Assembly (NCBI GenBank): GCA_945883565.1 | Contig: CAMCXO010000002.1 | Span: 124,001-188,000, forward strand | Source: Chryseobacterium gleum | GTDB taxonomy: Bacteria; Bacteroidota; Bacteroidia; Flavobacteriales; Schleiferiaceae | Direction of reading: 5' to 3' | DNA length: 64,000 nucleotides | In this document: positions 1 to 64,000 of the stretch, one piece after another | Numbering within the stretch: position 1 is the stretch's first letter | How the letters are laid out: each line of letters starts with the position of its first letter | The notes under the pieces: generated by a model | What the model was told of the DNA's origin: nothing | Databases searched by the model: none | What the model saw: only the letters and a program-made list of their open reading frames with translations | Made by a program: the position numbers and the translations under genes

Positions 1-3000
1 GGCCAAATCGCCGGTATTACCCAATCGGTTATGGCTAAAGCGCACTTGGAATGTGGTATCTGCATAAGCAGTTAATGGCACTATAGCTTGTTGCCAAGGA
101 GAAGTTTTGGCCGTTTGCTGCTGACCCGATATAGAGAAAACCTGGTTCCAACCTCCACCCTGATTTACCTCTACAGTAAGAGTTCCGATAGTGGCACCAT
201 ACATATGGTACCAAAAACGCAATTCAGGAACATTCAAAGGACGTACATCAATAGCAGGGCTAGTTATGGTTGCAATGGTTGTATTTCCAACCAGAACGGT
301 TTCGGTATAAATGTACTTTCCAGTATTCGCTCCGGATGTGTGATCGGCAGAAGGTCCTGTTGTGGTGCTGTTCGACGCACCGGCATAAGTTCCCCAAAAG
401 AAATCGAAATCTGCAAAACCCGTATTGCCAACTGGGTTTCGATTCCAGCAATTGTCTATCTGATCATTTGCATTAGAAAAACCCGTTCCACTTACCCAGC
501 TGCTGCCATCAAAGTTTTCCGTATATGGGGCAAGTACTGGCAAGCAAGCGGTGGTAATGGTTAAGGGGCCAATCCATACACTGTTACCATTAGCACCACA
601 GTTTTCTTGAATATAAATATCGTAAGTTGTATTGGGTGATAATCCGGTTAGCAAAAATGGTTTGGAATTAGCCGCTACTACAGTTCCGCTACCTAAAGTA
701 AAGCCAGGTGCTCCGTATTGTACATTCCAGCTTGTTGCAGCATTGGCTGTCCAATCTAAGTTAACATCATTGGAGCCAATGGATAAAGCCAAAAGATTTG
801 AAGGCTGTGGGCAAGCCGGGGCTTCAATCAAACTAACATCATCTATTGACAAATCGCCATTGGCACCTAAACGGTTGTGCTTAAAACGAAGTTGAATGGT
901 GTCGTTTGCATAAGCGCTTAGCAAAACCACGGCTTCTCTCCATGGCGCTGAACGGGCGTTTTGCTGTTGACCACTAAGATTAAAAACCGAAGTCCAACCG
1001 CTTCCGTCGTTAACCTCTACTTCCAAAGTTCCAATATTGCTTCCGTACATGTGATACCAGAAATGTAATTCCGGTACATTTAGAGGTGATAAATCTATTT
1101 GCGGAGAATAGATTTCAGCTATTGAACCAACTGTTCCGGTAATCGATTCAGTGTAGATGTATTTCCCTGTGCTGTTTCCGGTCGTATGGTCGAAGGCAAC
1201 CCCTGTAGTCGTGGAATTACCCAAGCCTTGCCAAGTGCCAAAGAAAAAGTTGAAGTTCGCGAACGAAGAATTTCCACTTGGTATACGGCTCCAACACGCA
1301 TCAATTTGGTCGTTCGAGTTCAGAGCACCACTTCCTGAAACCCATGTGCTGCCATCAAAGTTTTCTGTAAATGGTGCTGCAAAGGGTGTACAAAGCGTTC
1401 TTGCTGTAAGTGCGCTGCTCCAGAAACTTACACTTCCGGCAGAACAACTGTCGCGAACATAAAAATCGTAAGCAGTATTTGGATTTAAGCCATTTATAGT
1501 GAATGGATTGCTCGACGCATTTACCAAAGTGCCGGATCCTAAAGCAAAACCACTGGCTCCATATTCTATTTGCCAATTTGCCGCACCTCCGCTTGTCCAG
1601 CCTAAACTGATACTGTTGCTGCTGTTTCCGGTAACATTCAGAAGTGTTGGCGTAAAACACGTAATCGCCTCATCTACGCGAATATCATCTAAAGCAATAT
1701 CGCCATTAAACCCAGTTCCTTTGCGCCCAACAAAACGAACTCTAATGTCGCCTGAGTAAGCACTTAAGGGCACCGTAGCCTGAATCCACTGGGCATTTCC
1801 TGAACTTTGTTGTTGCCCAAATAAACTCCAAACGTTAAAGTCCCAACTTCCATTGCTAAATACATCTACCCTCAAACTGTCGGTAGTTGCGCCATACATA
1901 TGGTAGTAAAAAGAGAGTTCGGGACTGGTTAAGGAAGAAATATTAATTAGGGGTGAGGCAAAAATGGCTCTGCTTCCCGTAGTTCCAAAACTGGACTCTA
2001 AAAAGACATAAATTCCACCTGCCGAAGATGGACTGGTATTGTCGAACCAAGGTCCGGTATTAACGGTGTTGACATTTACACCTGTTGCAATTTCCGTTTC
2101 CCAGCGCAAATTATTGTTTCCGGGAGCAGAAGAACCTAAATCCCAACAATTAGTTAAGTTAAGTGGCGGTTGCGTACCTACCAAACCGGCACTCAAGCTG
2201 CTAAAGTTATCAAAATAGGGGGCTGGATAAACCGAGCAAAGCGTTCTAAAAGTCAAAGCGCCAACCCAAAGGCTAACGTCGCCAGAACCACAACTATCGC
2301 GTACGTAAACTTGATAGTTGGTGGTTGGGTTTAATCCACTCAAAACAAAAGGGTTAGTTGTAGCATTCACAATGGTACCTGTGCCTGGAGAAAAGCCACT
2401 CGGGCCATATTCTATTTGCCATGCCGAAGCGCCTCCGCTGGTCCAGCTTAAATTAACTGAATTTGAGGTAATGGCACTAAGTGAAAAATTGCTTGGCTGT
2501 GGACAGGTTGGAGCCTGAATTACACTCACATCGTCAATGGCTAAATCGGCATTTGCTCCCACTCTGTTGTGTAGAAACCTCAATTGAATGGTATCGCCAG
2601 CATAAACAGAAAGTGGCACCACCACTTCTAACCAAGGTGAGGTTTTGGCGGTTTGTTGTTGTCCGGTAATAGAGAAAATTTGGGTCCATGCCCCCCCATT
2701 ATTAACTTCGACCCTTAAATTACCCATATTGCTTCCGTACATGTGGTACCAAAACCGCAACTCGGGAGACGACAAACTGCCTAAATCTATAAGAGGGCTG
2801 TAAATTTCGGCCAAAGTGCTCCCACCCGCTATTATCGATTCAGTATAGATATACTTGCCTGCTGTTAAACCCGTAGTATGATCGGCACTTGGACCAGTTT
2901 GAAAAGAACCTGTTGCACCTTGAAAAGTGCCCCAGAAAAAGTTGAAATTGGCGGAATTGGTATTGCCTACAGGGTTACGACTCCAACATGGGGAAATCTG

Positions 3001-4205
3001 GTCATTTGAATTTAAAGCCCCGGTGCCACTAACCCAATCAGACCCGTCGAAATTCTCGAAAAATGGCACGGCAAAAGGTACACATAGCGTTCTTGAGTTT
3101 ATTGGTCCAATCCAAACACTACTTCCAGCCACCCCACAATTTTCTCTTACATAAAATTGATAGGGCGTATTGGGTGTTAATCCGGTTATGGTAAATGGAT
3201 TTGAGCCTGCGGCCACGGTGGTTCCACTTCCCAAAATAAAACCAGGGGATCCATACTGAACTTCCCAAGCCGTTGCGGTGGCAGCATTCCAAGACAATTG
3301 AACCGAATTGGACGTAGCATTTACAACCGCCAAATTACTGGGTTGAGGGCAAGCCGGTGCTTCTAAAATGCTCACGTCGTCAATGGCCAAATCGCCAGAA
3401 GTACCTAAGCGGTTATGGGTGAAACGCAATCTAACTGTGGCATTGGCATAGGCAGCTAATGGTGCAACCGCCTCTCTCCAAGCTTCGGTTTTAGCCGTTT
3501 GTTGTTGACCACTTATGGTAAACAGGGTATTCCAACCACTGCCTGAATCTACCGCCACTGTTAATGTGCCCATGGTGGTTCCATACATATGATACCAAAA
3601 CCGCAGTTCAGGAACATTTAAGTTGCTTAAATCAATAGCCGGGCTAAAAATTTCAGCCACATTTCCAACAGTTCCAGAAGCAGACTCTGTAATAATATAT
3701 TTACCGGTAGCATTTCCAGTAGTATGATCGGCCGAAGGGCCTGTGGTTGTACTGTTGGAGTTTCCTTGCCATGTTCCCCAGAAAAACTGAAAATTAGCAA
3801 ACCCTGTATTACTGCCTGGATTGCGACTCCAACATGGGTCAATTTGATCGTTCGAGTTTAAAAACCCTGTTCCTGTCACCCACGAAGTGCCACTAAAATT
3901 TTCGGTATAAGGTGCAGGAAATGCAGTACATAGCGTTCTGAAACTGATTGGGCCAACCCATAGACTTACATCACCCGGGGCGCAACTGTCACGTACATAT
4001 ACACTGTAGTTTGTATTCGGATTCAACCCTGTTAATCCAAATGGATTGCTGGATGCGTTCACTATGGTTCCACTTCCCAAAGCAAAACCCGGGGGGCCAT
4101 ATTGAATATTCCAATTGGTGGCACCTCCGGATGTCCAACTTAAATTAGCACCCGTGCTCAAGGCCGATACAACGTTGAAGTTAGAAGGAAAGGGACAAGT
4201 TGGGG
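1..4205 (-). repeat. Tandem FN3+MAM repeat units of about 845 bp within the adhesin gene
   Basis: The motif encoding S/T-R-T-L-C at each FN3/MAM junction recurs near 3930, 3085, 2235 and 1395, giving a spacing of about 845 bp (about 282 codons). Five FN3 modules start near 4205, 3360, 2520, 1665 and 830, each followed by a MAM-like module. Units 1, 2, 4 and 5 are close to each other. The MAM-like module of unit 3 (about 2235-1675) is clearly divergent: it lacks the WGTWQG and SADHTTG signatures and carries a GPWFDNTSPSSAGG segment instead. Confidence 0.85.
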
Positions 4206-4707
4206 GTGGTATGTGGTTTACCGTAATGGTCCATGTATTATTGTCAACGCGGTTTTGAGTGGTTGTACAACCCGGATTTCCGAATGTTTTGAATGCATGC
4301 ATAACAAACTTCAGTTGTCCGGTAACCGAAGGCCCATTGGCAATAACCGTATTGTTTCGATTGTACAAAAAAGTACCGGCACTGTTGCCCGCCCCTCTTG
4401 CAAAAGTGTTTTCTCGCAAACCTGTAGAGACACACTCTATATATGACCACTGCTCAGACATCCAAGCCACGCCCAAGGCAGTCATACTGTAACTGATATT
4501 AATCGACGTCACCACATTGCCCGGGGGTATATTTACAACTAATGTGTCGTTACAAGGCGATTCGAATGATGTGGTTGTTAGAGAAGCAGCGGTGGTTTGA
4601 AAACAGCCTATTTCCCCTAAAGTAAATGTGGAAGGAGTGGCTATTTGAGCCATTGCACCTAGGCATGATGAGGCAAATAGCCAAAAAAATAAGTTTCTCA
4701 TTCGCAT
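1..4707 (-). CDS. Giant secreted adhesin with alternating fibronectin type III and MAM-like domains (3' end outside window)
   Basis: The minus-strand reading frame is open from an ATG at 4707 (or the in-frame ATG at 4701) to the left edge, 1569 codons with no stop seen. It opens with a signal peptide (hydrophobic LFFWLFASSCLGAMAQ). A Cys-containing N-terminal domain of about 150 residues follows, then five FN3-type modules (CPxPSNxxV...LSWTSGGA...IQYGxxGFxLGSGT...GLxPNTxYxxYVRDSC) alternating with MAM-like modules (PYTENFDG...DQIDxCWxRNP...FFWGTWQG...TTGPSADHTTG.GKYIYTES...PELRFWYHMYG...DDVS). The C-terminus is not visible; in this lineage such proteins usually end in a T9SS sorting domain, which would make it a cell-surface adhesin, but that is inference. 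It stands alone as the last gene on its strand before the edge. The family call is confident, the ligand unknown. Confidence 0.9.
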   Translation of the reverse strand, partial: MRMRNLFFWLFASSCLGAMAQIATPSTFTLGEIGCFQTTAASLTTTSFESPCNDTLVVNIPPGNVVTSINISYSMTALGVAWMSEQWSYIECVSTGLRENTFARGAGNSAGTFLYNRNNTVIANGPSVTGQLKFVMHAFKTFGNPGCTTTQNRVDNNTWTITVNHIPPPTCPFPSNFNVVSALSTGANLSWTSGGATNWNIQYGPPGFALGSGTIVNASSNPFGLTGLNPNTNYSVYVRDSCAPGDVSLWVGPISFRTLCTAFPAPYTENFSGTSWVTGTGFLNSNDQIDPCWSRNPGSNTGFANFQFFWGTWQGNSNSTTTGPSADHTTGNATGKYIITESASGTVGNVAEIFSPAIDLSNLNVPELRFWYHMYGTTMGTLTVAVDSGSGWNTLFTISGQQQTAKTEAWREAVAPLAAYANATVRLRFTHNRLGTSGDLAIDDVSILEAPACPQPSNLAVVNATSNSVQLSWNAATATAWEVQYGSPGFILGSGTTVAAGSNPFTITGLTPNTPYQFYVRENCGVAGSSVWIGPINSRTLCVPFAVPFFENFDGSDWVSGTGALNSNDQISPCWSRNPVGNTNSANFNFFWGTFQGATGSFQTGPSADHTTGLTAGKYIYTESIIAGGSTLAEIYSPLIDLGSLSSPELRFWYHMYGSNMGNLRVEVNNGGAWTQIFSITGQQQTAKTSPWLEVVVPLSVYAGDTIQLRFLHNRVGANADLAIDDVSVIQAPTCPQPSNFSLSAITSNSVNLSWTSGGASAWQIEYGPSGFSPGTGTIVNATTNPFVLSGLNPTTNYQVYVRDSCGSGDVSLWVGALTFRTLCSVYPAPYFDNFSSLSAGLVGTQPPLNLTNCWDLGSSAPGNNNLRWETEIATGVNVNTVNTGPWFDNTSPSSAGGIYVFLESSFGTTGSRAIFASPLINISSLTSPELSFYYHMYGATTDSLRVDVFSNGSWDFNVWSLFGQQQSSGNAQWIQATVPLSAYSGDIRVRFVGRKGTGFNGDIALDDIRVDEAITCFTPTLLNVTGNSSNSISLGWTSGGAANWQIEYGASGFALGSGTLVNASSNPFTINGLNPNTAYDFYVRDSCSAGSVSFWSSALTARTLCTPFAAPFTENFDGSTWVSGSGALNSNDQIDACWSRIPSGNSSFANFNFFFGTWQGLGNSTTTGVAFDHTTGNSTGKYIYTESITGTVGSIAEIYSPQIDLSPLNVPELHFWYHMYGSNIGTLEVEVNDGSGWTSVFNLSGQQQNARSAPWREAVVLLSAYANDTIQLRFKHNRLGANGDLSIDDVSLIEAPACPQPSNLLALSIGSNDVNLDWTANAATSWNVQYGAPGFTLGSGTVVAANSKPFLLTGLSPNTTYDIYIQENCGANGNSVWIGPLTITTACLPVLAPYTENFDGSSWVSGTGFSNANDQIDNCWNRNPVGNTGFADFDFFWGTYAGASNSTTTGPSADHTSGANTGKYIYTETVLVGNTTIATITSPAIDVRPLNVPELRFWYHMYGATIGTLTVEVNQGGGWNQVFSISGQQQTAKTSPWQQAIVPLTAYADTTFQVRFSHNRLGNTGDLA

Positions 4708-4852
4708 GTGGATTTCAGGATTTTCCCATTTGCGAATGAAAGCAAAAAGACTCACAAATTTTCTATTGCTTTGCTAGAGATGGAAATAACTTTTTTATCG
4801 AAGTGTTTCTAAGTAGTTAAGATTTTTCTTGCGTTTTACAATATTGTTTTTA

Positions 4853-5578
4853 TTAGGAATGGCCGTGTGAATGTCCAAACCAAGCCATTAAAATGGCCAA
4901 TACTATTGATCCAAACTTCATTACATTAAAAGCATGGCCTTTGGCACTTTCAAACAGAATGGTGGTTGAAATATGTAAAAAAACACCCATGGTTAAGGCA
5001 GTTAGTTCGCGCTCGGCCGATCGCAATTCGGCTACATTTCCGGCAAGCGCTATGCCCAATGGGCCCATCACAGCAAATCCTAAAATCAATAAAAACCCAA
5101 AAATTTTACTAAGATTCAAGCTTTTGGTAAGAGAATAAAACACAATCGTTATGGGCAAACTATGAAGGGCTATAGCCCGTGTTAAACTCGCTGCTGTTTG
5201 GCTGTTTTGATAAGCACCAATTGGCATTGCTTCTAAAAAAGCATGCAGATAAAGCCCTAAAAGCACAGCAAATGGAGCTTTTCCTTTTGGCAGACCGTCT
5301 ATGTGTTTGTGACCATGTTCTACCCCTTTCGAAAGTAATTCGAGAAGGAGCTGTAACAAAAAACCCGACATAATCCAAATGCCTATGTCATGATGGTCAC
5401 CGTCGCCCGAATATAGTGCCGGCAAGAGATCGAAAATGGCCACTGCCAGAAGAAATGCTCCACTAAAAGTTAAAAGCAATTGCAATATATGCGGCTTATT
5501 TGTTTTAATCGAAAGAGCCACAAAATAGCCGACTATTACAGTAATAAATAGAATTAGGGCATTGAGCGCCGCATGCAT
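4853..5578 (-). CDS. ZIP family divalent metal transporter
   Basis: The 241-residue integral membrane protein has about seven or eight hydrophobic segments and the ZIP signatures: a His-rich loop after TM3 (GVEHGHKHIDG), LHAFLEAMPIGA in the TM4 position and the ALHSLP His motif in the TM5 position. ZIP proteins move zinc, iron or manganese into the cytosol across the inner membrane. The C-terminal GHSHGHS tail is a further metal-binding-looking stretch. The ATG at 5578 lies inside the end of the upstream methyltransferase gene (25-bp overlap), so the two are probably translationally coupled. The metal specificity cannot be told from sequence. Confidence 0.85.
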   Translation of the reverse strand: MHAALNALILFITVIVGYFVALSIKTNKPHILQLLLTFSGAFLLAVAIFDLLPALYSGDGDHHDIGIWIMSGFLLQLLLELLSKGVEHGHKHIDGLPKGKAPFAVLLGLYLHAFLEAMPIGAYQNSQTAASLTRAIALHSLPITIVFYSLTKSLNLSKIFGFLLILGFAVMGPLGIALAGNVAELRSAERELTALTMGVFLHISTTILFESAKGHAFNVMKFGSIVLAILMAWFGHSHGHS

Positions 5579-6291
5579 AATATCAGTCTTTCAGAGTGTT
5601 GAGCTTCGAAAGGCTCCAAGTCATAGTTTCCAAAAATGTGAACAATTTGGGCTTTACAGGTTCGAGCCATTTCAATAAAATCGCTGTATGAATACAAGCG
5701 CACAAGTTCAGTATAATGCAACACAGTTTCACCATCAATAACCGATATTTTTTTACATATTCGGTCGCCTTGTAGTTCTCGTTGCCAAGTAAACTCCCAA
5801 TTTCCAGCACGAGTATGTTGTATGCTTTTATTATCGAGCGTTTTGAGAATATAATCTCGATTTAAAAAATCTATAAGCAGCAAACCATTTTCATTCAAAG
5901 ACTCCAACATACTTTCCAAAGCCAAAAGGTCATCAGACACCCGGTCAAAATAACCGAAGCTGGTAAATAAATTTACACTTAGATCGAAGGTTTCTGCTGG
6001 CAAATGGTAGCGCATATCGCCGCAAAGAAAATGGAGCCCTTTTTTCGATAAACTTTCGGCATGTGTTATATTGTTTTGACTTAAATCGATTCCCAAAACT
6101 TCAAAACCCAATTGGTGTAGACTCAGGCTGTGGCGCCCTCTTCCACAACAAACATCAAGGGCTTTACCTCTAGGCAATTGTAACCAATTAACCAACTTTT
6201 CGAGAAAGTAAAAGGCTTCCTGTTCATCGCGATGACGATAAAGAGCATGGTAATATTCGGTATCGAACCAATGGGCAAACCAATCTTTCAC
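5554..6291 (-). CDS. Class I SAM-dependent methyltransferase
   Basis: The 245-residue soluble protein has the SAM-binding motif I ALDVCCGRGRHSLSL at about residues 40-55, the acidic motif II end (GIDLSQNN) and a GDMRYHLP motif. The N-terminus MKDWFAHWFDTEYYHALYR is a recognisable start for a Bacteroidota methyltransferase family. The start is a GTG at 6291 that overlaps the TSUP gene upstream by 4 nt. It sits in the middle of a three-gene minus-strand operon (TSUP, methyltransferase, ZIP). The substrate is unknown. Confidence 0.8.
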   Translation of the reverse strand: MKDWFAHWFDTEYYHALYRHRDEQEAFYFLEKLVNWLQLPRGKALDVCCGRGRHSLSLHQLGFEVLGIDLSQNNITHAESLSKKGLHFLCGDMRYHLPAETFDLSVNLFTSFGYFDRVSDDLLALESMLESLNENGLLLIDFLNRDYILKTLDNKSIQHTRAGNWEFTWQRELQGDRICKKISVIDGETVLHYTELVRLYSYSDFIEMARTCKAQIVHIFGNYDLEPFEAQHSERLILCMRRSMP

Positions 6292-7121
6292 AACAAGTAC
6301 GATGCTATAAAATCAAAGAAGCCGAAAATGCGAAGTATTGCGTAAACAAGCACCACTATAAGCAATCTTCTAATCCATTCTCCTGCTTTTGGATTTTGCA
6401 AAAGGTGCCTGGCAGCATACCAAGCCCCCAACGATTGGCCAAAAGCCAAAGCTATGCCCGAAGGCCAGTGAATTTTGCCATCGAGCCAAAATACTAAAAA
6501 TGCAGGCAAAATATAAATCAGCGCCAAAAGAAGCTTAATTAAGTTGGCATCGGGTAAGCTGTATTTGGCGTACAAAACCAAAACGGCCAACATCATAATT
6601 CCGATGCCCATTTGAATATACCCGGCATACAGACCAATAACAAAAAACATGGTGGCCATAATAGGCGTACGACGATCGCGATTTAATTCGGTTGCTATTT
6701 TCCAGCGATGTGGTTTAATGTACATGGTTGCCAAAAGCAGAACCATAACCCCACCAATAAAATACTGCAACCCAGCATCGCCTGTTCTTAAAGCCAAATA
6801 AGCGCCCAAAGCCGATCCCAAAAGTGATGGGATTATGAGAAATCGGGCATCCTTAAAACTGCGATTCCGGCTTTCTGTTCGGCGTAAACTCAATACAGCC
6901 GTAAAGGTTTGAAGCAATACCCCAACTCTATTCGTGGCATTGGCCCAACCGGCAGGCAGGCCAAAAAAAATAAGCAAGCTTAAGGTTATTGCAGAACCGT
7001 TACCTGCCAAAGTGTTGATAATGCCAGCCAAAATACCCCCAGTAAAGAAAGCGAGGTAAGCTAAAGGCCCAAGTTCTTGTTCCACAGCACAAAAATAGGC
7101 ACCCTTGCAGGGCTTTATCAC
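6288..7121 (-). CDS. TSUP (TauE/SafE) family membrane permease
   Basis: The 277-residue protein has about eight hydrophobic helices and an N-terminal TSUP motif (GGILAGIINTLAGNGSAITL), repeated in diverged form in the second half (FVIGLYAGYIQMGIGIMML). The family exports sulfite, sulfonates or other organosulfur anions; the substrate here is unknown. No ATG is available near the start. The longest form begins at a GTG at 7121, and a GTG at 7085 would give the more typical short N-terminus MEQELGPLAYLAF. It is divergent from mraZ and first in the operon with the methyltransferase and ZIP genes. Confidence 0.75.
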   Translation of the reverse strand: MIKPCKGAYFCAVEQELGPLAYLAFFTGGILAGIINTLAGNGSAITLSLLIFFGLPAGWANATNRVGVLLQTFTAVLSLRRTESRNRSFKDARFLIIPSLLGSALGAYLALRTGDAGLQYFIGGVMVLLLATMYIKPHRWKIATELNRDRRTPIMATMFFVIGLYAGYIQMGIGIMMLAVLVLYAKYSLPDANLIKLLLALIYILPAFLVFWLDGKIHWPSGIALAFGQSLGAWYAARHLLQNPKAGEWIRRLLIVVLVYAILRIFGFFDFIASYLL

Positions 7122-7189
7122 ATAAATGATTTTGCTTTTTGAGCGCCTATTCTTTCTAAAACAGGAACTTTTTGAAATTTATGAACAAA

Positions 7190-7245
7190 GTGGGAAAAAG
7201 TGGAGAATTGTGGGGAGATTTGCCATAGCTTTGAATAACAGTGGG
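7190..7245 (+). promoter_or_regulatory. Putative MraZ operator: GTGGG repeats with 10-bp spacing
   Basis: GTGGG (7190-7194), GTGGA (7200-7204) and GTGGG (7210-7214) occur at exactly 10-bp intervals with 5-nt spacers. A further GTGGG lies at 7241, 31 bp (about three helical turns) from the third. MraZ proteins are known to bind TGGGN direct repeats separated by 5 nt upstream of their own operon. The array covers the expected -33 region of the mraZ promoter, so repression by occlusion is the natural inference. Confidence 0.7.
7208..7233 (+). promoter_or_regulatory. Promoter of the dcw cluster
   Basis: A perfect Bacteroidota -7 element, TAGCTTTG, lies at 7226-7233. A TTG at 7208-7210 lies upstream, but the 15-nt spacer is shorter than the usual 17-23. 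Transcription would start near 7237, about 23 nt before the mraZ ATG. Confidence 0.5.
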
Positions 7246-7259
7246 AGAGCCTAATTAAC

Positions 7260-7736
7260 ATGTTGACCATCACAGGAGTATACGAGTGTAAAGCCGATAC
7301 AAAAGGCCGGGTAGCCCTAGCTGCGCCCTTGCGGAAACAACTCGATTCTGTGGCCGAAGCGGGGTTTATTCTCAAGCGTTCGGTGTTTCAGCCATGTCTT
7401 GAACTGTACCCCATGCAGGCATGGAATGATGTAATGGGAAAGGTGCATCAGCTCAATAGGTTCGTAAAACGCAATAACGATTTTATACGTCTCTTCTCAG
7501 CCGGCGTAAAAACGATTGAGCTCGACAGCAACGGTCGATTTCTAATCCCTAAAGACCTTATGGTTTTCGCCGAATTACAAAACGATTTGGTGCTTGCTTC
7601 TGCGGTTGATATAATAGAAATCTGGGATAAAGACAAATATGAAAAGTCGCTGCTTACCACCGAATCTGAGTTTGGCGACTTGGCAGAGGCTGTTATGGGC
7701 AATCTTAAATATGGAGGCGATCAAAATGTATCATAA
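7260..7736 (+). CDS. mraZ: MraZ transcriptional regulator of the dcw cluster
   Basis: The 158-residue protein begins MLTITGVYECKADTKGRVAL, the first of two AbrB-like SpoVT domains, with DSNGRFLIPKDL in the second. MraZ forms ring oligomers that bind GTGGG repeats and repress the division and wall operon. Matching repeats lie directly upstream at 7190-7214. It is the first gene of the cluster, as in most bacteria, and its end overlaps the start of rsmH by 11 bp. Confidence 0.95.
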   Translation: MLTITGVYECKADTKGRVALAAPLRKQLDSVAEAGFILKRSVFQPCLELYPMQAWNDVMGKVHQLNRFVKRNNDFIRLFSAGVKTIELDSNGRFLIPKDLMVFAELQNDLVLASAVDIIEIWDKDKYEKSLLTTESEFGDLAEAVMGNLKYGGDQNVS

Positions 7737-8634
7737 TCCAGCCCTCCTATTGCCTACCCTACAAGGCCTGAACATAAATCCAAATGGGGTTTATGCCGAT
7801 TGCACCTTTGGCGGTGGTGGCCATAGCCGAAGCATTCTAAAAGCTCTAAACGAAAATGGGCAGCTTTTAGCCTTTGATCATGACTCTGACGCTGTTTCAC
7901 AGCTGCCAATTGATGCTCGTTTAAAATTTATTCCATTAAATTTTAAATACTTGTTAAAAGGCATGCGCTTGCATGGGGTGGAAAAACTGGATGGCATTCT
8001 CGCCGATTTGGGGGTATCATTTCATCAATTCGATACGGCTGACAGAGGTTTTTCTATTCGTTTTGATGGCCCACTCGATATGCGGATGAACAAAGCCCAG
8101 TCGCTAACGGCTGCTGAGGTTTTAAATAAATATTCGGAAGAAGAACTCACAACTGTGTTTTGGAAGTACGGCGAACTCGAGCAATCTCGAAAAGTTGCCC
8201 GAAAAGTGGTTGAATACCGCTCGCAAGCCGCCTTTGAAACCACATTTCAACTGGTGAAATTTCTCGAGCCTTTTCAACCTTTCAAACGACGAGCGGCCTT
8301 TTTGGCTCGTGCTTTCCAAGCCTTGCGAATTGTGGTGAATAGCGAACTGGAAGCCCTCGAAAACTTGCTTGAAGCCAGTTTAACTGCTCTAAAACCAGGC
8401 GGAAGGCTTGTTGTTATTAGCTATCATTCGCTCGAAGACCGCATGGTTAAACATTTTATGCGGGAAGGCTCTTTGCATGGTGAAGCCAAAAGAGATGCTT
8501 TTGGAAAGCGGTTTCTACAATTCGAACTCATTGGCCGAAAGGCCATTGAAGCCACCGAAGAAGAAATAGCCCTAAACCCACGTTCACGCTCAGCTAAATT
8601 ACGCATTGCCGAACGAAACGACCACTGGAAATGA
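7726..8634 (+). CDS. rsmH: 16S rRNA (cytosine(1402)-N(4))-methyltransferase RsmH
   Basis: With the ATG at 7726 the protein is 302 residues and starts MYHNPALLLPTLQGLN, the expected N-terminus of the family. An upstream in-frame ATG at 7711 would add five residues; the GGAGG at 7713-7717 favours 7726. SAM motif I is DCTFGGGGHSR, and the family motif DLGVSFHQFDTADRGFSIRFDGPLDMRM is present, as is the C-terminal PRSRSAKLRIAER. The enzyme methylates C1402 in the decoding centre of 16S rRNA. It overlaps mraZ and, by 4 nt, the ftsL-like gene. Confidence 0.95.
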   Translation: MYHNPALLLPTLQGLNINPNGVYADCTFGGGGHSRSILKALNENGQLLAFDHDSDAVSQLPIDARLKFIPLNFKYLLKGMRLHGVEKLDGILADLGVSFHQFDTADRGFSIRFDGPLDMRMNKAQSLTAAEVLNKYSEEELTTVFWKYGELEQSRKVARKVVEYRSQAAFETTFQLVKFLEPFQPFKRRAAFLARAFQALRIVVNSELEALENLLEASLTALKPGGRLVVISYHSLEDRMVKHFMREGSLHGEAKRDAFGKRFLQFELIGRKAIEATEEEIALNPRSRSAKLRIAERNDHWK

Positions 8635-8960
8635 AGAGAAGAACCTTACTAAAACAGGCTTTTAATGAATTCTCTCAAGGAAACTTTTGGGCTAGCGATC
8701 GTTTTAGGCGCCATTATCCCTTCTTAATGTTTTTGGCCTTGCTCGCCGTTTTATCTATCTATAGTTCTTACAAAGCAGACTTGAAAACACATGAAGTGGC
8801 GAAACTCCGTAAACAACTCGAAGCCGTTCATGGAGAATACCTCGAAACCCGTTCCGAACTTATGGAAGCCTCTGCACAAAGTGAAGTGATGTTACGTGCT
8901 CAGAATCTAGGCCTTAAACATAAAAATCAACCGCCCTATTTATTGCCAAAAGTGCCATGA
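8631..8960 (+). CDS. FtsL-like cell division protein
   Basis: The 109-residue bitopic membrane protein has a cytoplasmic N-terminus of about 30 residues, one transmembrane helix (FLMFLALLAVLSIYSSY) and a periplasmic coiled coil of about 55 residues (KLRKQLEAVHGEYLETRSEL). Size, topology and position between rsmH and the division transpeptidase match the Bacteroidota FtsL-like family, which joins FtsQ and FtsB-type partners in the divisome. The sequence itself is poorly conserved, so the call leans on context. It overlaps both neighbours by 4 nt. Confidence 0.8.
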   Translation: MKRRTLLKQAFNEFSQGNFWASDRFRRHYPFLMFLALLAVLSIYSSYKADLKTHEVAKLRKQLEAVHGEYLETRSELMEASAQSEVMLRAQNLGLKHKNQPPYLLPKVP

Positions 8961-11002
8961 ACTCAGGTAATAAACACATATTACAACGCATTTACTTACT
9001 GAGCTTGCCCATAGGTTTGCTATGCTTGGGTATAGTTTATAAACTCATTGATATACAACTCATTCAAGGCCCCGAACTTCGTGAACAAGCCAAACGTTTA
9101 ACCATAACCAACAATAAAGTAACGGCCGAAAGAGGCAGTATTTATTCTACCGATGGAAAGTTATTGGCCACAAACATCACCAAATACTCGGCTTTTTTTG
9201 ATACTTCTGTTGCGCCTGAAGATTCTATTATCAAACATATCAACGCCTTAAGCACCGATTTAAATGAGCTCTTTCCAAAAAAAACAGCAGCTGAGTGGAA
9301 AAACCTAATTGAAAAGTTCCGCAAAAACCGCGAACACAACAAAAAAGTTAAAGAGAATAAAATTAATGATTCATTTAAGCCCATTGGGTTTGTAATTGGC
9401 GAAAATCTGAGTTTATCTCAAGCCCAGAAACTAAGGTCAATGCCCATTTTTAAAGATGGACAGAATAAAGGTGGGTTGGTACTTCGGCAAAGCCAAGAGC
9501 GAAAATTGCCGCTCGGACAAAAAGCCCAAAGAACCATTGGGTCTATTGAAAACAAAAGCGGCCTAGAACAAGCCTTTAATTCCTACTTAGAAGGAAAAGA
9601 CGGCATTCGCTTAGAACAACGTATTTCCTCTGATTTGTGGAAACCATTAACAGACTATTACAGCAGAGAGCCGGAAAATGGTAAAGATGTGGTGAGCACC
9701 ATTGATTCAAGGCTTCAGGACATTGCCCATGCCGCTCTTTTAAAACAACTTGAAGCATTTGAAGCTGAGCATGGTTGTGCAGTTTTAATGGAAGTGAAAA
9801 CAGGTGCCATTAGAGCCATGGTAAACTTGGGCCGAAATGCAAAAGGAACTGCCTATTACGAACGTCTGAATTATGCCTTGCGCAAAACCCCTCCCGGTTC
9901 AACGGTAAAACCATTAATGTTGATGCGGGCTCTTGAGGCTTCGGCTGTAGATACCGGCATGCAGATTAATACTGGCAACGGAATACTCCCAATAGGAAAA
10001 AAACCCATCACTGATAGCAACTACAAAAACGGTAAAGGAGGCTACGGCACCATCAGTCTGGCTAAATGTATTGAAGTTAGCTCTAATACAGGCATTGTTA
10101 AAGCCCTTTTCCCAGTTTACAAAAATCGTCCGGAAGACTTGATTTCAGTTTATTACCATTTACAACTAGACAAACCTACAGGTATTGGCATTGTAGGAGA
10201 AGACAAACCCATCTTACCCAATCCAAAAGCCAGCAATTGGCATCAAACCGATTTAGCCAGAGTTATTATAGGGTACCAAACAGAGCTTAGTCCAATGCAA
10301 ATTTTAATGGCCTATAATGCCATCGCGAACAACGGCATAATGCTTCGTCCGCAACTGGTTGAAAAAATTCAATATTTAGGGGCCATCGAGAAGTCTTATG
10401 AACCCGAACCTGTGGGATCGCCCATTTGCCAAGCGAGTACTTTGAAAATATTAAGACAAATTCTCGAAAAAACCATGGAACGCGGAACGGGTTCCGATTT
10501 CAAGCATCCGTCGTTTTCGATGGCAGGCAAAACAGGTACTGCCAATTTAACTTCCCATTTGGAAAAGCAAGCCGGAGAACGCGATGTTTATCAAGCATCT
10601 TTTGTGGGCTATTTCCCGGCCAACTCTCCCCAATATTCTTGTATAGTGGTAGTCTACAATCCCAACGCCAATTTGGGCTATTATGGATCTCAAGTTGCCG
10701 GGCCTGTCTTTAAGGAAATTGCTGGGAATGCCTATAGAATTAGTCCGCAAAAACTTCCAAACAAAGTATTTATAGAACCTTTAAAGTCCAATAAGACCAA
10801 TACTCGCTATTTAGAAAACACTTTGCAAAGAAACCAAATGCCTAATGTAAGGGGTTTGCGTCTTGCCGATGCCATTCACATTTTAGAAAACGAAGGCCTT
10901 CGCGTAAAACTTGAAGGCTTTTCTGGAAAAGTAGTTAGCCAATGGCCACAAGCTGGTGAGCCTATACCTGCGGCCAAAACCATAATTCTTAGAGCAGGAT
11001 GA
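8957..11002 (+). CDS. ftsI: Division-specific penicillin-binding protein (FtsI/PBP3 type) with C-terminal PASTA domain
   Basis: The 681-residue class B PBP has a TM helix at about 11-30, a PBP dimerisation domain and a transpeptidase domain with all three active-site motifs: S315-TVK, S375-SN and K525-TGT. A PASTA domain (MPNVRGLRLADAIHILENEG onward) fills the last 65 residues or so. It crosslinks septal peptidoglycan in the periplasm together with FtsW. PASTA domains on the division PBP are common in Bacteroidota. The gene overlaps ftsL and murE by 4 nt each. Confidence 0.93.
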   Translation: MNSGNKHILQRIYLLSLPIGLLCLGIVYKLIDIQLIQGPELREQAKRLTITNNKVTAERGSIYSTDGKLLATNITKYSAFFDTSVAPEDSIIKHINALSTDLNELFPKKTAAEWKNLIEKFRKNREHNKKVKENKINDSFKPIGFVIGENLSLSQAQKLRSMPIFKDGQNKGGLVLRQSQERKLPLGQKAQRTIGSIENKSGLEQAFNSYLEGKDGIRLEQRISSDLWKPLTDYYSREPENGKDVVSTIDSRLQDIAHAALLKQLEAFEAEHGCAVLMEVKTGAIRAMVNLGRNAKGTAYYERLNYALRKTPPGSTVKPLMLMRALEASAVDTGMQINTGNGILPIGKKPITDSNYKNGKGGYGTISLAKCIEVSSNTGIVKALFPVYKNRPEDLISVYYHLQLDKPTGIGIVGEDKPILPNPKASNWHQTDLARVIIGYQTELSPMQILMAYNAIANNGIMLRPQLVEKIQYLGAIEKSYEPEPVGSPICQASTLKILRQILEKTMERGTGSDFKHPSFSMAGKTGTANLTSHLEKQAGERDVYQASFVGYFPANSPQYSCIVVVYNPNANLGYYGSQVAGPVFKEIAGNAYRISPQKLPNKVFIEPLKSNKTNTRYLENTLQRNQMPNVRGLRLADAIHILENEGLRVKLEGFSGKVVSQWPQAGEPIPAAKTIILRAG

Positions 11003-12465
11003 AGCTGTTAAAAGATCTGTTGTACAGATGCGGCATTGAACGTATACAAGGCACCACTCAAATGGCCATTATTCACGTGGCTTTTGACTCTCGTAAAGTG
11101 CAGAAAGACAGTCTATTTGTAGCCATTTCCGGCACTCAGAACGATGGACACAACCACATTTTTGAAGCCATAGAAAAGGGCGCTTGCGCCGTGGTGGTAG
11201 AAACTTGGCAAGAAAGCCTACCGAGCCACATTGTACAAGTCGAGGTAAAAAACTCGGCTAAGGCCTTGGGTGAAATAGCATCTAATTTTTATGAACAACC
11301 TAGCGAATACTTAAAAGTTGTGGCGGTCACCGGAACCAATGGAAAAACCACAGTAGCCAGTTTGCTTCATAAACTGGCTCTCGACCTTGGGTACAAGGCC
11401 GGGCTAATTTCTACCGTTGTACATAAAGTGAATAAAGAGGAAATAACCTCCACCCACACCACACCAGACGCCTTACAGCTACAGCAGCTTTTTAAGCGTA
11501 TGCGCGATGCAGGGTGTGCCTATGTCTTTATGGAAGCCAGTTCTCATGGCATCGTTCAAGAACGAATGGCTGGCATTTTATTGGCCGGAGCCATTTTCAC
11601 TAACATTAGCCGCGATCATCTCGACTATCACGGAACGTTTAACCACTATGTGGCCGCAAAAAAGAAACTCTTCGATGATTTACCTGCCTCGGCATTTGCT
11701 TTAAGCAATCTAGACGATAAACAAGGGAATCATATGCTTCTTCATTCGCGAGCCAAAAAGCTAAGCTTCGCCTTACAGCAACCTGCCGATTTTAAGGGCA
11801 AAGTGCTTGAGAGTGATTTTAATGGCATGCTCCTAGATTTCAATGGAGAAGAGTTTTGGACAGGCCTCATAGGGCATTTTAATGCTTCAAATCTTTTGGC
11901 CATTTACTCCGCTGCTTTAACCTTAAATCTGGCAAAATCTCAAGAACTGTTGGCTGCCATGAGCTTGTTGAAGCCGGTTGCCGGTCGTTTTCAATATCTG
12001 CGCAGCAAAAAAGGGGTAACAGGCATAGTAGATTACGCCCATACGCCCGATGCTTTGGAAAATGTTTGTGCAACCATTACCCAAATTATAGAAAAAGGCA
12101 GAAGGCTATTTGTGGTGGTGGGTTGTGGCGGTAATCGCGATACAGGGAAACGCCCAATTATGGCACAAATCGCTGTAAAATATGGGAATCGTTCGGTTTT
12201 TACTGCAGATAACCCTCGATTTGAAGACCCAGAGGACATACTAGACCAAATGGAAGCCGGTTTAGACCTGAGCCAGCGCAGCCGGGTTTTCCGAATTGCG
12301 GATCGGAAAGAGGCCATCAAAACCGCTTGCCACTTAGCCGAAATGGGAGATGTGGTGCTTATTGCCGGTAAAGGCCACGAAAGTTATCAAGAAATACAGG
12401 GCATTAAACACCCTTTCAGCGATTTGGAAGTGCTTCGTTCAACTTTTGAAAACATGCCCGAATAA
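10999..12465 (+). CDS. murE: UDP-N-acetylmuramoyl-L-alanyl-D-glutamate--2,6-diaminopimelate ligase
   Basis: The 488-residue Mur ligase has an N-terminal UDP-binding domain, a central ATPase domain with P-loop GTNGKTT near residue 112, and a C-terminal ligand domain. The DNPR motif ([13 protein letters not shown]) marks specificity for meso-diaminopimelate rather than lysine. It adds the third amino acid to the cytoplasmic peptidoglycan precursor. It overlaps ftsI by 4 nt and touches mraY by 1 nt. Confidence 0.95.
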
Positions 12466-13679
12466 TGCTTTACTACCTTTTCGAATACCTCAATTCCCAT
12501 TACGACCTACCCGGAACCGGGGTATTTAGGTTTATAACTTTCCGTGCGGCATTGGCCCTTATTACCTCATTATTGGTTTCGCTGGTTCTAGGGAAACGCA
12601 TCATCGAACTTCTGCGCAAAAAGCAGGTGGGCGAAACCATTCGCGAGCTCGGGCTCGAAGGTCAAAGCCAAAAAAAGGGCACCCCAACTATGGGTGGACT
12701 GTTAATACTGGCAGCCATTTTGTTGCCCACCCTTTTGTTCGCCAAACTTCTCAATATTTACATCATTTTACTAATTGTTAGCACTTTATGGATGGGATTC
12801 ATTGGGTTTTTAGACGATTACATTAAGGTCTTCAAAAAGAATAAACAAGGTTTAAGAGGGGTATTTAAGGTTCTGGGGCAAATCGGATTGGGCCTTATTG
12901 TTGGAGGTGTCATGTACTTTCATCCAAATGTGGTTATCAAAGAAGAAATGAGCGCGGACCAAAAAGCCCTCAGCCAAGGCGTTTTTGGCGAAGCCCATAA
13001 ATCTTCTAAAACCACAATCCCTTTTACCAAAAACAACGAACTGGATTATGCACAAGCGCTTCAATGGGTTGGTCAAGAAGGGGTAAAATGGGCATGGCTC
13101 ATTTTTATTCCGATTGTCATTTTCATTGTAACCGCCGTATCAAATGGAGCAAACTTAACAGATGGAATAGATGGATTGGCTACTGGAACGTCGGCCATTG
13201 TGGGGGTTACATTAGGCATTCTGGCCTATGTATCGGGTTCAATTGTTTTTGCCGATTATCTCAACATTATGTATATACCCGAATCGGGCGAAACCGTGGT
13301 GTTCATGTCGGCCTTTGTTGGAGCATGCATTGGTTTCTTGTGGTACAATGCCTATCCTGCTCAGGTTTTTATGGGTGATACAGGCAGTTTGAGTCTGGGT
13401 GGAATTATAGCTGTATTCGCTATTATAATTCGCAAAGAACTGCTCATTCCGGTTTTATGCGGCATTTTCTTGGCCGAAAATCTAAGTGTAATGCTTCAAG
13501 TTAGTTATTTCAAATACACCAAAAAGAAGTTTGGCGAGGGGCGACGGATTTTCAAAATGTCACCTTTACACCATCATTATCAAAAACTGGGTTATCACGA
13601 AAGCAAAATTGTAACCCGATTTTGGATTGTGGGCGTTATGCTGGCGGTGCTAACCATTGTAACCCTTAAGTTACGTTAA
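12465..13679 (+). CDS. mraY: Phospho-N-acetylmuramoyl-pentapeptide-transferase MraY
   Basis: The 404-residue polytopic membrane enzyme makes lipid I from UDP-MurNAc-pentapeptide and undecaprenyl phosphate. Key motifs seen are [28 protein letters not shown], the catalytic region [11 protein letters not shown] and the triple-His motif [11 protein letters not shown]. It is longer than the roughly 360 residues of the E. coli enzyme because of an insertion around residues 155-205 ([20 protein letters not shown] onward), a known Bacteroidota trait. Confidence 0.95.
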
Positions 13680-13682
13680 GCC

Positions 13683-15032
13683 ATGCAAATACCTGATTTC
13701 TTACTCATTTTAGGGGCAGGCGAAAGTGGCGTAGGCACGGCCCTTTTGGCCAAAAAGCTTGGCATTGTTTCTGTTCTCAGCGATTCAGGCCTCATTAAAC
13801 GACCGCATAAACAAGAACTCGAAGCGGCTGGTATTCAATATGAAGAGGGTGGCCATGGCCAATGGCCCATCACAGAAAACTCTTGGGTGGTTAAAAGCCC
13901 CGGGATTTCGCCAAAAGCCCCGGTCGTAATCGCATTAAAAGCCATAGGGGCCACTATTATGTCGGAAATAGAATTCGCTTCGCGCTTCACTACCGGTAAA
14001 ATAGTAGCGATTACCGGTAGCAATGGCAAAACCACAACCACCTTACTTACCCACCATATATTTAAGCGTGGGGGACTCGATGTGGCACTTGCTGGCAACA
14101 TTGGCACCAGCATGGCCCGCTTGCTTTCGGAACGCGACTATGCATGGTGGGTACTAGAAATCAGCAGTTTTCAACTAGACGACACTTTCGAATTCCATCC
14201 GCATATAGCCATTATAACCAATATTACTCCCGATCATCTCGATCGCTACGACTATCAAATGGAAAACTATGTGGCTTCAAAATTCAGAATTGGAAAGAAC
14301 CAAACCCAAACCGATTACTTTTTTTATTGCCCAGACGATCTGTGGAGTGCCCAAGGCCTCGAAATCCACAGCCATTCGGCCAAATGCCTGCCCTTCTCCC
14401 TAGAAATAAAACCCGACGCACAACACGAAGGCGCTTTCTTCTTCAACAATCAAATTGAACTCAACTTACATCCACAACCAAAAATGAGCATTAACGAACT
14501 CGCTTTACAAGGCAAACACAATGTGTACAACTCTATGGCTGCAGCTTTGGGCGCCCGTGCCGCTTTTTTAAGCGATGAAGTGATAAAAGGAGCGTTAGCC
14601 GATTTTGAAAACATTGAGCATCGACTCGAATTTGTAGCTCAAGTAAATGGTGTGGATTTTATTAACGACTCCAAAGCCACAAACATCAACAGCACTTGGT
14701 ATGCCTTGGAAAGCATGAAAAAACAAGTGATTTGGATTGTAGGCGGCGTAGATAAAGGCAACGATTACAGCCAACTAATGCCTCTGGTTCGCAAAAATGT
14801 AAAAGCCATTGTGTGTTTGGGAATCGATAACCAAAAAATAATTCACGAATTCAAGGATGCGGTAGACATGATTCTAGAAACGCGCGATATGTCAACCTGT
14901 GTTCAAATGGCTAATAGCCTTTCTAAAAAAGGCGATGTGGTTTTGCTTTCGCCTGCTTGTGCCAGTTTCGATCTTTTTTCGAACTACGAAGACCGTGGCA
15001 ATCAATTTAAAGAAGCCGTAAAACTGTTGTGA
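13683..15032 (+). CDS. murD: UDP-N-acetylmuramoylalanine--D-glutamate ligase
   Basis: The 449-residue Mur ligase has an N-terminal Rossmann-like domain (LILGAGESGVGTALLAKKLG), the ATP-binding loop ITGSNGKTTTT near residue 116 and a C-terminal domain with INDSKATNINSTWYAL and LLSPACASFDLF. It adds D-glutamate to UDP-MurNAc-Ala. It starts 3 nt after mraY and overlaps ftsW by 4 nt. Confidence 0.95.
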   Translation: MQIPDFLLILGAGESGVGTALLAKKLGIVSVLSDSGLIKRPHKQELEAAGIQYEEGGHGQWPITENSWVVKSPGISPKAPVVIALKAIGATIMSEIEFASRFTTGKIVAITGSNGKTTTTLLTHHIFKRGGLDVALAGNIGTSMARLLSERDYAWWVLEISSFQLDDTFEFHPHIAIITNITPDHLDRYDYQMENYVASKFRIGKNQTQTDYFFYCPDDLWSAQGLEIHSHSAKCLPFSLEIKPDAQHEGAFFFNNQIELNLHPQPKMSINELALQGKHNVYNSMAAALGARAAFLSDEVIKGALADFENIEHRLEFVAQVNGVDFINDSKATNINSTWYALESMKKQVIWIVGGVDKGNDYSQLMPLVRKNVKAIVCLGIDNQKIIHEFKDAVDMILETRDMSTCVQMANSLSKKGDVVLLSPACASFDLFSNYEDRGNQFKEAVKLL

Positions 15033-16237
15033 TCCAAATTGGCAAATTCATAAAAGGCGATAAGGTTATTTGGGCCTTGGCTTTGCTTATGGCTTTATTG
15101 TCGTTTCTGGCGGTATATAGTGCAAGCAGCCATATGGCGCTAAAACACGAAACGGCAATAGGCACCATTGTGCTTAAACACTTGTTCTTTTTGGTAACCG
15201 GTTTCAGCTTGATGTATATGGCCCACAGCATCCCCTATCGGTATTTTGGGGGCATTGCCGTAATCATGCTGCCTGTGGCTATGTTACTTCTTGCTTTAAC
15301 ACTTCTTCAAGGTGGGTCGAGCAATGGCACTAACGACAGCCGCTGGTTAAATTTTATGGGTTTGAGCTTTCAAACTTCAACCTTCGCCAGCTTAGTACTT
15401 TATGTTTATGTAGCCCGATATTTAAGCAAGAATTTGCTTAACAAACCTAGTTTGAAAAACGCATTCTTCCCATTGTTGCTCCCCATTGCCTTGGTTTGCG
15501 CCCTCATTTTGCCGGCTAATTTGTCAACCGCTGTTATCGTTTTCTTTACATCGCTGGTTCTCATGTTCGTGGGCCACTTCCCCCTAAAAAATATGCTGTT
15601 TATAATCCTAATTGGACTAGGCTCGTTGATTGGTTTTGTGCTTTTGGTGAAGGCCTTTCCCCAAATCAGCAACAGGGTTGATACTTGGCAAGGTCGTTTG
15701 GAGGCTTATTGGGATGGCCCAAGCGAGAAAAGCTACCAAGTTCAAAAGGCCCATCTGGCTATTGCCCAAGGGGGCTTATTCGGCATGGGCGCCGGAAAAA
15801 GCACCCAAAAGAACTTTTTACCACAATCAAATTCCGACTTCATTTACGCCATAATTGTCGAAGAATATGGCTTACTAGGCGGGCTTTTTGTTCTGGCATT
15901 GTTTATATGGTTGTTTGTGCGAATTTTAAAAACAGCCACCAAGGCGCCTACGGTATTTGGCAGCCTTTTAACGGTTGCTGCAGGCTCTGGTATTATGCTT
16001 CAGGCTTTTATAAATATGGGCGTGGCAGTCAGTATTTTTCCGGTTACTGGCCAAACCCTGCCTCTTATTTCTCAGGGTGGAACCGCCATTTGGATGAATT
16101 GCCTGGCGCTTGGTATAATATTAAGCGTGAGCCGTGCCGAAAGAGGCGAGGAAATTCCTATGGCTGACGAAACCAAACCTGAATTCACTGCGTCTGAAAA
16201 CCCTCAATCTCAAGCCCATGAAGAAGCTATCGCCTAG
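15029..16237 (+). CDS. ftsW: FtsW septal peptidoglycan glycosyltransferase (SEDS family)
   Basis: The 402-residue polytopic SEDS protein has motifs SRWLNFMGLSFQ, GLFGMGAGKSTQKNFLPQSN, DFIYAIIVEEYGLLGG and the C-terminal PVTGQTLPLISQGGT. It polymerises lipid II at the septum with FtsI. The start is GTG at 15029, overlapping the murD stop (GTGA). The last 40 residues are a hydrophilic cytoplasmic tail whose coding overlaps the start of murG by 20 bp. Confidence 0.93.
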   Translation: MIQIGKFIKGDKVIWALALLMALLSFLAVYSASSHMALKHETAIGTIVLKHLFFLVTGFSLMYMAHSIPYRYFGGIAVIMLPVAMLLLALTLLQGGSSNGTNDSRWLNFMGLSFQTSTFASLVLYVYVARYLSKNLLNKPSLKNAFFPLLLPIALVCALILPANLSTAVIVFFTSLVLMFVGHFPLKNMLFIILIGLGSLIGFVLLVKAFPQISNRVDTWQGRLEAYWDGPSEKSYQVQKAHLAIAQGGLFGMGAGKSTQKNFLPQSNSDFIYAIIVEEYGLLGGLFVLALFIWLFVRILKTATKAPTVFGSLLTVAAGSGIMLQAFINMGVAVSIFPVTGQTLPLISQGGTAIWMNCLALGIILSVSRAERGEEIPMADETKPEFTASENPQSQAHEEAIA

Positions 16238-17318
16238 GTTTTTGATTAGCGGAGGAGGCACAGGTGGGCATATCTTCCCTGCCCTTAGCATTGCCGATGC
16301 CCTTAGAGAACGCTTTCCCGACTGTGTTATTCATTTCGTTGGCGCCAAAGGACGAATGGAAATGGAGCGTGTTCCGGATGCGGGTTATTCCATAACAGGA
16401 TTGTGGATAAGTGGCATTGACCGCAGTAGGCCTTTGAAAAATGCCCTTTTCCCTATAAAATTCTTCCTTAGTCTGGCACGAGCTTTCTTCTTAATTCAAA
16501 AATTCAAACCTCAATTGGTTATTGGTACTGGTGGGTTTGCCAGTGGAAGTCTATTAAGTGTTGCTGGTTTTTTGGGTGTCCCCACCCTCATTCAAGAACA
16601 AAATTCATATCCCGGTCTTACCAATAGAAAGCTAGGCCGAAAAGCCAAAACCATTTGCGTAGCATACGAAGGGTTGGAAAAGTACTTCCCTAAACATAAA
16701 ATCCTGCTAACAGGAAATCCAGTTCGAAAAGATTTAACTACGCCTTTGCCCAAGCGCGACGATGCCTTGAGCCATTTTGGGTTTAGCGACGGACCTGTAG
16801 TTCTAATTCTTGGAGGTTCATTAGGGGCCAAAAACATCAACAAAGCGGTTGAACGCGAATTGATGAATTGGCTCAACTGGGGGTACCGAATTATTTGGCA
16901 GACCGGTAAACTGTACTATAACGACTTGAAAGCACGAATTGAACCGCATCCAAATTTGTGGATGAACGCTTTTGTTACCGATATGCCCAAGGCGTATGCA
17001 GCTGCCGATGTGGTCCTTTCGAGGGCTGGTGCCGGAACCCTTTCGGAATTGGCGATTGTGAATAAACCCGCCATTTTGGTGCCTTCGCCCAATGTAGCCG
17101 ATGACCATCAAACCAAAAATGCCCAAATGTTTTTTAGAAAAGGCGCTGCATCTATAATAACCGAAGCTCAGCTCCCGACCCAATTAGGCAACAGCCTGAA
17201 ATCTCTTATGGAAACGCCTACAAAACGTGTCCAAATGACGAAGGCCATGCAGGAATTGGCTTTACCTAAAGCCACAGAAAACATTGTAATTGCCATAGAA
17301 ACCCTGTTGAAATTATGA
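16218..17318 (+). CDS. murG: UDP-GlcNAc--lipid I GlcNAc transferase MurG
   Basis: Starting at the ATG at 16218, the protein is 366 residues and opens MKKLSPRFLISGGGTGGHIF, the standard N-terminus with the glycine-rich donor loop. A longer frame open from 16134 is not needed. Other motifs are GTGGFASGSLLSVAG, LILGGSLGAKNIN, SRAGAGTLSELAIVNKPAIL and the terminal DDHQTKNA loop. It makes lipid II at the inner face of the membrane. It overlaps ftsW by 20 bp and murC by 4 nt. Confidence 0.95.
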   Translation: MKKLSPRFLISGGGTGGHIFPALSIADALRERFPDCVIHFVGAKGRMEMERVPDAGYSITGLWISGIDRSRPLKNALFPIKFFLSLARAFFLIQKFKPQLVIGTGGFASGSLLSVAGFLGVPTLIQEQNSYPGLTNRKLGRKAKTICVAYEGLEKYFPKHKILLTGNPVRKDLTTPLPKRDDALSHFGFSDGPVVLILGGSLGAKNINKAVERELMNWLNWGYRIIWQTGKLYYNDLKARIEPHPNLWMNAFVTDMPKAYAAADVVLSRAGAGTLSELAIVNKPAILVPSPNVADDHQTKNAQMFFRKGAASIITEAQLPTQLGNSLKSLMETPTKRVQMTKAMQELALPKATENIVIAIETLLKL

Positions 17319-18658
17319 ATGCGCCATTGAAATCAAACCTGTTTTTGCTAGGCATAGGCGGAATTGGCATGAGCGCTTTGGCAAAGTTCTTAAGCCTAAA
17401 GGGGCATAAGCTCTATGGTTACGACCGCAATACTTCTTCTATTACCCAAAGTTTGGTTGACATAGGTATTTCGGTAATAACAGAAGAAAATTTGTCGCTA
17501 CTGGAACCCGAATTCTTGAATAACGAAACAACCGATATAATTTATACCCCTGCCATTCCAGCTAATTCTTTACTAAAAACGCACTTTGAAGAAAATGGTT
17601 TTCGGCTTCTTAAGCGCTCAGAGGTGCTTGAAATGGCAACACAAAACTATATCACATTGGCGGTGGCCGGAACCCATGGCAAAACCACCACCTCTGCAGT
17701 TCTATGTTACCTGTTAAGCGTTTTAGGGCACAATCCCAATGCCTTTTTAGGTGGAATTGCCAAAAATTTCAATAACAATTTTGTAGCAGGAAATGGCCCA
17801 TACTGCGTGGTTGAAGCCGATGAATTTGACCGCAGTTTTCTCCGTTTACATCCATACGCAGCCATTATTACAGCAATGGATCCCGATCATTTAGATATCT
17901 ACCAAAACAAAGACGATTTCGAAAAAACCTTTCTGCAATTTTCAAAGCAAGTTAGCCATCACCTCTTAGTTAAAAATGGACTTCCTATTTCCAATGCCAA
18001 AACCTATGGCTGGGGCGAAGGTGATTATCAGATTTTAAATTTAACAGTAGCGCATAATCGTTATCAATTTATCTGGAAAGGACCAGGATTTTCGCAAGAA
18101 GTAGTTATGCATTACCCTGGGCGGCATAATGTCGAAAATGCCATTGCCGCCGCATCCCTTTTGCATATGCTAAAATTAGACGAAAAAGAATTGGCAGGTG
18201 CCTTGGCGCAATTTGAAGGCGTTAAACGTCGATTTGAAATACAAATTCCAAATGCAAATACAGTCTATGTTGACGATTATGCCCACCATCCTGAAGAGCT
18301 AAAAGCCTTACTGAATTCGGTGAGAGAACTGTATCCTGAACACAAATTAACGCTTGTTTTCCAGCCTCATTTATTTAGCCGTACACGCGATTTTATGGCA
18401 GAATTCGGTCGGGCTTTAGCGCTGAGCGACGAGCTTTTTCTATTGCCCATTTATCCTGCACGCGAAATACCTATTCCCGATATTACTTCCGAGCGTTTAC
18501 TCGAAACTGTTCCTATGAAGAATAAGCAGTGCCTTAGTTCGGAGGATTTTTTAAAGAAATTGGAAACTTACAGCCCACAACTTTTAATAAGCGCCGGAGC
18601 TGGCGACATAGACCAACTGGTTGAACCCATTTTAAAGAAACTATCGCATGTGGAATAG
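17315..18658 (+). CDS. murC: UDP-N-acetylmuramate--L-alanine ligase
   Basis: The 447-residue Mur ligase begins with the GIGGIGMSALAKFL nucleotide-binding motif, has the ATP loop VAGTHGKTTTSAVL near residue 115, VEADEFDRSFL, and YVDDYAHHPEEL in the C-terminal domain. It commits UDP-MurNAc to the peptide pathway by adding L-alanine. It overlaps murG by 4 nt and ftsQ by 11 bp. Confidence 0.95.
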   Translation: MNAPLKSNLFLLGIGGIGMSALAKFLSLKGHKLYGYDRNTSSITQSLVDIGISVITEENLSLLEPEFLNNETTDIIYTPAIPANSLLKTHFEENGFRLLKRSEVLEMATQNYITLAVAGTHGKTTTSAVLCYLLSVLGHNPNAFLGGIAKNFNNNFVAGNGPYCVVEADEFDRSFLRLHPYAAIITAMDPDHLDIYQNKDDFEKTFLQFSKQVSHHLLVKNGLPISNAKTYGWGEGDYQILNLTVAHNRYQFIWKGPGFSQEVVMHYPGRHNVENAIAAASLLHMLKLDEKELAGALAQFEGVKRRFEIQIPNANTVYVDDYAHHPEELKALLNSVRELYPEHKLTLVFQPHLFSRTRDFMAEFGRALALSDELFLLPIYPAREIPIPDITSERLLETVPMKNKQCLSSEDFLKKLETYSPQLLISAGAGDIDQLVEPILKKLSHVE

Positions 18659-19352
18659 CTTGAAAACTTTGCTTTTTTGGTTACCGGCTTTGGCGATGAT
18701 AGGCACTCTTATGTCGTTTAAAAACAGCTTGCCCCAACCTAAAAAAGGTGATTACCAAATTGATATTCAGGGTGTAATGGCATTTGTCGTTGAAGATGAT
18801 TTAAGACAAATTCTTGACAATGAGTTTGTTAAGGCTAAAACCATCAACACCCATATGTTAGAAGAAAAAATAATCGAACTAAATGGTGTAACGGAGGTAG
18901 AAGTATTTTCCAAACTTGACGAAGAACTGCATGTACGCGTAGTACAGGCAAAACCTTTGTTAAGGCTCTTTGAAAATGGAAGGAGTGCTTATTTAAGCCA
19001 TACAGGTAAAAGATTAGCCCTTTCGCCCTACGAATCTTGTTTGCTGCCAATAGTACAGGGGTGGCCTAAAGACAGCGTCCAAGCTCATGAATTAATGGCT
19101 ATTTGGCGGTACATAGTTAATGATAGTCTGTTGAATTCCAGCATTGATGGAGGCGAAATAAATGAAAGAGGGGAAATAACCCTCTTTTCACCAATTGGTC
19201 ATCACGAAGTGGTAATGGGCAGCTCAGACAATTGGGAAAACAAATTGCAACGGCTAAAAAATTTTTATCAAAATGTGCTATTGCCCGGTAAACGCAATGT
19301 GCTTAAAAAACTCGACCTCCGTTTCAATAACCAAATAGTATTAAGCAAGTGA
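18648..19352 (+). CDS. ftsQ: Cell division protein FtsQ/DivIB
   Basis: The 234-residue bitopic protein has an N-terminal TM helix (LKTLLFWLPALAMIGTLMSF), a POTRA-like domain (about 40-110; VEDDLRQILDNEFVKAKTIN and NGVTEVEVFSKLDEELHVRV) and a beta domain. Bacteroidota FtsQ proteins are very divergent, but the POTRA pattern and the place between murC and ftsA make the call firm. It links the FtsL/B complex to the divisome. Confidence 0.88.
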   Translation: MWNSLKTLLFWLPALAMIGTLMSFKNSLPQPKKGDYQIDIQGVMAFVVEDDLRQILDNEFVKAKTINTHMLEEKIIELNGVTEVEVFSKLDEELHVRVVQAKPLLRLFENGRSAYLSHTGKRLALSPYESCLLPIVQGWPKDSVQAHELMAIWRYIVNDSLLNSSIDGGEINERGEITLFSPIGHHEVVMGSSDNWENKLQRLKNFYQNVLLPGKRNVLKKLDLRFNNQIVLSK

Positions 19353-19360
19353 ACCAAGAA

Positions 19361-20740
19361 ATGAATATTAATGAAATAGCCGTTGGCCTCGATATAGGCA
19401 CCACCAAAATTGTAGCCATGGTGGGTAGAAAAACCGATAATGGCAAAATAGAAATTCTGGCCAAAGGTCAAGCCACTTCGGTTGGGGTTCAACGTGGTGT
19501 GGTTTCAAACATTGTAAAAACCATTGAATCCATACAATCTGCAGTTCAAGAGGCTGAGGCTTTATTAGGCCTTAAAATTAAAAGGGTGGTAGTAGGCATT
19601 GCGGGCCAACACATCAGAAGCCTTCAACACCGCGATTACATCAGCCGAAACGATGCCTACGAAGTTATAAGCGAAACCGATATCAAAATTCTTGTCGACA
19701 ATGTGCGTAGGTTGACAATGAACCCGGGAGAAGAAATTATACATGTTTTGCCACAAGAGTATAAGGTAGATACCGAGTCCGGTATTTACGAGCCTTTAGG
19801 CATGTATGGCAGCCGTTTAGAGGCCAATTTTCATATAGTTGTCGGACAAGTGGTTTCTATTAAAAACATCTTTAGATGCGTAAAAGATGCTCAAATAGAA
19901 TTGGCTGAAATGACCCTTGAACCTTTGGCAAGCGCTGAGGCAGTTTTAAGTGAAGAAGAAAAAGAAGCAGGTGTGGTACTGGTAGATATAGGCGGGGGCA
20001 CAACCGATGTAGCCATTTTCAAGGATGGTATTATTCGCCATACCGCAGTAATTCCATTCGGAGGAAACATCATTACGGAAGACATTAAAGAGGGCTGTTC
20101 CATCATGGAGAAGCAAGCCGAATTGCTAAAAATTAAGTACGGTTCAGCTTGGCCGGGAGAAAATAAAGAAAACGAAATAGTTTCTATTCCCGGAATCAGA
20201 GGCAGAGATCCCAAAGAAATCACTATAAAAAATCTATCTAAGATTATTTATGCCAGAATTGAAGAAATTATAGACCGCGTTTACTTAGAAATTAAGAATT
20301 ACGGACATCAAGAGCCTAATAAAAAACTCATTGCAGGTATTGTGCTAACAGGCGGCGGCGCTCAGCTTAAACACCTTAGACAGGTGGTTGAGTTTATTAC
20401 CGGCATGGATACTCGAATTGGATATCCCAACGAGCACTTGGCCACTGTTTCAAAAGACCCAAGTCTAGACAGCCCCATGTATGCCACCTCGGTAGGCTTG
20501 GTACTAAAAGGTTTAGAAAACTTTGACGTTGGCAACCCCTTTGTAATTGACCCTAAGGCAGCAAAACCTAGTGTAGAAGAAACACAACAGGCGCCTCCCT
20601 TATCTGAAGAAAATGAAACGCACAATTCCAAAAATGAAGTGGTAGAAGCCAAAGAAGAGAATCCAAAAAAATCCTCTTCATTTAAGTTCTTAGACCGCTT
20701 TACCACAGGCTTCATGGAATATCTAAACTCAGAAAAATAA
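19361..20740 (+). CDS. ftsA: Cell division protein FtsA
   Basis: The actin-like ATPase has the phosphate-1 motif VGLDIGTTKIVAMVG, the SHS2-type 1C domain, phosphate-2 VLVDIGGGTTDVAI, adenosine motif GIVLTGGGAQL and a C-terminal amphipathic membrane anchor (SSFKFLDRFTTGFMEYL). It tethers FtsZ to the membrane. I prefer the ATG at 19361, which gives MNINEIAVGLDIG (459 residues); a GTG at 19349 overlapping the ftsQ stop adds four residues. It is followed by ftsZ after 22 nt. Confidence 0.94.
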   Translation: MNINEIAVGLDIGTTKIVAMVGRKTDNGKIEILAKGQATSVGVQRGVVSNIVKTIESIQSAVQEAEALLGLKIKRVVVGIAGQHIRSLQHRDYISRNDAYEVISETDIKILVDNVRRLTMNPGEEIIHVLPQEYKVDTESGIYEPLGMYGSRLEANFHIVVGQVVSIKNIFRCVKDAQIELAEMTLEPLASAEAVLSEEEKEAGVVLVDIGGGTTDVAIFKDGIIRHTAVIPFGGNIITEDIKEGCSIMEKQAELLKIKYGSAWPGENKENEIVSIPGIRGRDPKEITIKNLSKIIYARIEEIIDRVYLEIKNYGHQEPNKKLIAGIVLTGGGAQLKHLRQVVEFITGMDTRIGYPNEHLATVSKDPSLDSPMYATSVGLVLKGLENFDVGNPFVIDPKAAKPSVEETQQAPPLSEENETHNSKNEVVEAKEENPKKSSSFKFLDRFTTGFMEYLNSEK

Positions 20741-20762
20741 ATCTCCTCAAAAACCATCTAAT

Positions 20763-22781
20763 ATGAACGATTTAGTGCACTTCGACTTCCCGCCTAATCA
20801 GTCGTCGGTAATTAAAGTAGTGGGCGTTGGAGGAGGTGGCAGCAATGCTGTAAACCATATGTTTAACCAAGGCATAAAAGGTGTAGACTTTATAGTTTGC
20901 AATACCGATGCCCAAGCCCTTAACGCGAGCCCTATTCCAAACAAAATACAATTGGGAATTTCTCTTACCGAAGGATTAGGTGCTGGCGCAAATCCTGAAG
21001 TGGGCATGCAAGCGGCTCAGGAAAGTTTGAAGGAGATAATGGCCATTCTCGAAAAAAATACAAGAATGGTGTTTATCACAGCCGGTATGGGCGGAGGAAC
21101 CGGAACTGGTGCAGCACCCATAATTGCTAAAGCAGCTAAAGAGAAAGGCATCTTAACAGTTGGCATAGTAACCATTCCATTCGCCTTTGAAGGTACTACG
21201 CGTTCGAAGCAAGCAGAAGAAGGGGTAGAGCGTTTGCGTCAAGCAGTCGACTCTTTGATTGTTATAAACAACAATAAGCTGCGCGAAGTATATGGCAATT
21301 TAGGCTTTAAAGCAGGTTTTGGCAAAGCCGATGAAGTTCTAGCCACCGCAGCCAAGGGAATTGCAGAGGTCATCATGCATCACTTCACCACCAACATAGA
21401 CCTTAGAGATGCCCGTACGGTTCTGGCCAACAGTGGAACAGCCATCATGGGCTCGGCTAAGGCTGAAGGCGAACACCGTGCCCAAAAGGCCATAGAACAA
21501 GCCCTCAATTCGCCTTTGCTAAACGACAACCATATTAAAGGCGCGAGTAATGTGCTGTTGCTCATTGTATCGGGGCAAGACGAAATCACCCTTGACGAAA
21601 TCAGTGAAATAAGCGAACATGTTCAACGCGAATCGGGTGGAACTGCCAATATCATACTAGGCATTGGCGAAGACGAAAGCCTGGGCAACAGTATTAGCAC
21701 GACGGTCATTGCCACGGGCTTCGCCCCTCATGTTCAAAACCAAGTTATTCAGAAAGATCCGCCACGTGTGGTTCATATTTTGGGAAACGAACACACCCCG
21801 GCAGTGCATTTAGATCCAAAATCTAATCATGCCGGGTATAGCGACTCCCGCCAAGCTTCACCAAAAAAAACGGCTGAAGAAAGGCCAAGCAAAAACCCCA
21901 ATGTGCTGCAAACAGCGCTCTTCCCTCTCGATGTATATGCTGCAACAGCGGCGGCCACCCCACCCTCTGTTCAAGGCTATGATGTTAAAACAGAAAGTTC
22001 ACATATTGAAAAACCCATCGATGTTAACATTACAACTTCGAATGCAGAAGTCGAAATGCAAACAGGTGGAAATGGAGATTTGTACCATGAACCTACATCA
22101 GAAGAAGCTGGTCACTTCGTGTTCTTCGACATAAACCCTGATCCAGAAGCCCAAATACAAACGCTTTCGGAAAATGGGTATTCTGATTGGATGAACGAGC
22201 AGCCATCGGAAGAAACAAACGAATCGGATCTTGAGTTGGACCACGATGTTTCTGTGCCACAAACCACTCCGCGGAATCATCAGCCAGTAACCAATCAAAC
22301 ACCTGAGGAAACACGAAAAGTGTATACGCTGGAAGATTACGAAGAACACACTCAAATGCTCAATTCCGCACAGCCGCCATTAAATCAAGAAATACACGAT
22401 CCGGAATTGGATTTTAAACTTCAACAAGGCACATCCAAGCCCACTAATTTGAGCCCTGAAGTACCTCAAGAGCCAGCTAAAAACCTTTCGCTATCCGATT
22501 CCAATATTTTCGATTCGCCTATTCCCAAAGATTCTGAAAAGATGAAGCTCTTTGCTGCTCAAAGAAGAGAAAGACTTTCAAGTTATATGCATACCTTCAA
22601 CAACTCAAAGTCAAGTGACCACGATAGCCATATTCCAGCTTACAAAAGACAAGGTATTGACGTAACCACCAAGCCCAATTACTCGAAAGACCAAGTTGTG
22701 GGCAAGCTAACCATAGAAGGCGAAGGTCAGTCGGCTACCTTAAAAAACAACAACCGCTTTTTACACGATAACGTAGACTAA
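20763..22781 (+). CDS. ftsZ: Cell division protein FtsZ with long C-terminal linker
   Basis: The 672-residue tubulin homologue contains the GTP-binding G box GMGGGTGTGAAP at about residues 104-115, VGVGGGGSNAVNHM near the N-terminus and NNNKLREVYGNLGF. The GTPase core ends near residue 320. A low-complexity, acidic and Gln/Pro-rich linker of about 290 residues follows, then the C-terminal recruitment peptide (HIPAYKRQGI) and the Bacteroidota tail ending RFLHDNVD. The linker is far longer than in E. coli (383 residues in total). Confidence 0.95.
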   Translation: MNDLVHFDFPPNQSSVIKVVGVGGGGSNAVNHMFNQGIKGVDFIVCNTDAQALNASPIPNKIQLGISLTEGLGAGANPEVGMQAAQESLKEIMAILEKNTRMVFITAGMGGGTGTGAAPIIAKAAKEKGILTVGIVTIPFAFEGTTRSKQAEEGVERLRQAVDSLIVINNNKLREVYGNLGFKAGFGKADEVLATAAKGIAEVIMHHFTTNIDLRDARTVLANSGTAIMGSAKAEGEHRAQKAIEQALNSPLLNDNHIKGASNVLLLIVSGQDEITLDEISEISEHVQRESGGTANIILGIGEDESLGNSISTTVIATGFAPHVQNQVIQKDPPRVVHILGNEHTPAVHLDPKSNHAGYSDSRQASPKKTAEERPSKNPNVLQTALFPLDVYAATAAATPPSVQGYDVKTESSHIEKPIDVNITTSNAEVEMQTGGNGDLYHEPTSEEAGHFVFFDINPDPEAQIQTLSENGYSDWMNEQPSEETNESDLELDHDVSVPQTTPRNHQPVTNQTPEETRKVYTLEDYEEHTQMLNSAQPPLNQEIHDPELDFKLQQGTSKPTNLSPEVPQEPAKNLSLSDSNIFDSPIPKDSEKMKLFAAQRRERLSSYMHTFNNSKSSDHDSHIPAYKRQGIDVTTKPNYSKDQVVGKLTIEGEGQSATLKNNNRFLHDNVD

Positions 22782-22786
22782 CAAAC

Positions 22787-23242
22787 ATGGAACTCGAACT
22801 GCGCATTCAAAACGATATAAAAGAGGCCATGAAGGCCAAGGATAAAGACAGACTTGAGGCGTTAAGAGCAGTAAAGTCCGCGATATTATTGGCCAAAACC
22901 GAAAAAGGAGCCTCAGAAGAATTGAGTTCTGATGCCGAAATTAAATTGCTTCAGCGCTTGCTAAAGCAACGCAAAGAATCGGCCGAAATATTTGAAGCCC
23001 AGGCTCGTGAAGATTTGGCAGTGGTGGAACGCCTTCAGGCCGCTGTTATTCAAGCCTATTTACCCGAAGCCATGGGCCCCGAAGCACTTCGACAACTTAT
23101 AGCAGATGTAATGGCCGAAATGGGCGCCACTTCTATTAAAGATTTGGGTAAAGTGATGGGAGCCGTTAATGCAAAAGTAGCCGGAAGGGCCGAAGGCAAA
23201 GCCGTGGCTCAAGAGGTGAAATCGGCCTTGGAAAGCCTTTAA
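22787..23242 (+). CDS. GatB/YqeY domain protein
   Basis: The 151-residue soluble helical protein begins with MELELRIQNDIKEAMKAKDK and contains LRAVKSAILLAKTEK and IKDLGKVMGAVNAKVAGRAE. It resembles the tRNA-interacting YqeY domain found at the C-terminus of the GatB amidotransferase subunit. Free-standing YqeY proteins have no firmly established role. It begins 5 nt after ftsZ and is probably the last gene of the dcw transcript. Confidence 0.88.
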   Translation: MELELRIQNDIKEAMKAKDKDRLEALRAVKSAILLAKTEKGASEELSSDAEIKLLQRLLKQRKESAEIFEAQAREDLAVVERLQAAVIQAYLPEAMGPEALRQLIADVMAEMGATSIKDLGKVMGAVNAKVAGRAEGKAVAQEVKSALESL

Positions 23243-23261
23243 AGCCCTAAAACGGGTTATG

Positions 23262-24056
23262 CTAAACGGTACTCGCTCTTTTTAAGTCATGAACCAATTG
23301 ATCTAAATAGCCCGCTGCCTTTAACATGCCAGTGCCGTACCACGAAAACGCTTCTCCATTTACCAGCCAGATTCGGGCCTGTGGCGCTAAATGCTGTATT
23401 TCATTGAGATGTTTAAACGAGAAAGGATAAGGTTCTGAACTTAGAAACACTTCCTCTGCCTCTCTCCAAAGCCCATCTTCAGATTCTAGAATGGGATAAC
23501 GTTTAAGCCGACAAACATTTTCAAAGCCTAGATGCTTCATCACCGAATGTATATATGTATCGGTACCAACGGTCATGTAGGGCTTTCTCCAAATTAAGTA
23601 AAGCACTTTACGGTTTGTTAGGTTTTGAAGAGGAAACCATGTCTTTTGTATTCGCAGACTCCAATCAGCACCGGTTTCCGAAATGCCGCAAACACTTCCT
23701 ATGGCCTCCAAGGCGTTTAAAGCACTTTCAAAACTAAAAATATGACTAACAAATACTGGCATTTCTGCCGCTAAGGCCTCTATGCCTTCGCGGGTATTTT
23801 CCTCGAGATTGGCCAGTACAAAATCGGGCTTTAAGGCCCTTATTCTATCCACATCGAAATCCTTAGTTCCACCCACCTTAGTTTTCGATTTTCGCCATTG
23901 GGCGGGGTGTACACAAAAGCGTGTAATACCTAAAACATTGTCCTCCAGCCCAAAATCAAACAGGGTTTGGCTTAAACTCGGAACCAGAGAAACGATACGC
24001 TCCGGAGGTTGTGGCATCGAAAAAGCCCGGCCAAAAGCATCTACAACCTCCACCAT
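23262..24056 (-). CDS. BtuF-like helical-backbone metal receptor family protein without a signal peptide
   Basis: The 264-residue protein begins MVEVVDAFGRAFSMPQPPER, the typical mature start of cluster A-II (cobalamin/siderophore) substrate-binding proteins (RIVSLVPSLSQTLFDFGL...GITRFCVHPAQWR...KVGGTKDFDVDRIRALKPD). No signal peptide or lipobox precedes it, and no permease or ATPase gene lies nearby. It ends in convergence with the yqeY-like gene and starts 2 nt after cystathionine beta-synthase, with which it is probably co-transcribed. Whether it is a cytoplasmic receptor or has lost its export signal is open. Confidence 0.78.
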   Translation of the reverse strand: MVEVVDAFGRAFSMPQPPERIVSLVPSLSQTLFDFGLEDNVLGITRFCVHPAQWRKSKTKVGGTKDFDVDRIRALKPDFVLANLEENTREGIEALAAEMPVFVSHIFSFESALNALEAIGSVCGISETGADWSLRIQKTWFPLQNLTNRKVLYLIWRKPYMTVGTDTYIHSVMKHLGFENVCRLKRYPILESEDGLWREAEEVFLSSEPYPFSFKHLNEIQHLAPQARIWLVNGEAFSWYGTGMLKAAGYLDQLVHDLKRASTV

Positions 24057-24058
24057 AA

Positions 24059-25414
24059 TTAACCCAAAGCGCTTAGCAAATCGTGGCGAGTAAGAATATG
24101 AAAACCGCCGGCAGGCAATTGTACCAAAAGCGCGGGATGGTCTTTGCTTAAAGCGCTCATAACCTCATCTTTACTGGCATGGCCCGGTACAATAGGAAGT
24201 GGGGGGCCCATCACTTCTTCACACAAACGGTTTAAAATATCGGGCGCCATTTGTCTAAGCAATCGGCTATCGTCTAAAAGCCCAACAATTTTTCCATCTT
24301 TAACCACAGGTAACTGCGAAATGTCGAATTTGCGCATAATCGCTATGGCGTTTACCACAGGCTCGCCACTTCCTACCGTTAACAATGGTTTTTTTAAGTG
24401 TTTTTCTACCATATCAGAAGCTGTTTTGCTATACTGAGGCAGAAAACCACGGTCGCGCATCCAATCGTCGTTGTACACTTTGCCCACATACCGGCTTCCG
24501 TGGTCGTGGAATAAAATAACCACCACATCATCCGGGCTTAAAAGGTGCTTTAATTGACGCAAACCCTGGAATGCCGAGCCGCATGAATAGCCTAAAAACA
24601 GACCTTCTTTTAAAGCCAATTCTCGTGTTGTGAGGGCCCCATCGCGGTCGGTTACCTTTTCGAACAAGTCAATAAGATCAAAATCCACATTCTTTGGCAA
24701 AATGTCCTCGCCAATGCCTTCGGTTATGTAGCTGTAAATTTCATTTTCATCGAACTCACCGGTTTCGTGGTACTTCTTAAACACACTGCCGTAAGTGTCT
24801 ATACCCCATACTTTAATATTGGGATTCTTCTCTTTTAAATATTTAGACACCCCACTAATGGTGCCACCAGTACCAACGCCCACCACAAAATGGGTTATTT
24901 TGCCTTCGGTTTGCTCCCAAATTTCGGGACCGGTGCTCTCGTAATGCGCCTGTTTATTGCTTAAGTTATCATATTGATTAGGGAAAAACGAATTGGGAAT
25001 TTCGGCATTCAACCTACGCGCCACACTATAATAACTGTCGGGATGGTCAGGGGCCACATTGGTAGGGCAAACATGCAATTGTGCACCCATAGCCCTCAGA
25101 ATGTCCATTTTTTCTTTGGACTGTTTATCACTTAGCGTGCAAATAAGTTTGTAACCCTTCACAATGGCCGCCAAAGCCAACCCCATGCCGGTATTACCAG
25201 AGGTGCATTCAATAATGGTTCCTCCAGGCTTTAAACGGCCATCTTTTTCGGCATCTTCTACCATTTTAAGCGCCATGCGGTCTTTCACACTTTGGCCAGG
25301 ATTAAAGTATTCTACTTTGGCCAAAACCTGAGCCGGAATGTCTTCGGCAATACGGTTAAGGCGAATCATAGGCGTTTGGCCAATGGTGTCGAGTATGCTG
25401 TTGTAAACCTTCAT
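24059..25414 (-). CDS. Cystathionine beta-synthase (PLP domain plus tandem CBS regulatory domains)
   Basis: The 451-residue protein has a fold-type II PLP domain at about 1-320: ILDTIGQTPMIRLNRI, the PLP lysine in GQSVKDRMALKMV, the phosphate loop ECTSGNTGMGLAL and GVGTGGTISGVSKYL. Two CBS domains fill the last 120 residues or so (LLTVGSGEPVVNAIAIMRKF, then VMGPPLPIVPG). This layout matches cystathionine beta-synthase rather than plain cysteine synthase, which lacks CBS domains. A -7-like box (CAAAGTTA on the plus strand, 25419-25426) lies immediately upstream, without a clear -33. Confidence 0.9.
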   Translation of the reverse strand: MKVYNSILDTIGQTPMIRLNRIAEDIPAQVLAKVEYFNPGQSVKDRMALKMVEDAEKDGRLKPGGTIIECTSGNTGMGLALAAIVKGYKLICTLSDKQSKEKMDILRAMGAQLHVCPTNVAPDHPDSYYSVARRLNAEIPNSFFPNQYDNLSNKQAHYESTGPEIWEQTEGKITHFVVGVGTGGTISGVSKYLKEKNPNIKVWGIDTYGSVFKKYHETGEFDENEIYSYITEGIGEDILPKNVDFDLIDLFEKVTDRDGALTTRELALKEGLFLGYSCGSAFQGLRQLKHLLSPDDVVVILFHDHGSRYVGKVYNDDWMRDRGFLPQYSKTASDMVEKHLKKPLLTVGSGEPVVNAIAIMRKFDISQLPVVKDGKIVGLLDDSRLLRQMAPDILNRLCEEVMGPPLPIVPGHASKDEVMSALSKDHPALLVQLPAGGFHILTRHDLLSALG

Positions 25415-25473
25415 GTGGCAAAGTTACGAGGCTCAAGCCTGCTTTGGCGTTTTACCCATCGTATCTTTCGGGC

Positions 25474-26244
25474 ATGGTTTCAATAGCGGTTGTTGGCAGC
25501 GGAAATCTGGCCTGGCATTTAATTAAGATGCTTCAAGCGGCTCATATTCCGGTTGATTGGCATGTTTACCGAAGCGAAAAAAACGCCTCGTTTTTTCAAT
25601 TCGAACACATCAAAGCCAGCACCTCAAACCCCGAAGTTTTGACGAATGCCGGACTTTCTCATATATTTTTAGCTACCTCCGACAGCGCATTTAAAACCCT
25701 TACCACCGAAATACAAAACCCCAATGCACTTTGGGTTCATTTAAGCGGAGGCAGTTCTATACAAGCTTTAAAATGCCCCAGGAGGGCTGTGTTCTACATA
25801 CCGCAAACCTTTACTTTGGGAAGGCCCTTGACTTATACCAATTTACCGGTTTTTATTGAAGCCGAAAGCCCTGCCGATTTTCAAACCTTATGGGATATAG
25901 CCCAAAAACTTCAGCTTAAGCCCTCCGCTCTCAACAGCGAAGCCCGCAAACATTTGCACATAGCCGCTGTAATAACCAATAACTTCGTAAATTACTTATT
26001 TAGAGAAGCCGAAACCTGGCTAGAAAATCACCAAATTGAACCAGAAAGCCTGTATCCATTAATTCGCGAAACAGCTGAAAAGGCCATCGAACTTGGACCT
26101 AAAAACGCCCAAACAGGACCGGCTAACCGGGGCGATCTAGGAACGGTTAAACGCCATATTAAAGCCATTAAAGTGGCACGCCTTCGAAAAGTGTATCGTC
26201 TTTTTAGTACCCATATATTTCAATTACGTGAAAGAAAGTTATAA
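25474..26244 (+). CDS. Rossmann-fold plus DUF2520 domain protein
   Basis: From the ATG at 25474 the 256-residue protein opens MVSIAVVGSGNLAWHLIKML, a dinucleotide-binding GxGNLA motif like that of F420-dependent NADP reductases and ketopantoate reductase. The C-terminal half is a DUF2520 helical domain (ARKHLHIAAVITNNFVNYLF and TGPANRGDLGTVKRHI). It is a putative NAD(P)-dependent oxidoreductase of unknown substrate. It overlaps the KdsC-like gene by 17 bp and heads a five-gene overlapping operon ending at 28960. Confidence 0.85.
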   Translation: MVSIAVVGSGNLAWHLIKMLQAAHIPVDWHVYRSEKNASFFQFEHIKASTSNPEVLTNAGLSHIFLATSDSAFKTLTTEIQNPNALWVHLSGGSSIQALKCPRRAVFYIPQTFTLGRPLTYTNLPVFIEAESPADFQTLWDIAQKLQLKPSALNSEARKHLHIAAVITNNFVNYLFREAETWLENHQIEPESLYPLIRETAEKAIELGPKNAQTGPANRGDLGTVKRHIKAIKVARLRKVYRLFSTHIFQLRERKL

Positions 26245-26734
26245 AACCCGACTGCATGCCATTAAGCAATGTATTTTCGATATGGACGGTGTTTTTACCT
26301 CGGGCAAAGCGCTGGTAATCGAAACTGGACAACTGGCCAGGCACATCAATCTCAAAGACGCTTTTGCCGTTCAACATGCCACCAAAAATGGCCTAAACAT
26401 TGCGCTTATTTCGCGGGGTAACGACCCGGCCTTTAAGGCCCTGCTTCAACGCCTTGGGGTTCAGGACGTGTATATGGGGTATTACGAAAAACTGGAAGCA
26501 CTTGCCGACTTACGTTTACAATATGGCTGGCAACAAGACCAAATGCTTTATATGGGCGATGACATTCCAGACCTCGATGTAATGGCCGAGGTGGGTGTTA
26601 GTTGTTGCCCCTACGATGCAGTGCCGGAGGTAAGTAAAAGGGCCGATTACATTAGCCACCAAGCAGGTGGAGAAGGCTGCGTGCGCGATATCCTGGAGCA
26701 AGTTTTGAAAATTCAACAAAAGTGGCCATTTTAA
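26228..26734 (+). CDS. kdsC: KdsC-family HAD phosphatase (3-deoxy-D-manno-octulosonate 8-phosphate phosphatase)
   Basis: The 168-residue C0-type HAD protein has the nucleophile motif CIFDMDGVFTSG and the acidic motif MGDDIPDLDVMAEVG. Length and lack of a cap match KdsC, which dephosphorylates Kdo-8-phosphate for lipopolysaccharide. Motif II reads ISRGND where many relatives have ITGRxS, so another sugar-phosphate substrate is possible. The start is GTG at 26228 inside the previous gene. Confidence 0.82.
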   Translation: MKESYKTRLHAIKQCIFDMDGVFTSGKALVIETGQLARHINLKDAFAVQHATKNGLNIALISRGNDPAFKALLQRLGVQDVYMGYYEKLEALADLRLQYGWQQDQMLYMGDDIPDLDVMAEVGVSCCPYDAVPEVSKRADYISHQAGGEGCVRDILEQVLKIQQKWPF

Positions 26735-27666
26735 AACCCCATCCTTTTCTCGCTTTTTGGCAATTGGTGCGTTGGCCCAATTTATTGATGATGGCCTTAA
26801 GCCTCAACCTTATCCGTTTCGCTCTTTTTGTGCCACTTCAAATTCCAATGGTATTGAGCCATTGGCATTTCCAACTTCTGGTGCTCAGCACCGTACTTAT
26901 TGGCATGGCCGGCTATGTGGTAAACGACCTCTACGACATCCAAAACGACCTCATCAACAAGCCCCACAAAGTGCTTATCGGTAAAGTTTTCAGCCAACGC
27001 TTTGCTTGGAACGCTTTTTACATCTGCTTCTTAAGTGGGGCCATTTTGGGCTACTATTTAGGCCAACATACGGGCAAATGGATGTATGGCCTCATTAACC
27101 TCATTACCGGTTTTTGGCTGTATTTATATGCCGCCGATTTTAAAGGCCGCCCTGTTTTAGGCAATGTCATTATTTCGTTTTTATCGGCAGGCGTACTCAC
27201 CTATCCCATTTTTTTCGATGTTCTTCCGCGCTTGCCATTGCCCGAAACCGATGCGGGCCTGCAAGTTGCTCAGGTTTTGTTGGTTTACTTTCTTTTCGCT
27301 TTTGGTTTAAGTTGGGCACGCGAAATGGTGAAAGATTTAGAAGACCGAGAAGGTGATAATAGGGTAGGACTTAAAACCCTTCCTATTGTGTGGGGCGAAA
27401 CCTATACTCGCTGGCTGGCTTTGGCCCTTTCGGTTGTTTTAATGGCCGCTTTGGCCTTTATAGGCTTTTATCTTTGGCCTCAAGACTTGCTTTCGGCACT
27501 TTATGTGGTTCTAGGCATATTGTTGCCCCTCATTTTGGCCACGTTTAAGTTGGCTCTGGCCAGCACCAACAAACAGTATCACCAAGTGGCTACCTGGCAT
27601 AAAATAAGCATGCTGGGCGCCATTTTAAGCATTCCCATTTTCACCTTATCGGCACTTTACTTATGA
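26722..27666 (+). CDS. UbiA-family prenyltransferase (geranylgeranylglycerol-phosphate geranylgeranyltransferase type)
   Basis: The 314-residue membrane protein has about eight helices and the two Asp-rich motifs of UbiA enzymes: NDLYDIQNDLINKPHKVL near residue 74 and KDLEDREGDNRVGLKTLP near residue 205. The family transfers a prenyl chain to an aromatic or glycerol-phosphate acceptor. Bacteroidota copies in this context are usually annotated as the geranylgeranylglycerol-phosphate type, but the acceptor is not proven. The start is GTG at 26722, overlapping kdsC by 13 bp. Confidence 0.82.
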   Translation: MAILKPHPFLAFWQLVRWPNLLMMALSLNLIRFALFVPLQIPMVLSHWHFQLLVLSTVLIGMAGYVVNDLYDIQNDLINKPHKVLIGKVFSQRFAWNAFYICFLSGAILGYYLGQHTGKWMYGLINLITGFWLYLYAADFKGRPVLGNVIISFLSAGVLTYPIFFDVLPRLPLPETDAGLQVAQVLLVYFLFAFGLSWAREMVKDLEDREGDNRVGLKTLPIVWGETYTRWLALALSVVLMAALAFIGFYLWPQDLLSALYVVLGILLPLILATFKLALASTNKQYHQVATWHKISMLGAILSIPIFTLSALYL

Positions 27667-28226
27667 AACGCTTAATTTTGGGCAGCGCATCGCCACGCAG
27701 AAAACAACTTCTAAGCAGTATGGGCTTGTCTTTTGAAGTAAAAGCCATTAACTGCGACGAAAGCCATCCTCCCCATTTGGAAGGAGAAGACATTGCCCGG
27801 CACATTGCCCTTAAGAAAGCCGAAGCCGCTTCTTTTTTGCTAACAGATGACGAAATTCTCATTACGGCCGATACGGTGGTTTGGAAAAATGGGCGCCACT
27901 TAGCCAAAGCCCAAGATGAACATGAAGCCCTCGAAATGCTTAACTTTTTAAGCGGTGGCTGTCATGAAGTTATAACCGCTTGTGCCCTAAAAACCTTGAA
28001 CAACACCGTGATTATAAGTGCGGTTACCGAAGTGCAATTCGCCGTGCTAAGCCCCGAAGATATAAGTCACTACATTCGACATTTTCAACCCTTCGACAAA
28101 GCCGGTGCCTATGGCATTCAAGAATGGATTGGGCTTATTGGCATAGAACGTATTAACGGATGTTACAACAATGTAGTGGGCCTACCCACCCAAAAGCTGT
28201 ATGCAACGCTAAAGACTATGTTATGA
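27663..28226 (+). CDS. maf: Maf-family nucleotide pyrophosphatase
   Basis: The 187-residue protein has the Maf signature at its N-terminus (LILGSASPRRKQLLSSMGL), the acidic motif ITADTVVW and KAGAYGIQEWIGLIGIERIN. Maf proteins hydrolyse dTTP/UTP and modified nucleoside triphosphates to monophosphates, cleaning the nucleotide pool. It overlaps its neighbours on both sides by 4 nt. Confidence 0.9.
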   Translation: MKRLILGSASPRRKQLLSSMGLSFEVKAINCDESHPPHLEGEDIARHIALKKAEAASFLLTDDEILITADTVVWKNGRHLAKAQDEHEALEMLNFLSGGCHEVITACALKTLNNTVIISAVTEVQFAVLSPEDISHYIRHFQPFDKAGAYGIQEWIGLIGIERINGCYNNVVGLPTQKLYATLKTML

Positions 28227-28960
28227 AAATTAAGGTCCTTCTAGTCGTTTTTAGCATTCTTTCTTGGCCTACATACCTGCATTCGCAAAACATTGAGCAC
28301 GAAGGCGAAGCTTGGATTGGCTACATCGGCAGCTTTCGCACTTCAGACCATTGGAGCCTATGGTTCGATTTTCACTTTGTGCCTGAGACGTTTGTGGTAC
28401 CTCGGGTGGGCCTTAGTTACCATGCAGGTCAACATTGGCGGCTTACTGCGGGCTATGCCTATGCCCGTACCTCTACCGCTTATTCACACCGTTTGTTAAG
28501 AGGCGAACACCGGCCATGGGCCCAAGCAGAAGCCCGTTATAAACTGAGCAAGAAGTTTAACTACAGGCTACGACTTAGGTACGATGCCCGCTTTCGCGAT
28601 CAGCTGCTGCCTCAAAGCGAATCCTCTACCGGCAACTATCAATTAATAAACCGCTGGCGCATCTTAAACGACATACGCTTCGATTTAAAGTCGTGGCAGC
28701 AACAAAAACTCCAAGCGGTCTTAATGGATGAATTGCTCTTCAATTCGGGCGAAAACATTACCAATGCCCTCGACCAAAACCGAATTTACGCCCTTTTAGC
28801 TTGGCAAATTCAACCTGGATTAAGCCTAAATACCGGCTACCATCTGCGCCAAATACCCCGGTCAAATAACCGTTACACTTTCCGACACGGTATTACCCTT
28901 TGGTTTATCCATCAATTAGACTTGCGCAAAAAATCAAAGGCACCATCAAATACCCCCTAA
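28223..28960 (+). CDS. DUF2490 family outer-membrane-like protein
   Basis: From the ATG at 28223 (ATGA overlap with maf) the product is 245 residues. It has a signal peptide (KIKVLLVVFSILSWPTYLHSQ) followed by a beta-strand-rich region, EAWIGYIGSFRTSDHWSLWF and VPRVGLSYHAGQHWRLTAGY. The alternating aromatic strands suggest an outer-membrane beta barrel, as assumed for DUF2490. Function unknown. It ends the DUF2520/KdsC/UbiA/Maf operon. Confidence 0.8.
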   Translation: MKIKVLLVVFSILSWPTYLHSQNIEHEGEAWIGYIGSFRTSDHWSLWFDFHFVPETFVVPRVGLSYHAGQHWRLTAGYAYARTSTAYSHRLLRGEHRPWAQAEARYKLSKKFNYRLRLRYDARFRDQLLPQSESSTGNYQLINRWRILNDIRFDLKSWQQQKLQAVLMDELLFNSGENITNALDQNRIYALLAWQIQPGLSLNTGYHLRQIPRSNNRYTFRHGITLWFIHQLDLRKKSKAPSNTP

Positions 28961-29252
28961 ACCCTTAACGAATTGGTAATTTTTACTTAATAATGGGCTG
29001 TTAGGCTTCGGGCAGTTTTGCAAGGCCTTCCACGAGAGCGTAAAGTGATTAATTTCACACCACGGCATATGTTTCATTTTGCTAGTATTTTTAACAGCTT
29101 TCAATGCATTCTCGGCCCTGTTAAAGGGTACAGTGTTTTATGCTTAAGCCTCGAAACCACCGTAAATCATGGTGACTAATGGCATAGCCTTCGTTCTTTT
29201 GATCTCTGAAAGGGCCTCTTTACCTTTCTTCAATAACCAATAAACCAAGCCA
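28961..29252. other. Intergenic region without a recognised gene
   Basis: This 292-bp stretch lies between the DUF2490 gene and the response regulator. I see no conserved ORF, RNA gene or clear TAnnTTTG promoter in it. It presumably holds the promoter of the two-component operon. Confidence 0.4.
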
Positions 29253-29939
29253 ATGGAAACAAACGAATTCAAAATTTTATTGGTCGACGACGAACCCGAT
29301 ATCCTCGAGTTTGTGGGCTATAACCTTAAAAAAGAAGGCTTTCAGGTAATCACCGCCAACAATGGCAGCTTAGGGCTGGATTTGGCTATTAAAGAAAAAC
29401 CACACCTCATTTTACTCGACGTTATGATGCCCGGCATGGATGGCATCGAAACCTGCGACGCCATTCGCAACAATCCCGACATTGCCCATACCCTAATCGC
29501 TTTCCTTACCGCCCGGGGAGAAGACTATTCGCAAGTGGCCGGATTTGATGCCGGTGCCGACGATTATATAACCAAGCCCATTAAGCCCAAAGTGCTTATA
29601 AGCCGCATAAAGGCCCTTTTACGCCGCTTTAATACAACCGGAACAGCCCAAGAAAGCCTGCTTGAGTTTGGTACCCTTACCATTGACCTCGAAAAGTACC
29701 AAGTGCGCCTTAAAGGCAAGAAACTTGACTTGCCACGCAAAGAATTTGAACTTCTTTCGCTTCTCTCTTCGCGTCCAGGGAAAGTATTTAACCGCGATGA
29801 AATTTTAGACAAAATCTGGGGCAACGAAGTGGTTGTGGGCGGCAGAACCATAGACGTACACGTTCGAAAGCTCCGCGAAAAATTAGGCGATGGCTTTATA
29901 AAAACCGTGAAGGGCGTGGGTTACAAATTTGAAGTCTGA
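29253..29939 (+). CDS. OmpR/PhoB-family response regulator
   Basis: The 228-residue protein has a receiver domain at about 6-122 with the acidic pair D12-D13, phosphoacceptor D56 (LILLDVMMPGMDG) and the conserved Lys in DDYITKPIKP. A winged-helix DNA-binding domain follows (DLPRKEFELLSLLSSRPGKV, then GRTIDVHVRKLREKLGD and TVKGVGYKFEV). It is paired with the histidine kinase 10 nt downstream. The pair resembles PhoB/PhoR, but no phosphate genes are adjacent, so the signal is unknown. Confidence 0.92.
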   Translation: METNEFKILLVDDEPDILEFVGYNLKKEGFQVITANNGSLGLDLAIKEKPHLILLDVMMPGMDGIETCDAIRNNPDIAHTLIAFLTARGEDYSQVAGFDAGADDYITKPIKPKVLISRIKALLRRFNTTGTAQESLLEFGTLTIDLEKYQVRLKGKKLDLPRKEFELLSLLSSRPGKVFNRDEILDKIWGNEVVVGGRTIDVHVRKLREKLGDGFIKTVKGVGYKFEV

Positions 29940-29949
29940 AAGCCCCGCT

Positions 29950-31002
29950 ATGCATTTCCAAAAGCCACTAAACTTAGCCGTGGCCGTGGTGGCCATTTTA
30001 GGCATGTTGGTGGCCCTGTTGGCTGCATCGGCCTTCTTAGCGGGCGTTAACCCAAAAACCATCAGCTTTTTTCTGTTTTGTTCGGCGGCCTTACTCGCCA
30101 TGGCCTTTGGCCTTATTTGGTATTTTACCAACCGCTTCGTTTACAATAAAATCAAAGTTATTTATAAAAACATTCACGAGCTTAAAGTAGGCAGCGAACA
30201 AGAAGAAGACGAAATAGCCGAAACCACCGACCTAAAACGCGTAGAACGCGAAGTAAGCGATTGGGCCGAAGAACGCAGCCGCGAACTCAAAAATTTAAGG
30301 GAACGCGAAGCCTACCGTAGAGAGTTTATAGGCAACGTAAGTCACGAACTTAAAACCCCTATTTTCAACATACAAGGCTATTTGCTTACCCTGCTTGATG
30401 GCGCCATGGACGAGCCCGAAATAAGCACCAAATACCTCAAACGCGCGGCCAAAAGCGTAGAGCGTATGATCAACATTATTCAAGATCTAGAGCTTATAAC
30501 CCGTCTCGAGTCGGGCATTATGGGCATAGATATGAAACCCTTCGATCTCTTAAATGTGGTACACGAAGCCGTGGATATGATTGAAGACAAAGCCCGAAAA
30601 CGCGGCATCGACATTAAAATTCGAAAAGAACCTAAGCAAGCCCTGTTGGTGGTGGGCGACAGCAAACGCATTGAACAGGTACTGCTCAACCTGCTAACCA
30701 ACGCCATTAAGTACAGCAAAAAAGAAGGCGGCAAAGTAGAAATTAAGTTTTTCGACATGGCCCCCAACGTTTTAGTAGAAATAAGTGACGACGGATTGGG
30801 CATTCCCGAAAAAGACCTGCCACGCATTTTTGAACGCTTTTACCGCGTAGACAAAAGCCGCGCACGCGATGCCGGCGGCTCGGGCCTTGGGCTTGCCATA
30901 GTAAAACACATCATAGACGTACACAAACAAAGCATTCACGTACGCTCAACCGAAAACGTTGGATCAACCTTCGGCTTCACCCTGAGGTTGGCAAAAGATT
31001 AA
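29950..31002 (+). CDS. PhoR-like sensor histidine kinase
   Basis: The ATG at 29950 gives a 350-residue protein. A TTG at 29929 would overlap the regulator gene and is less likely. Two TM helices (about 9-32 and 42-66) enclose only a short periplasmic loop. Then come a linker, the H box (GNVSHELKTPIFNIQGY), the N box (NLLTNAIKYSKK) and G boxes (DDGLGIPEKDLPRIFERFYR, GGSGLGLAIVKH). With almost no extracytoplasmic sensor domain, it probably senses a membrane or partner-protein signal. Confidence 0.9.
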   Translation: MHFQKPLNLAVAVVAILGMLVALLAASAFLAGVNPKTISFFLFCSAALLAMAFGLIWYFTNRFVYNKIKVIYKNIHELKVGSEQEEDEIAETTDLKRVEREVSDWAEERSRELKNLREREAYRREFIGNVSHELKTPIFNIQGYLLTLLDGAMDEPEISTKYLKRAAKSVERMINIIQDLELITRLESGIMGIDMKPFDLLNVVHEAVDMIEDKARKRGIDIKIRKEPKQALLVVGDSKRIEQVLLNLLTNAIKYSKKEGGKVEIKFFDMAPNVLVEISDDGLGIPEKDLPRIFERFYRVDKSRARDAGGSGLGLAIVKHIIDVHKQSIHVRSTENVGSTFGFTLRLAKD

Positions 31003-31056
31003 CCCACATCACAAAAGGCTTACTTAAACAACCTTTTTTAAAAGCAGCTGCTGGCT

Positions 31057-32319
31057 TTAAGGTTGCTTTATAATGCTCTGGTATTGGGGTTTTGGGCCGT
31101 CTATATACAGGGTGTAAAGGCCGAAAGGCAGGGTTTGCAAGGGTATTTCCATTTGTGGATTTTGTATAACGCCTTGCTTTACAATTTGGCCTTGGGCGTT
31201 GTAAAGACTGTACTTCTGGCCTATTTGGTGAGGTGCCGGACTCACCACCAGCATTTGGTGTGCCGGATTTGGATACACCCAAGCTTGTTTCATTGGCTGG
31301 AGGTTAACGCCCATTTGTCCGGTGCTGAGGGTTTGCATTTTCGAGCTGTTTTGATGGCAATGGGTGGCTTTTAAAGTTACATTATAGGTTCCAGCAATGC
31401 TGTAAGTGTGGATGGGTTGAGGGTCAACAGAACTTTGCCCATCGCCAAAATCCCATTCGTATTGACTGGCTTGGGTAGATTGGTTGTTAAATTGAAACTG
31501 GTAGTTGCTTAAAGGGGTAATTGTAAAATCGGCCATGGGATCGTAAAGGCCTACATTCCAGTTTATCAGGCTATCGTAAACCACGGTTTTAGCGGCCTGC
31601 CTAATGGTTTGGGCGGTGTTGGGCGGCAAGGTGGCATTAAAGGCTATGAGCTCCGGGTTTTGGCGAAAAAAGCAGGTGTAAAAACCCACGGCTGCTGCAT
31701 AAGTTCCCGCCACCGAGGGGTGACTTTCGTCGGCCTCATACAGTTCTATTTGGGGAGCGTGGGTTCGAAGGTATTTCCATACAGCTCCAACCGGCGATAC
31801 TATAGCCTGATTTTGATTGGCCATGGTTTGGTAACGCAGGCTAAGCAGGCTATCCATGCCGCTGTAGGTACAAACAGGCGGCCAAATGGGGCAGTTATTG
31901 GCATCGCCATTTTTGCGGCCCCACGTCATATAAAAAACGGTTTCGGCGCAGGGGTTGTGCCACTGAGTAAGGCTGTCGAGGGCCCGGGCAAAGGGGTAAA
32001 CTTCGGTTTGTACCTGAGCCTCAGGAAACGACGGCAGTTGACTTTGTTCCTGCAAAACCACATAATGCCAATTGCCTGCTGCTATTTTGGCCAAGCTAAG
32101 GGCATTGCTTACGTGGGCTTGAAAGCGAAATCCACCGGGGGTATTGCTGTCGAAAAGCAAGGTATCGCCGGTTGAATTGGCCATATTGGCAACCATTTGA
32201 GGCAGGCTGTTGGCCGCTGTATAGCTGTTGCCTAAAAACAAAGCGCGACGGGTTTGGGCTTGTAAGCCAAGGGCAAACAAGATTAGAAAAAGACAGCTGT
32301 AATGGAATACTTTACTCAT
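31057..32319 (-). CDS. Secreted SGNH/GDSL-like hydrolase with PKD domain and T9SS sorting domain
   Basis: From the ATG at 32319 the 420-residue protein has a signal peptide (SCLFLILFALGLQAQ). An SGNH hydrolase domain follows with Ser32 in LFLGNSYTAAN and the DESHPS block carrying Asp197 and His200. A PKD domain follows (YEWDFGDGQSS...IHTYSIAGTYNVTL), then a type A T9SS sorting domain (AWVYPNPAHQMLVV...LPFGLYTLYI). It should be exported across the outer membrane by T9SS and act as an esterase on polysaccharide or lipid. The substrate is unknown. Confidence 0.87.
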   Translation of the reverse strand: MSKVFHYSCLFLILFALGLQAQTRRALFLGNSYTAANSLPQMVANMANSTGDTLLFDSNTPGGFRFQAHVSNALSLAKIAAGNWHYVVLQEQSQLPSFPEAQVQTEVYPFARALDSLTQWHNPCAETVFYMTWGRKNGDANNCPIWPPVCTYSGMDSLLSLRYQTMANQNQAIVSPVGAVWKYLRTHAPQIELYEADESHPSVAGTYAAAVGFYTCFFRQNPELIAFNATLPPNTAQTIRQAAKTVVYDSLINWNVGLYDPMADFTITPLSNYQFQFNNQSTQASQYEWDFGDGQSSVDPQPIHTYSIAGTYNVTLKATHCHQNSSKMQTLSTGQMGVNLQPMKQAWVYPNPAHQMLVVSPAPHQIGQKYSLYNAQGQIVKQGVIQNPQMEIPLQTLPFGLYTLYIDGPKPQYQSIIKQP

Positions 32320-32588
32320 TGGAATGGGGCTCCGGTTCAAATTGAAAGCGTGCTTTTCGGACTTTAAAAAGGCGAAAGCCAATCCAAACGCATAAGTTGG
32401 CCGTTTGTAATGCCTTTTGCTTGGCCAAATTACGGATGCTTAAATGCTTAAAGCGTGTTTGATTTTTAAACGAAGGCCTTGCCTTATGCAGGGTTTCTGT
32501 GGCTTTGTAGCCGATGGGCCCAAAGTTTTGCTAAAGTGAATTTAGATACCCTAAAAGGCCTGATGTGAGTTGGCCATTAAAGAGAAAG

Positions 32589-32662
<74 letters not shown>

Positions 32663-32674
32663 ATGGGAGGGCGG

Positions 32675-32705
32675 CAAAGGTAAACAGATTTCCCATTCAT
32701 GCAAA
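32675..32705 (-). promoter_or_regulatory. Promoter of tRNA-Ala
   Basis: On the minus strand a TTTG (-33, 32705-32702), a 19-nt spacer and a perfect -7 box TACCTTTG (32682-32675) are present. Transcription would start about 6-9 nt before the mature tRNA end at 32662. This is one of the two best matches in the window to the Bacteroidota consensus. Confidence 0.75.
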
Positions 32706-32768
32706 TGCCTTATGCCAAGGCGACTTGGGTCACGGGAAGAATGCTTTTGAGTTGTCAACTTTGCGGTT

Positions 32769-33578
32769 ATGAATGCATTAGAAATTATCGGGTATTTGGC
32801 CACCGCCTTGGTGGGTTTGTCGTTGGGATTAATAGGCAGTGGTGGCAGCATATTAACCATTCCCATTTTGGTGTATTTGTTTCAAATGCCGGCCACCACG
32901 GCCACTTCGTATTCGTTGGTTTTGGTAGGCTTTACTGCCCTATTAGGGGCTTTTAAAAAGCATCAAAACCACGAGGTTGACTGGAAAGTGGCCTTGTTTT
33001 TCGGCCTGCCGGCCCTGCTAAGTGTATACGCCACCCGCAGATGGTTGTTAATGGCCATTCCCGAATATTTTACGCTGGGGCCATGGCCAGTAGGCCGCGA
33101 TTTGTTTTTGCTGCTTTTGTTTTCGGTGCTTATGGTTTTGGCGGCTTTAAGCATGATGCGCAAAAACGAAAAGCCTACCACCAGCGAGGGCCGTAGTTGG
33201 TCGCCATTGGCCAAACAAATGGCCGTAGTGGCCGAAGGCGGTGCCACAGGGGTTATAACCGGATTGGTAGGGGCAGGGGGCGGATTTTTAATCATTCCGG
33301 CCTTGGTGGTTTTGGGCAAGATGCCCATTAAAATGGCCATGGGAACCTCTTTGGCCATAATAGCCGCCAAATCGTTGGTGGGTTTTGCAGGCGATTTAGG
33401 CAATCCCGAAATCCACATACAGTATGGGTTTTTGCTGGCCCTGCTGGCCTTATCGGGCTTGGGCATGTTGGCCGGAAATGCTTTGGCCGGTAAAATTGCC
33501 GCCGAGAAACTGAAGGTTGGTTTCGCCTGGTTTGTATTGGCCATGGCGGCCTTTATTTTGGCTAAAGAACTTTTGTAA
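32769..33578 (+). CDS. TSUP (TauE/SafE) family membrane permease
   Basis: The 269-residue protein has about eight TM helices and the duplicated TSUP motif: GLSLGLIGSGGSILTIPILV at the start of the first half and TGLVGAGGGFLIIPALVVLG in the second. It is a second TSUP member, clearly distinct from the one at 6288-7121. A substrate (sulfite, sulfonate, thiosulfate or other anion) cannot be assigned. It stands alone, convergent with the ABC permease gene (11-nt gap). Confidence 0.85.
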   Translation: MNALEIIGYLATALVGLSLGLIGSGGSILTIPILVYLFQMPATTATSYSLVLVGFTALLGAFKKHQNHEVDWKVALFFGLPALLSVYATRRWLLMAIPEYFTLGPWPVGRDLFLLLLFSVLMVLAALSMMRKNEKPTTSEGRSWSPLAKQMAVVAEGGATGVITGLVGAGGGFLIIPALVVLGKMPIKMAMGTSLAIIAAKSLVGFAGDLGNPEIHIQYGFLLALLALSGLGMLAGNALAGKIAAEKLKVGFAWFVLAMAAFILAKELL

Positions 33579-33589
33579 GCCAGTTTTAG

Positions 33590-34852
33590 TTAACGTCTAA
33601 TGGCTTCTACCGGATCGAGCCGTGCGGCCATAAGCGCCGGAATGGTTCCACTCAATAGGCCGATTACCACCGAAATAAGTACTCCGGTAATGACGTTGTT
33701 TAAACCCAATTGAATTTCGAAATCGCTTACGTAAACCGCTGCCACTTGAATGCCAATAGTTACCACCAGCAGTCCAATAAGTCCGCCTAAAAGCGAAAGA
33801 ACCACCGATTCGAAAAGAAATTGAAGCAAGATAAAGCCATTTTTAGCCCCTAAGGCTTTTTGAATGCCAATTTGGGTGGTTCGCTCGCGCACGCTTACAA
33901 ACATGATGTTGGCGATGCCAAAGCCCCCAACCAGAAGCGAAAAACCTCCAATGAGGGTGCCCGCCAAGCCTACCACTTTAAATAAACCATCGAGTTGGTT
34001 GTTGATTAGGGATATTTCGTTGAGCGAAAAATCGTCTTCTACCTTTGGCTTTAAACGCCTAATGCTTCGCATATTCATGCGCAGTTCGTCTTTAAAAGCT
34101 GCCAGTTCGATGCCCTCTTTGGGCTTGGCCATAATAAAATTGCCATCCATACGGTCTGGATTCACCAGTTTTCTAAAGGCCAAAGCCGGAATTAGCACGA
34201 GTTCGTCGTTATCGCCTCCTACTAAACTCTCGCCCACCCGCGAAAAGACCCCTATTACCCGGTATTTTTGGCCTAATAGACCAATGGTTTTGCCTTCGGC
34301 CGGACGGCCCTGAAAGAGGCCTTGGGCAATATCGTAGCCAATTATGGCCACATTGGGCCCGCTTTGAGATTCGCTTTCTGTAAAATAGCGGCCTTCGTCG
34401 AGGCTAAAATTCCAAATTCGGAAGTAGTCGTGTGTAGCGCCCAAAACCCCAATTTGTTCAACCGAATTGATGCCATACTTGGCCGTAGAACCTATGCTAG
34501 CACCAAACACTAAAGCTTCGGCCGAGCCCATTCGCCTTTGAAGCTCGCGGTAATCAGAAAAAGAGGGCTCAGGACGGTTTAGGTATTTCCACCAGGGGTA
34601 TTCGCCATTGCCACCCCAACCCCATTTTTGAACGTACACCACATTGCTGCCCAAGCTCGACACACTGTTTCGGATGCTGTTTTCGAGCGAATCGACCACC
34701 GCATAAACCGAGATAATAGCGAAAATGCCAATGCTTATACCCAGCAAACTCAAAAAAGTGCGCAGTTTGTTCACCACCAACGCATGCCAGGCAAATGAAA
34801 AGCTTTCGAGAATGAGGCGAATAAAAATCAAAGGGCGCAAAATTTTAGCCAA
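33590..34852 (-). CDS. MacB/FtsX-type ABC transporter permease
   Basis: The 420-residue protein has TM1 near residues 35-55 (LSLLGISIGIFAIISVYAVV), a large MacB periplasmic core domain (about 60-270) and three C-terminal TM helices with the FtsX motif (RERTTQIGIQKALGAKNGFI, then the terminal PALMAARLDPVEAIR). Such permeases work by mechanotransmission with a cognate ATPase and often an adaptor; neither is next to it. The only available start is TTG at 34852. Confidence 0.88.
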   Translation of the reverse strand: MAKILRPLIFIRLILESFSFAWHALVVNKLRTFLSLLGISIGIFAIISVYAVVDSLENSIRNSVSSLGSNVVYVQKWGWGGNGEYPWWKYLNRPEPSFSDYRELQRRMGSAEALVFGASIGSTAKYGINSVEQIGVLGATHDYFRIWNFSLDEGRYFTESESQSGPNVAIIGYDIAQGLFQGRPAEGKTIGLLGQKYRVIGVFSRVGESLVGGDNDELVLIPALAFRKLVNPDRMDGNFIMAKPKEGIELAAFKDELRMNMRSIRRLKPKVEDDFSLNEISLINNQLDGLFKVVGLAGTLIGGFSLLVGGFGIANIMFVSVRERTTQIGIQKALGAKNGFILLQFLFESVVLSLLGGLIGLLVVTIGIQVAAVYVSDFEIQLGLNNVITGVLISVVIGLLSGTIPALMAARLDPVEAIRR

Positions 34853-34901
34853 GATACAGCAGTATAATGGGCCATTAAACCCAATTCTTCTTTAAATTAA
34901 G

Positions 34902-34909
34902 TACCTTTG
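34902..34909 (+). promoter_or_regulatory. -7 element upstream of purH
   Basis: A perfect TAnnTTTG box (TACCTTTG) lies 31 nt before the purH start. No good -33 TTG stands at the usual distance, so the assignment is moderate. Confidence 0.45.
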
Positions 34910-34940
34910 CCCCTTCGCTCCATCTACAAAATTTCACCCT

Positions 34941-36419
34941 TTGAAAAGCGCCCGAACTGCTTTGGTTTCTGTGTATTCCAAAGACGGACTTGAAGAATTG
35001 GTACGCTGTATGCACAGCCACCACATTGAGTTGTATTCGACCGGCGGCACCCATGCTTTTATTGAAAATCTGGGCATTCCGGTTCATAAAGTTGAAGATT
35101 TAACCTCGTATCCCAGCATTTTGGGCGGAAGGGTAAAAACCCTTCACCCTAAAGTTTTCGGGGGCATTCTGGCCCGACGCGAAACACCCGCTGATTTGTT
35201 GGAACTCGAATCGTTCGAGATTCCGGAAATCGATATGGTGGTGGTTGACCTTTATCCTTTTGAAGAAACCGTAGCCGGGGGAGCCCAAGCTGAAGACATT
35301 ATAGAAAAAATAGACATTGGTGGCATTTCACTAATACGGGCAGCAGCGAAAAACCACGCCCATGTTCTCATAGTACCCCACCGCCATTTATACGCCCAAA
35401 CCATTCAACTCTTAAATGCAAACAATGGGGGCAGCACTTTAGAAGAAAGATTAAATTTTGCCAGAAAGGCATTTGCCATAAGCTCGGCATACGATGCCGC
35501 CATTGCCTCTTGGATGGGCGCAAGTGAAACCCTGCGCTACGGCGAGAATCCGCATCAAAAGGCCAGGTTTGTGGGCGATTTAAGCCGGGTTTTCGACCAA
35601 ATTCAAGGAAAAGAACTGAGCTATAACAATTTGCTCGACATCGACAGCGCTTGGTGGCTCATTCAAGAGTTTTACGAACCCGCTTTCGCAGTGGTGAAAC
35701 ACAACAATGCCTGCGGATTGGCCATTCGCCAAAGCCTGTTCGAAGCCTGGACCGAAGCCCTGAAGGCCGATCCGGTATCGGCTTTTGGCGGTGTGCTGGC
35801 TTGTAACCGAAAAGTAGATGCTCAAACGGCCGAAAACATTAACCAATTGTTTTTCGAAGTGCTTTTGGCTCCCGATTTTGAGCCCGAAGCCTTAGAGATA
35901 TTGCAATCGAAGAAAAACCGCATTTTACTTAGAAGCAAATCTTTTGAAAGGCCCAAAAGCCATATTCGCACCGTTTTGAATGGGTATTTGGAGCAAGATT
36001 TCGATTTGCATACCGAAAGCGAGGCCGATTTTACTTACCCTACGCTTTTAAAACCCAATGCAAGCGAAACGGCCGACCTTATTATGGCAGCCAAAATAGT
36101 GAAGCATACGCGCAGCAATGCCATTGTTTTGGTTAAAAACGGACAACTTTTGGGCAGTGGTACCGGACAAACATCTAGGGTAGATGCCCTTAAACAAGCC
36201 ATTCACAAAGCCCAGACTTTTGGCCTCGACCTACAGGGGGCCGTTATGGCTTCTGATGCTTTCTTTCCATTTCCCGATTGCGTAGAGATTGCTTTCCAAG
36301 CCGGAATCCGAGCCGTTATTCAGCCCGGAGGCTCGGTAAAAGACCAACTGTCTGTTGATTTTTGCAATTCGCATAAAATGTGCATGGTATTTACCGGATA
36401 CAGGCATTTTAAACACTAA
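34941..36419 (+). CDS. purH: Bifunctional AICAR formyltransferase/IMP cyclohydrolase
   Basis: The 492-residue protein has an N-terminal MGS-like IMP cyclohydrolase domain (ALVSVYSKDGLEELV, IELYSTGGTHAFIE, LGGRVKTLHPKVFGGIL) and a C-terminal AICAR transformylase domain (RYGENPHQKARF, VVKHNNACGLA, SDAFFPFPDCVEIAFQAGI and the terminal PGGSVKDQ). It catalyses the last two steps of IMP synthesis. The frame contains no ATG near the start; the TTG at 34941 gives the expected short N-terminus and lies about 28 nt after the predicted transcription start. mreB follows after 35 nt. Confidence 0.94.
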   Translation: MKSARTALVSVYSKDGLEELVRCMHSHHIELYSTGGTHAFIENLGIPVHKVEDLTSYPSILGGRVKTLHPKVFGGILARRETPADLLELESFEIPEIDMVVVDLYPFEETVAGGAQAEDIIEKIDIGGISLIRAAAKNHAHVLIVPHRHLYAQTIQLLNANNGGSTLEERLNFARKAFAISSAYDAAIASWMGASETLRYGENPHQKARFVGDLSRVFDQIQGKELSYNNLLDIDSAWWLIQEFYEPAFAVVKHNNACGLAIRQSLFEAWTEALKADPVSAFGGVLACNRKVDAQTAENINQLFFEVLLAPDFEPEALEILQSKKNRILLRSKSFERPKSHIRTVLNGYLEQDFDLHTESEADFTYPTLLKPNASETADLIMAAKIVKHTRSNAIVLVKNGQLLGSGTGQTSRVDALKQAIHKAQTFGLDLQGAVMASDAFFPFPDCVEIAFQAGIRAVIQPGGSVKDQLSVDFCNSHKMCMVFTGYRHFKH

Positions 36420-36454
36420 TTTCAACCCCTCAAAACCCAAGCGCTTACCTCATC

Positions 36455-37480
36455 ATGGGGATTTTCGACCTTTTTACCCAAGACATTGCCATTGACCTCG
36501 GAACGGCCAATACGCTTATAATACACAACGATAAGGTGGTGGTAGATGCGCCCTCCATTGTAGCCATCGACCGCTCTACCAACCGCATAATAGCCGTGGG
36601 CCATGAAGCCCGACAAATGCACGGCAAAACCCACGAAAACATCAAAACCATAAGGCCTTTAAAAGACGGGGTAATTGCCGATTTTAACGCCAGCGAATAC
36701 ATGATTCGGGAGTTTATTAAGAACATTCCGGGATTGAAAAACCGCTGGGTTGCGCCTTCTTTGCGAATGGTGATATGCATCCCATCAGGTATAACAGAAG
36801 TGGAAAAACGGGCCGTACGCGACTCGGCCGAGCACGCAGGCGCTAAAGAAGTTTACCTCATTCACGAACCCATGGCCGCTGCCATTGGCATAGGGGTAGA
36901 TGTTCAGGAACCCAAAGGCAATATGATTATCGACATCGGGGGGGGAACCACCGAAATCGCCGTGGTGGCTTTAGGGGGAATTGTATGCGACAAAAGCATA
37001 AAAGTGGCCGGAGACGTTTTTACCAACGACATTGCCTTTTACATGCGGGCCCACCACAACCTGTACATTGGCGAACGCACCGCAGAGCAAATTAAAATAG
37101 AAATAGGTTCGGCTTTGGATACCCTTGAAAATCCACCCGAAGAATACGCCGTTCAAGGCCGCGACCTGCTGACCGGCAAGCCCAAACAGGTTATTGTTAC
37201 CTATACCGAAATCGCCAAGGCTTTAGACAAATCTATTACGCGAATAGAAGATGCCATTATGGAAGCTTTATCCATGACCCCGCCTGAATTGGCCGCCGAT
37301 ATTTACAACAGCGGTATTTACATGGCCGGAGGTGGTAGTATGTTGAGGGGCTTAGATTTGCGTATTTCCAAAAAAACCGAATTGCCGGTTTATGTGGCCG
37401 AAGATCCATTGCGCGCTGTGGTAAGGGGCACCGGCATTGCCCTAAAAAACATCGACAAATTCAACTTCCTGATGCGATAA
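36455..37480 (+). CDS. mreB: Rod-shape-determining protein MreB
   Basis: The 341-residue actin homologue has an N-terminal membrane-binding stretch (MGIFDLFTQDIAIDLGTANT), phosphate-2 motif MIIDIGGGTTEIAVVALGG and adenosine motif YMAGGGSMLRGLDLRIS. It forms membrane-attached filaments that guide the elongasome. It is the first of five contiguous rod-complex genes (mreB, mreC, mreD, mrdA, rodA), and the 35-nt gap from purH suggests shared transcription. Confidence 0.96.
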   Translation: MGIFDLFTQDIAIDLGTANTLIIHNDKVVVDAPSIVAIDRSTNRIIAVGHEARQMHGKTHENIKTIRPLKDGVIADFNASEYMIREFIKNIPGLKNRWVAPSLRMVICIPSGITEVEKRAVRDSAEHAGAKEVYLIHEPMAAAIGIGVDVQEPKGNMIIDIGGGTTEIAVVALGGIVCDKSIKVAGDVFTNDIAFYMRAHHNLYIGERTAEQIKIEIGSALDTLENPPEEYAVQGRDLLTGKPKQVIVTYTEIAKALDKSITRIEDAIMEALSMTPPELAADIYNSGIYMAGGGSMLRGLDLRISKKTELPVYVAEDPLRAVVRGTGIALKNIDKFNFLMR

Positions 37481-37489
37481 GCAGCCGAA

Positions 37490-38320
37490 ATGAACCGACT
37501 GCTGAATTTCATCTATAAAAACAGCCTCTTCTTGCTGTTTCTTTTGCTTTCGGCTTTCAGCTTATTTCTAACCTATCGCAAAAACAGTTTGCATAGGGCT
37601 TATATGTTTAACGGCAGCAGGCAGTTGGTGGGCAAAGTGCACGAAATGCGCCGCTCCGTAGCCGATTATTTTTGGCTAAAAGAGCAAAACGAAATGCTGC
37701 AGCTCGAAAATGCCAAACTTAGAAATGCCCTAAAAGAAAACCATTTCGAACTGTTTGCAGTGCAAGACACCGTAGTTGATACCCTTTACCTGCGTCAATA
37801 CATTTACACACCGGCTGAAGTAGTAAACCTAACCCACAGCTTTCGCGACAATTCGTTAACCATTAACCGCGGACAAAAACACGGCATTAAACCGGGTATG
37901 GGCGTTATTTCGAACGAAGGACCGGTAGGGGTAGTTAAAGAAGTGGGCAAGCACTTTTCGTCGGTAGTGCCTATTATTCACAGTAGGTTTAGCACCAGTG
38001 TGTATTTGGGTAAAGAACGCTATCTAGGGGTGTTGAGCTGGCCAGGCCCCGACACCCGCTATGCCAAAGTAAGCGACTTGCCCCCACACTCTCGTCCACA
38101 TAAGGGCGACAGCCTCTTTACTACCGAAAAATCAGGTGTTTTTCCTCCTGGTTTGCCCATAGGCACCCTCGAAACCATAGACCACGATCCGGAAGATTTA
38201 TTTGTTGAAGCCAGTGTGCGTCTGTTTATCGACTTTCGATCGCTTCGCCATGTTTGGGTGGTTGAAAACACCCTTTTGCCCGAGTTTAACGAATTAAACC
38301 CAGCTGATATTCAACCATGA
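37490..38320 (+). CDS. mreC: Rod-shape-determining protein MreC
   Basis: The 276-residue bitopic protein has TM near residues 11-30 (SLFLLFLLLSAFSLFLTY), a periplasmic coiled coil (about 60-100, KEQNEMLQLENAKLRNAL) and a two-beta-barrel domain (NRGQKHGIKPGMGVISNEGP and VVPIIHSRFSTSVYL). It activates the elongasome PBP2. It overlaps mreD by 4 nt. Confidence 0.93.
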   Translation: MNRLLNFIYKNSLFLLFLLLSAFSLFLTYRKNSLHRAYMFNGSRQLVGKVHEMRRSVADYFWLKEQNEMLQLENAKLRNALKENHFELFAVQDTVVDTLYLRQYIYTPAEVVNLTHSFRDNSLTINRGQKHGIKPGMGVISNEGPVGVVKEVGKHFSSVVPIIHSRFSTSVYLGKERYLGVLSWPGPDTRYAKVSDLPPHSRPHKGDSLFTTEKSGVFPPGLPIGTLETIDHDPEDLFVEASVRLFIDFRSLRHVWVVENTLLPEFNELNPADIQP

Positions 38321-38832
38321 ATGCCACTTGGATAGATTCGTTAAAGCTCTTGATTGCCTTAGTGCTTTCTCAGGTGCTGTTGTTTAACCACATCGAAGCG
38401 TTCGCTTTTCTCAATCCCTACATTTATCCGCTCTTTATTTTAACCCTACCTGTAAAAATTCGTAGAGCGCGTATGCTCGTTTTGGGTTTTTTGCTGGGCC
38501 TTTGCATCGATTTCTTCCAAGATACCGGCGGTATACACGCCTTTGCCTCTACCCTTTTGGCCTACCTACGCCCGCGGTTTGTGCGGCTTGTGGCTACCCA
38601 AGGGGGTGCCGAATTCGAAAATTTCTTGCCCGATGGCATGGGGTTCAGAAAGTTTTTTGTTTACGTTTTCTCCAGTCTTTTAATTCATCATATGGCCCTT
38701 TTGGGGCTCGATGGGCTGCGTTTTACCGCTTTCCATTGGGACCTTCTGTTGGCCATACTCAATGCCGCTTTTAGCTTTGTGGTTATTTGGATGTTGAGTA
38801 TGTTCTTTCAACCCGTAAAACGAAATATATGA
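38317..38832 (+). CDS. mreD: Rod-shape-determining protein MreD
   Basis: The 171-residue polytopic membrane protein has five or six hydrophobic helices and the LGFLLGLCIDFFQDTGGIHA motif typical of MreD. It is assigned mainly from topology and its place between mreC and mrdA, with which it overlaps by 4 nt (ATGA). Confidence 0.9.
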   Translation: MNATWIDSLKLLIALVLSQVLLFNHIEAFAFLNPYIYPLFILTLPVKIRRARMLVLGFLLGLCIDFFQDTGGIHAFASTLLAYLRPRFVRLVATQGGAEFENFLPDGMGFRKFFVYVFSSLLIHHMALLGLDGLRFTAFHWDLLLAILNAAFSFVVIWMLSMFFQPVKRNI

Positions 38833-40682
38833 ATCCAAGGGCCTTGCTTCCATTGGCCTTGGTGCTCATGCTCGGATTGGTGTTTCTGGGAAGGTTGTTT
38901 TACATTCAGGTAATAGACGATGTGTACAAACTGAGCGCCGAAAGCAACGCCATTCGGAAAGAACCCATTTATGCCGCCCGGGGCAGTATTTACGACCGCG
39001 GCGGCAAGTTGTTGGTTGGCAATATTCCAGCTTACGACTTGTTATACATCCCCAATCAAAGTGGTGTTTTCGACACCCTTCGGTTGGCCACCCTGTTAAA
39101 AGAACCCAGCGACCGCTTCATTAAACAAATCAAAAAAGCCCGGGCCTATTCTACTTACAAACCTTCTGAAGTAGTGAGGCAAATCAATCAGGTCGAATTT
39201 GCTGCCTTACAAGAGTGGCTTTACCAATTCCCCGGTTTTTATATTCAAAAACGCTCGCAGCGGCATTACCCATTTCAAGGTGCCGCCAACGTGGTGGGCT
39301 TTATTGGCGAGGTAACCGAACCGTTTGTAGCCAACAATCCGAAATACCATTTGGGAGACCTTATTGGGGTTGGCGGATTAGAAAAAGCCTACGAAGAAGA
39401 GCTAAAAGGCCAAAAAGGTGTGCGCTATGTTATGGTTGACGTGCACAACCGGGTTAAAGGCCCCTTTGCCGAAGGCGATTACGATACCACCGCTGTGCCG
39501 GGCTTAGATTTAACCTGTACCATCGACATAGAGCTTCAAGCCTTGGGCGAGCGTCTTATGAAAGGCAAAAGGGGAAGTATTGTGGCCATAGAACCCGAAA
39601 CGGGCGAAATTCTTTGTCTTATAAGCAGTCCGGGCTACGACCCCAATTTGTTGGTTGGGAGGCAACGAACCCGCAATTATAACCTGCTTTATCAAGATTC
39701 GCTCAACAAACCCCTTTACGATCGGGCGCTGTTGGCCGAATACCCGCCCGGCTCGCCCTTTAAACTTATTAATGCCTTGGTGGGACTTCAAACCGGTGCC
39801 ATCGATACCACCACCACCTTTACCTGCCACCATGGTTTCCATTTTGGCTCGTTGCATGTGGCTTGCCACTGCGGAACCGGTTACCCCATTGCCCTCAAAA
39901 CCTCCATCAGCAAAAGCTGCAACAACTACTATTGTACCACCTTTAAACGCATAGTAGAACATTATCCCAATGCACAAGAAGGCATGAATCAATGGAGCAA
40001 ACATGTTAAAAGCTTTGGCTTGGGTGGCTTCTTAAACAACGATTTGCCAACCGGCAGAAAAGGCTTTGTGCCCGATGCCAATTATTACAACCGGGCTTTT
40101 GGCTATAAACACTGGAAAGCAGTAAGCGCCATATCGTTGGGCATTGGACAAGGAGAATTGCTGTTAACCCCTTTGCAAATGGCCAATGTAGCAGCCATTA
40201 TAGCCAATAGGGGCTGGTACTATACCCCTCATATAGTGAAAAGCATTGGCCAAAAACCCAACCAACGCTTTCGCGACAAACAATACACAGCCGTAAACCC
40301 CAAACACTTCGGTCCTGTGGCAGAAGGCATGCATCAGGTTTTTGAAGCCGGAACGGCCCGGGGCTCGCGCATCGAACACATTGCCATGTGTGGAAAAACC
40401 GGAACGGCAGAAAATCCACATGGTCAAGACCATTCTATTTTCATTGCCTTTGCCCCAAAAGAAAATCCCAAAATAGCCATCTCCATTATTGTAGAAAATG
40501 GATACTGGGGCTCGCGTTGGGCAGCCCCAATTGCGAGTCTTCTCATGGAATCCTACCTCACCGGCCAGATTACCCGGCCCGAACTGGTAATACGCATGGA
40601 AGAAGGCAGCCTAGAAGAAGAATACCAAAAACAAGCACGCGAACTCGAACTCAAACTAAAGCGACGCCTTGAGAGAATCTAG
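38829..40682 (+). CDS. mrdA: Elongation-specific penicillin-binding protein 2
   Basis: Starting at the ATG at 38829 (MNPRALLPLALVLMLGLVFL, a TM anchor), the 617-residue class B PBP has a dimerisation domain (YAARGSIYDRGGKLLVGNIP) and a transpeptidase domain with S309-PFK, S363-CN and K523-TGT. The earlier in-frame ATG at 38787 lies inside mreD and would add a hydrophilic N-terminus. It crosslinks side-wall peptidoglycan with RodA, whose gene overlaps its end by 14 bp. Confidence 0.93.
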   Translation: MNPRALLPLALVLMLGLVFLGRLFYIQVIDDVYKLSAESNAIRKEPIYAARGSIYDRGGKLLVGNIPAYDLLYIPNQSGVFDTLRLATLLKEPSDRFIKQIKKARAYSTYKPSEVVRQINQVEFAALQEWLYQFPGFYIQKRSQRHYPFQGAANVVGFIGEVTEPFVANNPKYHLGDLIGVGGLEKAYEEELKGQKGVRYVMVDVHNRVKGPFAEGDYDTTAVPGLDLTCTIDIELQALGERLMKGKRGSIVAIEPETGEILCLISSPGYDPNLLVGRQRTRNYNLLYQDSLNKPLYDRALLAEYPPGSPFKLINALVGLQTGAIDTTTTFTCHHGFHFGSLHVACHCGTGYPIALKTSISKSCNNYYCTTFKRIVEHYPNAQEGMNQWSKHVKSFGLGGFLNNDLPTGRKGFVPDANYYNRAFGYKHWKAVSAISLGIGQGELLLTPLQMANVAAIIANRGWYYTPHIVKSIGQKPNQRFRDKQYTAVNPKHFGPVAEGMHQVFEAGTARGSRIEHIAMCGKTGTAENPHGQDHSIFIAFAPKENPKIAISIIVENGYWGSRWAAPIASLLMESYLTGQITRPELVIRMEEGSLEEEYQKQARELELKLKRRLERI

Positions 40683-41928
40683 GTCCATATTTTCGCACAT
40701 CGACTGGGTAAGTCTCTTGCTCTGCCTGTTGCTAATGGTAATGGGCTGGATAAACATTTACGCGGCGGCCTACGACGAAACCCACAACCGCATTACCGAT
40801 TTGAGTCAAGAATACGGCAAACAAATGCTGTGGATTTTTGGGTCGGTAGCCCTGGGGGTTTTGGTGCTCTTTCTCGATGGCCGGCTATATGAAAAACTGG
40901 CCTTCCCTATATACTTTACAACCTTGGTTTTTTTGGGTGGTGTTTTGCTTTTTGGTACCACCATAAACGGGGCGCGGTCTTGGTACGCCTTGGGCAACTT
41001 TAACCTCCAACCCACCGAATTTATGAAGTTCGCTACAGCCTTGGCGGTAGCAAAACTTTTGGCCGATAAAGAAAAAGAAGGACACAACTGGAAAGTGAAA
41101 CTCCAAGTGCTGCTGCTCATTGTAAGTCCTGTATTGCTTATTTTACCTCAGCCCGATTTGGGTTCGGCCATTGTGTACTCGGCCTTTCTTATACCCCTTT
41201 ACCGCGAAGGTATGCCTGCCTGGATTATTTATGGTTTAATAGCCTCAGCAGGCCTTTTTATTGTAACCCTACTGATTCCCAAATTCTTGCTCCTGTCTAT
41301 TTTAACCGGCTTGGCCTTTGTTCTCATCTTGCTTTTGCGCAAGCACAAAACCCTGTGGACCCCCATTGTTATGGCCTTGTTTGGGGCTGCTATTTTTGTT
41401 ATGTCGGTTGATTTTGCTTTTAATTCTTTGCTCGAAGACCGCCACCGAAACCGCATCAATATCATGCTCGGAAAAGTGAGCGATCCAAAAGGCATTGGTT
41501 ACAATACCCACCAAAGCCTCATAGCCATTGGCTCGGGCGGATTAAGCGGAAAAGGGTTTTTAGAAGGCACCCAAACCAAGTACAATTTTGTACCCGCCCA
41601 AACCACCGACTTTATTTTCTGCACCGTAGGCGAAGAATGGGGCTTTTTGGGCAGCGCCGTGGTGATTTTGCTCTTTGGTTTCTTATTCTTTCGCCTTATT
41701 TACCTAGCCGAAAGACAACGCTCGTCTTTTAGCCGCATTTATGGCTATTCGGTAGTGGCCATTTTGTTTTTGCACTTTGCCGTTAACATTGCCATGACCA
41801 TAGGCTTGGCGCCGGTAATTGGCATACCCTTGCCATTTTTTAGCTATGGAGGCTCCTCCTTATGGGGCTTTACCCTTTTGGTGTTTATCTTTTTGAGGCT
41901 CGATGCTTACCGAATGCTCATCTTGTAA
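40669..41928 (+). CDS. rodA: RodA peptidoglycan glycosyltransferase (SEDS family)
   Basis: The 419-residue polytopic SEDS protein has SWYALGNFNLQPTEFMKFAT, LPQPDLGSAIVYSAF, FLEGTQTKYNFVPAQTTDFI and the C-terminal PVIGIPLPFFSYGGSS. It polymerises glycan strands in the elongasome. The start is a TTG at 40669 inside mrdA; later Met codons fall within TM1, so the TTG is the best choice. It is the last gene of the rod operon and converges with the purL unit. Confidence 0.93.
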   Translation: MRESRSIFSHIDWVSLLLCLLLMVMGWINIYAAAYDETHNRITDLSQEYGKQMLWIFGSVALGVLVLFLDGRLYEKLAFPIYFTTLVFLGGVLLFGTTINGARSWYALGNFNLQPTEFMKFATALAVAKLLADKEKEGHNWKVKLQVLLLIVSPVLLILPQPDLGSAIVYSAFLIPLYREGMPAWIIYGLIASAGLFIVTLLIPKFLLLSILTGLAFVLILLLRKHKTLWTPIVMALFGAAIFVMSVDFAFNSLLEDRHRNRINIMLGKVSDPKGIGYNTHQSLIAIGSGGLSGKGFLEGTQTKYNFVPAQTTDFIFCTVGEEWGFLGSAVVILLFGFLFFRLIYLAERQRSSFSRIYGYSVVAILFLHFAVNIAMTIGLAPVIGIPLPFFSYGGSSLWGFTLLVFIFLRLDAYRMLIL

Positions 41929-41957
41929 ACTGAGCTTCAAAACCTTCTTCCCTAAAA

Positions 41958-42035
41958 CTAGCGGTCTTTTTGCCTATTCAAAATAGCCAGAATAATAAGG
42001 GTTAGGCAAATAATGGCTACAACCTGAACAATCAT
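41958..42035 (-). CDS. Putative 25-residue single-pass membrane microprotein downstream of purL
   Basis: An ATG at 42035, 1 nt after the purL stop codon, opens a frame of 25 codons ending in TAG at 41958. The predicted peptide starts MIVQVVAIICLTLIILAI and ends LNRQKDR: one hydrophobic helix of about 17 residues followed by a basic tail, the pattern of a small inner-membrane protein with its C-terminus in the cytoplasm. The tight junction suggests translational coupling to purL. It is too short for a composition argument, so this is a hypothesis; I do not recognise a family. Confidence 0.4.
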   Translation of the reverse strand: MIVQVVAIICLTLIILAILNRQKDR

Positions 42036-42036
42036 A

Positions 42037-44271
42037 TTAAACGCCTAAAGCATTCGACAAAGCATTTTGGTAAATGTGCTTAAAATCCGAAACGTGGCCC
42101 CAGTCTTCATCGTCTATGCGTATAGAACCCTTGGTAACGTGGCCAAGCAAATCAAAGTCCACCCCATTTAACATCATATGGTCTAAAAAGGCCTCTTCAT
42201 CTTTTTGGGCCACACTTACCACCATTCGACTTTGGCTCTCGCCAAACAAAAACGCATCCATTCTAATGCCCGCGTCGCTGGTAATATCGAAACCCAAACC
42301 CGAAAGCATGGCCTTTTCCATAAGGGCAACAAATAATCCCCCTTCGCTTACATCGTGGGCCGATTGTATGATGCCCGCCTTAATAAGCATACGCAACTGC
42401 TCCTGATTGGCATACTCCTCTTCCAAACTAAAGAAAGGCACCGGCGAAGCCTCAATGCCACACAAATAGGTGAGGTATTGCGAGCTGCCCAAATCGTTTC
42501 GGCTTACGCCTATCATATAAATTAAATCGCCCTTTTCTTTGAACTCAATAGAGGTAATGTGCTTTTTGTCTTCAATTAACCCTATCATACCTATGGTAGG
42601 GGTAGGAAAAACCGGCTCGGTTCTGTCTTCCAAAACCGTTTGGTTGTAGAAGCTCACATTGCCACCTGTTACAGGCGTTTTAAATTTCTCGCATGCCTTG
42701 CCCATGCCCTTTATGGCCCCAACAAACTGCCAATAAACCTCCGGATTATACGGATTGCCAAAATTCAGGCAATTTGTAATGGCCGAGGGAACGCCTCCAC
42801 TGCAGCTAATGTTTCGCGCAGCCTCTGCCACAGCTATCATGGTACCAATTTCCGGATCGGCATGTACATAACGAGAGTTGCAATCTACCGTCATGGCCAA
42901 AGCCCCTTTATGTCCCTTCAAATTTACCACCGCAGCATCGCAGGGCGCTTGCGTACCCATATTTACAGTACCCACCATGCTGTCGTACTGCTCGTATATG
43001 TATCGTTTCGAAGCTATATTGGGCAAAGCCATCATAGCCTTGGCCAGTGGCAGGCAATGTTCGGGTTCGGGAACCGAGTTAATGTCGAAGGCCTGATACT
43101 CTTTATAATAGGCAGGTTCTCTAAACTCTCGGTAATACACCGGCGCACCACCGCCCAATACCAAACTTTTGGCCGGCACTTTGGCCACACATTCCCCCTT
43201 CCAGTTGTACTCCAGCTCGCCGGTATCGGTTACCTCTCCAATTTTGGCACAGTGAATGTCCCATTTTTCAAAAATGGCCTCCACCTCGGCTTCACGGCCC
43301 CGTTTAACCACTGCCAACATACGCTCTTGCGATTCGCTTAAAAGAATTTCCCAAGGCTGCATATCGTTTTGGCGCAAGGGCACCTTATCTAAGTGGATGC
43401 GCATGCCACATCCGCCCGCCGCGCTCATTTCGCTCGTAGAACAGGTAATACCGGCCGCCCCCATATCTTGCATACCAACCAAAGCATCGGTTTCGGCCAG
43501 TTCTAAAGTGGCTTCCAGCAACAGCTTTTCTTGAAAAGGATCGCCCACCTGCACCGCCGGAATATCGTTGGCACTGTCGGCACTTAAATCTTTAGAAGCA
43601 AATGAAGCCCCATGAATACCATCTTTACCGGTACTTGAGCCAATTATATACACCGCATTTCCCACCCCTTCTGCCTTGGCCCGAATAATTTTCGATGCGT
43701 CCATTAATCCGGCCGAAAACGCATTTACCAGCGGATTTTGCGCATAGCAAGCATCAAAATACACTTCACCACCTACCGTGGGTATGCCAAACGAATTGCC
43801 ATAAGTGCCAATGCCCTTAACCACCCCGTTTACCAACCACTGCGTACGTTTTTCGCCTGGCAAACCAAACCTGAGACTGTTAAGTTGAGCCACCGGACGG
43901 GCGCCCATGGTAAAAATATCGCGGTTAATGCCTCCCACCCCAGTAGCAGCGCCCTGAAAAGGCTCCAGTGCCGATGGGTGGTTATGCGACTCTATTTTAA
44001 AGGCACAGGCCAAGCCATTTCCAATGTCTACCAAGCCCGCGTTTTCTTCGCCCGCCTTTACCAACATATGCGGCCCCTCCTTAGGCAGAGTTTTCAGCCA
44101 AACAATGGAGTTTTTATACGAACAATGCTCACTCCACATAGCGCTGTACACCGCCATTTCGGTAAAATTGGGCTTACGGCCCAAGATACCCACTATTTTT
44201 TCGAACTCATCGGGCAGCAAACCCAGTTCACGCGCAGATTCAACAGAGGCTTCGGGCAAATTAGCTAACAT
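42037..44271 (-). CDS. purL: Phosphoribosylformylglycinamidine synthase subunit PurL
   Basis: The 744-residue protein begins [20 protein letters not shown] and has [51 protein letters not shown] and the second-half repeat [10 protein letters not shown]. It is the small PurL form, which needs separate PurS and PurQ subunits (not in this window), rather than the roughly 1300-residue fused enzyme. The open frame extends to 44322, but the promoter at 44296-44325 lies over that extension, so the ATG at 44271 is the start. Confidence 0.94.
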
Positions 44272-44295
44272 AATAACACCATCATTAAAGGGCCA

Positions 44296-44325
44296 CAAAG
44301 GTAAGTTTGGTTTTGGGGCCACAAA
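44296..44325 (-). promoter_or_regulatory. Promoter of purL
   Basis: On the minus strand a TTTG (44325-44322), an 18-nt spacer and a perfect -7 box TACCTTTG (44303-44296) stand 25 nt before the ATG at 44271. The predicted transcript starts near 44292, which fixes the purL start downstream of it. Confidence 0.7.
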
Positions 44326-44427
44326 CCCCTAAGCCAAAGGCAACTTCAATATTTTACACCCTACATTGATGGCTTTGTTGACGAGTACTAAGAGCGCCCC
44401 CGTTAAGCGCATTAAATTTTTTACATT

Positions 44428-44610
44428 TTAAAAGCCCATCATGCCCCGTTCTTGGTCGCCTTTGGAGCGAATGATGACAAAGCCTTGACTATCCAGGTCC
44501 CTTTCGTATAAAATTCCCGAAAGTTGCTTTTCGGTTTGGCTTAGTTGTTCTCTGGCCATTACACGTTCGTATTCCAAAAGTCGTTGCTCAACAATTTCAG
44601 TCCTACGGGT
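44428..44610 (-). pseudogene. 3' remnant of an unidentified gene
   Basis: A minus-strand frame without a proper start reads EIVEQRLLEYERVMAREQ, then LSQTEKQLSGILYERDLDSQ and finally GDQERGMMGF before a stop at 44428. An in-frame TAA about 60 codons upstream (near 44608) closes it. It looks like the helical C-terminus of a larger protein cut off by an insertion or deletion on its 5' side. I do not recognise the family. Confidence 0.4.
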
Positions 44611-44740
44611 TTATACAGTAAAATAATTTTGAGCAAGAGATTTCTTCCATTCGGCTTTCTGCATTTTGGGCTGTCAAGTAGCAGGAGTAACGAGTCAGCA
44701 GAACGTCAATTATTTCTTTTTCGGCATAATCTCTCTTAGT

Positions 44741-44906
44741 GGCACAGTTCGAACCGAAACAAAACTGCTCCAAATCAGAAAAATGGCACAATTCGAACCG
44801 AAAAACTTTTCGTGTTTTGTGGCACAGTTTCACCGAAATGGGTGGCACAGTTTCACCGAAATGGGTGGCACAGTTTCACCGAAATGGGTGGCACATTTCA
44901 AACCGT
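44741..44906. repeat. IS21-end-like repeats: six copies of a GGCACA...ACCG motif, three in perfect 23-bp tandem
   Basis: GGCACAGTTTCACCGAAATG starts at 44821, 44844 and 44867, an exact 23-bp period, with a degraded copy at 44890. Two related copies with GTTCGAACCGAAA start at 44741 and 44785. Multiple short terminal repeats of this type are characteristic of IS21-family ends, but no istA or istB gene lies nearby. This is therefore at most an orphan end. The small ORFs crossing it have the repeat in all frames and are not genes. Confidence 0.5.
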
Positions 44907-45036
44907 AATAGCCAGCAACCTCTCTTTGGTTGACCATATGGCGTGTATCCATAATTTACAAAATGAATGTGGCATATTCAATTATTTAATTCTCTTTTTT
45001 TAAACCGTTGAAACCGTTTTGTGTTGTTCTACGCAT

Positions 45037-45072
45037 TTTCATAGCCCACGGTTTAAACCGTGGGCTATGAAA
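45037..45072. repeat. Perfect 36-nt palindrome (REP-like), copy 1
   Basis: The sequence is symmetric around TTTAAA, with half-site TTTCATAGCCCACGGTTT. The central 28 nt are repeated identically at 50376-50403. It lies 41 nt beyond the RM stop codon, so as RNA it could also act as a transcription terminator for the RM gene. Confidence 0.75.
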
Positions 45073-45185
45073 TGTATAGGATGTTATATGAATGGATTTA
45101 TCCATTTTTCATTTATGCGTTTTCCACAATTTTTATTTCCTCGTCCGTCAACTCGTAAAGTTGGTAAACCAATTGGTCTATTTGA
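45041..45185. repeat. 145-bp direct repeat, left copy
   Basis: This segment (palindrome, a small AATGGAT/ATCCATT hairpin and the last 24 codons of the RM gene) recurs in the same orientation at 50376-50520 with only about eight differences. The pair brackets the RM gene and the lipoprotein gene. Confidence 0.85.
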
Positions 45186-48100
45186 TTTTCTTCTTTGCTT
45201 GTGTCTTTGCCTTGCTGTTTCAATGTTGAAATTTCTTTTGACAACTTGCTTATTGATTTATCATTACTGCATTTCGGAATTGGTAATTTTTTGAATTCTT
45301 CAAGTCTGATTTTAGGAAATAAATCATCAAATTCGTTTTTTTCATACTTAAACAACCACACAAGCAATTTTGAACATAATACTCCTAAAACATAATAGAC
45401 ATCAACATTTTCATCTTTAGGAAGTGCGATATATAAACTACGGTCTATAATAAAATCTTCCTCAATTACAGCACAAACAAAACGTTCTCCGATAATTTCA
45501 CGAAACACTAATCTTGAGCCTTTGAAGAATTTTGGTTCTCTAGGAGCAGCTAACCAACTTCCGTAACTTATATAATGTTTGTTGTCCCATTTGTATTGAA
45601 ATGTTGAAACGTGTTTGCCTTTGAGTTCAGGAACAAATGTGTCGTCTTTTTGGATTGATGAATGATAAGCTCTTGTTTTAATAACTTCTTCTGTTTGCCC
45701 TCTGTATTTATCGTATGGATTTACTCCTCTAGTAATTTCAAATTTATCTTCAAGAATATTGCTGTTGCTTCTGATTTTTTTCAAGATTGGCAAAACCGAT
45801 TCATCAACTTCAACATCAAACACTAAATTGTCGTTTTCTAAAAATCTGTATTGATAAATTGAATTTTTGATAAAAGAGTTTTTTGATGAATTGAAATCAA
45901 AAATATCAAGAGAATTATCTTCGCTTTTGTGTTTAATTGCACTAAAAATGAGAGTATCAACTGAAGCTTCGTCAAACGCTTTTGCGATATTTGGATTTAG
46001 TGCTTTAACATCAAATTTATCAAGAACAAATATTCTTGTTTTTGACATCCTCAAATTTTTCAACCAAGAATTTGGTGTTATTAGTGAAATAACGCCTTTT
46101 GATTTTAGTATTCCATTTGACAACTCGATGAAAAAAGTATATAAGTCTAATTGATATTCCGCTGTTATATAAGTGTTGTTGAAAAACCTCTGATATTCTT
46201 TAAACGCAGAACCTGTTAAGTAAGGCGGATTCCCAATAACCACATCAAAACCCACAAAATCGCCATCGTCATTTAGCACTTCCGGAAATTCAAAACGCCA
46301 TTCAAAAGCGTTTTCAAAAATTTTATTCGACTTTATTTCATCACGTTCGGTTTCTAATTTGGCAAGTAATTCAACTGCTTTTTTATGATCATCGATTAGT
46401 TTCTTATCAATTTTTTCACCAAAAGATTTGAGATTAATGATTTTCATTGATAGGTTGTCTGCTTTACCTCTCGCCTCACTTATCTTCTTTTTGAAAGGTG
46501 TTTCAATTTCACTTCTGAAATCCGATTTAATATCGGCTATCAACCGTTCCATTTCTCGTTTTTGCTCCTTACTTTCAGCGTTGCGGTAGGTAGCAACGGC
46601 TATTTGGTAGCTGCTAATTGTCCACTTACTTTTTTGCAAGGCCTGTTTCAGTTCGGCATCAATGGCAAAACGGCTCACCAAAGAGTTTCCGCATTTTATG
46701 TTGATGTCGATGTTTGGAAGTGTTTGCAATTCTTTAAGCTCCCCTCCTTTGTAAGGAGGGGTGTCCGTAGGACGGGGTGGTTGCTTTCCAAAATAGCTTC
46801 TTACTTCATCCAATAATCCATCTGGATTATCCCAAACCCATTTATTCTCAAATCTCAGAACTCTTATACCAAATGTTTCTAGAAACAAAACTCTTTCTTT
46901 ATCATACTCTGCCTGTGCTGCTTCAAAATGCCCTTGACCATCTAACTCTATAGCCAAGCGTTCTTCAGGGCAATAAAAATCCAGTATGTAATTAGCAAAG
47001 CTATGTTGGCGTCTGAATTTTCTACCATTCATCTGTTTGCCTTTGAGCAATGTCCAAAGTTTGGCTTCTGCAGGTGTAAGGTTGTTGCGAAGTTCTTTGC
47101 GGAAGGTTTTAAGGTAAGGAAGGTTGTTGAGTTTGTAACCACCTCCCCCTTCGGGTACTCCTCCTTTAAAAGGAGGAGAGCCTATGTAGTAGGCATTTTT
47201 CAAAAGCTCAATCCACAAACGCAAACGGCAAATTTTTACTGAGTTGGGGTTAATATCCACGCCGAAAAGGCAGTTTTCTATAATGGTTTGCTTTTCGTGG
47301 AAAAGTGTTTCTTGTATTCGCTGACTTTCTTTATTGCTTGGGTTGTATTCGAAAAGATTGCCTTCTTCGTCTGTTACAATCAGTTCATCATTTACCACTT
47401 CCAACTGATATTCTTTTAGGCGTTTTCCGTCACGGTCTTGCAGAATTTTCAAGTCGTTTTTCACGGCAATTATCTCATTGAGTGCCGAAACCAAAAAGTG
47501 TCCTGAACCAACGGCTGGGTCGCAAATTTTGATGCTGTTTACAATTTTGTTGGCTTCTTTTCGGTCTTCAATTTTGTCGTAGAGTTCTTCAAGTGTTGTG
47601 CAGTTCCATTTTTTGCTTTCATTGAATTTCTGCACAACTGCTTTGCGAATGGTTTCACGACACATATACATGGTGATGAAACCGGGAGTGAAAAACGAAC
47701 CGTCTTTGTAGCCGTTTATTTTCTCGAAAATCAATCCGAGAACCGAAGCGTTAATCAGCGTTTTGTTGTCTTCCTGAATTTCTTCTCCGCCTTCGGCTCC
47801 AAAGTCGTATGCATCTAAAAACTCAAACAAGTATTGAAGCGTGGAAATATTGCCGGTCCGTTTCTTGCCTTGCTGGTCTTTCAGCACGGTTTGCGAAAAA
47901 ATCGGAATGGTTTTATTGTCTTTCAGGTTGCTGATAAACAAAGTGACCTGCTCAATATCTGTCGGCTCAAAAAGCGAAGAATTGAGATAAGGAACTTTCT
48001 CAAAAATCGTTATTACATCTTCGTTTCGCTCGTCATACTTGCGTGCCAAAACCTGAAAAAACAAGCTGTTCAGGTCGTCATAGTTTTTGATTTTGTTGAG

Positions 48101-49165
48101 GTTGAGAAACGAAAAAGATTTGTCGCCTTTGTGATAGGTGATGAGTTGCGCTTCTAGCAGCTTCAAAAACAAAATTCGGTTAATCCAAGTAATCGAAAGT
48201 TCAAGCGCAACATTAAAAAGTCGTTCCTGTTGTGTATTTCCGAATTGGTTTGGCTTTTCCAATCGCCTTAATTTATCTAAGCTGTCAAGCTGAATAATGG
48301 TATCTTCAAGGATTGTTCCTGTGTGCCGTTCGCCTGCTTTGTTCCGGTCAATCAGTTTTTTGCTTCCTTCTTTGGTTTCGGTCAAGCCGATGATGTGCAA
48401 CAGCTCGCTGTAAAAGCGTTTGTCAAGGCTGTTGCTGTCGTTGGTGAATGGGAGTTTTAAAAGATGCTCTGGCGAAAACAATTTGAATAATGCAATGAGC
48501 GAAATATCGTCTGCTTTGTCGGCATTGATTAACGGCTTTTGAAAGTCCTGAATGTTGAAGTAAGTAAATTCAATTTCTGATGTTATGTCGTCAATAAAAG
48601 GCTCTGCAATTTGTTTATAGAAAAAATCTGTTTTGGTGTCTGCCAATCGTCCACCTTCAAATTCTGTAAATTGCTTTACGAGACTTTTATTTTGAGCAAA
48701 AAGCCTGTCGAATAGGGTTGCGTCAAAAATGAACCATTCATTGATGTTGGTTGCGACTAAATGTTTTACTTCAAGATTTTTATGTGTAATTCTTTCTCGT
48801 AAGTAATACAAAACCAATTCCTGAAACGCTTTTGCGTTCAGTTTTTTGGTCGATATCATTTCCGTTTTATTGGTCGGTTTTTTCGCTTCGAGAATTACGC
48901 CAACTGTCGAGTTTGCATTTGGTCCGTTATGAATAACAAGGTCGTTTCGACCTTTGGTATTTATAAAATGGTTCGGGTCGTAATAGGTTTTCTTTAGAAA
49001 GTCGGAAACCAAGTTTTTGTGAAACTCTTCGCTTTCGGTGTCGTTTGTTCTGTGGAGTAAAGTAATGAGATTGGTCTTGAAACCTTCAATTTCAGTCCTG
49101 TTCGGTTTTACTTTTAAAAAGGCTTTGTTGAGTGCCTTTCTTGGTTTCAATTCTTTTAAAATCAT
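45113..49165 (-). CDS. Type IIG restriction-modification enzyme (Eco57I-like) with an in-frame DUF559 insertion
   Basis: The 1350-residue fused nuclease/methyltransferase begins MILKELKPRKALNKAFLKVK. The N-terminal PD-(D/E)xK nuclease has D75 (NDLVIHN) and E93-A-K95 (VILEAKK). The gamma-class N6-adenine methyltransferase has motif I DPAVGSGHF from D549 and NPPY at 979-982. The C-terminal third is the target-recognition region, ending QLYELTDEEIKIVENA. Residues about 662-809 are a DUF559 endonuclease domain splitting the conserved stretch between LRLWIELLKNAYY and LPNIDINIKCGNSL; without it the protein would be about 1200 residues. The gene is visibly richer in A+T than the surrounding housekeeping genes, suggesting horizontal transfer. 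No separate methylase or specificity gene is present, as expected for type IIG. Confidence 0.9.
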   Translation of the reverse strand: MILKELKPRKALNKAFLKVKPNRTEIEGFKTNLITLLHRTNDTESEEFHKNLVSDFLKKTYYDPNHFINTKGRNDLVIHNGPNANSTVGVILEAKKPTNKTEMISTKKLNAKAFQELVLYYLRERITHKNLEVKHLVATNINEWFIFDATLFDRLFAQNKSLVKQFTEFEGGRLADTKTDFFYKQIAEPFIDDITSEIEFTYFNIQDFQKPLINADKADDISLIALFKLFSPEHLLKLPFTNDSNSLDKRFYSELLHIIGLTETKEGSKKLIDRNKAGERHTGTILEDTIIQLDSLDKLRRLEKPNQFGNTQQERLFNVALELSITWINRILFLKLLEAQLITYHKGDKSFSFLNLNKIKNYDDLNSLFFQVLARKYDERNEDVITIFEKVPYLNSSLFEPTDIEQVTLFISNLKDNKTIPIFSQTVLKDQQGKKRTGNISTLQYLFEFLDAYDFGAEGGEEIQEDNKTLINASVLGLIFEKINGYKDGSFFTPGFITMYMCRETIRKAVVQKFNESKKWNCTTLEELYDKIEDRKEANKIVNSIKICDPAVGSGHFLVSALNEIIAVKNDLKILQDRDGKRLKEYQLEVVNDELIVTDEEGNLFEYNPSNKESQRIQETLFHEKQTIIENCLFGVDINPNSVKICRLRLWIELLKNAYYIGSPPFKGGVPEGGGGYKLNNLPYLKTFRKELRNNLTPAEAKLWTLLKGKQMNGRKFRRQHSFANYILDFYCPEERLAIELDGQGHFEAAQAEYDKERVLFLETFGIRVLRFENKWVWDNPDGLLDEVRSYFGKQPPRPTDTPPYKGGELKELQTLPNIDINIKCGNSLVSRFAIDAELKQALQKSKWTISSYQIAVATYRNAESKEQKREMERLIADIKSDFRSEIETPFKKKISEARGKADNLSMKIINLKSFGEKIDKKLIDDHKKAVELLAKLETERDEIKSNKIFENAFEWRFEFPEVLNDDGDFVGFDVVIGNPPYLTGSAFKEYQRFFNNTYITAEYQLDLYTFFIELSNGILKSKGVISLITPNSWLKNLRMSKTRIFVLDKFDVKALNPNIAKAFDEASVDTLIFSAIKHKSEDNSLDIFDFNSSKNSFIKNSIYQYRFLENDNLVFDVEVDESVLPILKKIRSNSNILEDKFEITRGVNPYDKYRGQTEEVIKTRAYHSSIQKDDTFVPELKGKHVSTFQYKWDNKHYISYGSWLAAPREPKFFKGSRLVFREIIGERFVCAVIEEDFIIDRSLYIALPKDENVDVYYVLGVLCSKLLVWLFKYEKNEFDDLFPKIRLEEFKKLPIPKCSNDKSISKLSKEISTLKQQGKDTSKEENQIDQLVYQLYELTDEEIKIVENA
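46739..46782 (+). repeat. Inverted repeat of the DUF559 element, left
   Basis: 44 nt beginning CTCCCCTCCTTTGTAAGG and ending GACGGGGTGGTT. It aligns without gaps to the reverse complement of 47137-47180. Confidence 0.75.
47137..47180 (-). repeat. Inverted repeat of the DUF559 element, right
   Basis: 44 nt which, read on the minus strand, begin CTCTCCTCCTTTTAAAGG and end GGGGGAGGTGGTT, matching the left repeat in order and length. Confidence 0.75.
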
Positions 49166-49168
49166 TTA

Positions 49169-49198
49169 CAAAATAAATTTTCTATTTCAGTCGGTCAA
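49169..49198 (-). promoter_or_regulatory. Possible promoter of the RM gene (leaderless)
   Basis: On the minus strand TTG (49198-49196), a 19-nt spacer and TTATTTTG (49176-49169, 7 of 8 matches to TAnnTTTG) lead to a predicted start at about 49165, the A of the RM ATG. The transcript would then have essentially no leader. Confidence 0.4.
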
Positions 49199-49340
49199 GA
49201 TAAGTTATTCGGTCGGAACGGTGTTTGATCGTTGTCAAAAAAACAGCTCTTTTGGTTTTTTCAGAGTTGGCTTTCGAGTCGGCAAAAAACCAAATGCGCT
49301 GTTTGTGCGGTTGGCTTTTTATACTGATGGCTAACGGTTT

Positions 49341-49448
49341 GCATATGGCTTGTGGCGGTTTCGAAGCACTTTCCTGTCCACCGAAAACAAAGCTGGCTAC
49401 GGAGCGAAAACCTTGCTTACAGCCGTTCACCCGCTATAAGTTATATGC
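49341..49448 (+). other. Long-range inverted repeat able to form an 18-bp RNA stem
   Basis: GCATATGGCTTGTGGCGG (49341-49358) and CCGCTATAAGTTATATGC (49431-49448) pair along all 18 positions if G-U pairs are allowed (14 Watson-Crick, 4 G-U), with a loop of about 72 nt. It lies in the 300-bp gap between the RM gene and the lipoprotein gene, where I see no ORF. The spacing resembles large recombination-site hairpins, but canonical integron attC boxes are absent. Confidence 0.4.
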
Positions 49449-49465
49449 TGTGTTGTGGGTAGTTT

Positions 49466-50086
49466 TTATTTTTCTCCTATTTGTTCGTATTCGATTTCAC
49501 CTGTCCAATATTTGATAAGCTGCTTCTTTGAAACTGCCTGCTCTTTATACAAGTCAATCATTTCTATTTGATAATCTTCAAAATCCATTTCTTTCATGTC
49601 GGTCAGGATTATATTCGCCTCCTTAGTGTCACCAGAAGCTTCTAAAATTCCCACATATTCAATCAACAGGTCGAAATTAAGCGTGTCCGTTTTAAGGTAG
49701 TCGTCATATTTTTCAATTGCTTTTGAATAATATTCGTTCGCTTTATCAATTTCACCTTCAAGCTCTAAAAACATAGCTTTTTGTCCGAGGTAAAATGGTT
49801 TGTCTGTTAGTTCGATTAATTTGTCGGCTACCTGAATTAATCCTTTTGAATCTTTCTTTCTGAACAGAAGTGTCATTTTGTGATTGAATGCGTTAAAGTT
49901 TTGATTGTCATATTCCAAGGCCTTATTTGTCAAGGAAAGAGAACTGTCAATTTTAATATGGTCTTCAAGATCCGAATAGAAATAAACGTCCATTGCTTGT
50001 TTCATTACTTCCTTCGATTTTTCAGGTTGTCGACAAGAAATTATTGTCAAGCAGCAAATTATGAATAGAGTTATTCTAATGTTCAT
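49466..50086 (-). CDS. TPR-containing lipoprotein of unknown function
   Basis: From the ATG at 50086 the 206-residue protein has a lipoprotein signal peptide (MNIRITLFIICCLTIISC, lipobox ending at Cys18). Tetratricopeptide-like helical pairs follow (LTNKALEYDNQNFNAFNHKM, then AMFLELEGEIDKANEYYSKA). It should be attached to the membrane on the periplasmic or outer-membrane side. A GTG at 50107 would extend it without need. It lies inside the block bounded by the 145-bp direct repeats, so it may be cargo of the same event that brought the RM gene. No partner is evident. Confidence 0.7.
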   Translation of the reverse strand: MNIRITLFIICCLTIISCRQPEKSKEVMKQAMDVYFYSDLEDHIKIDSSLSLTNKALEYDNQNFNAFNHKMTLLFRKKDSKGLIQVADKLIELTDKPFYLGQKAMFLELEGEIDKANEYYSKAIEKYDDYLKTDTLNFDLLIEYVGILEASGDTKEANIILTDMKEMDFEDYQIEMIDLYKEQAVSKKQLIKYWTGEIEYEQIGEK

Positions 50087-50375
50087 TGTTTTTTTCAAAT
50101 TACCCACAACTTATATATACACGAAAGTATACTGTACTTTTTCCAGCTTATTGTGGTTTGTTATTTCGCGTAGTATATTCATTATTAGTGGTTTTGTTGG
50201 TTTTGGTAAAATTAGCTGCGTTTTGGGTTATTTGATATAGGGGGCTGTTTATATTATTCACTTTGGTCCGCGATATGCGGATCGAAATGGTGGTGGTCTT
50301 TGTCGTGTTTTGTGGCCCTAAAATCGTATTCACATTGTTCGTAAAAACAGTTTTGAAATATCCCGAGGAATTTAA

Positions 50376-50403
50376 ATAGCCCACGGTTTAAACCGTGGGC
50401 TAT
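50376..50403. repeat. 28-nt palindrome (REP-like), copy 2
   Basis: Perfect palindrome centred on TTTAAA (half-site ATAGCCCACGGTTT), identical to the core of the palindrome at 45037-45072. It lies about 290 bp from a RAYT transposase remnant, the enzyme class associated with REP sequences. Confidence 0.75.
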
Positions 50404-50520
50404 GAAATGTATGGGATGCTATATGAATGGATTTATCCATTTTTCATTTATGCGTTTTCCACAATTTCTATTTCCTCGTCCATCAGCTCATAAAGCTGAT
50501 AAACCAATTGGTCTATTTGC
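50376..50520. repeat. 145-bp direct repeat, right copy
   Basis: Right-hand partner of 45041-45185. The same order is kept: palindrome, AATGGAT/ATCCATT hairpin, stop codon and C-terminal codons of an RM-like protein. Confidence 0.85.
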
Positions 50521-50690
50521 TTTTCTAAATTGGTAGTATCGGAATTACTGTTTTCAGATTTTAAATTCAATATCTTCTTTACTACATCACTGATTGGTTT
50601 TTGATTCTTAGTATCAATTTTTGAGATTGGAAGTTTTCTTAATTCAGTTAGTGTAGTTTGTCTAAAATCGTCTTTGGTAGCATTTGAGGA
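50448..50690 (-). pseudogene. C-terminal remnant of a second type IIG RM enzyme
   Basis: The minus-strand frame is open from an in-frame TAA near 50692 to the stop at 50448. It reads TELRKLPISKIDTKNQKP, a variable helical stretch, then EKQIDQLVYQLYELMDEE and IEIVENA. The intact RM protein ends EEFKKLPIPK, a different helical stretch, then NQIDQLVYQLYELTDEEI and KIVENA. The last 24 codons are almost identical and the part before them has diverged, as expected for the tail of a related enzyme with a different recognition region. There is no start codon and no upstream portion. Confidence 0.8.
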
Positions 50691-50691
50691 T

Positions 50692-50935
50692 GTTTACATT
50701 ATTTACACTGTCCGCATTCACCACCTTATCCGTATCGTCATCGATTATCAATATTCCGTGTATATGATTGGGCATTACCATAAATCGCCTAATTCAATAT
50801 TTTGTGCATGTTCTTTAATTTCATACAACAAATCATTTGCAATAACCCCAACATGCGACATTTTCATTTTTCCATCCTCAATTTCGCCAAAATAATGTTC
50901 CATGCTTTGGGTGCAGATGGTTATGAAGTTTAAAC
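50692..50935 (-). pseudogene. Frameshifted remnant of a RAYT (REP-associated tyrosine transposase, Y1/IS200-like)
   Basis: The minus strand reads NFITICTQSMEHYFGEIEDG, then KMKMSHVGVIANDLLYEIKE and HAQNIELGD. After loss of one T near 50790 it continues in another frame with VMPNHIHGILIIDDDTDK. FxTICTQ...FGEI...ELGxFVVMPNHIHGIxII is the recognisable core of the family, and NHIHG carries the His-hydrophobic-His metal site. The N-terminus is cut off at the 265-residue hypothetical gene, and the part beyond the metal site, including the catalytic Tyr, is lost at the junction with the RM tail. Confidence 0.75.
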
Positions 50936-51727
50936 GGCTATGCCCAAATCGTCGTGTGGGTTGTTCTGGATTTCCACAAGCCCATTCATCTGAACTTTGG
51001 CTTGTTCTGGTTCCGACCTTTGGGTAAGACTAACTACTTGGTTTTCATTAGCTACATTTTGCTTTTTATAGGCTTTGTAAATGCGCATTTTTCGAATGTT
51101 AACGTAGGCAGCGTAAAACTCCGGTAAATCGTCGGCAAGCAAAACCATGCGTGCATCTATCTGTACTTTTAACAGTTCAAGCAGCTGTTTTTCAATTTGA
51201 TCTATGCCTTGTAAAATCATTTTGCGCTCACCTATGCGCAAGGTGGGCAGAAACAAACGCATGGCAAAGCTGTTGTAATGCTCTTTAGACATTTCGTAGA
51301 TTTTTTTGGTTTGCGGCAAGGTGTTCAATTCTGCCTGGTTTAGATCGGCTGCCAATATTATACTGGTTGCCCGATTAAAGCTTTCTGATAGAGGCAGTTT
51401 GGATAGGGCATACTTCGAAATGAGCAGCATTTTTTTAAACTCGCCCATTTCGTCGAATGCCAATTGGGCATTGAGGGCCAGCATGGTGTTGGCCAATTTG
51501 GAAATACTGTTGTTTAACAATTTTCGTTCGTGGTCGCGAATAGGGCTGTATTTTCCCTTCAAGGCCTCGCTTTGTGTTAGGAGCTTGCTCAATTCGTTGT
51601 TCTTGTCAAGGAAGTGGCCGATTTGGGTGTTTACCAAATCATGGTTCTCCCAAAGGCTGCGGTGATTGTTAAAATGCAAGTCCAAACGATGGAACATGAG
51701 GTTAAGCAGTCGGCTACGGTCTTTCAT
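50930..51727 (-). CDS. Hypothetical helical protein
   Basis: The 265-residue soluble protein is predicted almost entirely alpha helical (LLNLMFHRLDLHFNNHRSLW, KLLNNSISKLANTMLALNAQ, ILQGIDQIEKQLLELLKVQI) and has a polar C-terminal tail. It has no signal peptide or TM segment. I do not recognise a family. Its 3' end abuts the RAYT remnant, so the last residues may be altered by that insertion. Upstream lies an operator-like inverted repeat at 51815-51862. The start MKDRSRLLNLMFHRL at 51727 is the first ATG of the frame. Confidence 0.6.
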   Translation of the reverse strand: MKDRSRLLNLMFHRLDLHFNNHRSLWENHDLVNTQIGHFLDKNNELSKLLTQSEALKGKYSPIRDHERKLLNNSISKLANTMLALNAQLAFDEMGEFKKMLLISKYALSKLPLSESFNRATSIILAADLNQAELNTLPQTKKIYEMSKEHYNSFAMRLFLPTLRIGERKMILQGIDQIEKQLLELLKVQIDARMVLLADDLPEFYAAYVNIRKMRIYKAYKKQNVANENQVVSLTQRSEPEQAKVQMNGLVEIQNNPHDDLGIAV

Positions 51728-51814
51728 GATGCTTTTGTTTTTTGTGGGTTAAACATGTTGTTTGTCATTCGGCCTTTTGACATGACAAAGCACCAAATTC
51801 GAATTGAAAAAACC

Positions 51815-51862
51815 TTCGCCATTTTGGCGAAAAATCGAAAAAACTTTTGACAAAATGGCGAA
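51815..51862. promoter_or_regulatory. Operator-like inverted repeat upstream of the helical protein gene
   Basis: TTCGCCATTTTG (51815-51826) and its exact reverse complement CAAAATGGCGAA (51851-51862) are separated by 24 nt. The first half also closes a local hairpin (TTCGCCA-TTT-TGGCGAA). It lies 88-135 nt upstream of the start at 51727, a reasonable place for a regulator-binding site. Confidence 0.4.
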
Positions 51863-51942
51863 AATCAATAGGGAAGCTTACAGTTCCAAGGGTTTTGAAC
51901 TGGTTGATTATAAAAAAATATGGATGTATTCACTTTTTAATC

Positions 51943-52515
51943 AGGTGTGTATGTCTCTTGAGTGGGTATAAATGTTGTTTACATAGGTATAAATGCTCTG
52001 TAAGCCGGCAAGTGTGCCTTTTCAATGGGTGTGTATGCCGCCTAAAACGGGCATGCACGCATTTAATTTGGGTCTAGATGCTTTTTACACGGGCGCAGAT
52101 GCCTTTTAAAATAGGCCTATTGACATTCAATGAGAGCACTTAGGCGTTTTCCATGGCCTTATAGGTATTCTAAGGTGGGCCTTTATGTATTAAAAATCAG
52201 CATAGATGGCTTTAAAGTGGTCGTATATGCGTTATTCAATGGGCACGGCGGTATTTTAAGCGTGCACGGTGCTGTTTTAAATGGGTATACCTACTTTTTA
52301 CATGGCCATAGGTGCTTAGAATATAGGCTTCGACACATTGCAATTGGGCACAGATGCATTTTATTCGGGCATGGATGTGTTACTAAGCGGGCACTGCGGT
52401 AATGAATTTGGTTTTGGCGCTCTTTTATGTGGTTTAACTGCCATTTTAAGCGGGCATTGTGGTCTTCTATTTGGGTAAAGCGCTTTTTGAAGCGGGCATG
52501 TATGTTTTTTGGTCC
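51943..52515. repeat. Degenerate tandem array, about 27 units of 21-22 bp, non-coding
   Basis: Units follow the loose pattern GGGCAYNGATG, then two or three variable bases, a run of three to five T and a purine-rich end. The ATG-like position falls at 51951, 51972, 51993, 52014, 52035, 52057, 52078, 52099, 52120, 52142, 52163, 52185, 52206, 52227, 52249, 52270, 52291, 52312, 52333, 52354, 52375, 52397, 52418, 52439, 52460, 52481 and 52502. Intervals are 21 bp with a 22-bp step every few units (mean 21.2), i.e. two helical turns. The 22-bp steps break every reading frame, so the array is not a heptad-coding sequence. Units are only loosely similar although phase is kept. Confidence 0.75.
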
Positions 52516-52855
52516 ATGTAATTCATTATAGGCAGCTTAAGTTGCCATATGGCTTTGGTTTAGAAGGTTTCAAAAACAAGAATCCAATCCAAAAAGGGGT
52601 ATTTTCACCTTGTAAACGGCAGCCATGTATTCAGGCTCCTCAACGGCAACCTAATGCAGCGAGGCGATAACGCTTTCTCGACCCTAAAAAAAACCTATCT
52701 CCTCCTCCTCTACTCCTGGCTTTACCGCCTCTGTCTCTTCTATCCATTTTTCGTTCTAGTCGGTTCAGTTCGCATTCTGGTCACTTCACGCTCTTCTTCC
52801 ATTTTACGGGTTTATAGGCCTCTATCTTCGATGGTATAAACCCAATACACAGACT
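52516..52855. other. Non-coding stretch with a pyrimidine-rich tract
   Basis: After the array, no convincing gene is seen up to 52855. About 52695-52800 is strongly pyrimidine-rich on the plus strand (repeated CTCCTC, TCTTC and similar). It presumably includes the promoter of the esterase gene, but I found no TAnnTTTG box at a proper distance. Confidence 0.4.
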
Positions 52856-54031
52856 TTGAAAAAGAGCCTTCACACCTTCAAAACCTTACTTATCTGGGCA
52901 CTGCTGTTTGTGTCAATCGCCAATTTAATGGCTCAACAAACCATCACCTACAGCATTTCGGTCAATTCCGTTCAACGTGAATTCATCCTGTATGTGCCAG
53001 CTTCTTACAATGCAAGCAGCAGTACGCCTTTGGTGTTCAGTTTTCACGGCTTAGGAGGCAGTGCACAGGCGCAAATGGATGACCACGATTTCCGCCCGCT
53101 GGCCGATTCAGTTGGCTTTTTGGTGGCGCATCCCTTGGGCAAACCGGTTGTAGGTCCGGTTTTGGGTTGGAACTTTGGCAATGCCTCTTTGCCAGACGAT
53201 GTGCTGTTTACTTCTAAAATGATCGACATCTTAGCCGCAGATTTTAACATTAACCTCAATCGGGTTTACGCCTGTGGAATGTCTTATGGGGGTTTCTTCA
53301 GTGTTTATTTGGCCGGTCAGCTTAGTCATAGAATTGCGGCAGTAGCATCTGTAGCAGGCACGGTTTTAAACAATGTTCCCGATAGCATGATTTCGCCTAC
53401 CAGGCCCATGGCATTCCTGGAAATACATGGAACAGACGATAACAATGTTCCTTACAATGGCAATCAAGCGGCAAAGTCGGTGCAATATGTTCTCGACTTA
53501 TTCATTAACAACAACCATTGCGATTTAAACCCGACTGTAACAGCCTTACCAGACATCAATCTCAACGATGGCAGCAGTGTTGATCATTATATTTATGCAA
53601 ATGGAAACAATGGAACAACCGTTGAACACTTAAAAATAAATGGTGGCAGACATACGTGGCCAGATGAAAATACCAATGCTCAAGGGGTAAACAGAGATAT
53701 TAATGGCTGTGCGGAAATTTGGAAGTTTTTCTCAAAATTTGATATGAATGGCGCCATTGGGTCGCCTTTTGGTATAGAATCTATAGACAATACCTCAACA
53801 ATAGCGGTTTATCCCAACCCGGCTCAAGAATACATTTGGATAGAAAACAAAAATCTCAAAACAGAAGTAAAAATTCATAGCGTTTCAGGTCAAGAATTTA
53901 TTCTTCCCATAAACGTTTTTGATGAAAAAATTCAGATTGACATAAAGGGCATCCCTGCCGGAATTTACATTATTTCTTCAGCCCGTGATGGCAAAATGTT
54001 CCAATCTACCTTTATTAAACAACCAAAATGA
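52856..54031 (+). CDS. Secreted PHB-depolymerase/LpqC-type esterase with T9SS sorting domain
   Basis: The 391-residue protein has a signal peptide (TLLIWALLFVSIANLMAQ) and an alpha/beta hydrolase domain with the oxyanion segment FSFHGLGGSAQAQ. The nucleophile is S143 in ACGMSYGGFF, with a likely acid in EIHGTDDNNVPY and His in GGRHTWPDE. A type A sorting domain follows (VYPNPAQEYIWIENKN ... IPAGIYIISS). It is probably a secreted ester hydrolase (polyhydroxyalkanoate or feruloyl-type ester). The start is TTG at 52856; no ATG precedes the signal peptide. It overlaps the next gene by 4 nt. Confidence 0.88.
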   Translation: MKKSLHTFKTLLIWALLFVSIANLMAQQTITYSISVNSVQREFILYVPASYNASSSTPLVFSFHGLGGSAQAQMDDHDFRPLADSVGFLVAHPLGKPVVGPVLGWNFGNASLPDDVLFTSKMIDILAADFNINLNRVYACGMSYGGFFSVYLAGQLSHRIAAVASVAGTVLNNVPDSMISPTRPMAFLEIHGTDDNNVPYNGNQAAKSVQYVLDLFINNNHCDLNPTVTALPDINLNDGSSVDHYIYANGNNGTTVEHLKINGGRHTWPDENTNAQGVNRDINGCAEIWKFFSKFDMNGAIGSPFGIESIDNTSTIAVYPNPAQEYIWIENKNLKTEVKIHSVSGQEFILPINVFDEKIQIDIKGIPAGIYIISSARDGKMFQSTFIKQPK

Positions 54032-55104
54032 AACAGAAATTACTGAAAAGCAAAGTCTTGCTATTTGCATTCATTTCTATGGCTGCTGTGTATCAATTAA
54101 AAGCACAAAGCAACCCTATTGTGTCGGCCTTCTTTGGTCTCGATAATGCCATGCCGTTTCAAGCCAATTTGTTATGCCCTGGAGCCATGGGTATGGATGG
54201 TATGCCCGTAAACTTTATTTTCCCAATAGAGGCTTCTACCTTATCGGCATCTGACTTTGAAGTTATAGATGGCCTTGGTAACATTCACATACCTATGTGT
54301 GCTGTTTTGGCACCGGCGAATGAAAATGGAGAAAATCGAACAGTGCTTTTGATAGGCGAATTCGGGGATGATGTCACCAGTCCACCTGTTGAAGTAAAAA
54401 TTGTAAGCGACTTGTTTACGACCAATACTTTACCCGGCTAGTCGGCTTGCTCAGAAGTTGTAAACCTAAATGGAGCTTCCACAACAAATGTGGTTCCGCT
54501 TACTGAAGGTCCAAGTTTGTTTTTTGCCCAAAAAATAGAAGGCAACTTGAACGAATGCGGTTCTGCAACCCAAACCATACAGTTAGCCTGGAATGGGGGC
54601 GTTACACCCTACATCAATGGGGATACAGAGGCTGACTTATACCAATACTATATCGGTTATTCAGATAGCTCAGGCGTTCTTATTCCGCATATACCCATTT
54701 CCATTGCAGACATAAACGACAACGACAACTTCCATCAATTGTGCTTCAACACAAACGAAGAAATTGTCAAAATATCAATAATGGCAAACACCGTCGAAGA
54801 CCCAAATCTCGATCCCAATGCGTACAGTGAAGTGGCTGTTAGTTACTGCCCACCGGTAACAAGCATTGAAGAGAAAGTTGTCAAAAAAGCGTATAAAGTT
54901 TACCCGAATCCGTTTTTGGCTGAACTTTCTGTTCAGAATCTGCTTGGGGATGAATACTTCATGGTTTACGACTTCTTTGGACGAAAGATTGTCGAGGGTA
55001 AATGTTACGAAACCATTAAAGTGCCCGATTTAAAATCAGGCATGTACGTTTTTGTCATCCAAAACAATTCGAGTTTGTCTTCGCACATCTTAATTAAAAA
55101 ATAA
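54028..55104 (+). pseudogene. T9SS cargo protein gene interrupted by an in-frame TAG
   Basis: The frame opened by the ATG at 54028 (signal peptide LLFAFISMAAVYQLKAQ) runs to a TAG at 54439-54441. It then continues in the same frame without another stop to 55104, for 358 codons. The upstream part is a domain of about 115 residues (FFGLDNAMPFQANLLCPGAM). The downstream part contains NLNECGSATQTIQLAWNGGV and a T9SS sorting domain (KVYPNPFLAELSVQNLLG ... LKSGMYVFVIQN). The stop separates export signal from sorting signal, so the translated 137-residue piece would not reach the surface. A recent nonsense mutation or a sequencing error is likely; readthrough is possible but unsupported. The function of the intact protein is not recognised. 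Confidence 0.8.
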
Positions 55105-55164
55105 CGCCGATAGGCTTCCTTTTTTCAGCTCGATGGCACTTGGAAGTTGCACGCAATGTGTGCA

Positions 55165-55212
55165 AAGCCTGTAGTCTTGAAAAAAAACCTCAAGCGAGGT
55201 GAATACAGGCTT
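55165..55212 (+). terminator. Stem-loop after the T9SS gene pair
   Basis: AAGCCTGTA (55165-55173) pairs perfectly with TACAGGCTT (55204-55212), and CCTC/GAGG (55188-55199) forms an inner stem. It lies 61 nt after the end of the interrupted gene, where a terminator is expected, but a U-run after the outer stem is missing. The rest of 55105-55375 shows nothing recognisable. Confidence 0.4.
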
Positions 55213-55375
55213 ACATTAAATGGTTTCATAAAGCATAAAGCAAACGGGTAAACGGCTTTGCAGGTATAGGGTCAGTATTCCTTAGGTCTGTTTTCAATTT
55301 TATTGTTTTAAAAACGTCCTACACCGCAGAATTGCTTTGTAAAGGCGTTTCTTTGGGGCTTTAATTCGCCTGATT

Positions 55376-55774
55376 ATGACAGATCTGAATGCTTACAAGC
55401 CGCATGGCTATAATGCGGTATCGCCCTATTTTATAGTGAAGGGCGCCGAGCGCTTTATGGATTTGATGCAGAGGGTTTTTGATGCTGAAAATCTTCGGAT
55501 TTATAATGAGCCAAATGGTGGCATTATGCACGCCGAAATGCGTATCAACGACTCGGTGATCATGCTAAGTGAGGCTACCGAGAAGTTTGAGCCTGTGCCA
55601 ATGGTATTGCATGTATATGTGAGCGATGTAGATGCGGTATATGCCAAGGCTTTGGCTGCCGGCTGCGAGGCCCTTGAAGATCCGAAAAACAGCGAAAACG
55701 ATCCGGATAGGAGAGCAAGTTTTAGAGATTTTGCCGGAAATTGGTGGTCGGTTGGTACCCAACTTGACGTTTAG
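55376..55774 (+). CDS. VOC family (glyoxalase/PhnB-like) protein
   Basis: The 132-residue protein has the PhnB-type pattern NAVSPYFIVKGAERFMDLMQ, MHAEMRINDSVIMLSEATEK and DRRASFRDFAGNWWSVGTQL, with one paired beta-alpha-beta-beta-beta module. Members bind a metal or small ligand, and many are of unknown substrate. It is followed 24 nt later by an SRPBCC gene, a frequent pairing in Bacteroidota. Confidence 0.83.
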   Translation: MTDLNAYKPHGYNAVSPYFIVKGAERFMDLMQRVFDAENLRIYNEPNGGIMHAEMRINDSVIMLSEATEKFEPVPMVLHVYVSDVDAVYAKALAAGCEALEDPKNSENDPDRRASFRDFAGNWWSVGTQLDV

Positions 55775-55798
55775 GTTGTAATTCAAATTTTATTTAAC

Positions 55799-56221
55799 AT
55801 GGTTCTCACACACAAAATGGTGTACACCACCACGGTAAAGGCCCCAATAGAAAAGGTTTGGGCAGCTTTAACCCAACCCGAATGGGTGAAGCAGTATTTT
55901 TTTGGAACCGATTTAATTACCAATTGGGAAATTGGGCAAGCGGTGGTGTTTAAGGGCGAATGGGAGGGTCAGGGTTACGAAGACCGCGGGGTGGTGCTGG
56001 AGTTTGTGCCTGAAAAGCGTTTGGCATTTTCGTATTTAAGCAATTGGAGTGGAAAAGAAGATTTGCCCGAAAACCATTTATGGGTTTGCTATGAAGTAGA
56101 GGCTTTGGGAAATGACACAGTATTAACCATAGAGCAAACCAATTACGATGAAGAGCGTGCGGCACATTCCAAAGAGAATTGGGCATCGCTGGTAAATGAA
56201 ATGAGGAAATTGCTCGAATGA
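55799..56221 (+). CDS. SRPBCC (AHSA1/START-like) domain protein
   Basis: The 140-residue protein has the family start MVYTTTVKAPIEKVWAALTQ, then WEIGQAVVFKGEW and RGVVLEFVPEKRLAFSYL, and ends with a long C-terminal helix (AHSKENWASLVNEMRKLL). The helix-grip fold binds hydrophobic ligands; the biological role is unknown. It lies in a small unit with the VOC gene. Confidence 0.85.
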   Translation: MVLTHKMVYTTTVKAPIEKVWAALTQPEWVKQYFFGTDLITNWEIGQAVVFKGEWEGQGYEDRGVVLEFVPEKRLAFSYLSNWSGKEDLPENHLWVCYEVEALGNDTVLTIEQTNYDEERAAHSKENWASLVNEMRKLLE

Positions 56222-56252
56222 AGGGCTAAAGCAGTCCTATGTCGGTTTGCTC

Positions 56253-57008
56253 CTAAATTTCGTACTTATAACCCAAACTAAAGGCCATAAGCGTGGGGCT
56301 GCTAAGGTTAAATTGTGGAATTTTTTTGGTTTCGGAAAAGAGGTTAAGCATAAAGCTTGTTTCGAAATACAAGGCACCAAAGTCGCCCACAAGCACATCG
56401 CAGCCTACATTAACGCCTAAAATGGTGCCTAGTTCAATTTCTTTGCGCTCTGCTTGCCAATCAGATTCTGTAATTAAAGTGTAGTGCAGATCGTCGTAAG
56501 CTGCAATTTGGTAATAAACTTCGTTGTATTGAATGTTAATGGCTGCCAACCAGCCTGTATAGAGGCCTACACTGCCTTTTGGGTTAAATAAAAAATAGTA
56601 TTCACTTCCCATTTCGAGCATGAGGTACGAAATGTTTTGGTTAAAGGTATGGGGCACTATTATGGGCTTGAATTGGGCGGTATCGGCAGATGTGGCATCA
56701 AAGTAGCCTTGGCTTTGGGCCCCTTGAGGAAAGAAATAGCCCAACCGCAAGAAAAAAATGGAGGCCAATTCGAGACCGAAAATTTCGGTTTCGTCTTCCA
56801 TGCCGTATTTAAGATGAAAACCCAAAAGGGGTTTTGGAAGGCGGGGATTGTATAAGGTCGACACATCGAGAGCAAGTTCTGAGTAACCTACAGAGCTGCT
56901 TCCAAAGGCTTTGAAGAATTCGTCCCATTGGCCATAAGCCATATGCGAGAACAAGCTAGTACAAAATACAACAGCCGTTCGGCTTAGGCTTCGGTCTAAT
57001 TTCAGCAT
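56253..57008 (-). CDS. Hypothetical outer-membrane-like protein
   Basis: The 251-residue protein has a probable signal peptide (TAVVFCTSLFSHMAYGQ) and alternating amphipathic strands (LLGFHLKYGMEDETEIFGLE, SYLMLEMGSEYYFLFN, SVGLYTGWLAAINIQYN), ending in an aromatic strand (LMAFSLGYKYEI), the usual terminus of a small outer-membrane barrel. No family is recognised. A -7-like box (TACATTTG on the minus strand, 57054-57047) stands about 40 nt upstream without a clear -33. Confidence 0.6.
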   Translation of the reverse strand: MLKLDRSLSRTAVVFCTSLFSHMAYGQWDEFFKAFGSSSVGYSELALDVSTLYNPRLPKPLLGFHLKYGMEDETEIFGLELASIFFLRLGYFFPQGAQSQGYFDATSADTAQFKPIIVPHTFNQNISYLMLEMGSEYYFLFNPKGSVGLYTGWLAAINIQYNEVYYQIAAYDDLHYTLITESDWQAERKEIELGTILGVNVGCDVLVGDFGALYFETSFMLNLFSETKKIPQFNLSSPTLMAFSLGYKYEI

Positions 57009-57292
57009 ATTGGCCTTAAGGCGTCCCGGTATGGGGTCGCATAAGTCAAATGTATAGAAAGGTTAAGCTTGTGTAAGCGGATATGCAGAGTGTTTTCTAG
57101 GAGGTAATTTGATCTGTAAAGGCCCGGTTTGATTTTAGCTTAAGTGTTAAGCCCATTTGAAATTAGGTGGCCCAATTTCTAAGCTTCATCGGTTTTTTAG
57201 GTGCGATGATACTGTTTTGATAGGTTTAACAGTTTATTTCAGCAGGTAATAATGGAATGGGTGCAAATTGCGCATCCAAATAGGCACGGGCT

Positions 57293-58213
57293 ATGATTAC
57301 AATGCTTTCGAAAAGGAAATTTGATTTTAAGGTGATTTTGCACAGCCGCTTTGGGTTGATTTTAATTGGTCTTTTTGTATCGGTATTTAAACCTCTTTGG
57401 GCCCAAGTTTCCGACAGCACCCAAGCCTATAATGCCAGACTCGATAGTTTATACATTACAGAAATCGAGTCAAAAAATGAAAAGGCCAAGGTTTTGCATG
57501 CCGAGCCTTTGTTTATAGATTTAATACGCGACCTCGGGGCTCGAAAAGGCGAGCGAGAATGGAATGTCGGCTTAGGATTAACCGACTTTAACCGTTACGA
57601 CCAATACGAAGCTTTGGTAGAGTACGAATGGGCGCCCATTAACCGTTTGGGTTTGGAGGTTGAACTGCCCTTTTCGTTTTACTATCCACTCGAAAATGGT
57701 AGCGAAGCGCCTTCGAGCCGTTTAAACAGCTTGAAATTGGCTGCACAATGGTCGTATTATGTGTCGGATAAACACAATACTTCTTTGGCATTAGGCTATT
57801 TACACGAATTCGAATTGATTGAATTTGAGCGCTACGGCCAAGATGCCCTTTTAAAAGGCCATGTATTTAATCCATTTGCAGTAGCGGCTAAAAGATGGGG
57901 GCAAAATGTTCACACTTTAATATACGCCGGTCCTGTAATTGAACGATTAAATGGCGAATCGGCCAATATCGTTCTGTCGTGGAACAGCAGCCTGCACTAT
58001 ATGATTCCGGGAACCCGAAACTTTGTGGGCATAGAGTTTAATAAAGAATGGTCAAATACCGATTTTGAAATGACCGTTCGCCCTCAAATGCGCTTGGTAA
58101 TTAGCGATCAATTAATGGTAGGCATTGTAACGGGCATTCCGGTTTCGCGAAACAAAGAGCGCTTTAGCAGCTTTTTGCGGCTTATTTACGAGCCCGGGCA
58201 TGGCATGGATTAA
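57293..58213 (+). CDS. Conserved Bacteroidota beta-barrel-like protein (HAEPLFIDLIRDLG motif)
   Basis: The 306-residue protein has a signal peptide (FGLILIGLFVSVFKPLWAQ), a short polar segment and a conserved block VLHAEPLFIDLIRDLGARKG. Many amphipathic beta strands follow (EWNVGLGLTDFNRYDQYEAL, VEYEWAPINRLGLEVELP), typical of an outer-membrane barrel. I recognise the block as conserved but know no function. Two close ATGs (57293, 57302) are possible starts. The 284-bp gap to the divergent gene at 57008 shows no strong plus-strand promoter. Confidence 0.6.
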   Translation: MITMLSKRKFDFKVILHSRFGLILIGLFVSVFKPLWAQVSDSTQAYNARLDSLYITEIESKNEKAKVLHAEPLFIDLIRDLGARKGEREWNVGLGLTDFNRYDQYEALVEYEWAPINRLGLEVELPFSFYYPLENGSEAPSSRLNSLKLAAQWSYYVSDKHNTSLALGYLHEFELIEFERYGQDALLKGHVFNPFAVAAKRWGQNVHTLIYAGPVIERLNGESANIVLSWNSSLHYMIPGTRNFVGIEFNKEWSNTDFEMTVRPQMRLVISDQLMVGIVTGIPVSRNKERFSSFLRLIYEPGHGMD

Positions 58214-58337
58214 TTATTTGCGGTTCTATAAAAAACAAATTACCGGCAACTATAAAATCAAGATTATTTTTTTATTCCGTGGTTTCAGAACGCAAGGTTT
58301 TTCGCGATGTTTGATGGGTAATACATTGAACTGCCTC

Positions 58338-59672
58338 ATGACAACACCGCTTCATTTTAAAACCTTAGCCCTGCTTGGGTTGGCTTTTATTATTGATTTT
58401 TCTGCCCTTGCTCAAAACTACAGTTCGTATTTAACGGGCAATACAACCGACCTAAGTCCTCAGGCTTTCGGAGGGGTGTGTTTAATGGGTGGCGCCAGCG
58501 AAGACGACGAGGCCATGAAGTGGTTTTTGCGAAGGGCCAATGGGGGCGATGTTTTGGTTTTGCGTACTTCGGGCAGCAATGGCTACAATGTGTATTTGTA
58601 TTCCGATTTGGGTATTGGTGTTAACTCGGTAGAAACCATTGTGTGCCACCATTCCGATGCGGCCAACGAACCCTATGTTTTGCAGAAAATAGCCCAGGCC
58701 GAAGCCATATGGATTGCGGGGGGCGATCAGTGGAATTACCTCAATGAATGGCGAAACACCCCTTTAAATCAGGCTTTAAATACGGCCATTTTACAGAGAA
58801 ATGTGGTTATTGGCGGCACAAGCGCCGGCATGGCCGTTATGGGCCAACATCAGTTTACAGCCCAAAATGGCACCATTGTGTCGGCCGATGCCCTCTCCAA
58901 TCCATTCGACTCGAGAATAGCCCTCGATACAGCGGCTTTTCTTCACAACCATCATCTTCAAAATACGATTACCGATACCCATTTCGACAATCCCGACCGC
59001 AAAGGGCGTTTAGTGGTTTTTTTGGCCCGTTTGCTTACGTCTTACGGAACAATGGCCAAGGCCATTGCATGCGATGAGTATACCGCGGTTTGCATTGACA
59101 CGAATGGAACAGCCCACGTTTATGGAGGGCATCCGAACTACGACGACAATGCCTATTTTATTCAGACCAATTGCGAATTGCCTCAGCCGGCACCCGAAAC
59201 CTGCGTGGCCAATCAGGCTCTTAACTGGAATTTAGGCGCAGAGGCTTTAAAGGTTTATCAAGTAAAGGGCAATGCCTCGGGCAGCAATACCTTCAATTTA
59301 AACACCTGGCAAAATGGACAAGGTGGGCAGTGGCGGCATTGGTGGGTAAACCAAGGGGTATTTAACGAGCAAAGCGGCAGCCCAATAGTATGTAGCGGTG
59401 TTTCCATTGAAGAATCCGCTCTGAATTCTCAACTGCAAGTATTTCCCAATCCGGCCTACCATTGGTTCAGTTTAAAACTCGATAACGAATCCATCCACAA
59501 CCACAGTTTGGTGGTGTACAACAGCCAAGGGCAGAAAATGCCTATAAACAGCCAACAAAACGGCCTACAAATAGACCTGTTCATTGCCCATTGGCCTGCA
59601 GGCATTTACCAAGTAGTGGTTAATAACACTAAGGGTAAGAGCCGAACCCAACGCTTGCTAAAGCCATTTTAA
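58338..59672 (+). CDS. Secreted cyanophycinase-like S51 family protein with T9SS sorting domain
   Basis: From the ATG at 58338 the 444-residue protein has a signal peptide (TLALLGLAFIIDFSALAQ). An S51 peptidase fold follows: VCLMGGASEDDEAM, AEAIWIAGGDQWNYLNEW and the nucleophile Ser162 in IGGTSAGMAVMG. A T9SS sorting domain follows (LQVFPNPAYHWFSLKLDN ... WPAGIYQVVV). S51 enzymes are cyanophycinases or dipeptidase-like serine hydrolases. Secretion suggests scavenging of external polymer or peptide; the substrate is not proven. The open frame extends to 58200, overlapping the previous gene, but that part lacks an export signal. Confidence 0.85.
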   Translation: MTTPLHFKTLALLGLAFIIDFSALAQNYSSYLTGNTTDLSPQAFGGVCLMGGASEDDEAMKWFLRRANGGDVLVLRTSGSNGYNVYLYSDLGIGVNSVETIVCHHSDAANEPYVLQKIAQAEAIWIAGGDQWNYLNEWRNTPLNQALNTAILQRNVVIGGTSAGMAVMGQHQFTAQNGTIVSADALSNPFDSRIALDTAAFLHNHHLQNTITDTHFDNPDRKGRLVVFLARLLTSYGTMAKAIACDEYTAVCIDTNGTAHVYGGHPNYDDNAYFIQTNCELPQPAPETCVANQALNWNLGAEALKVYQVKGNASGSNTFNLNTWQNGQGGQWRHWWVNQGVFNEQSGSPIVCSGVSIEESALNSQLQVFPNPAYHWFSLKLDNESIHNHSLVVYNSQGQKMPINSQQNGLQIDLFIAHWPAGIYQVVVNNTKGKSRTQRLLKPF

Positions 59673-59822
59673 GGGCTTGAAACACGCTCTTAGAGGTTCA
59701 GCCAAAATGGGATCACAGCTGTTAATTGCCAAACCCCATTCATCATGGCTTAAGTTGATTAAACCATGATAATCCGCTTGGATCACAAAATGCTTTGGGA
59801 AGAAACCCGTTCTCGCTGTTTA

Positions 59823-60491
59823 CTAGCGCAAAAAGTAAATAACCCCCAAGCTTAGGTTGGCCATATCGAAGCCAATGCCGCTGTCGATGTCGGTATTTTT
59901 ATGTGGAATACCATTCTCGTAAACGTCGTTGGTGATAACGTTATAGCGTATAAATCCCATGTTAAAGTCCAAGGCCCAATTTGGACCAATGAAATAGTTG
60001 AAACCCGGACGGATTTCACTATAGAATGCATCGTACAAATTGTCTGTTACGTCTTTGTTGCCCGGTTCTATGAGGGTTTGGGTTTCTATTAGCATACCAA
60101 AACCAATTCGGGCTTGTCCGTAAAACAGCACTTTATCGTTTAAAGCCTTGTAATAGCGCCCAACTAACGAAATACCCCGGTCTGTAAGCAGATATTCGAG
60201 TTCGGTTGAATTTGCGGGATCTTTATTTATGTTTTGGGTAAAGTTGTAGTGGAGACTAAGGCCCAGGGCCAGATTTTTTTTGGCGAAGTATAAGCCATCG
60301 AGCTTGGCGCCAATCCTATTGAAATCACCTAATTCGTATTTAGATTTTATGTTGTTTAGGGTAAGCTCAGCAGTATTGTCAAAGCTGTTGAAGGTTATAT
60401 TGCCGCCTATAAACATTCGGCCTTCTTCAATTTGGGCATAACTGAAATGACAAAAAAAGAGAGCAAGCACAATAAGGGTTTGGTTTTTCAT
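59823..60491 (-). CDS. Small outer-membrane beta-barrel protein (porin-like)
   Basis: The 222-residue protein has a signal peptide (LIVLALFFCHFSYAQ), then GRMFIGGNITFNS and eight or so amphipathic strands (LALGLSLHYNFTQN, ARIGFGMLIETQTL, NWALDFNMGFIRYNVI), ending LSLGVIYFLR. This is the OmpX/OmpW-like eight-strand pattern common in Bacteroidota. No specific function is assigned. Confidence 0.75.
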   Translation of the reverse strand: MKNQTLIVLALFFCHFSYAQIEEGRMFIGGNITFNSFDNTAELTLNNIKSKYELGDFNRIGAKLDGLYFAKKNLALGLSLHYNFTQNINKDPANSTELEYLLTDRGISLVGRYYKALNDKVLFYGQARIGFGMLIETQTLIEPGNKDVTDNLYDAFYSEIRPGFNYFIGPNWALDFNMGFIRYNVITNDVYENGIPHKNTDIDSGIGFDMANLSLGVIYFLR

Positions 60492-60511
60492 GGTTGATTA
60501 ATATTTAATAA

Positions 60512-60542
60512 CGAAACTACAGAATGTGCTTTTATTATGCAA
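60512..60542 (-). promoter_or_regulatory. Promoter of the small barrel protein
   Basis: On the minus strand TTG (60542-60540), a 20-nt spacer and TAGTTTCG (60519-60512, 7 of 8 matches to the -7 consensus) lie about 20 nt before the ATG at 60491. The rest of 60492-60748 shows no gene. Confidence 0.45.
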
Positions 60543-60748
60543 ATGAAGTATTACAAGAATGATTAAGCGATTGGGCTGCAAGCTGCAAATGGCTTTGTAC
60601 ATGATTCATTCAGCCTCTTCAGCCCATTTGCACGGTTTGCCATAAGCAAAGCTTACTTTACCGCGCAATATTTGTAGTGGATAACCACGAGCAGTGGGGT
60701 AAATCGAGATAAAAAAGTCGGAAATAGAAGCGCTTTAAAGCTTAACTT

Positions 60749-62995
60749 TTAGTCTTCAAGGTCTTTTTTGCCCATAAACTTGTCGAATTTGGAGGCTTCG
60801 GTTTTAGGCGGCCAGAAGTTATTGCTTCGGTCGGTATCAGCCAGTTCGCGGTAGGGGTCAAGTTCAACCGCTATGGTTTTGGCCCCTTTAAAACGGAAGC
60901 TCTTGGTAACGCTGTTTTCCTTTCTAAGCCAAACCTCAACCGGAATACGCATCACTTTGGCGCTTCCATCTTCAAAGTGAAAGCGCAAAATGATGGGCAT
61001 AATAAGACCGCCCTTGTTTTCTATTTCCACCTCAACATAATGGTAACTTCCGGTGTCTTGGGGCAGCTTTACTTGAAAGCTTTCATCACCCGGTTGGCGC
61101 TTGCCGGTAAATTCGTCGGTTGCAACGGGGTATTTTTCTACGTAGCTCTGCACAATGGCGGTATCGTTTCTTCGAGCACTAATGTCGCGGTCGTCGTAAA
61201 GTCCACACAATTCCCAGGCATTGCCTTTAGGGGCTAAGGCGTCTTCTCCGGGTTTATTTCGAACATTTACAGATTTTAATTCCATATCGCAATGGTCAAC
61301 GGTATAGAACCAACCGCGCCAGAACCAGTCTAAATCTACTGCGCTTGCGTCTTCCATGGTTCTAAAAAAATCAGCCGGACTTGGATGCTTAAATGCCCAA
61401 CGTTCGCAATAGTATTTAAAAGCGGCATCGAAAAGCTCCCTACCCATAACGGTTTCGCGCAAAATATTAAGAGCGGTAGCGGGCTTTCCATAGGCATTGT
61501 TTCCGAATTGCATCAGCGATTCGCTGTTGGTCATAATGGGTACTATAAACATTTTATCGCCCTTCATATAATCCACAATTTTTTCAGCCGGGCCCCTTCT
61601 CGAAGGGTAGTTGCGGTCCCACTCTTGCTCGGCAATAAACTGCATAAATGTGTTGAGACCTTCATCCATCCATGTCCATTGGCGTTCGTCGCTGTTCACA
61701 ATCATGGGGAAGAAGTTGTGGCCCACTTCGTGAATTATAACGCTAATCATGCCGTGCTTGGTGCCCGAAGAGTACGTGCCATCGGCTTCAGGTCTTCCTC
61801 CATTAAAGCTTATCATGGGGTATTCCATGCCAATATGTGCCGAATGCACCGAAATGGCTTTCGGGTAAGGGTAGTTAATGGTGTACTTAGAATAAGATTT
61901 AAGAGTATGGGCCACTACCCGGGTTGAGTACTTTTCCCAAAGCGGATTTCCTTCTTTGGGATAATACGACATAGCCATCACCTTTTTTCCGCCAATGTTG
62001 GTGGCCATGGCATCCCAAATAAATTTACGCGAGCTGGCAAAGGCGAAGTCGCGAACGTTTTTGGCCTCAAAACGCCACACTTTGCGAATAAGGATATTGC
62101 TTTTCTCGGCCATCATGGCTTCGCTTTGATTGATGATGAGAACCGGATTTTCGAAATCGTTTTCAGCAGCCTTAAGTCGTTTGAGCTGTTCTTTGCTTAA
62201 CACCTTATCGGCATTAACTAAATCGCCCGTGGCAGCTACCACGTGGTCGGCAGGCACGTCTATTTCAACCACATAATCGCCAAAAGGAAGGGTAAACTCT
62301 CCCGTGCCCAAAAACTGTTTGTTTTGCCAACCGTACACATCGTTGTAAACCGCCATTCTTGGAAAAAACTGGGCTATGGTGTATAAGTAATTTTTGTCGG
62401 CTTCAAAATATTCGTAACCCGATCGGCCGCCTATAGCCATGCGGTTATTTATAGGATACCACCATTCTATTTTTATTTGGGTTTTCGCTCCGCTTACCAA
62501 AGCACTTGACAAATCAATACGCATCATCGTATTGTTAATGGTATATTTCAAAGGGTTGCCTTTGGCATCGGTTACTTTAGTTAATCTAAATCCTCCCGGG
62601 AATGTGGGAAACATTCGTCCCATTTGCCAGTTGGCTTCGGAATTTGGCAGGTTACCCGACTGACTTTTAGCACTTATACTTTCGGGGCTGCGCATGTTTT
62701 GATCGAGCTGAATCCATAAGTATGACAGAGATTCGGGAGCATTATTCGTATAGGTGATGAGCTCTTCTCCGCTCAAAATTTGCTTGTCGTCGTTTAAAGA
62801 AACTTTTATGTAGTAATCAGCTTTTTGCTGGTAATATTGAGGGCCTGGGGCACCTGAGGCTGTTCGGTAAACATTAGGAGTTGGCCATTCTTCTTCGAAC
62901 TGCTTGAATTTTAAATGGCCTTGATGCCTATCCGTTTGAGATTGAGCCGAAAAACCGAACACAAGCAAACCGATGAGAGTAAAAAATGGTTTCAT
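60749..62995 (-). CDS. M1 family zinc metallopeptidase (secreted)
   Basis: The 748-residue protein has a signal peptide (FFTLIGLLVFGFSAQSQ), an N-terminal beta domain and the gluzincin active site H422-EVGH426 with the distal zinc ligand E445 (TWMDEGLNTF). The substrate-side segment GMEYPMISFNGG takes the place of the GAMEN motif. The C-terminal 150 residues form beta strands (YHYVEVEIENKGGLIMPIIL). It likely trims N-terminal residues from peptides in the periplasm or outside; no T9SS tail is present. It is divergent from the suf operon. Confidence 0.9.
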   Translation of the reverse strand: MKPFFTLIGLLVFGFSAQSQTDRHQGHLKFKQFEEEWPTPNVYRTASGAPGPQYYQQKADYYIKVSLNDDKQILSGEELITYTNNAPESLSYLWIQLDQNMRSPESISAKSQSGNLPNSEANWQMGRMFPTFPGGFRLTKVTDAKGNPLKYTINNTMMRIDLSSALVSGAKTQIKIEWWYPINNRMAIGGRSGYEYFEADKNYLYTIAQFFPRMAVYNDVYGWQNKQFLGTGEFTLPFGDYVVEIDVPADHVVAATGDLVNADKVLSKEQLKRLKAAENDFENPVLIINQSEAMMAEKSNILIRKVWRFEAKNVRDFAFASSRKFIWDAMATNIGGKKVMAMSYYPKEGNPLWEKYSTRVVAHTLKSYSKYTINYPYPKAISVHSAHIGMEYPMISFNGGRPEADGTYSSGTKHGMISVIIHEVGHNFFPMIVNSDERQWTWMDEGLNTFMQFIAEQEWDRNYPSRRGPAEKIVDYMKGDKMFIVPIMTNSESLMQFGNNAYGKPATALNILRETVMGRELFDAAFKYYCERWAFKHPSPADFFRTMEDASAVDLDWFWRGWFYTVDHCDMELKSVNVRNKPGEDALAPKGNAWELCGLYDDRDISARRNDTAIVQSYVEKYPVATDEFTGKRQPGDESFQVKLPQDTGSYHYVEVEIENKGGLIMPIILRFHFEDGSAKVMRIPVEVWLRKENSVTKSFRFKGAKTIAVELDPYRELADTDRSNNFWPPKTEASKFDKFMGKKDLED

Positions 62996-63066
62996 AAACG
63001 AAGAAATGGCCTTAATGGCCTTTTGTTGTAGCGAATATGCTGCGAATTTGTGGGTTTAAATAAGAC

Positions 63067-63096
63067 TTGAACAAAGTTATGAGAATAGTACTTTTG
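63067..63096 (+). promoter_or_regulatory. Promoter of the suf operon
   Basis: TTG (63067-63069), a 19-nt spacer and a perfect -7 box TACTTTTG (63089-63096) match the Bacteroidota consensus. Transcription would start near 63100, about 21 nt before the ATG at 63121. A minus-strand -7-like box (63079-63072) lies inside the spacer and could serve the divergent peptidase gene, but has no -33. Confidence 0.7.
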
Positions 63097-63120
63097 TATT
63101 TAGAATAAATCTAAACATTG

Positions 63121-63450
63121 ATGATCAATATCAGCGAAACAGCTCAAAGCCGTTTGCTTGACCTTATAAAAAACGAAGGCAAAGACCCATCGGCCACTTA
63201 TGTTCGCGTTGGGGTTCAAAGCGGCGGTTGCTCGGGCCTTTCGTACGAGCTCAAATTCGACGAAAGCATGAACGAAAGCGACAAACTTTTTGAAGAAGGA
63301 GAGGTTAAGTTACTGGTAGATAAAAAAAGCATTTTGTACTTGGTGGGCACCACGCTTGAATATTCGGGCGGTTTAAATGGAAAGGGATTTGTGTTTAACA
63401 ACCCAAACGCCACCCGTACTTGCGGCTGTGGAGAGAGTTTTGCGGTTTAA
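63121..63450 (+). CDS. IscA/SufA-type iron-sulfur cluster assembly protein
   Basis: The 109-residue A-type carrier has the three conserved cysteines: GGCSGLSYELKF and the C-terminal TCGCGESF. It receives Fe-S clusters from the SufBCD scaffold and passes them to apoproteins. The ATG at 63121 is preferred over the TTG at 63118. It is the first gene of the suf operon, 12 nt before sufB. Confidence 0.93.
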   Translation: MINISETAQSRLLDLIKNEGKDPSATYVRVGVQSGGCSGLSYELKFDESMNESDKLFEEGEVKLLVDKKSILYLVGTTLEYSGGLNGKGFVFNNPNATRTCGCGESFAV

Positions 63451-63462
63451 ATTATTGTATAA

Positions 63463-64000
63463 ATGGAAATTATAGAAAAACTTACCAACTCTGACTATAA
63501 ATATGGGTTTACTACCGATATCTCTTCTGACCGCGCGCCTATTGGATTAAATGAAGACATTATTCGCTTCATTTCTGGCAAAAAGAACGAACCGTCGTGG
63601 TTAACCGATTGGCGCCTGGAAGCCTATAAAATTTGGAAAGAGATGAAAGAGCCCGCTTGGGCTAATGTTCAATATACCAAGCCCGATTTTAATGGCATTT
63701 GCTATTATGCGGCACCCAAACCCAAGAAAAAGCTAAACAGTTTAGATGAAGTAGACCCTGAACTGTTGAAAACCTTCGAAAAACTTGGAATCAGTCTCGA
63801 TGAGCAAAAACGTCTTAGCAATGTAGCTATTGACGTAGTAGTTGATTCGGTAAGCGTAAAAACCACTTTCAGAAAGAAATTGGCCGAAATGGGCATTATT
63901 TTTTGCTCTATTTCAGAAGCCGTTCAGGAATATCCCGAAATGGTGCGCAAGTATTTGGGCACTGTGGTACCTAGAACCGACAATTTTTATGCGGCTTTAA
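63463..64000 (+). CDS. sufB: Fe-S cluster assembly protein SufB (3' end outside window)
   Basis: The frame is open from the ATG at 63463 to the right edge, 179 codons. It reads KYGFTTDISSDRAPIGLNED, EPSWLTDWRLEAYKIWKEMK, YYAAPKPKKKLNSLDEVDPE and PEMVRKYLGTVVPRTDNFYA, the characteristic N-terminal part of SufB. SufB with SufC and SufD builds [4Fe-4S] clusters. The C-terminal beta-helix core lies beyond the window. Confidence 0.95.
   Translation, partial: MEIIEKLTNSDYKYGFTTDISSDRAPIGLNEDIIRFISGKKNEPSWLTDWRLEAYKIWKEMKEPAWANVQYTKPDFNGICYYAAPKPKKKLNSLDEVDPELLKTFEKLGISLDEQKRLSNVAIDVVVDSVSVKTTFRKKLAEMGIIFCSISEAVQEYPEMVRKYLGTVVPRTDNFYAAL

Follow-up and report, generated by a model that had tools for sequence, protein, structure and literature searches.

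A palindrome-bounded DUF559 nuclease cassette translated within a type IIG restriction-modification gene is probably a copy of a mobile element

INTRODUCTION

A selfish element that enters coding DNA is believed to require either self-splicing, as in introns and inteins, or a tiny size, as in the Rickettsia palindromic elements (RPEs). In a 64,000-nucleotide stretch of Chryseobacterium gleum DNA (here called the window), a type IIG restriction-modification (RM) gene contains a segment that is bounded by inverted palindromes and encodes, in the frame of its host, a nuclease domain of the DUF559 family. The locus raises the question of whether this segment is a mobile element that survives in a gene by being translated, as an earlier note on this DNA had proposed, or a stable domain fusion that equips the RM enzyme with a second nuclease. 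Our analysis favors the former: the cassette is probably a copy of a mobile element, its own Vsr-like nuclease being the likely driver of movement and in-frame translation sparing the host gene.

RESULTS

The host gene (positions 45113 to 49165, minus strand) is an open reading frame of 1350 amino acids with no internal stop codon. It encodes a type IIG/Eco57I-like RM enzyme with DUF7149, DUF7814, Eco57I methylase, and TaqI_C specificity domains. The inserted element (46739 to 47180, minus strand) measures 442 bp from arm to arm and is open in the host frame throughout, as the earlier note had claimed; its figure of 438 bp from hairpin to hairpin (46741 to 47178) is also correct. Pfam places DUF559 at residues 686 to 789 of the RM protein (E = 5e-29), where it interrupts an Eco57I match running from 631 to 1054, which bears out the description of a complete nuclease domain splitting an Eco57I stretch. 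DUF559/MTES_1575 were the only Pfam matches to the insert, a search of the window protein for an intein-splicing domain found none at E = 1e-3, and Rfam gave zero matches at the gathering score between 45000 and 49500. The predicted protein reads NAYY-insert-LKELQTLPNIDINIKCGN at the junction; in three RM relatives from the same bacterial family (one in genome G357 and two in G006), the sequence is the uninterrupted NAYYKNATELETLPNIDINIKCGN. Orthologs lacking the insertion, for which the earlier note had asked, therefore exist, and relative to them the window gene has gained a net 441 bp, or 147 codons. The insert would form a surface loop in the window RM enzyme; an AlphaFold model of fragment 470 to 1060 (seven sequences) had a mean pLDDT of 43 and was set aside. 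Near the gene, a perfect 30-bp palindrome, CATAGCCCACGGTTTAAACCGTGGGCTATG, lies just 3' of the RM gene at 45040 to 45069 and is possibly a terminator, and GGTGGCACAGTTTCACCGAAATG-like tandem repeats occupy about 44800 to 44905, between a purL-like gene and the RM gene.

The two inverted arms, 46739 to 46782 and 47137 to 47180, are identical at 34 of 44 positions without a gap. By comparison, the best inverted pair of 44-mers at a spacing of roughly 300 to 500 bp over the window's first 46 kb matches at 28 of 44. Both arms fold as DNA better than shuffled sequences (z = -4.15 and -2.68). In coding orientation, the 5' arm (47137 to 47180, minus strand) reads CTCTCCTCCTTTTAAAGGAGGAGTACCCGAAGGGGGAGGTGGTT and is translated as the Pro/Gly linker SPPFKGGVPEGGGG; its hairpin 1 has a 9-bp stem (47158 to 47178, minus strand) and its hairpin 2 a weak 3-bp stem, CCC-GAA-GGG (47147 to 47155, minus strand). 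The 3' arm (46739 to 46782, plus strand) is the inverted copy CTCCCCTCCTTTGTAAGGAGGGGTGTCCGTAGGACGGGGTGGTT, whose minus-strand translation is the Pro/Gly-rich linker PPRPTDTPPYKGGE. It comprises hairpin 1 with the 9-bp stem CCCCTCCTT-TGT-AAGGAGGGG (46741 to 46761, plus strand), hairpin 2 with the 4-bp stem GTCC-GTA-GGAC (46763 to 46773, plus strand), and the inward tag GGGGTGGT (46774 to 46781, plus strand), which recurs in arms from many phyla. Thus, the 44-nucleotide inverted repeats with two hairpins each that had been noticed at this locus stand, with the reservation that the second hairpin is weak on the 5' side. A repeat search at default settings reported no arm pair here, presumably because the arms are imperfect.

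Between the arms, the DUF559 domain covers host residues 678 to 793 (46787 to 47134, minus strand). Its AlphaFold model (pLDDT of 91) matched the solved structure 3hrl (Z = 15), the homing endonuclease I-Bth0305I (Z = 10.8), and Vsr (Z = 9.4), and its sequence profile also matched I-Bth0305I (E = 3e-4). Residues D52, E63, D65, H69, and D78 of the domain, which are D729, E740, D742, H746, and D755 in host numbering, were invariant in 71 DUF559 sequences, so that the Vsr-like catalytic fold is joined with the conserved E, D, H, and D residues of the EDxHD family. dN/dS was about 0.06 where computable, a rough value given that it is the median from 12 pairs with synonymous sites near saturation; as judged from this divergence, the nuclease is under purifying selection. 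The Vsr/I-Bth0305I fold, the invariant residues, and the low dN/dS together make it likely that DUF559 is an active nuclease, and the form fused to the RM enzyme may be active too. Among 50,697 phage records, 3 contain a relative of the domain, and among 72,556 plasmid records, 42 do; this rarity indicates that carriage is mostly chromosomal.

Six further loci carry a cassette at the same RM site, with differing arms. Among these and the window copy, seven in all, DUF559 identity roughly parallels that of the N-terminal host half. Since the seven copies diverge roughly together with that half, the window copy now appears to be stably inherited with its gene, and this co-divergence, taken alone, would fit a stable fusion. 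The earlier proposal of a mobile element must be qualified to that extent for the window gene itself; it is supported by what was found elsewhere, namely, other hosts and empty alleles, and the refuting outcome that the note had named did not occur.

Beyond this RM family, where the earlier note had suggested looking, the cassette occurs in RM enzymes of other types as well as in housekeeping genes. The clade of the window nuclease (domains 73 to 92% identical) is also present in HsdS-type subunits (L040, L041, and probably L044) and at a different position of an Eco57I-family enzyme, another IIG site (L043); L041 and L043 have closely similar 5' arms. Housekeeping proteins with in-frame DUF559 cassettes include IleRS, LeuRS (two sites), MetH, IcmF (two sites), and RecG, and further hosts are a RecB-like helicase, HsdR, HsdM, HsdS, type ISP, MmeI, and Eco57I proteins (several sites). 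RM and methylase proteins were the most frequent hosts in this sample, which was drawn in order of search rank and is no full survey of hosts. Terminal fusions were seen with HemF, HisF, PurL, and N-formylglutamate amidohydrolase, in reading frames taken from stop to stop that possibly include read-through from a neighbor. Mapped onto solved homologs, the insertions fall between nearby residues (538|541 in IleRS, 236|243 in LeuRS, 752|771 in MetH, and 516|519 in RecG). At five loci (L034, L035, L038, L039, and L044), tandem in-frame repeats of the inner half of the 5' arm lengthen the linker, as in the VENTTTHPQGE repeats of L044.

Fixed insertion sites with empty alleles in relatives were found for RecG and IleRS. 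Within a single genus, the RecG site is filled in 3 genes and empty in the other 55 (58 in all); WKK-NE-IPPH in the empty form becomes WKK-(148 codons)-IPPH in the filled form, two codons being replaced in frame for a net gain of 438 bp. The IleRS gene carries the insert in two of four congeners and lacks it in the other two; in either of the two carriers, the filled gene is the sole IleRS copy found. Same-site DUF559 copies occur in different families and patchily within a genus and mostly make up clades of their own; moreover, the filled IleRS pair shows no co-conversion peak. On the strength of these clades and the missing peak, most present copies look to have been inherited with the host gene.

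That the cassette is a discrete unit is seen in loci L061 and L062, which were placed in different phyla and share 463 bp at 98% identity but otherwise have nothing in common. The common stretch stops at the outer edges of the palindromes, except for a few left-hand bases, TGGATAAA. Both loci, like several genomes in the comparison, come from metagenome bins, and their phylum assignment is uncertain, but their surroundings plainly differ. Furthermore, genome G134 holds two copies with 85.5% identity over 490 bp, and palindrome-rich genomes other than that of the window contain gene-less inverted arm pairs spaced about 90 to 180 bp apart (L182, L188 to L190, L193, and L195). Stop codons interrupt several DUF559 copies, as is expected of a decaying element. 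No target-site duplication was seen at the RM, IleRS, RecG, L061/L062, and L257/L266 junctions, for which a near-identical empty site was lacking. In L062, the element (1296 to 1733) lies at the end of an apparently truncated BRO/DinD-like reading frame, beside a short ORF6N-like remnant. Altogether, mobility of the element is well supported by these sequence comparisons. Such similarity shows that the unit moved and not which enzyme moved it.

The arms recur as an architecture and not as one sequence. Stand-alone DUF559 genes from many phyla, with unlike arm sequences, are flanked by a conserved hairpin, a variable second hairpin that still pairs, and an inward G-rich tag. An inverted-repeat score of at least 24 was found in the flanks of 84 of 156 DUF559 loci, compared with 4 of 465 positions taken as controls from these loci. 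The first hairpin and the tag were in part selected by our arm search pattern, which left the second hairpin unconstrained; second-hairpin stems of at least 4 bp were present in 59% of arm segments versus 15% of shuffles, with 43 distinct stem types. That this hairpin changes and yet pairs argues that the structure of the arms matters as nucleic acid, since protein linkers would not keep pairing. Arm similarity also correlated with nuclease similarity (Spearman coefficient of 0.46, reached in 0 of 500 permutations; 0.36 for pairs <60% identical), a correlation partly accounted for by genome relatedness.

We also counted the palindrome CCCCTCCTN{2,8}AGGAGGGG in 296 Bacteroidota genomes. It was present in 44 of 126 genomes with DUF559 and in 8 of 170 without (551 versus 20 copies), and the exact palindrome was absent from 82 of the 126. 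With the large family f31 left out, which was the sole correction for kinship, the association held at P = 3e-9. In the genome of the window (G000), where repeats were counted with a single pattern, 5'-arm-type copies lie in C62 (L006 to L008), C14 (L004 and L012), C22 (L005), and C8 (L009 to L011). They are spaced about 1.5 kb apart amid Fic, toxin-antitoxin-like, and other small genes, resembling an array of repeated cassettes, and these copies probably multiplied with the array and not by separate insertions.

DISCUSSION

Comparison across genomes and hosts reveals a discrete unit, present in many hosts and at many sites, with empty alleles, recurrent arms, gene-less arm pairs, and a nuclease that by its divergence is under purifying selection. 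We consider it likely that the window cassette is a copy of such a unit. The element, about 440 to 500 bp long, would consist of two inverted palindromic arms around a gene for a nuclease of the Vsr/EDxHD fold and would insert into intergenic DNA, or into reading frames when length, frame, and site permit. Within a reading frame, it would be translated as an extra domain with the arms encoding linkers, and host proteins, essential ones included, would presumably function without splicing. Survival inside genes is best read as the outcome of frame preservation and linker-like arms, not of splicing. The nuclease itself, we infer from these sequence patterns, drives the spread: it would recognize the arms or an empty allele and cut the DNA, whereupon the element would be copied in by homing or by hairpin-dependent transposition. 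After insertion, copies would pass on mainly with the host gene, as in the window RM gene.

These two routes divide our confidence in the main explanation between them and are not additional to it. Hairpin-dependent transposition of the RAYT/REP kind, in which the nuclease would recognize the hairpins of the arms and move itself as well as gene-less arm pairs, is possible and is put forward tentatively. It fits the preserved pairing of hairpin 2 through sequence change, the gene-less inverted pairs, the co-variation of arm and nuclease, a palindrome copy number that tracks DUF559, and the unit common to L061 and L062. On the other hand, the Vsr-like fold is not that of a known transposase, and we know of no strand-transfer chemistry for DUF559. 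Homing proper, in which the nuclease would cut insert-free alleles of the gene that hosts it, gene conversion would copy the insert, and new sites would be gained rarely, is doubtful as a full account. The kinship to I-Bth0305I in both fold and sequence suggests it, as do the site-specific clades and the patchy occurrence of same-site copies in different families. In two Microcystis loci (L103 and L110), and only there, DUF559 lies inside a weak, subcutoff Intein_splicing match of a DNA methylase-type protein, which suggests DUF559 as an intein nuclease. However, the footprint of co-conversion is absent in IleRS, and homing does not account for arms around stand-alone genes or for arm pairs that enclose no gene. 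Homing into empty alleles and hairpin-based movement may both operate.

Passive carriage, in which RAYT or another transposase spread the palindromes and DUF559 was caught between two of them, is unlikely. Y1 transposases occur in 196 of the 296 genomes, including most of those rich in palindromes, and their raw Spearman correlation with palindromes is 0.26. Nonetheless, the partial rank correlation with palindrome copies is 0.10 for Y1 transposases given DUF559, versus 0.45 for DUF559, and in palindrome-carrying genomes, 0 of 20 Y1 loci had a palindrome within about 500 bp; on these two results, a Y1/RAYT transposase is not supported as the partner of the palindrome. The architecture, furthermore, recurs around DUF559 in unrelated phyla with differing arm sequences. 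An ordinary domain fusion, with DUF559 recruited by RM enzymes as a second nuclease and kept for its aid to restriction, is very improbable: the frequency of RM and methylase hosts, the purifying selection on the domain, and the host-like divergence of the seven RM copies agree with it, but as a general account it is contradicted by IleRS, LeuRS, MetH, IcmF, and RecG, hosts with no conceivable use for restriction in which DUF559 also sits, often between arms of this kind. These hosts show that the domain is not confined to RM enzymes, as an accessory nuclease of type IIG enzymes would be. The fusion account also passes over RM relatives that lack DUF559 and leaves the palindromic arms and gene-less pairs unexplained.

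If the cassette is a mobile element driven by its own nuclease, DUF559, a common domain to which no function has been assigned, would be a mobility enzyme of a new class. It would also be a candidate partner for one or more classes of bacterial palindromic repeats, and its annotation within RM or housekeeping proteins could be taken to mark an insertion. We are evenly divided on the broadest form of this view, in which a widespread and undescribed class of elements bounded by palindromes would owe its mobility to dedicated DUF559 proteins, a Vsr-type nuclease would take the place of a transposase, essential genes would be invaded without splicing, and the arms would serve both as DNA recognition structures and as protein linkers. 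In the open-access literature, we found no prior report joining DUF559 to palindromes or to in-frame insertion, and judged from that literature the element looks undescribed. A complete nuclease gene appears to persist in IleRS, LeuRS, MetH, and RecG through frame preservation alone, and such inserts reveal natural protein loops that tolerate a domain of about 120 residues.

Among known systems, the stand-alone DUF559/PRK09767 genes share the Pfam family (PF04480) and the solved relative 3hrl with the cassette; they are annotated as a domain of unknown function, however, and the family description includes neither palindromic arms nor in-frame insertions. Inteins with a homing endonuclease likewise place a nuclease in frame in conserved, often essential proteins, but the window protein has no intein-splicing domain, and the arms and nuclease, once translated, are presumably retained in the mature product. 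Homing endonuclease families, the EDxHD family among them, have been reviewed, and I-Bth0305I has an extended DNA-binding region (PMC3943268). The cassette resembles I-Bth0305I in the fold of its catalytic domain, its conserved acidic and histidine residues, and its residence at fixed positions of conserved genes, for which relatives have empty alleles; in contrast, it lies outside any intron or intein, has no splicing domain, and is a compact domain without the extended DNA-binding region.

Y1 transposases are the known partners of REPs. REP/RAYT systems (REPtrons and REPINs) are similar to the element in having tagged hairpins, inverted pairs with a small nuclease-type gene between them, and gene-less inverted pairs too, the last seen here in genomes other than that of the window. 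They differ in that the enzyme is a Vsr-fold DUF559 protein instead of an HUH Y1 transposase, the insert matching DUF559/MTES_1575 only, and in that the tag beside the hairpins is GGGGTGGT-like instead of the unpaired terminal GTAG of REPs. Di Nocera and colleagues described GTAG and CGTC REPs as well as intragenic REPs, the CGTC type apparently being without a dedicated transposase and having a terminal CGTC-type motif, an 8- to 9-bp stem beginning with A-T pairs, and a CCA tail (PMC3733652). The hairpin 1 stems of the collected arms are instead of the CCCCTCC/GGAGGGG type, which sets them apart from CGTC REPs. RPEs and intragenic REPs, finally, are palindromic DNA found in frame in many unrelated genes and translated as extra residues (PMC3733652). 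The element of the window type is likewise palindromic and in frame in many unrelated reading frames at different sites; RPEs, as described, encode short stretches of residues, whereas the coding capacity of this element extends to an entire conserved nuclease domain (about 116 amino acids).
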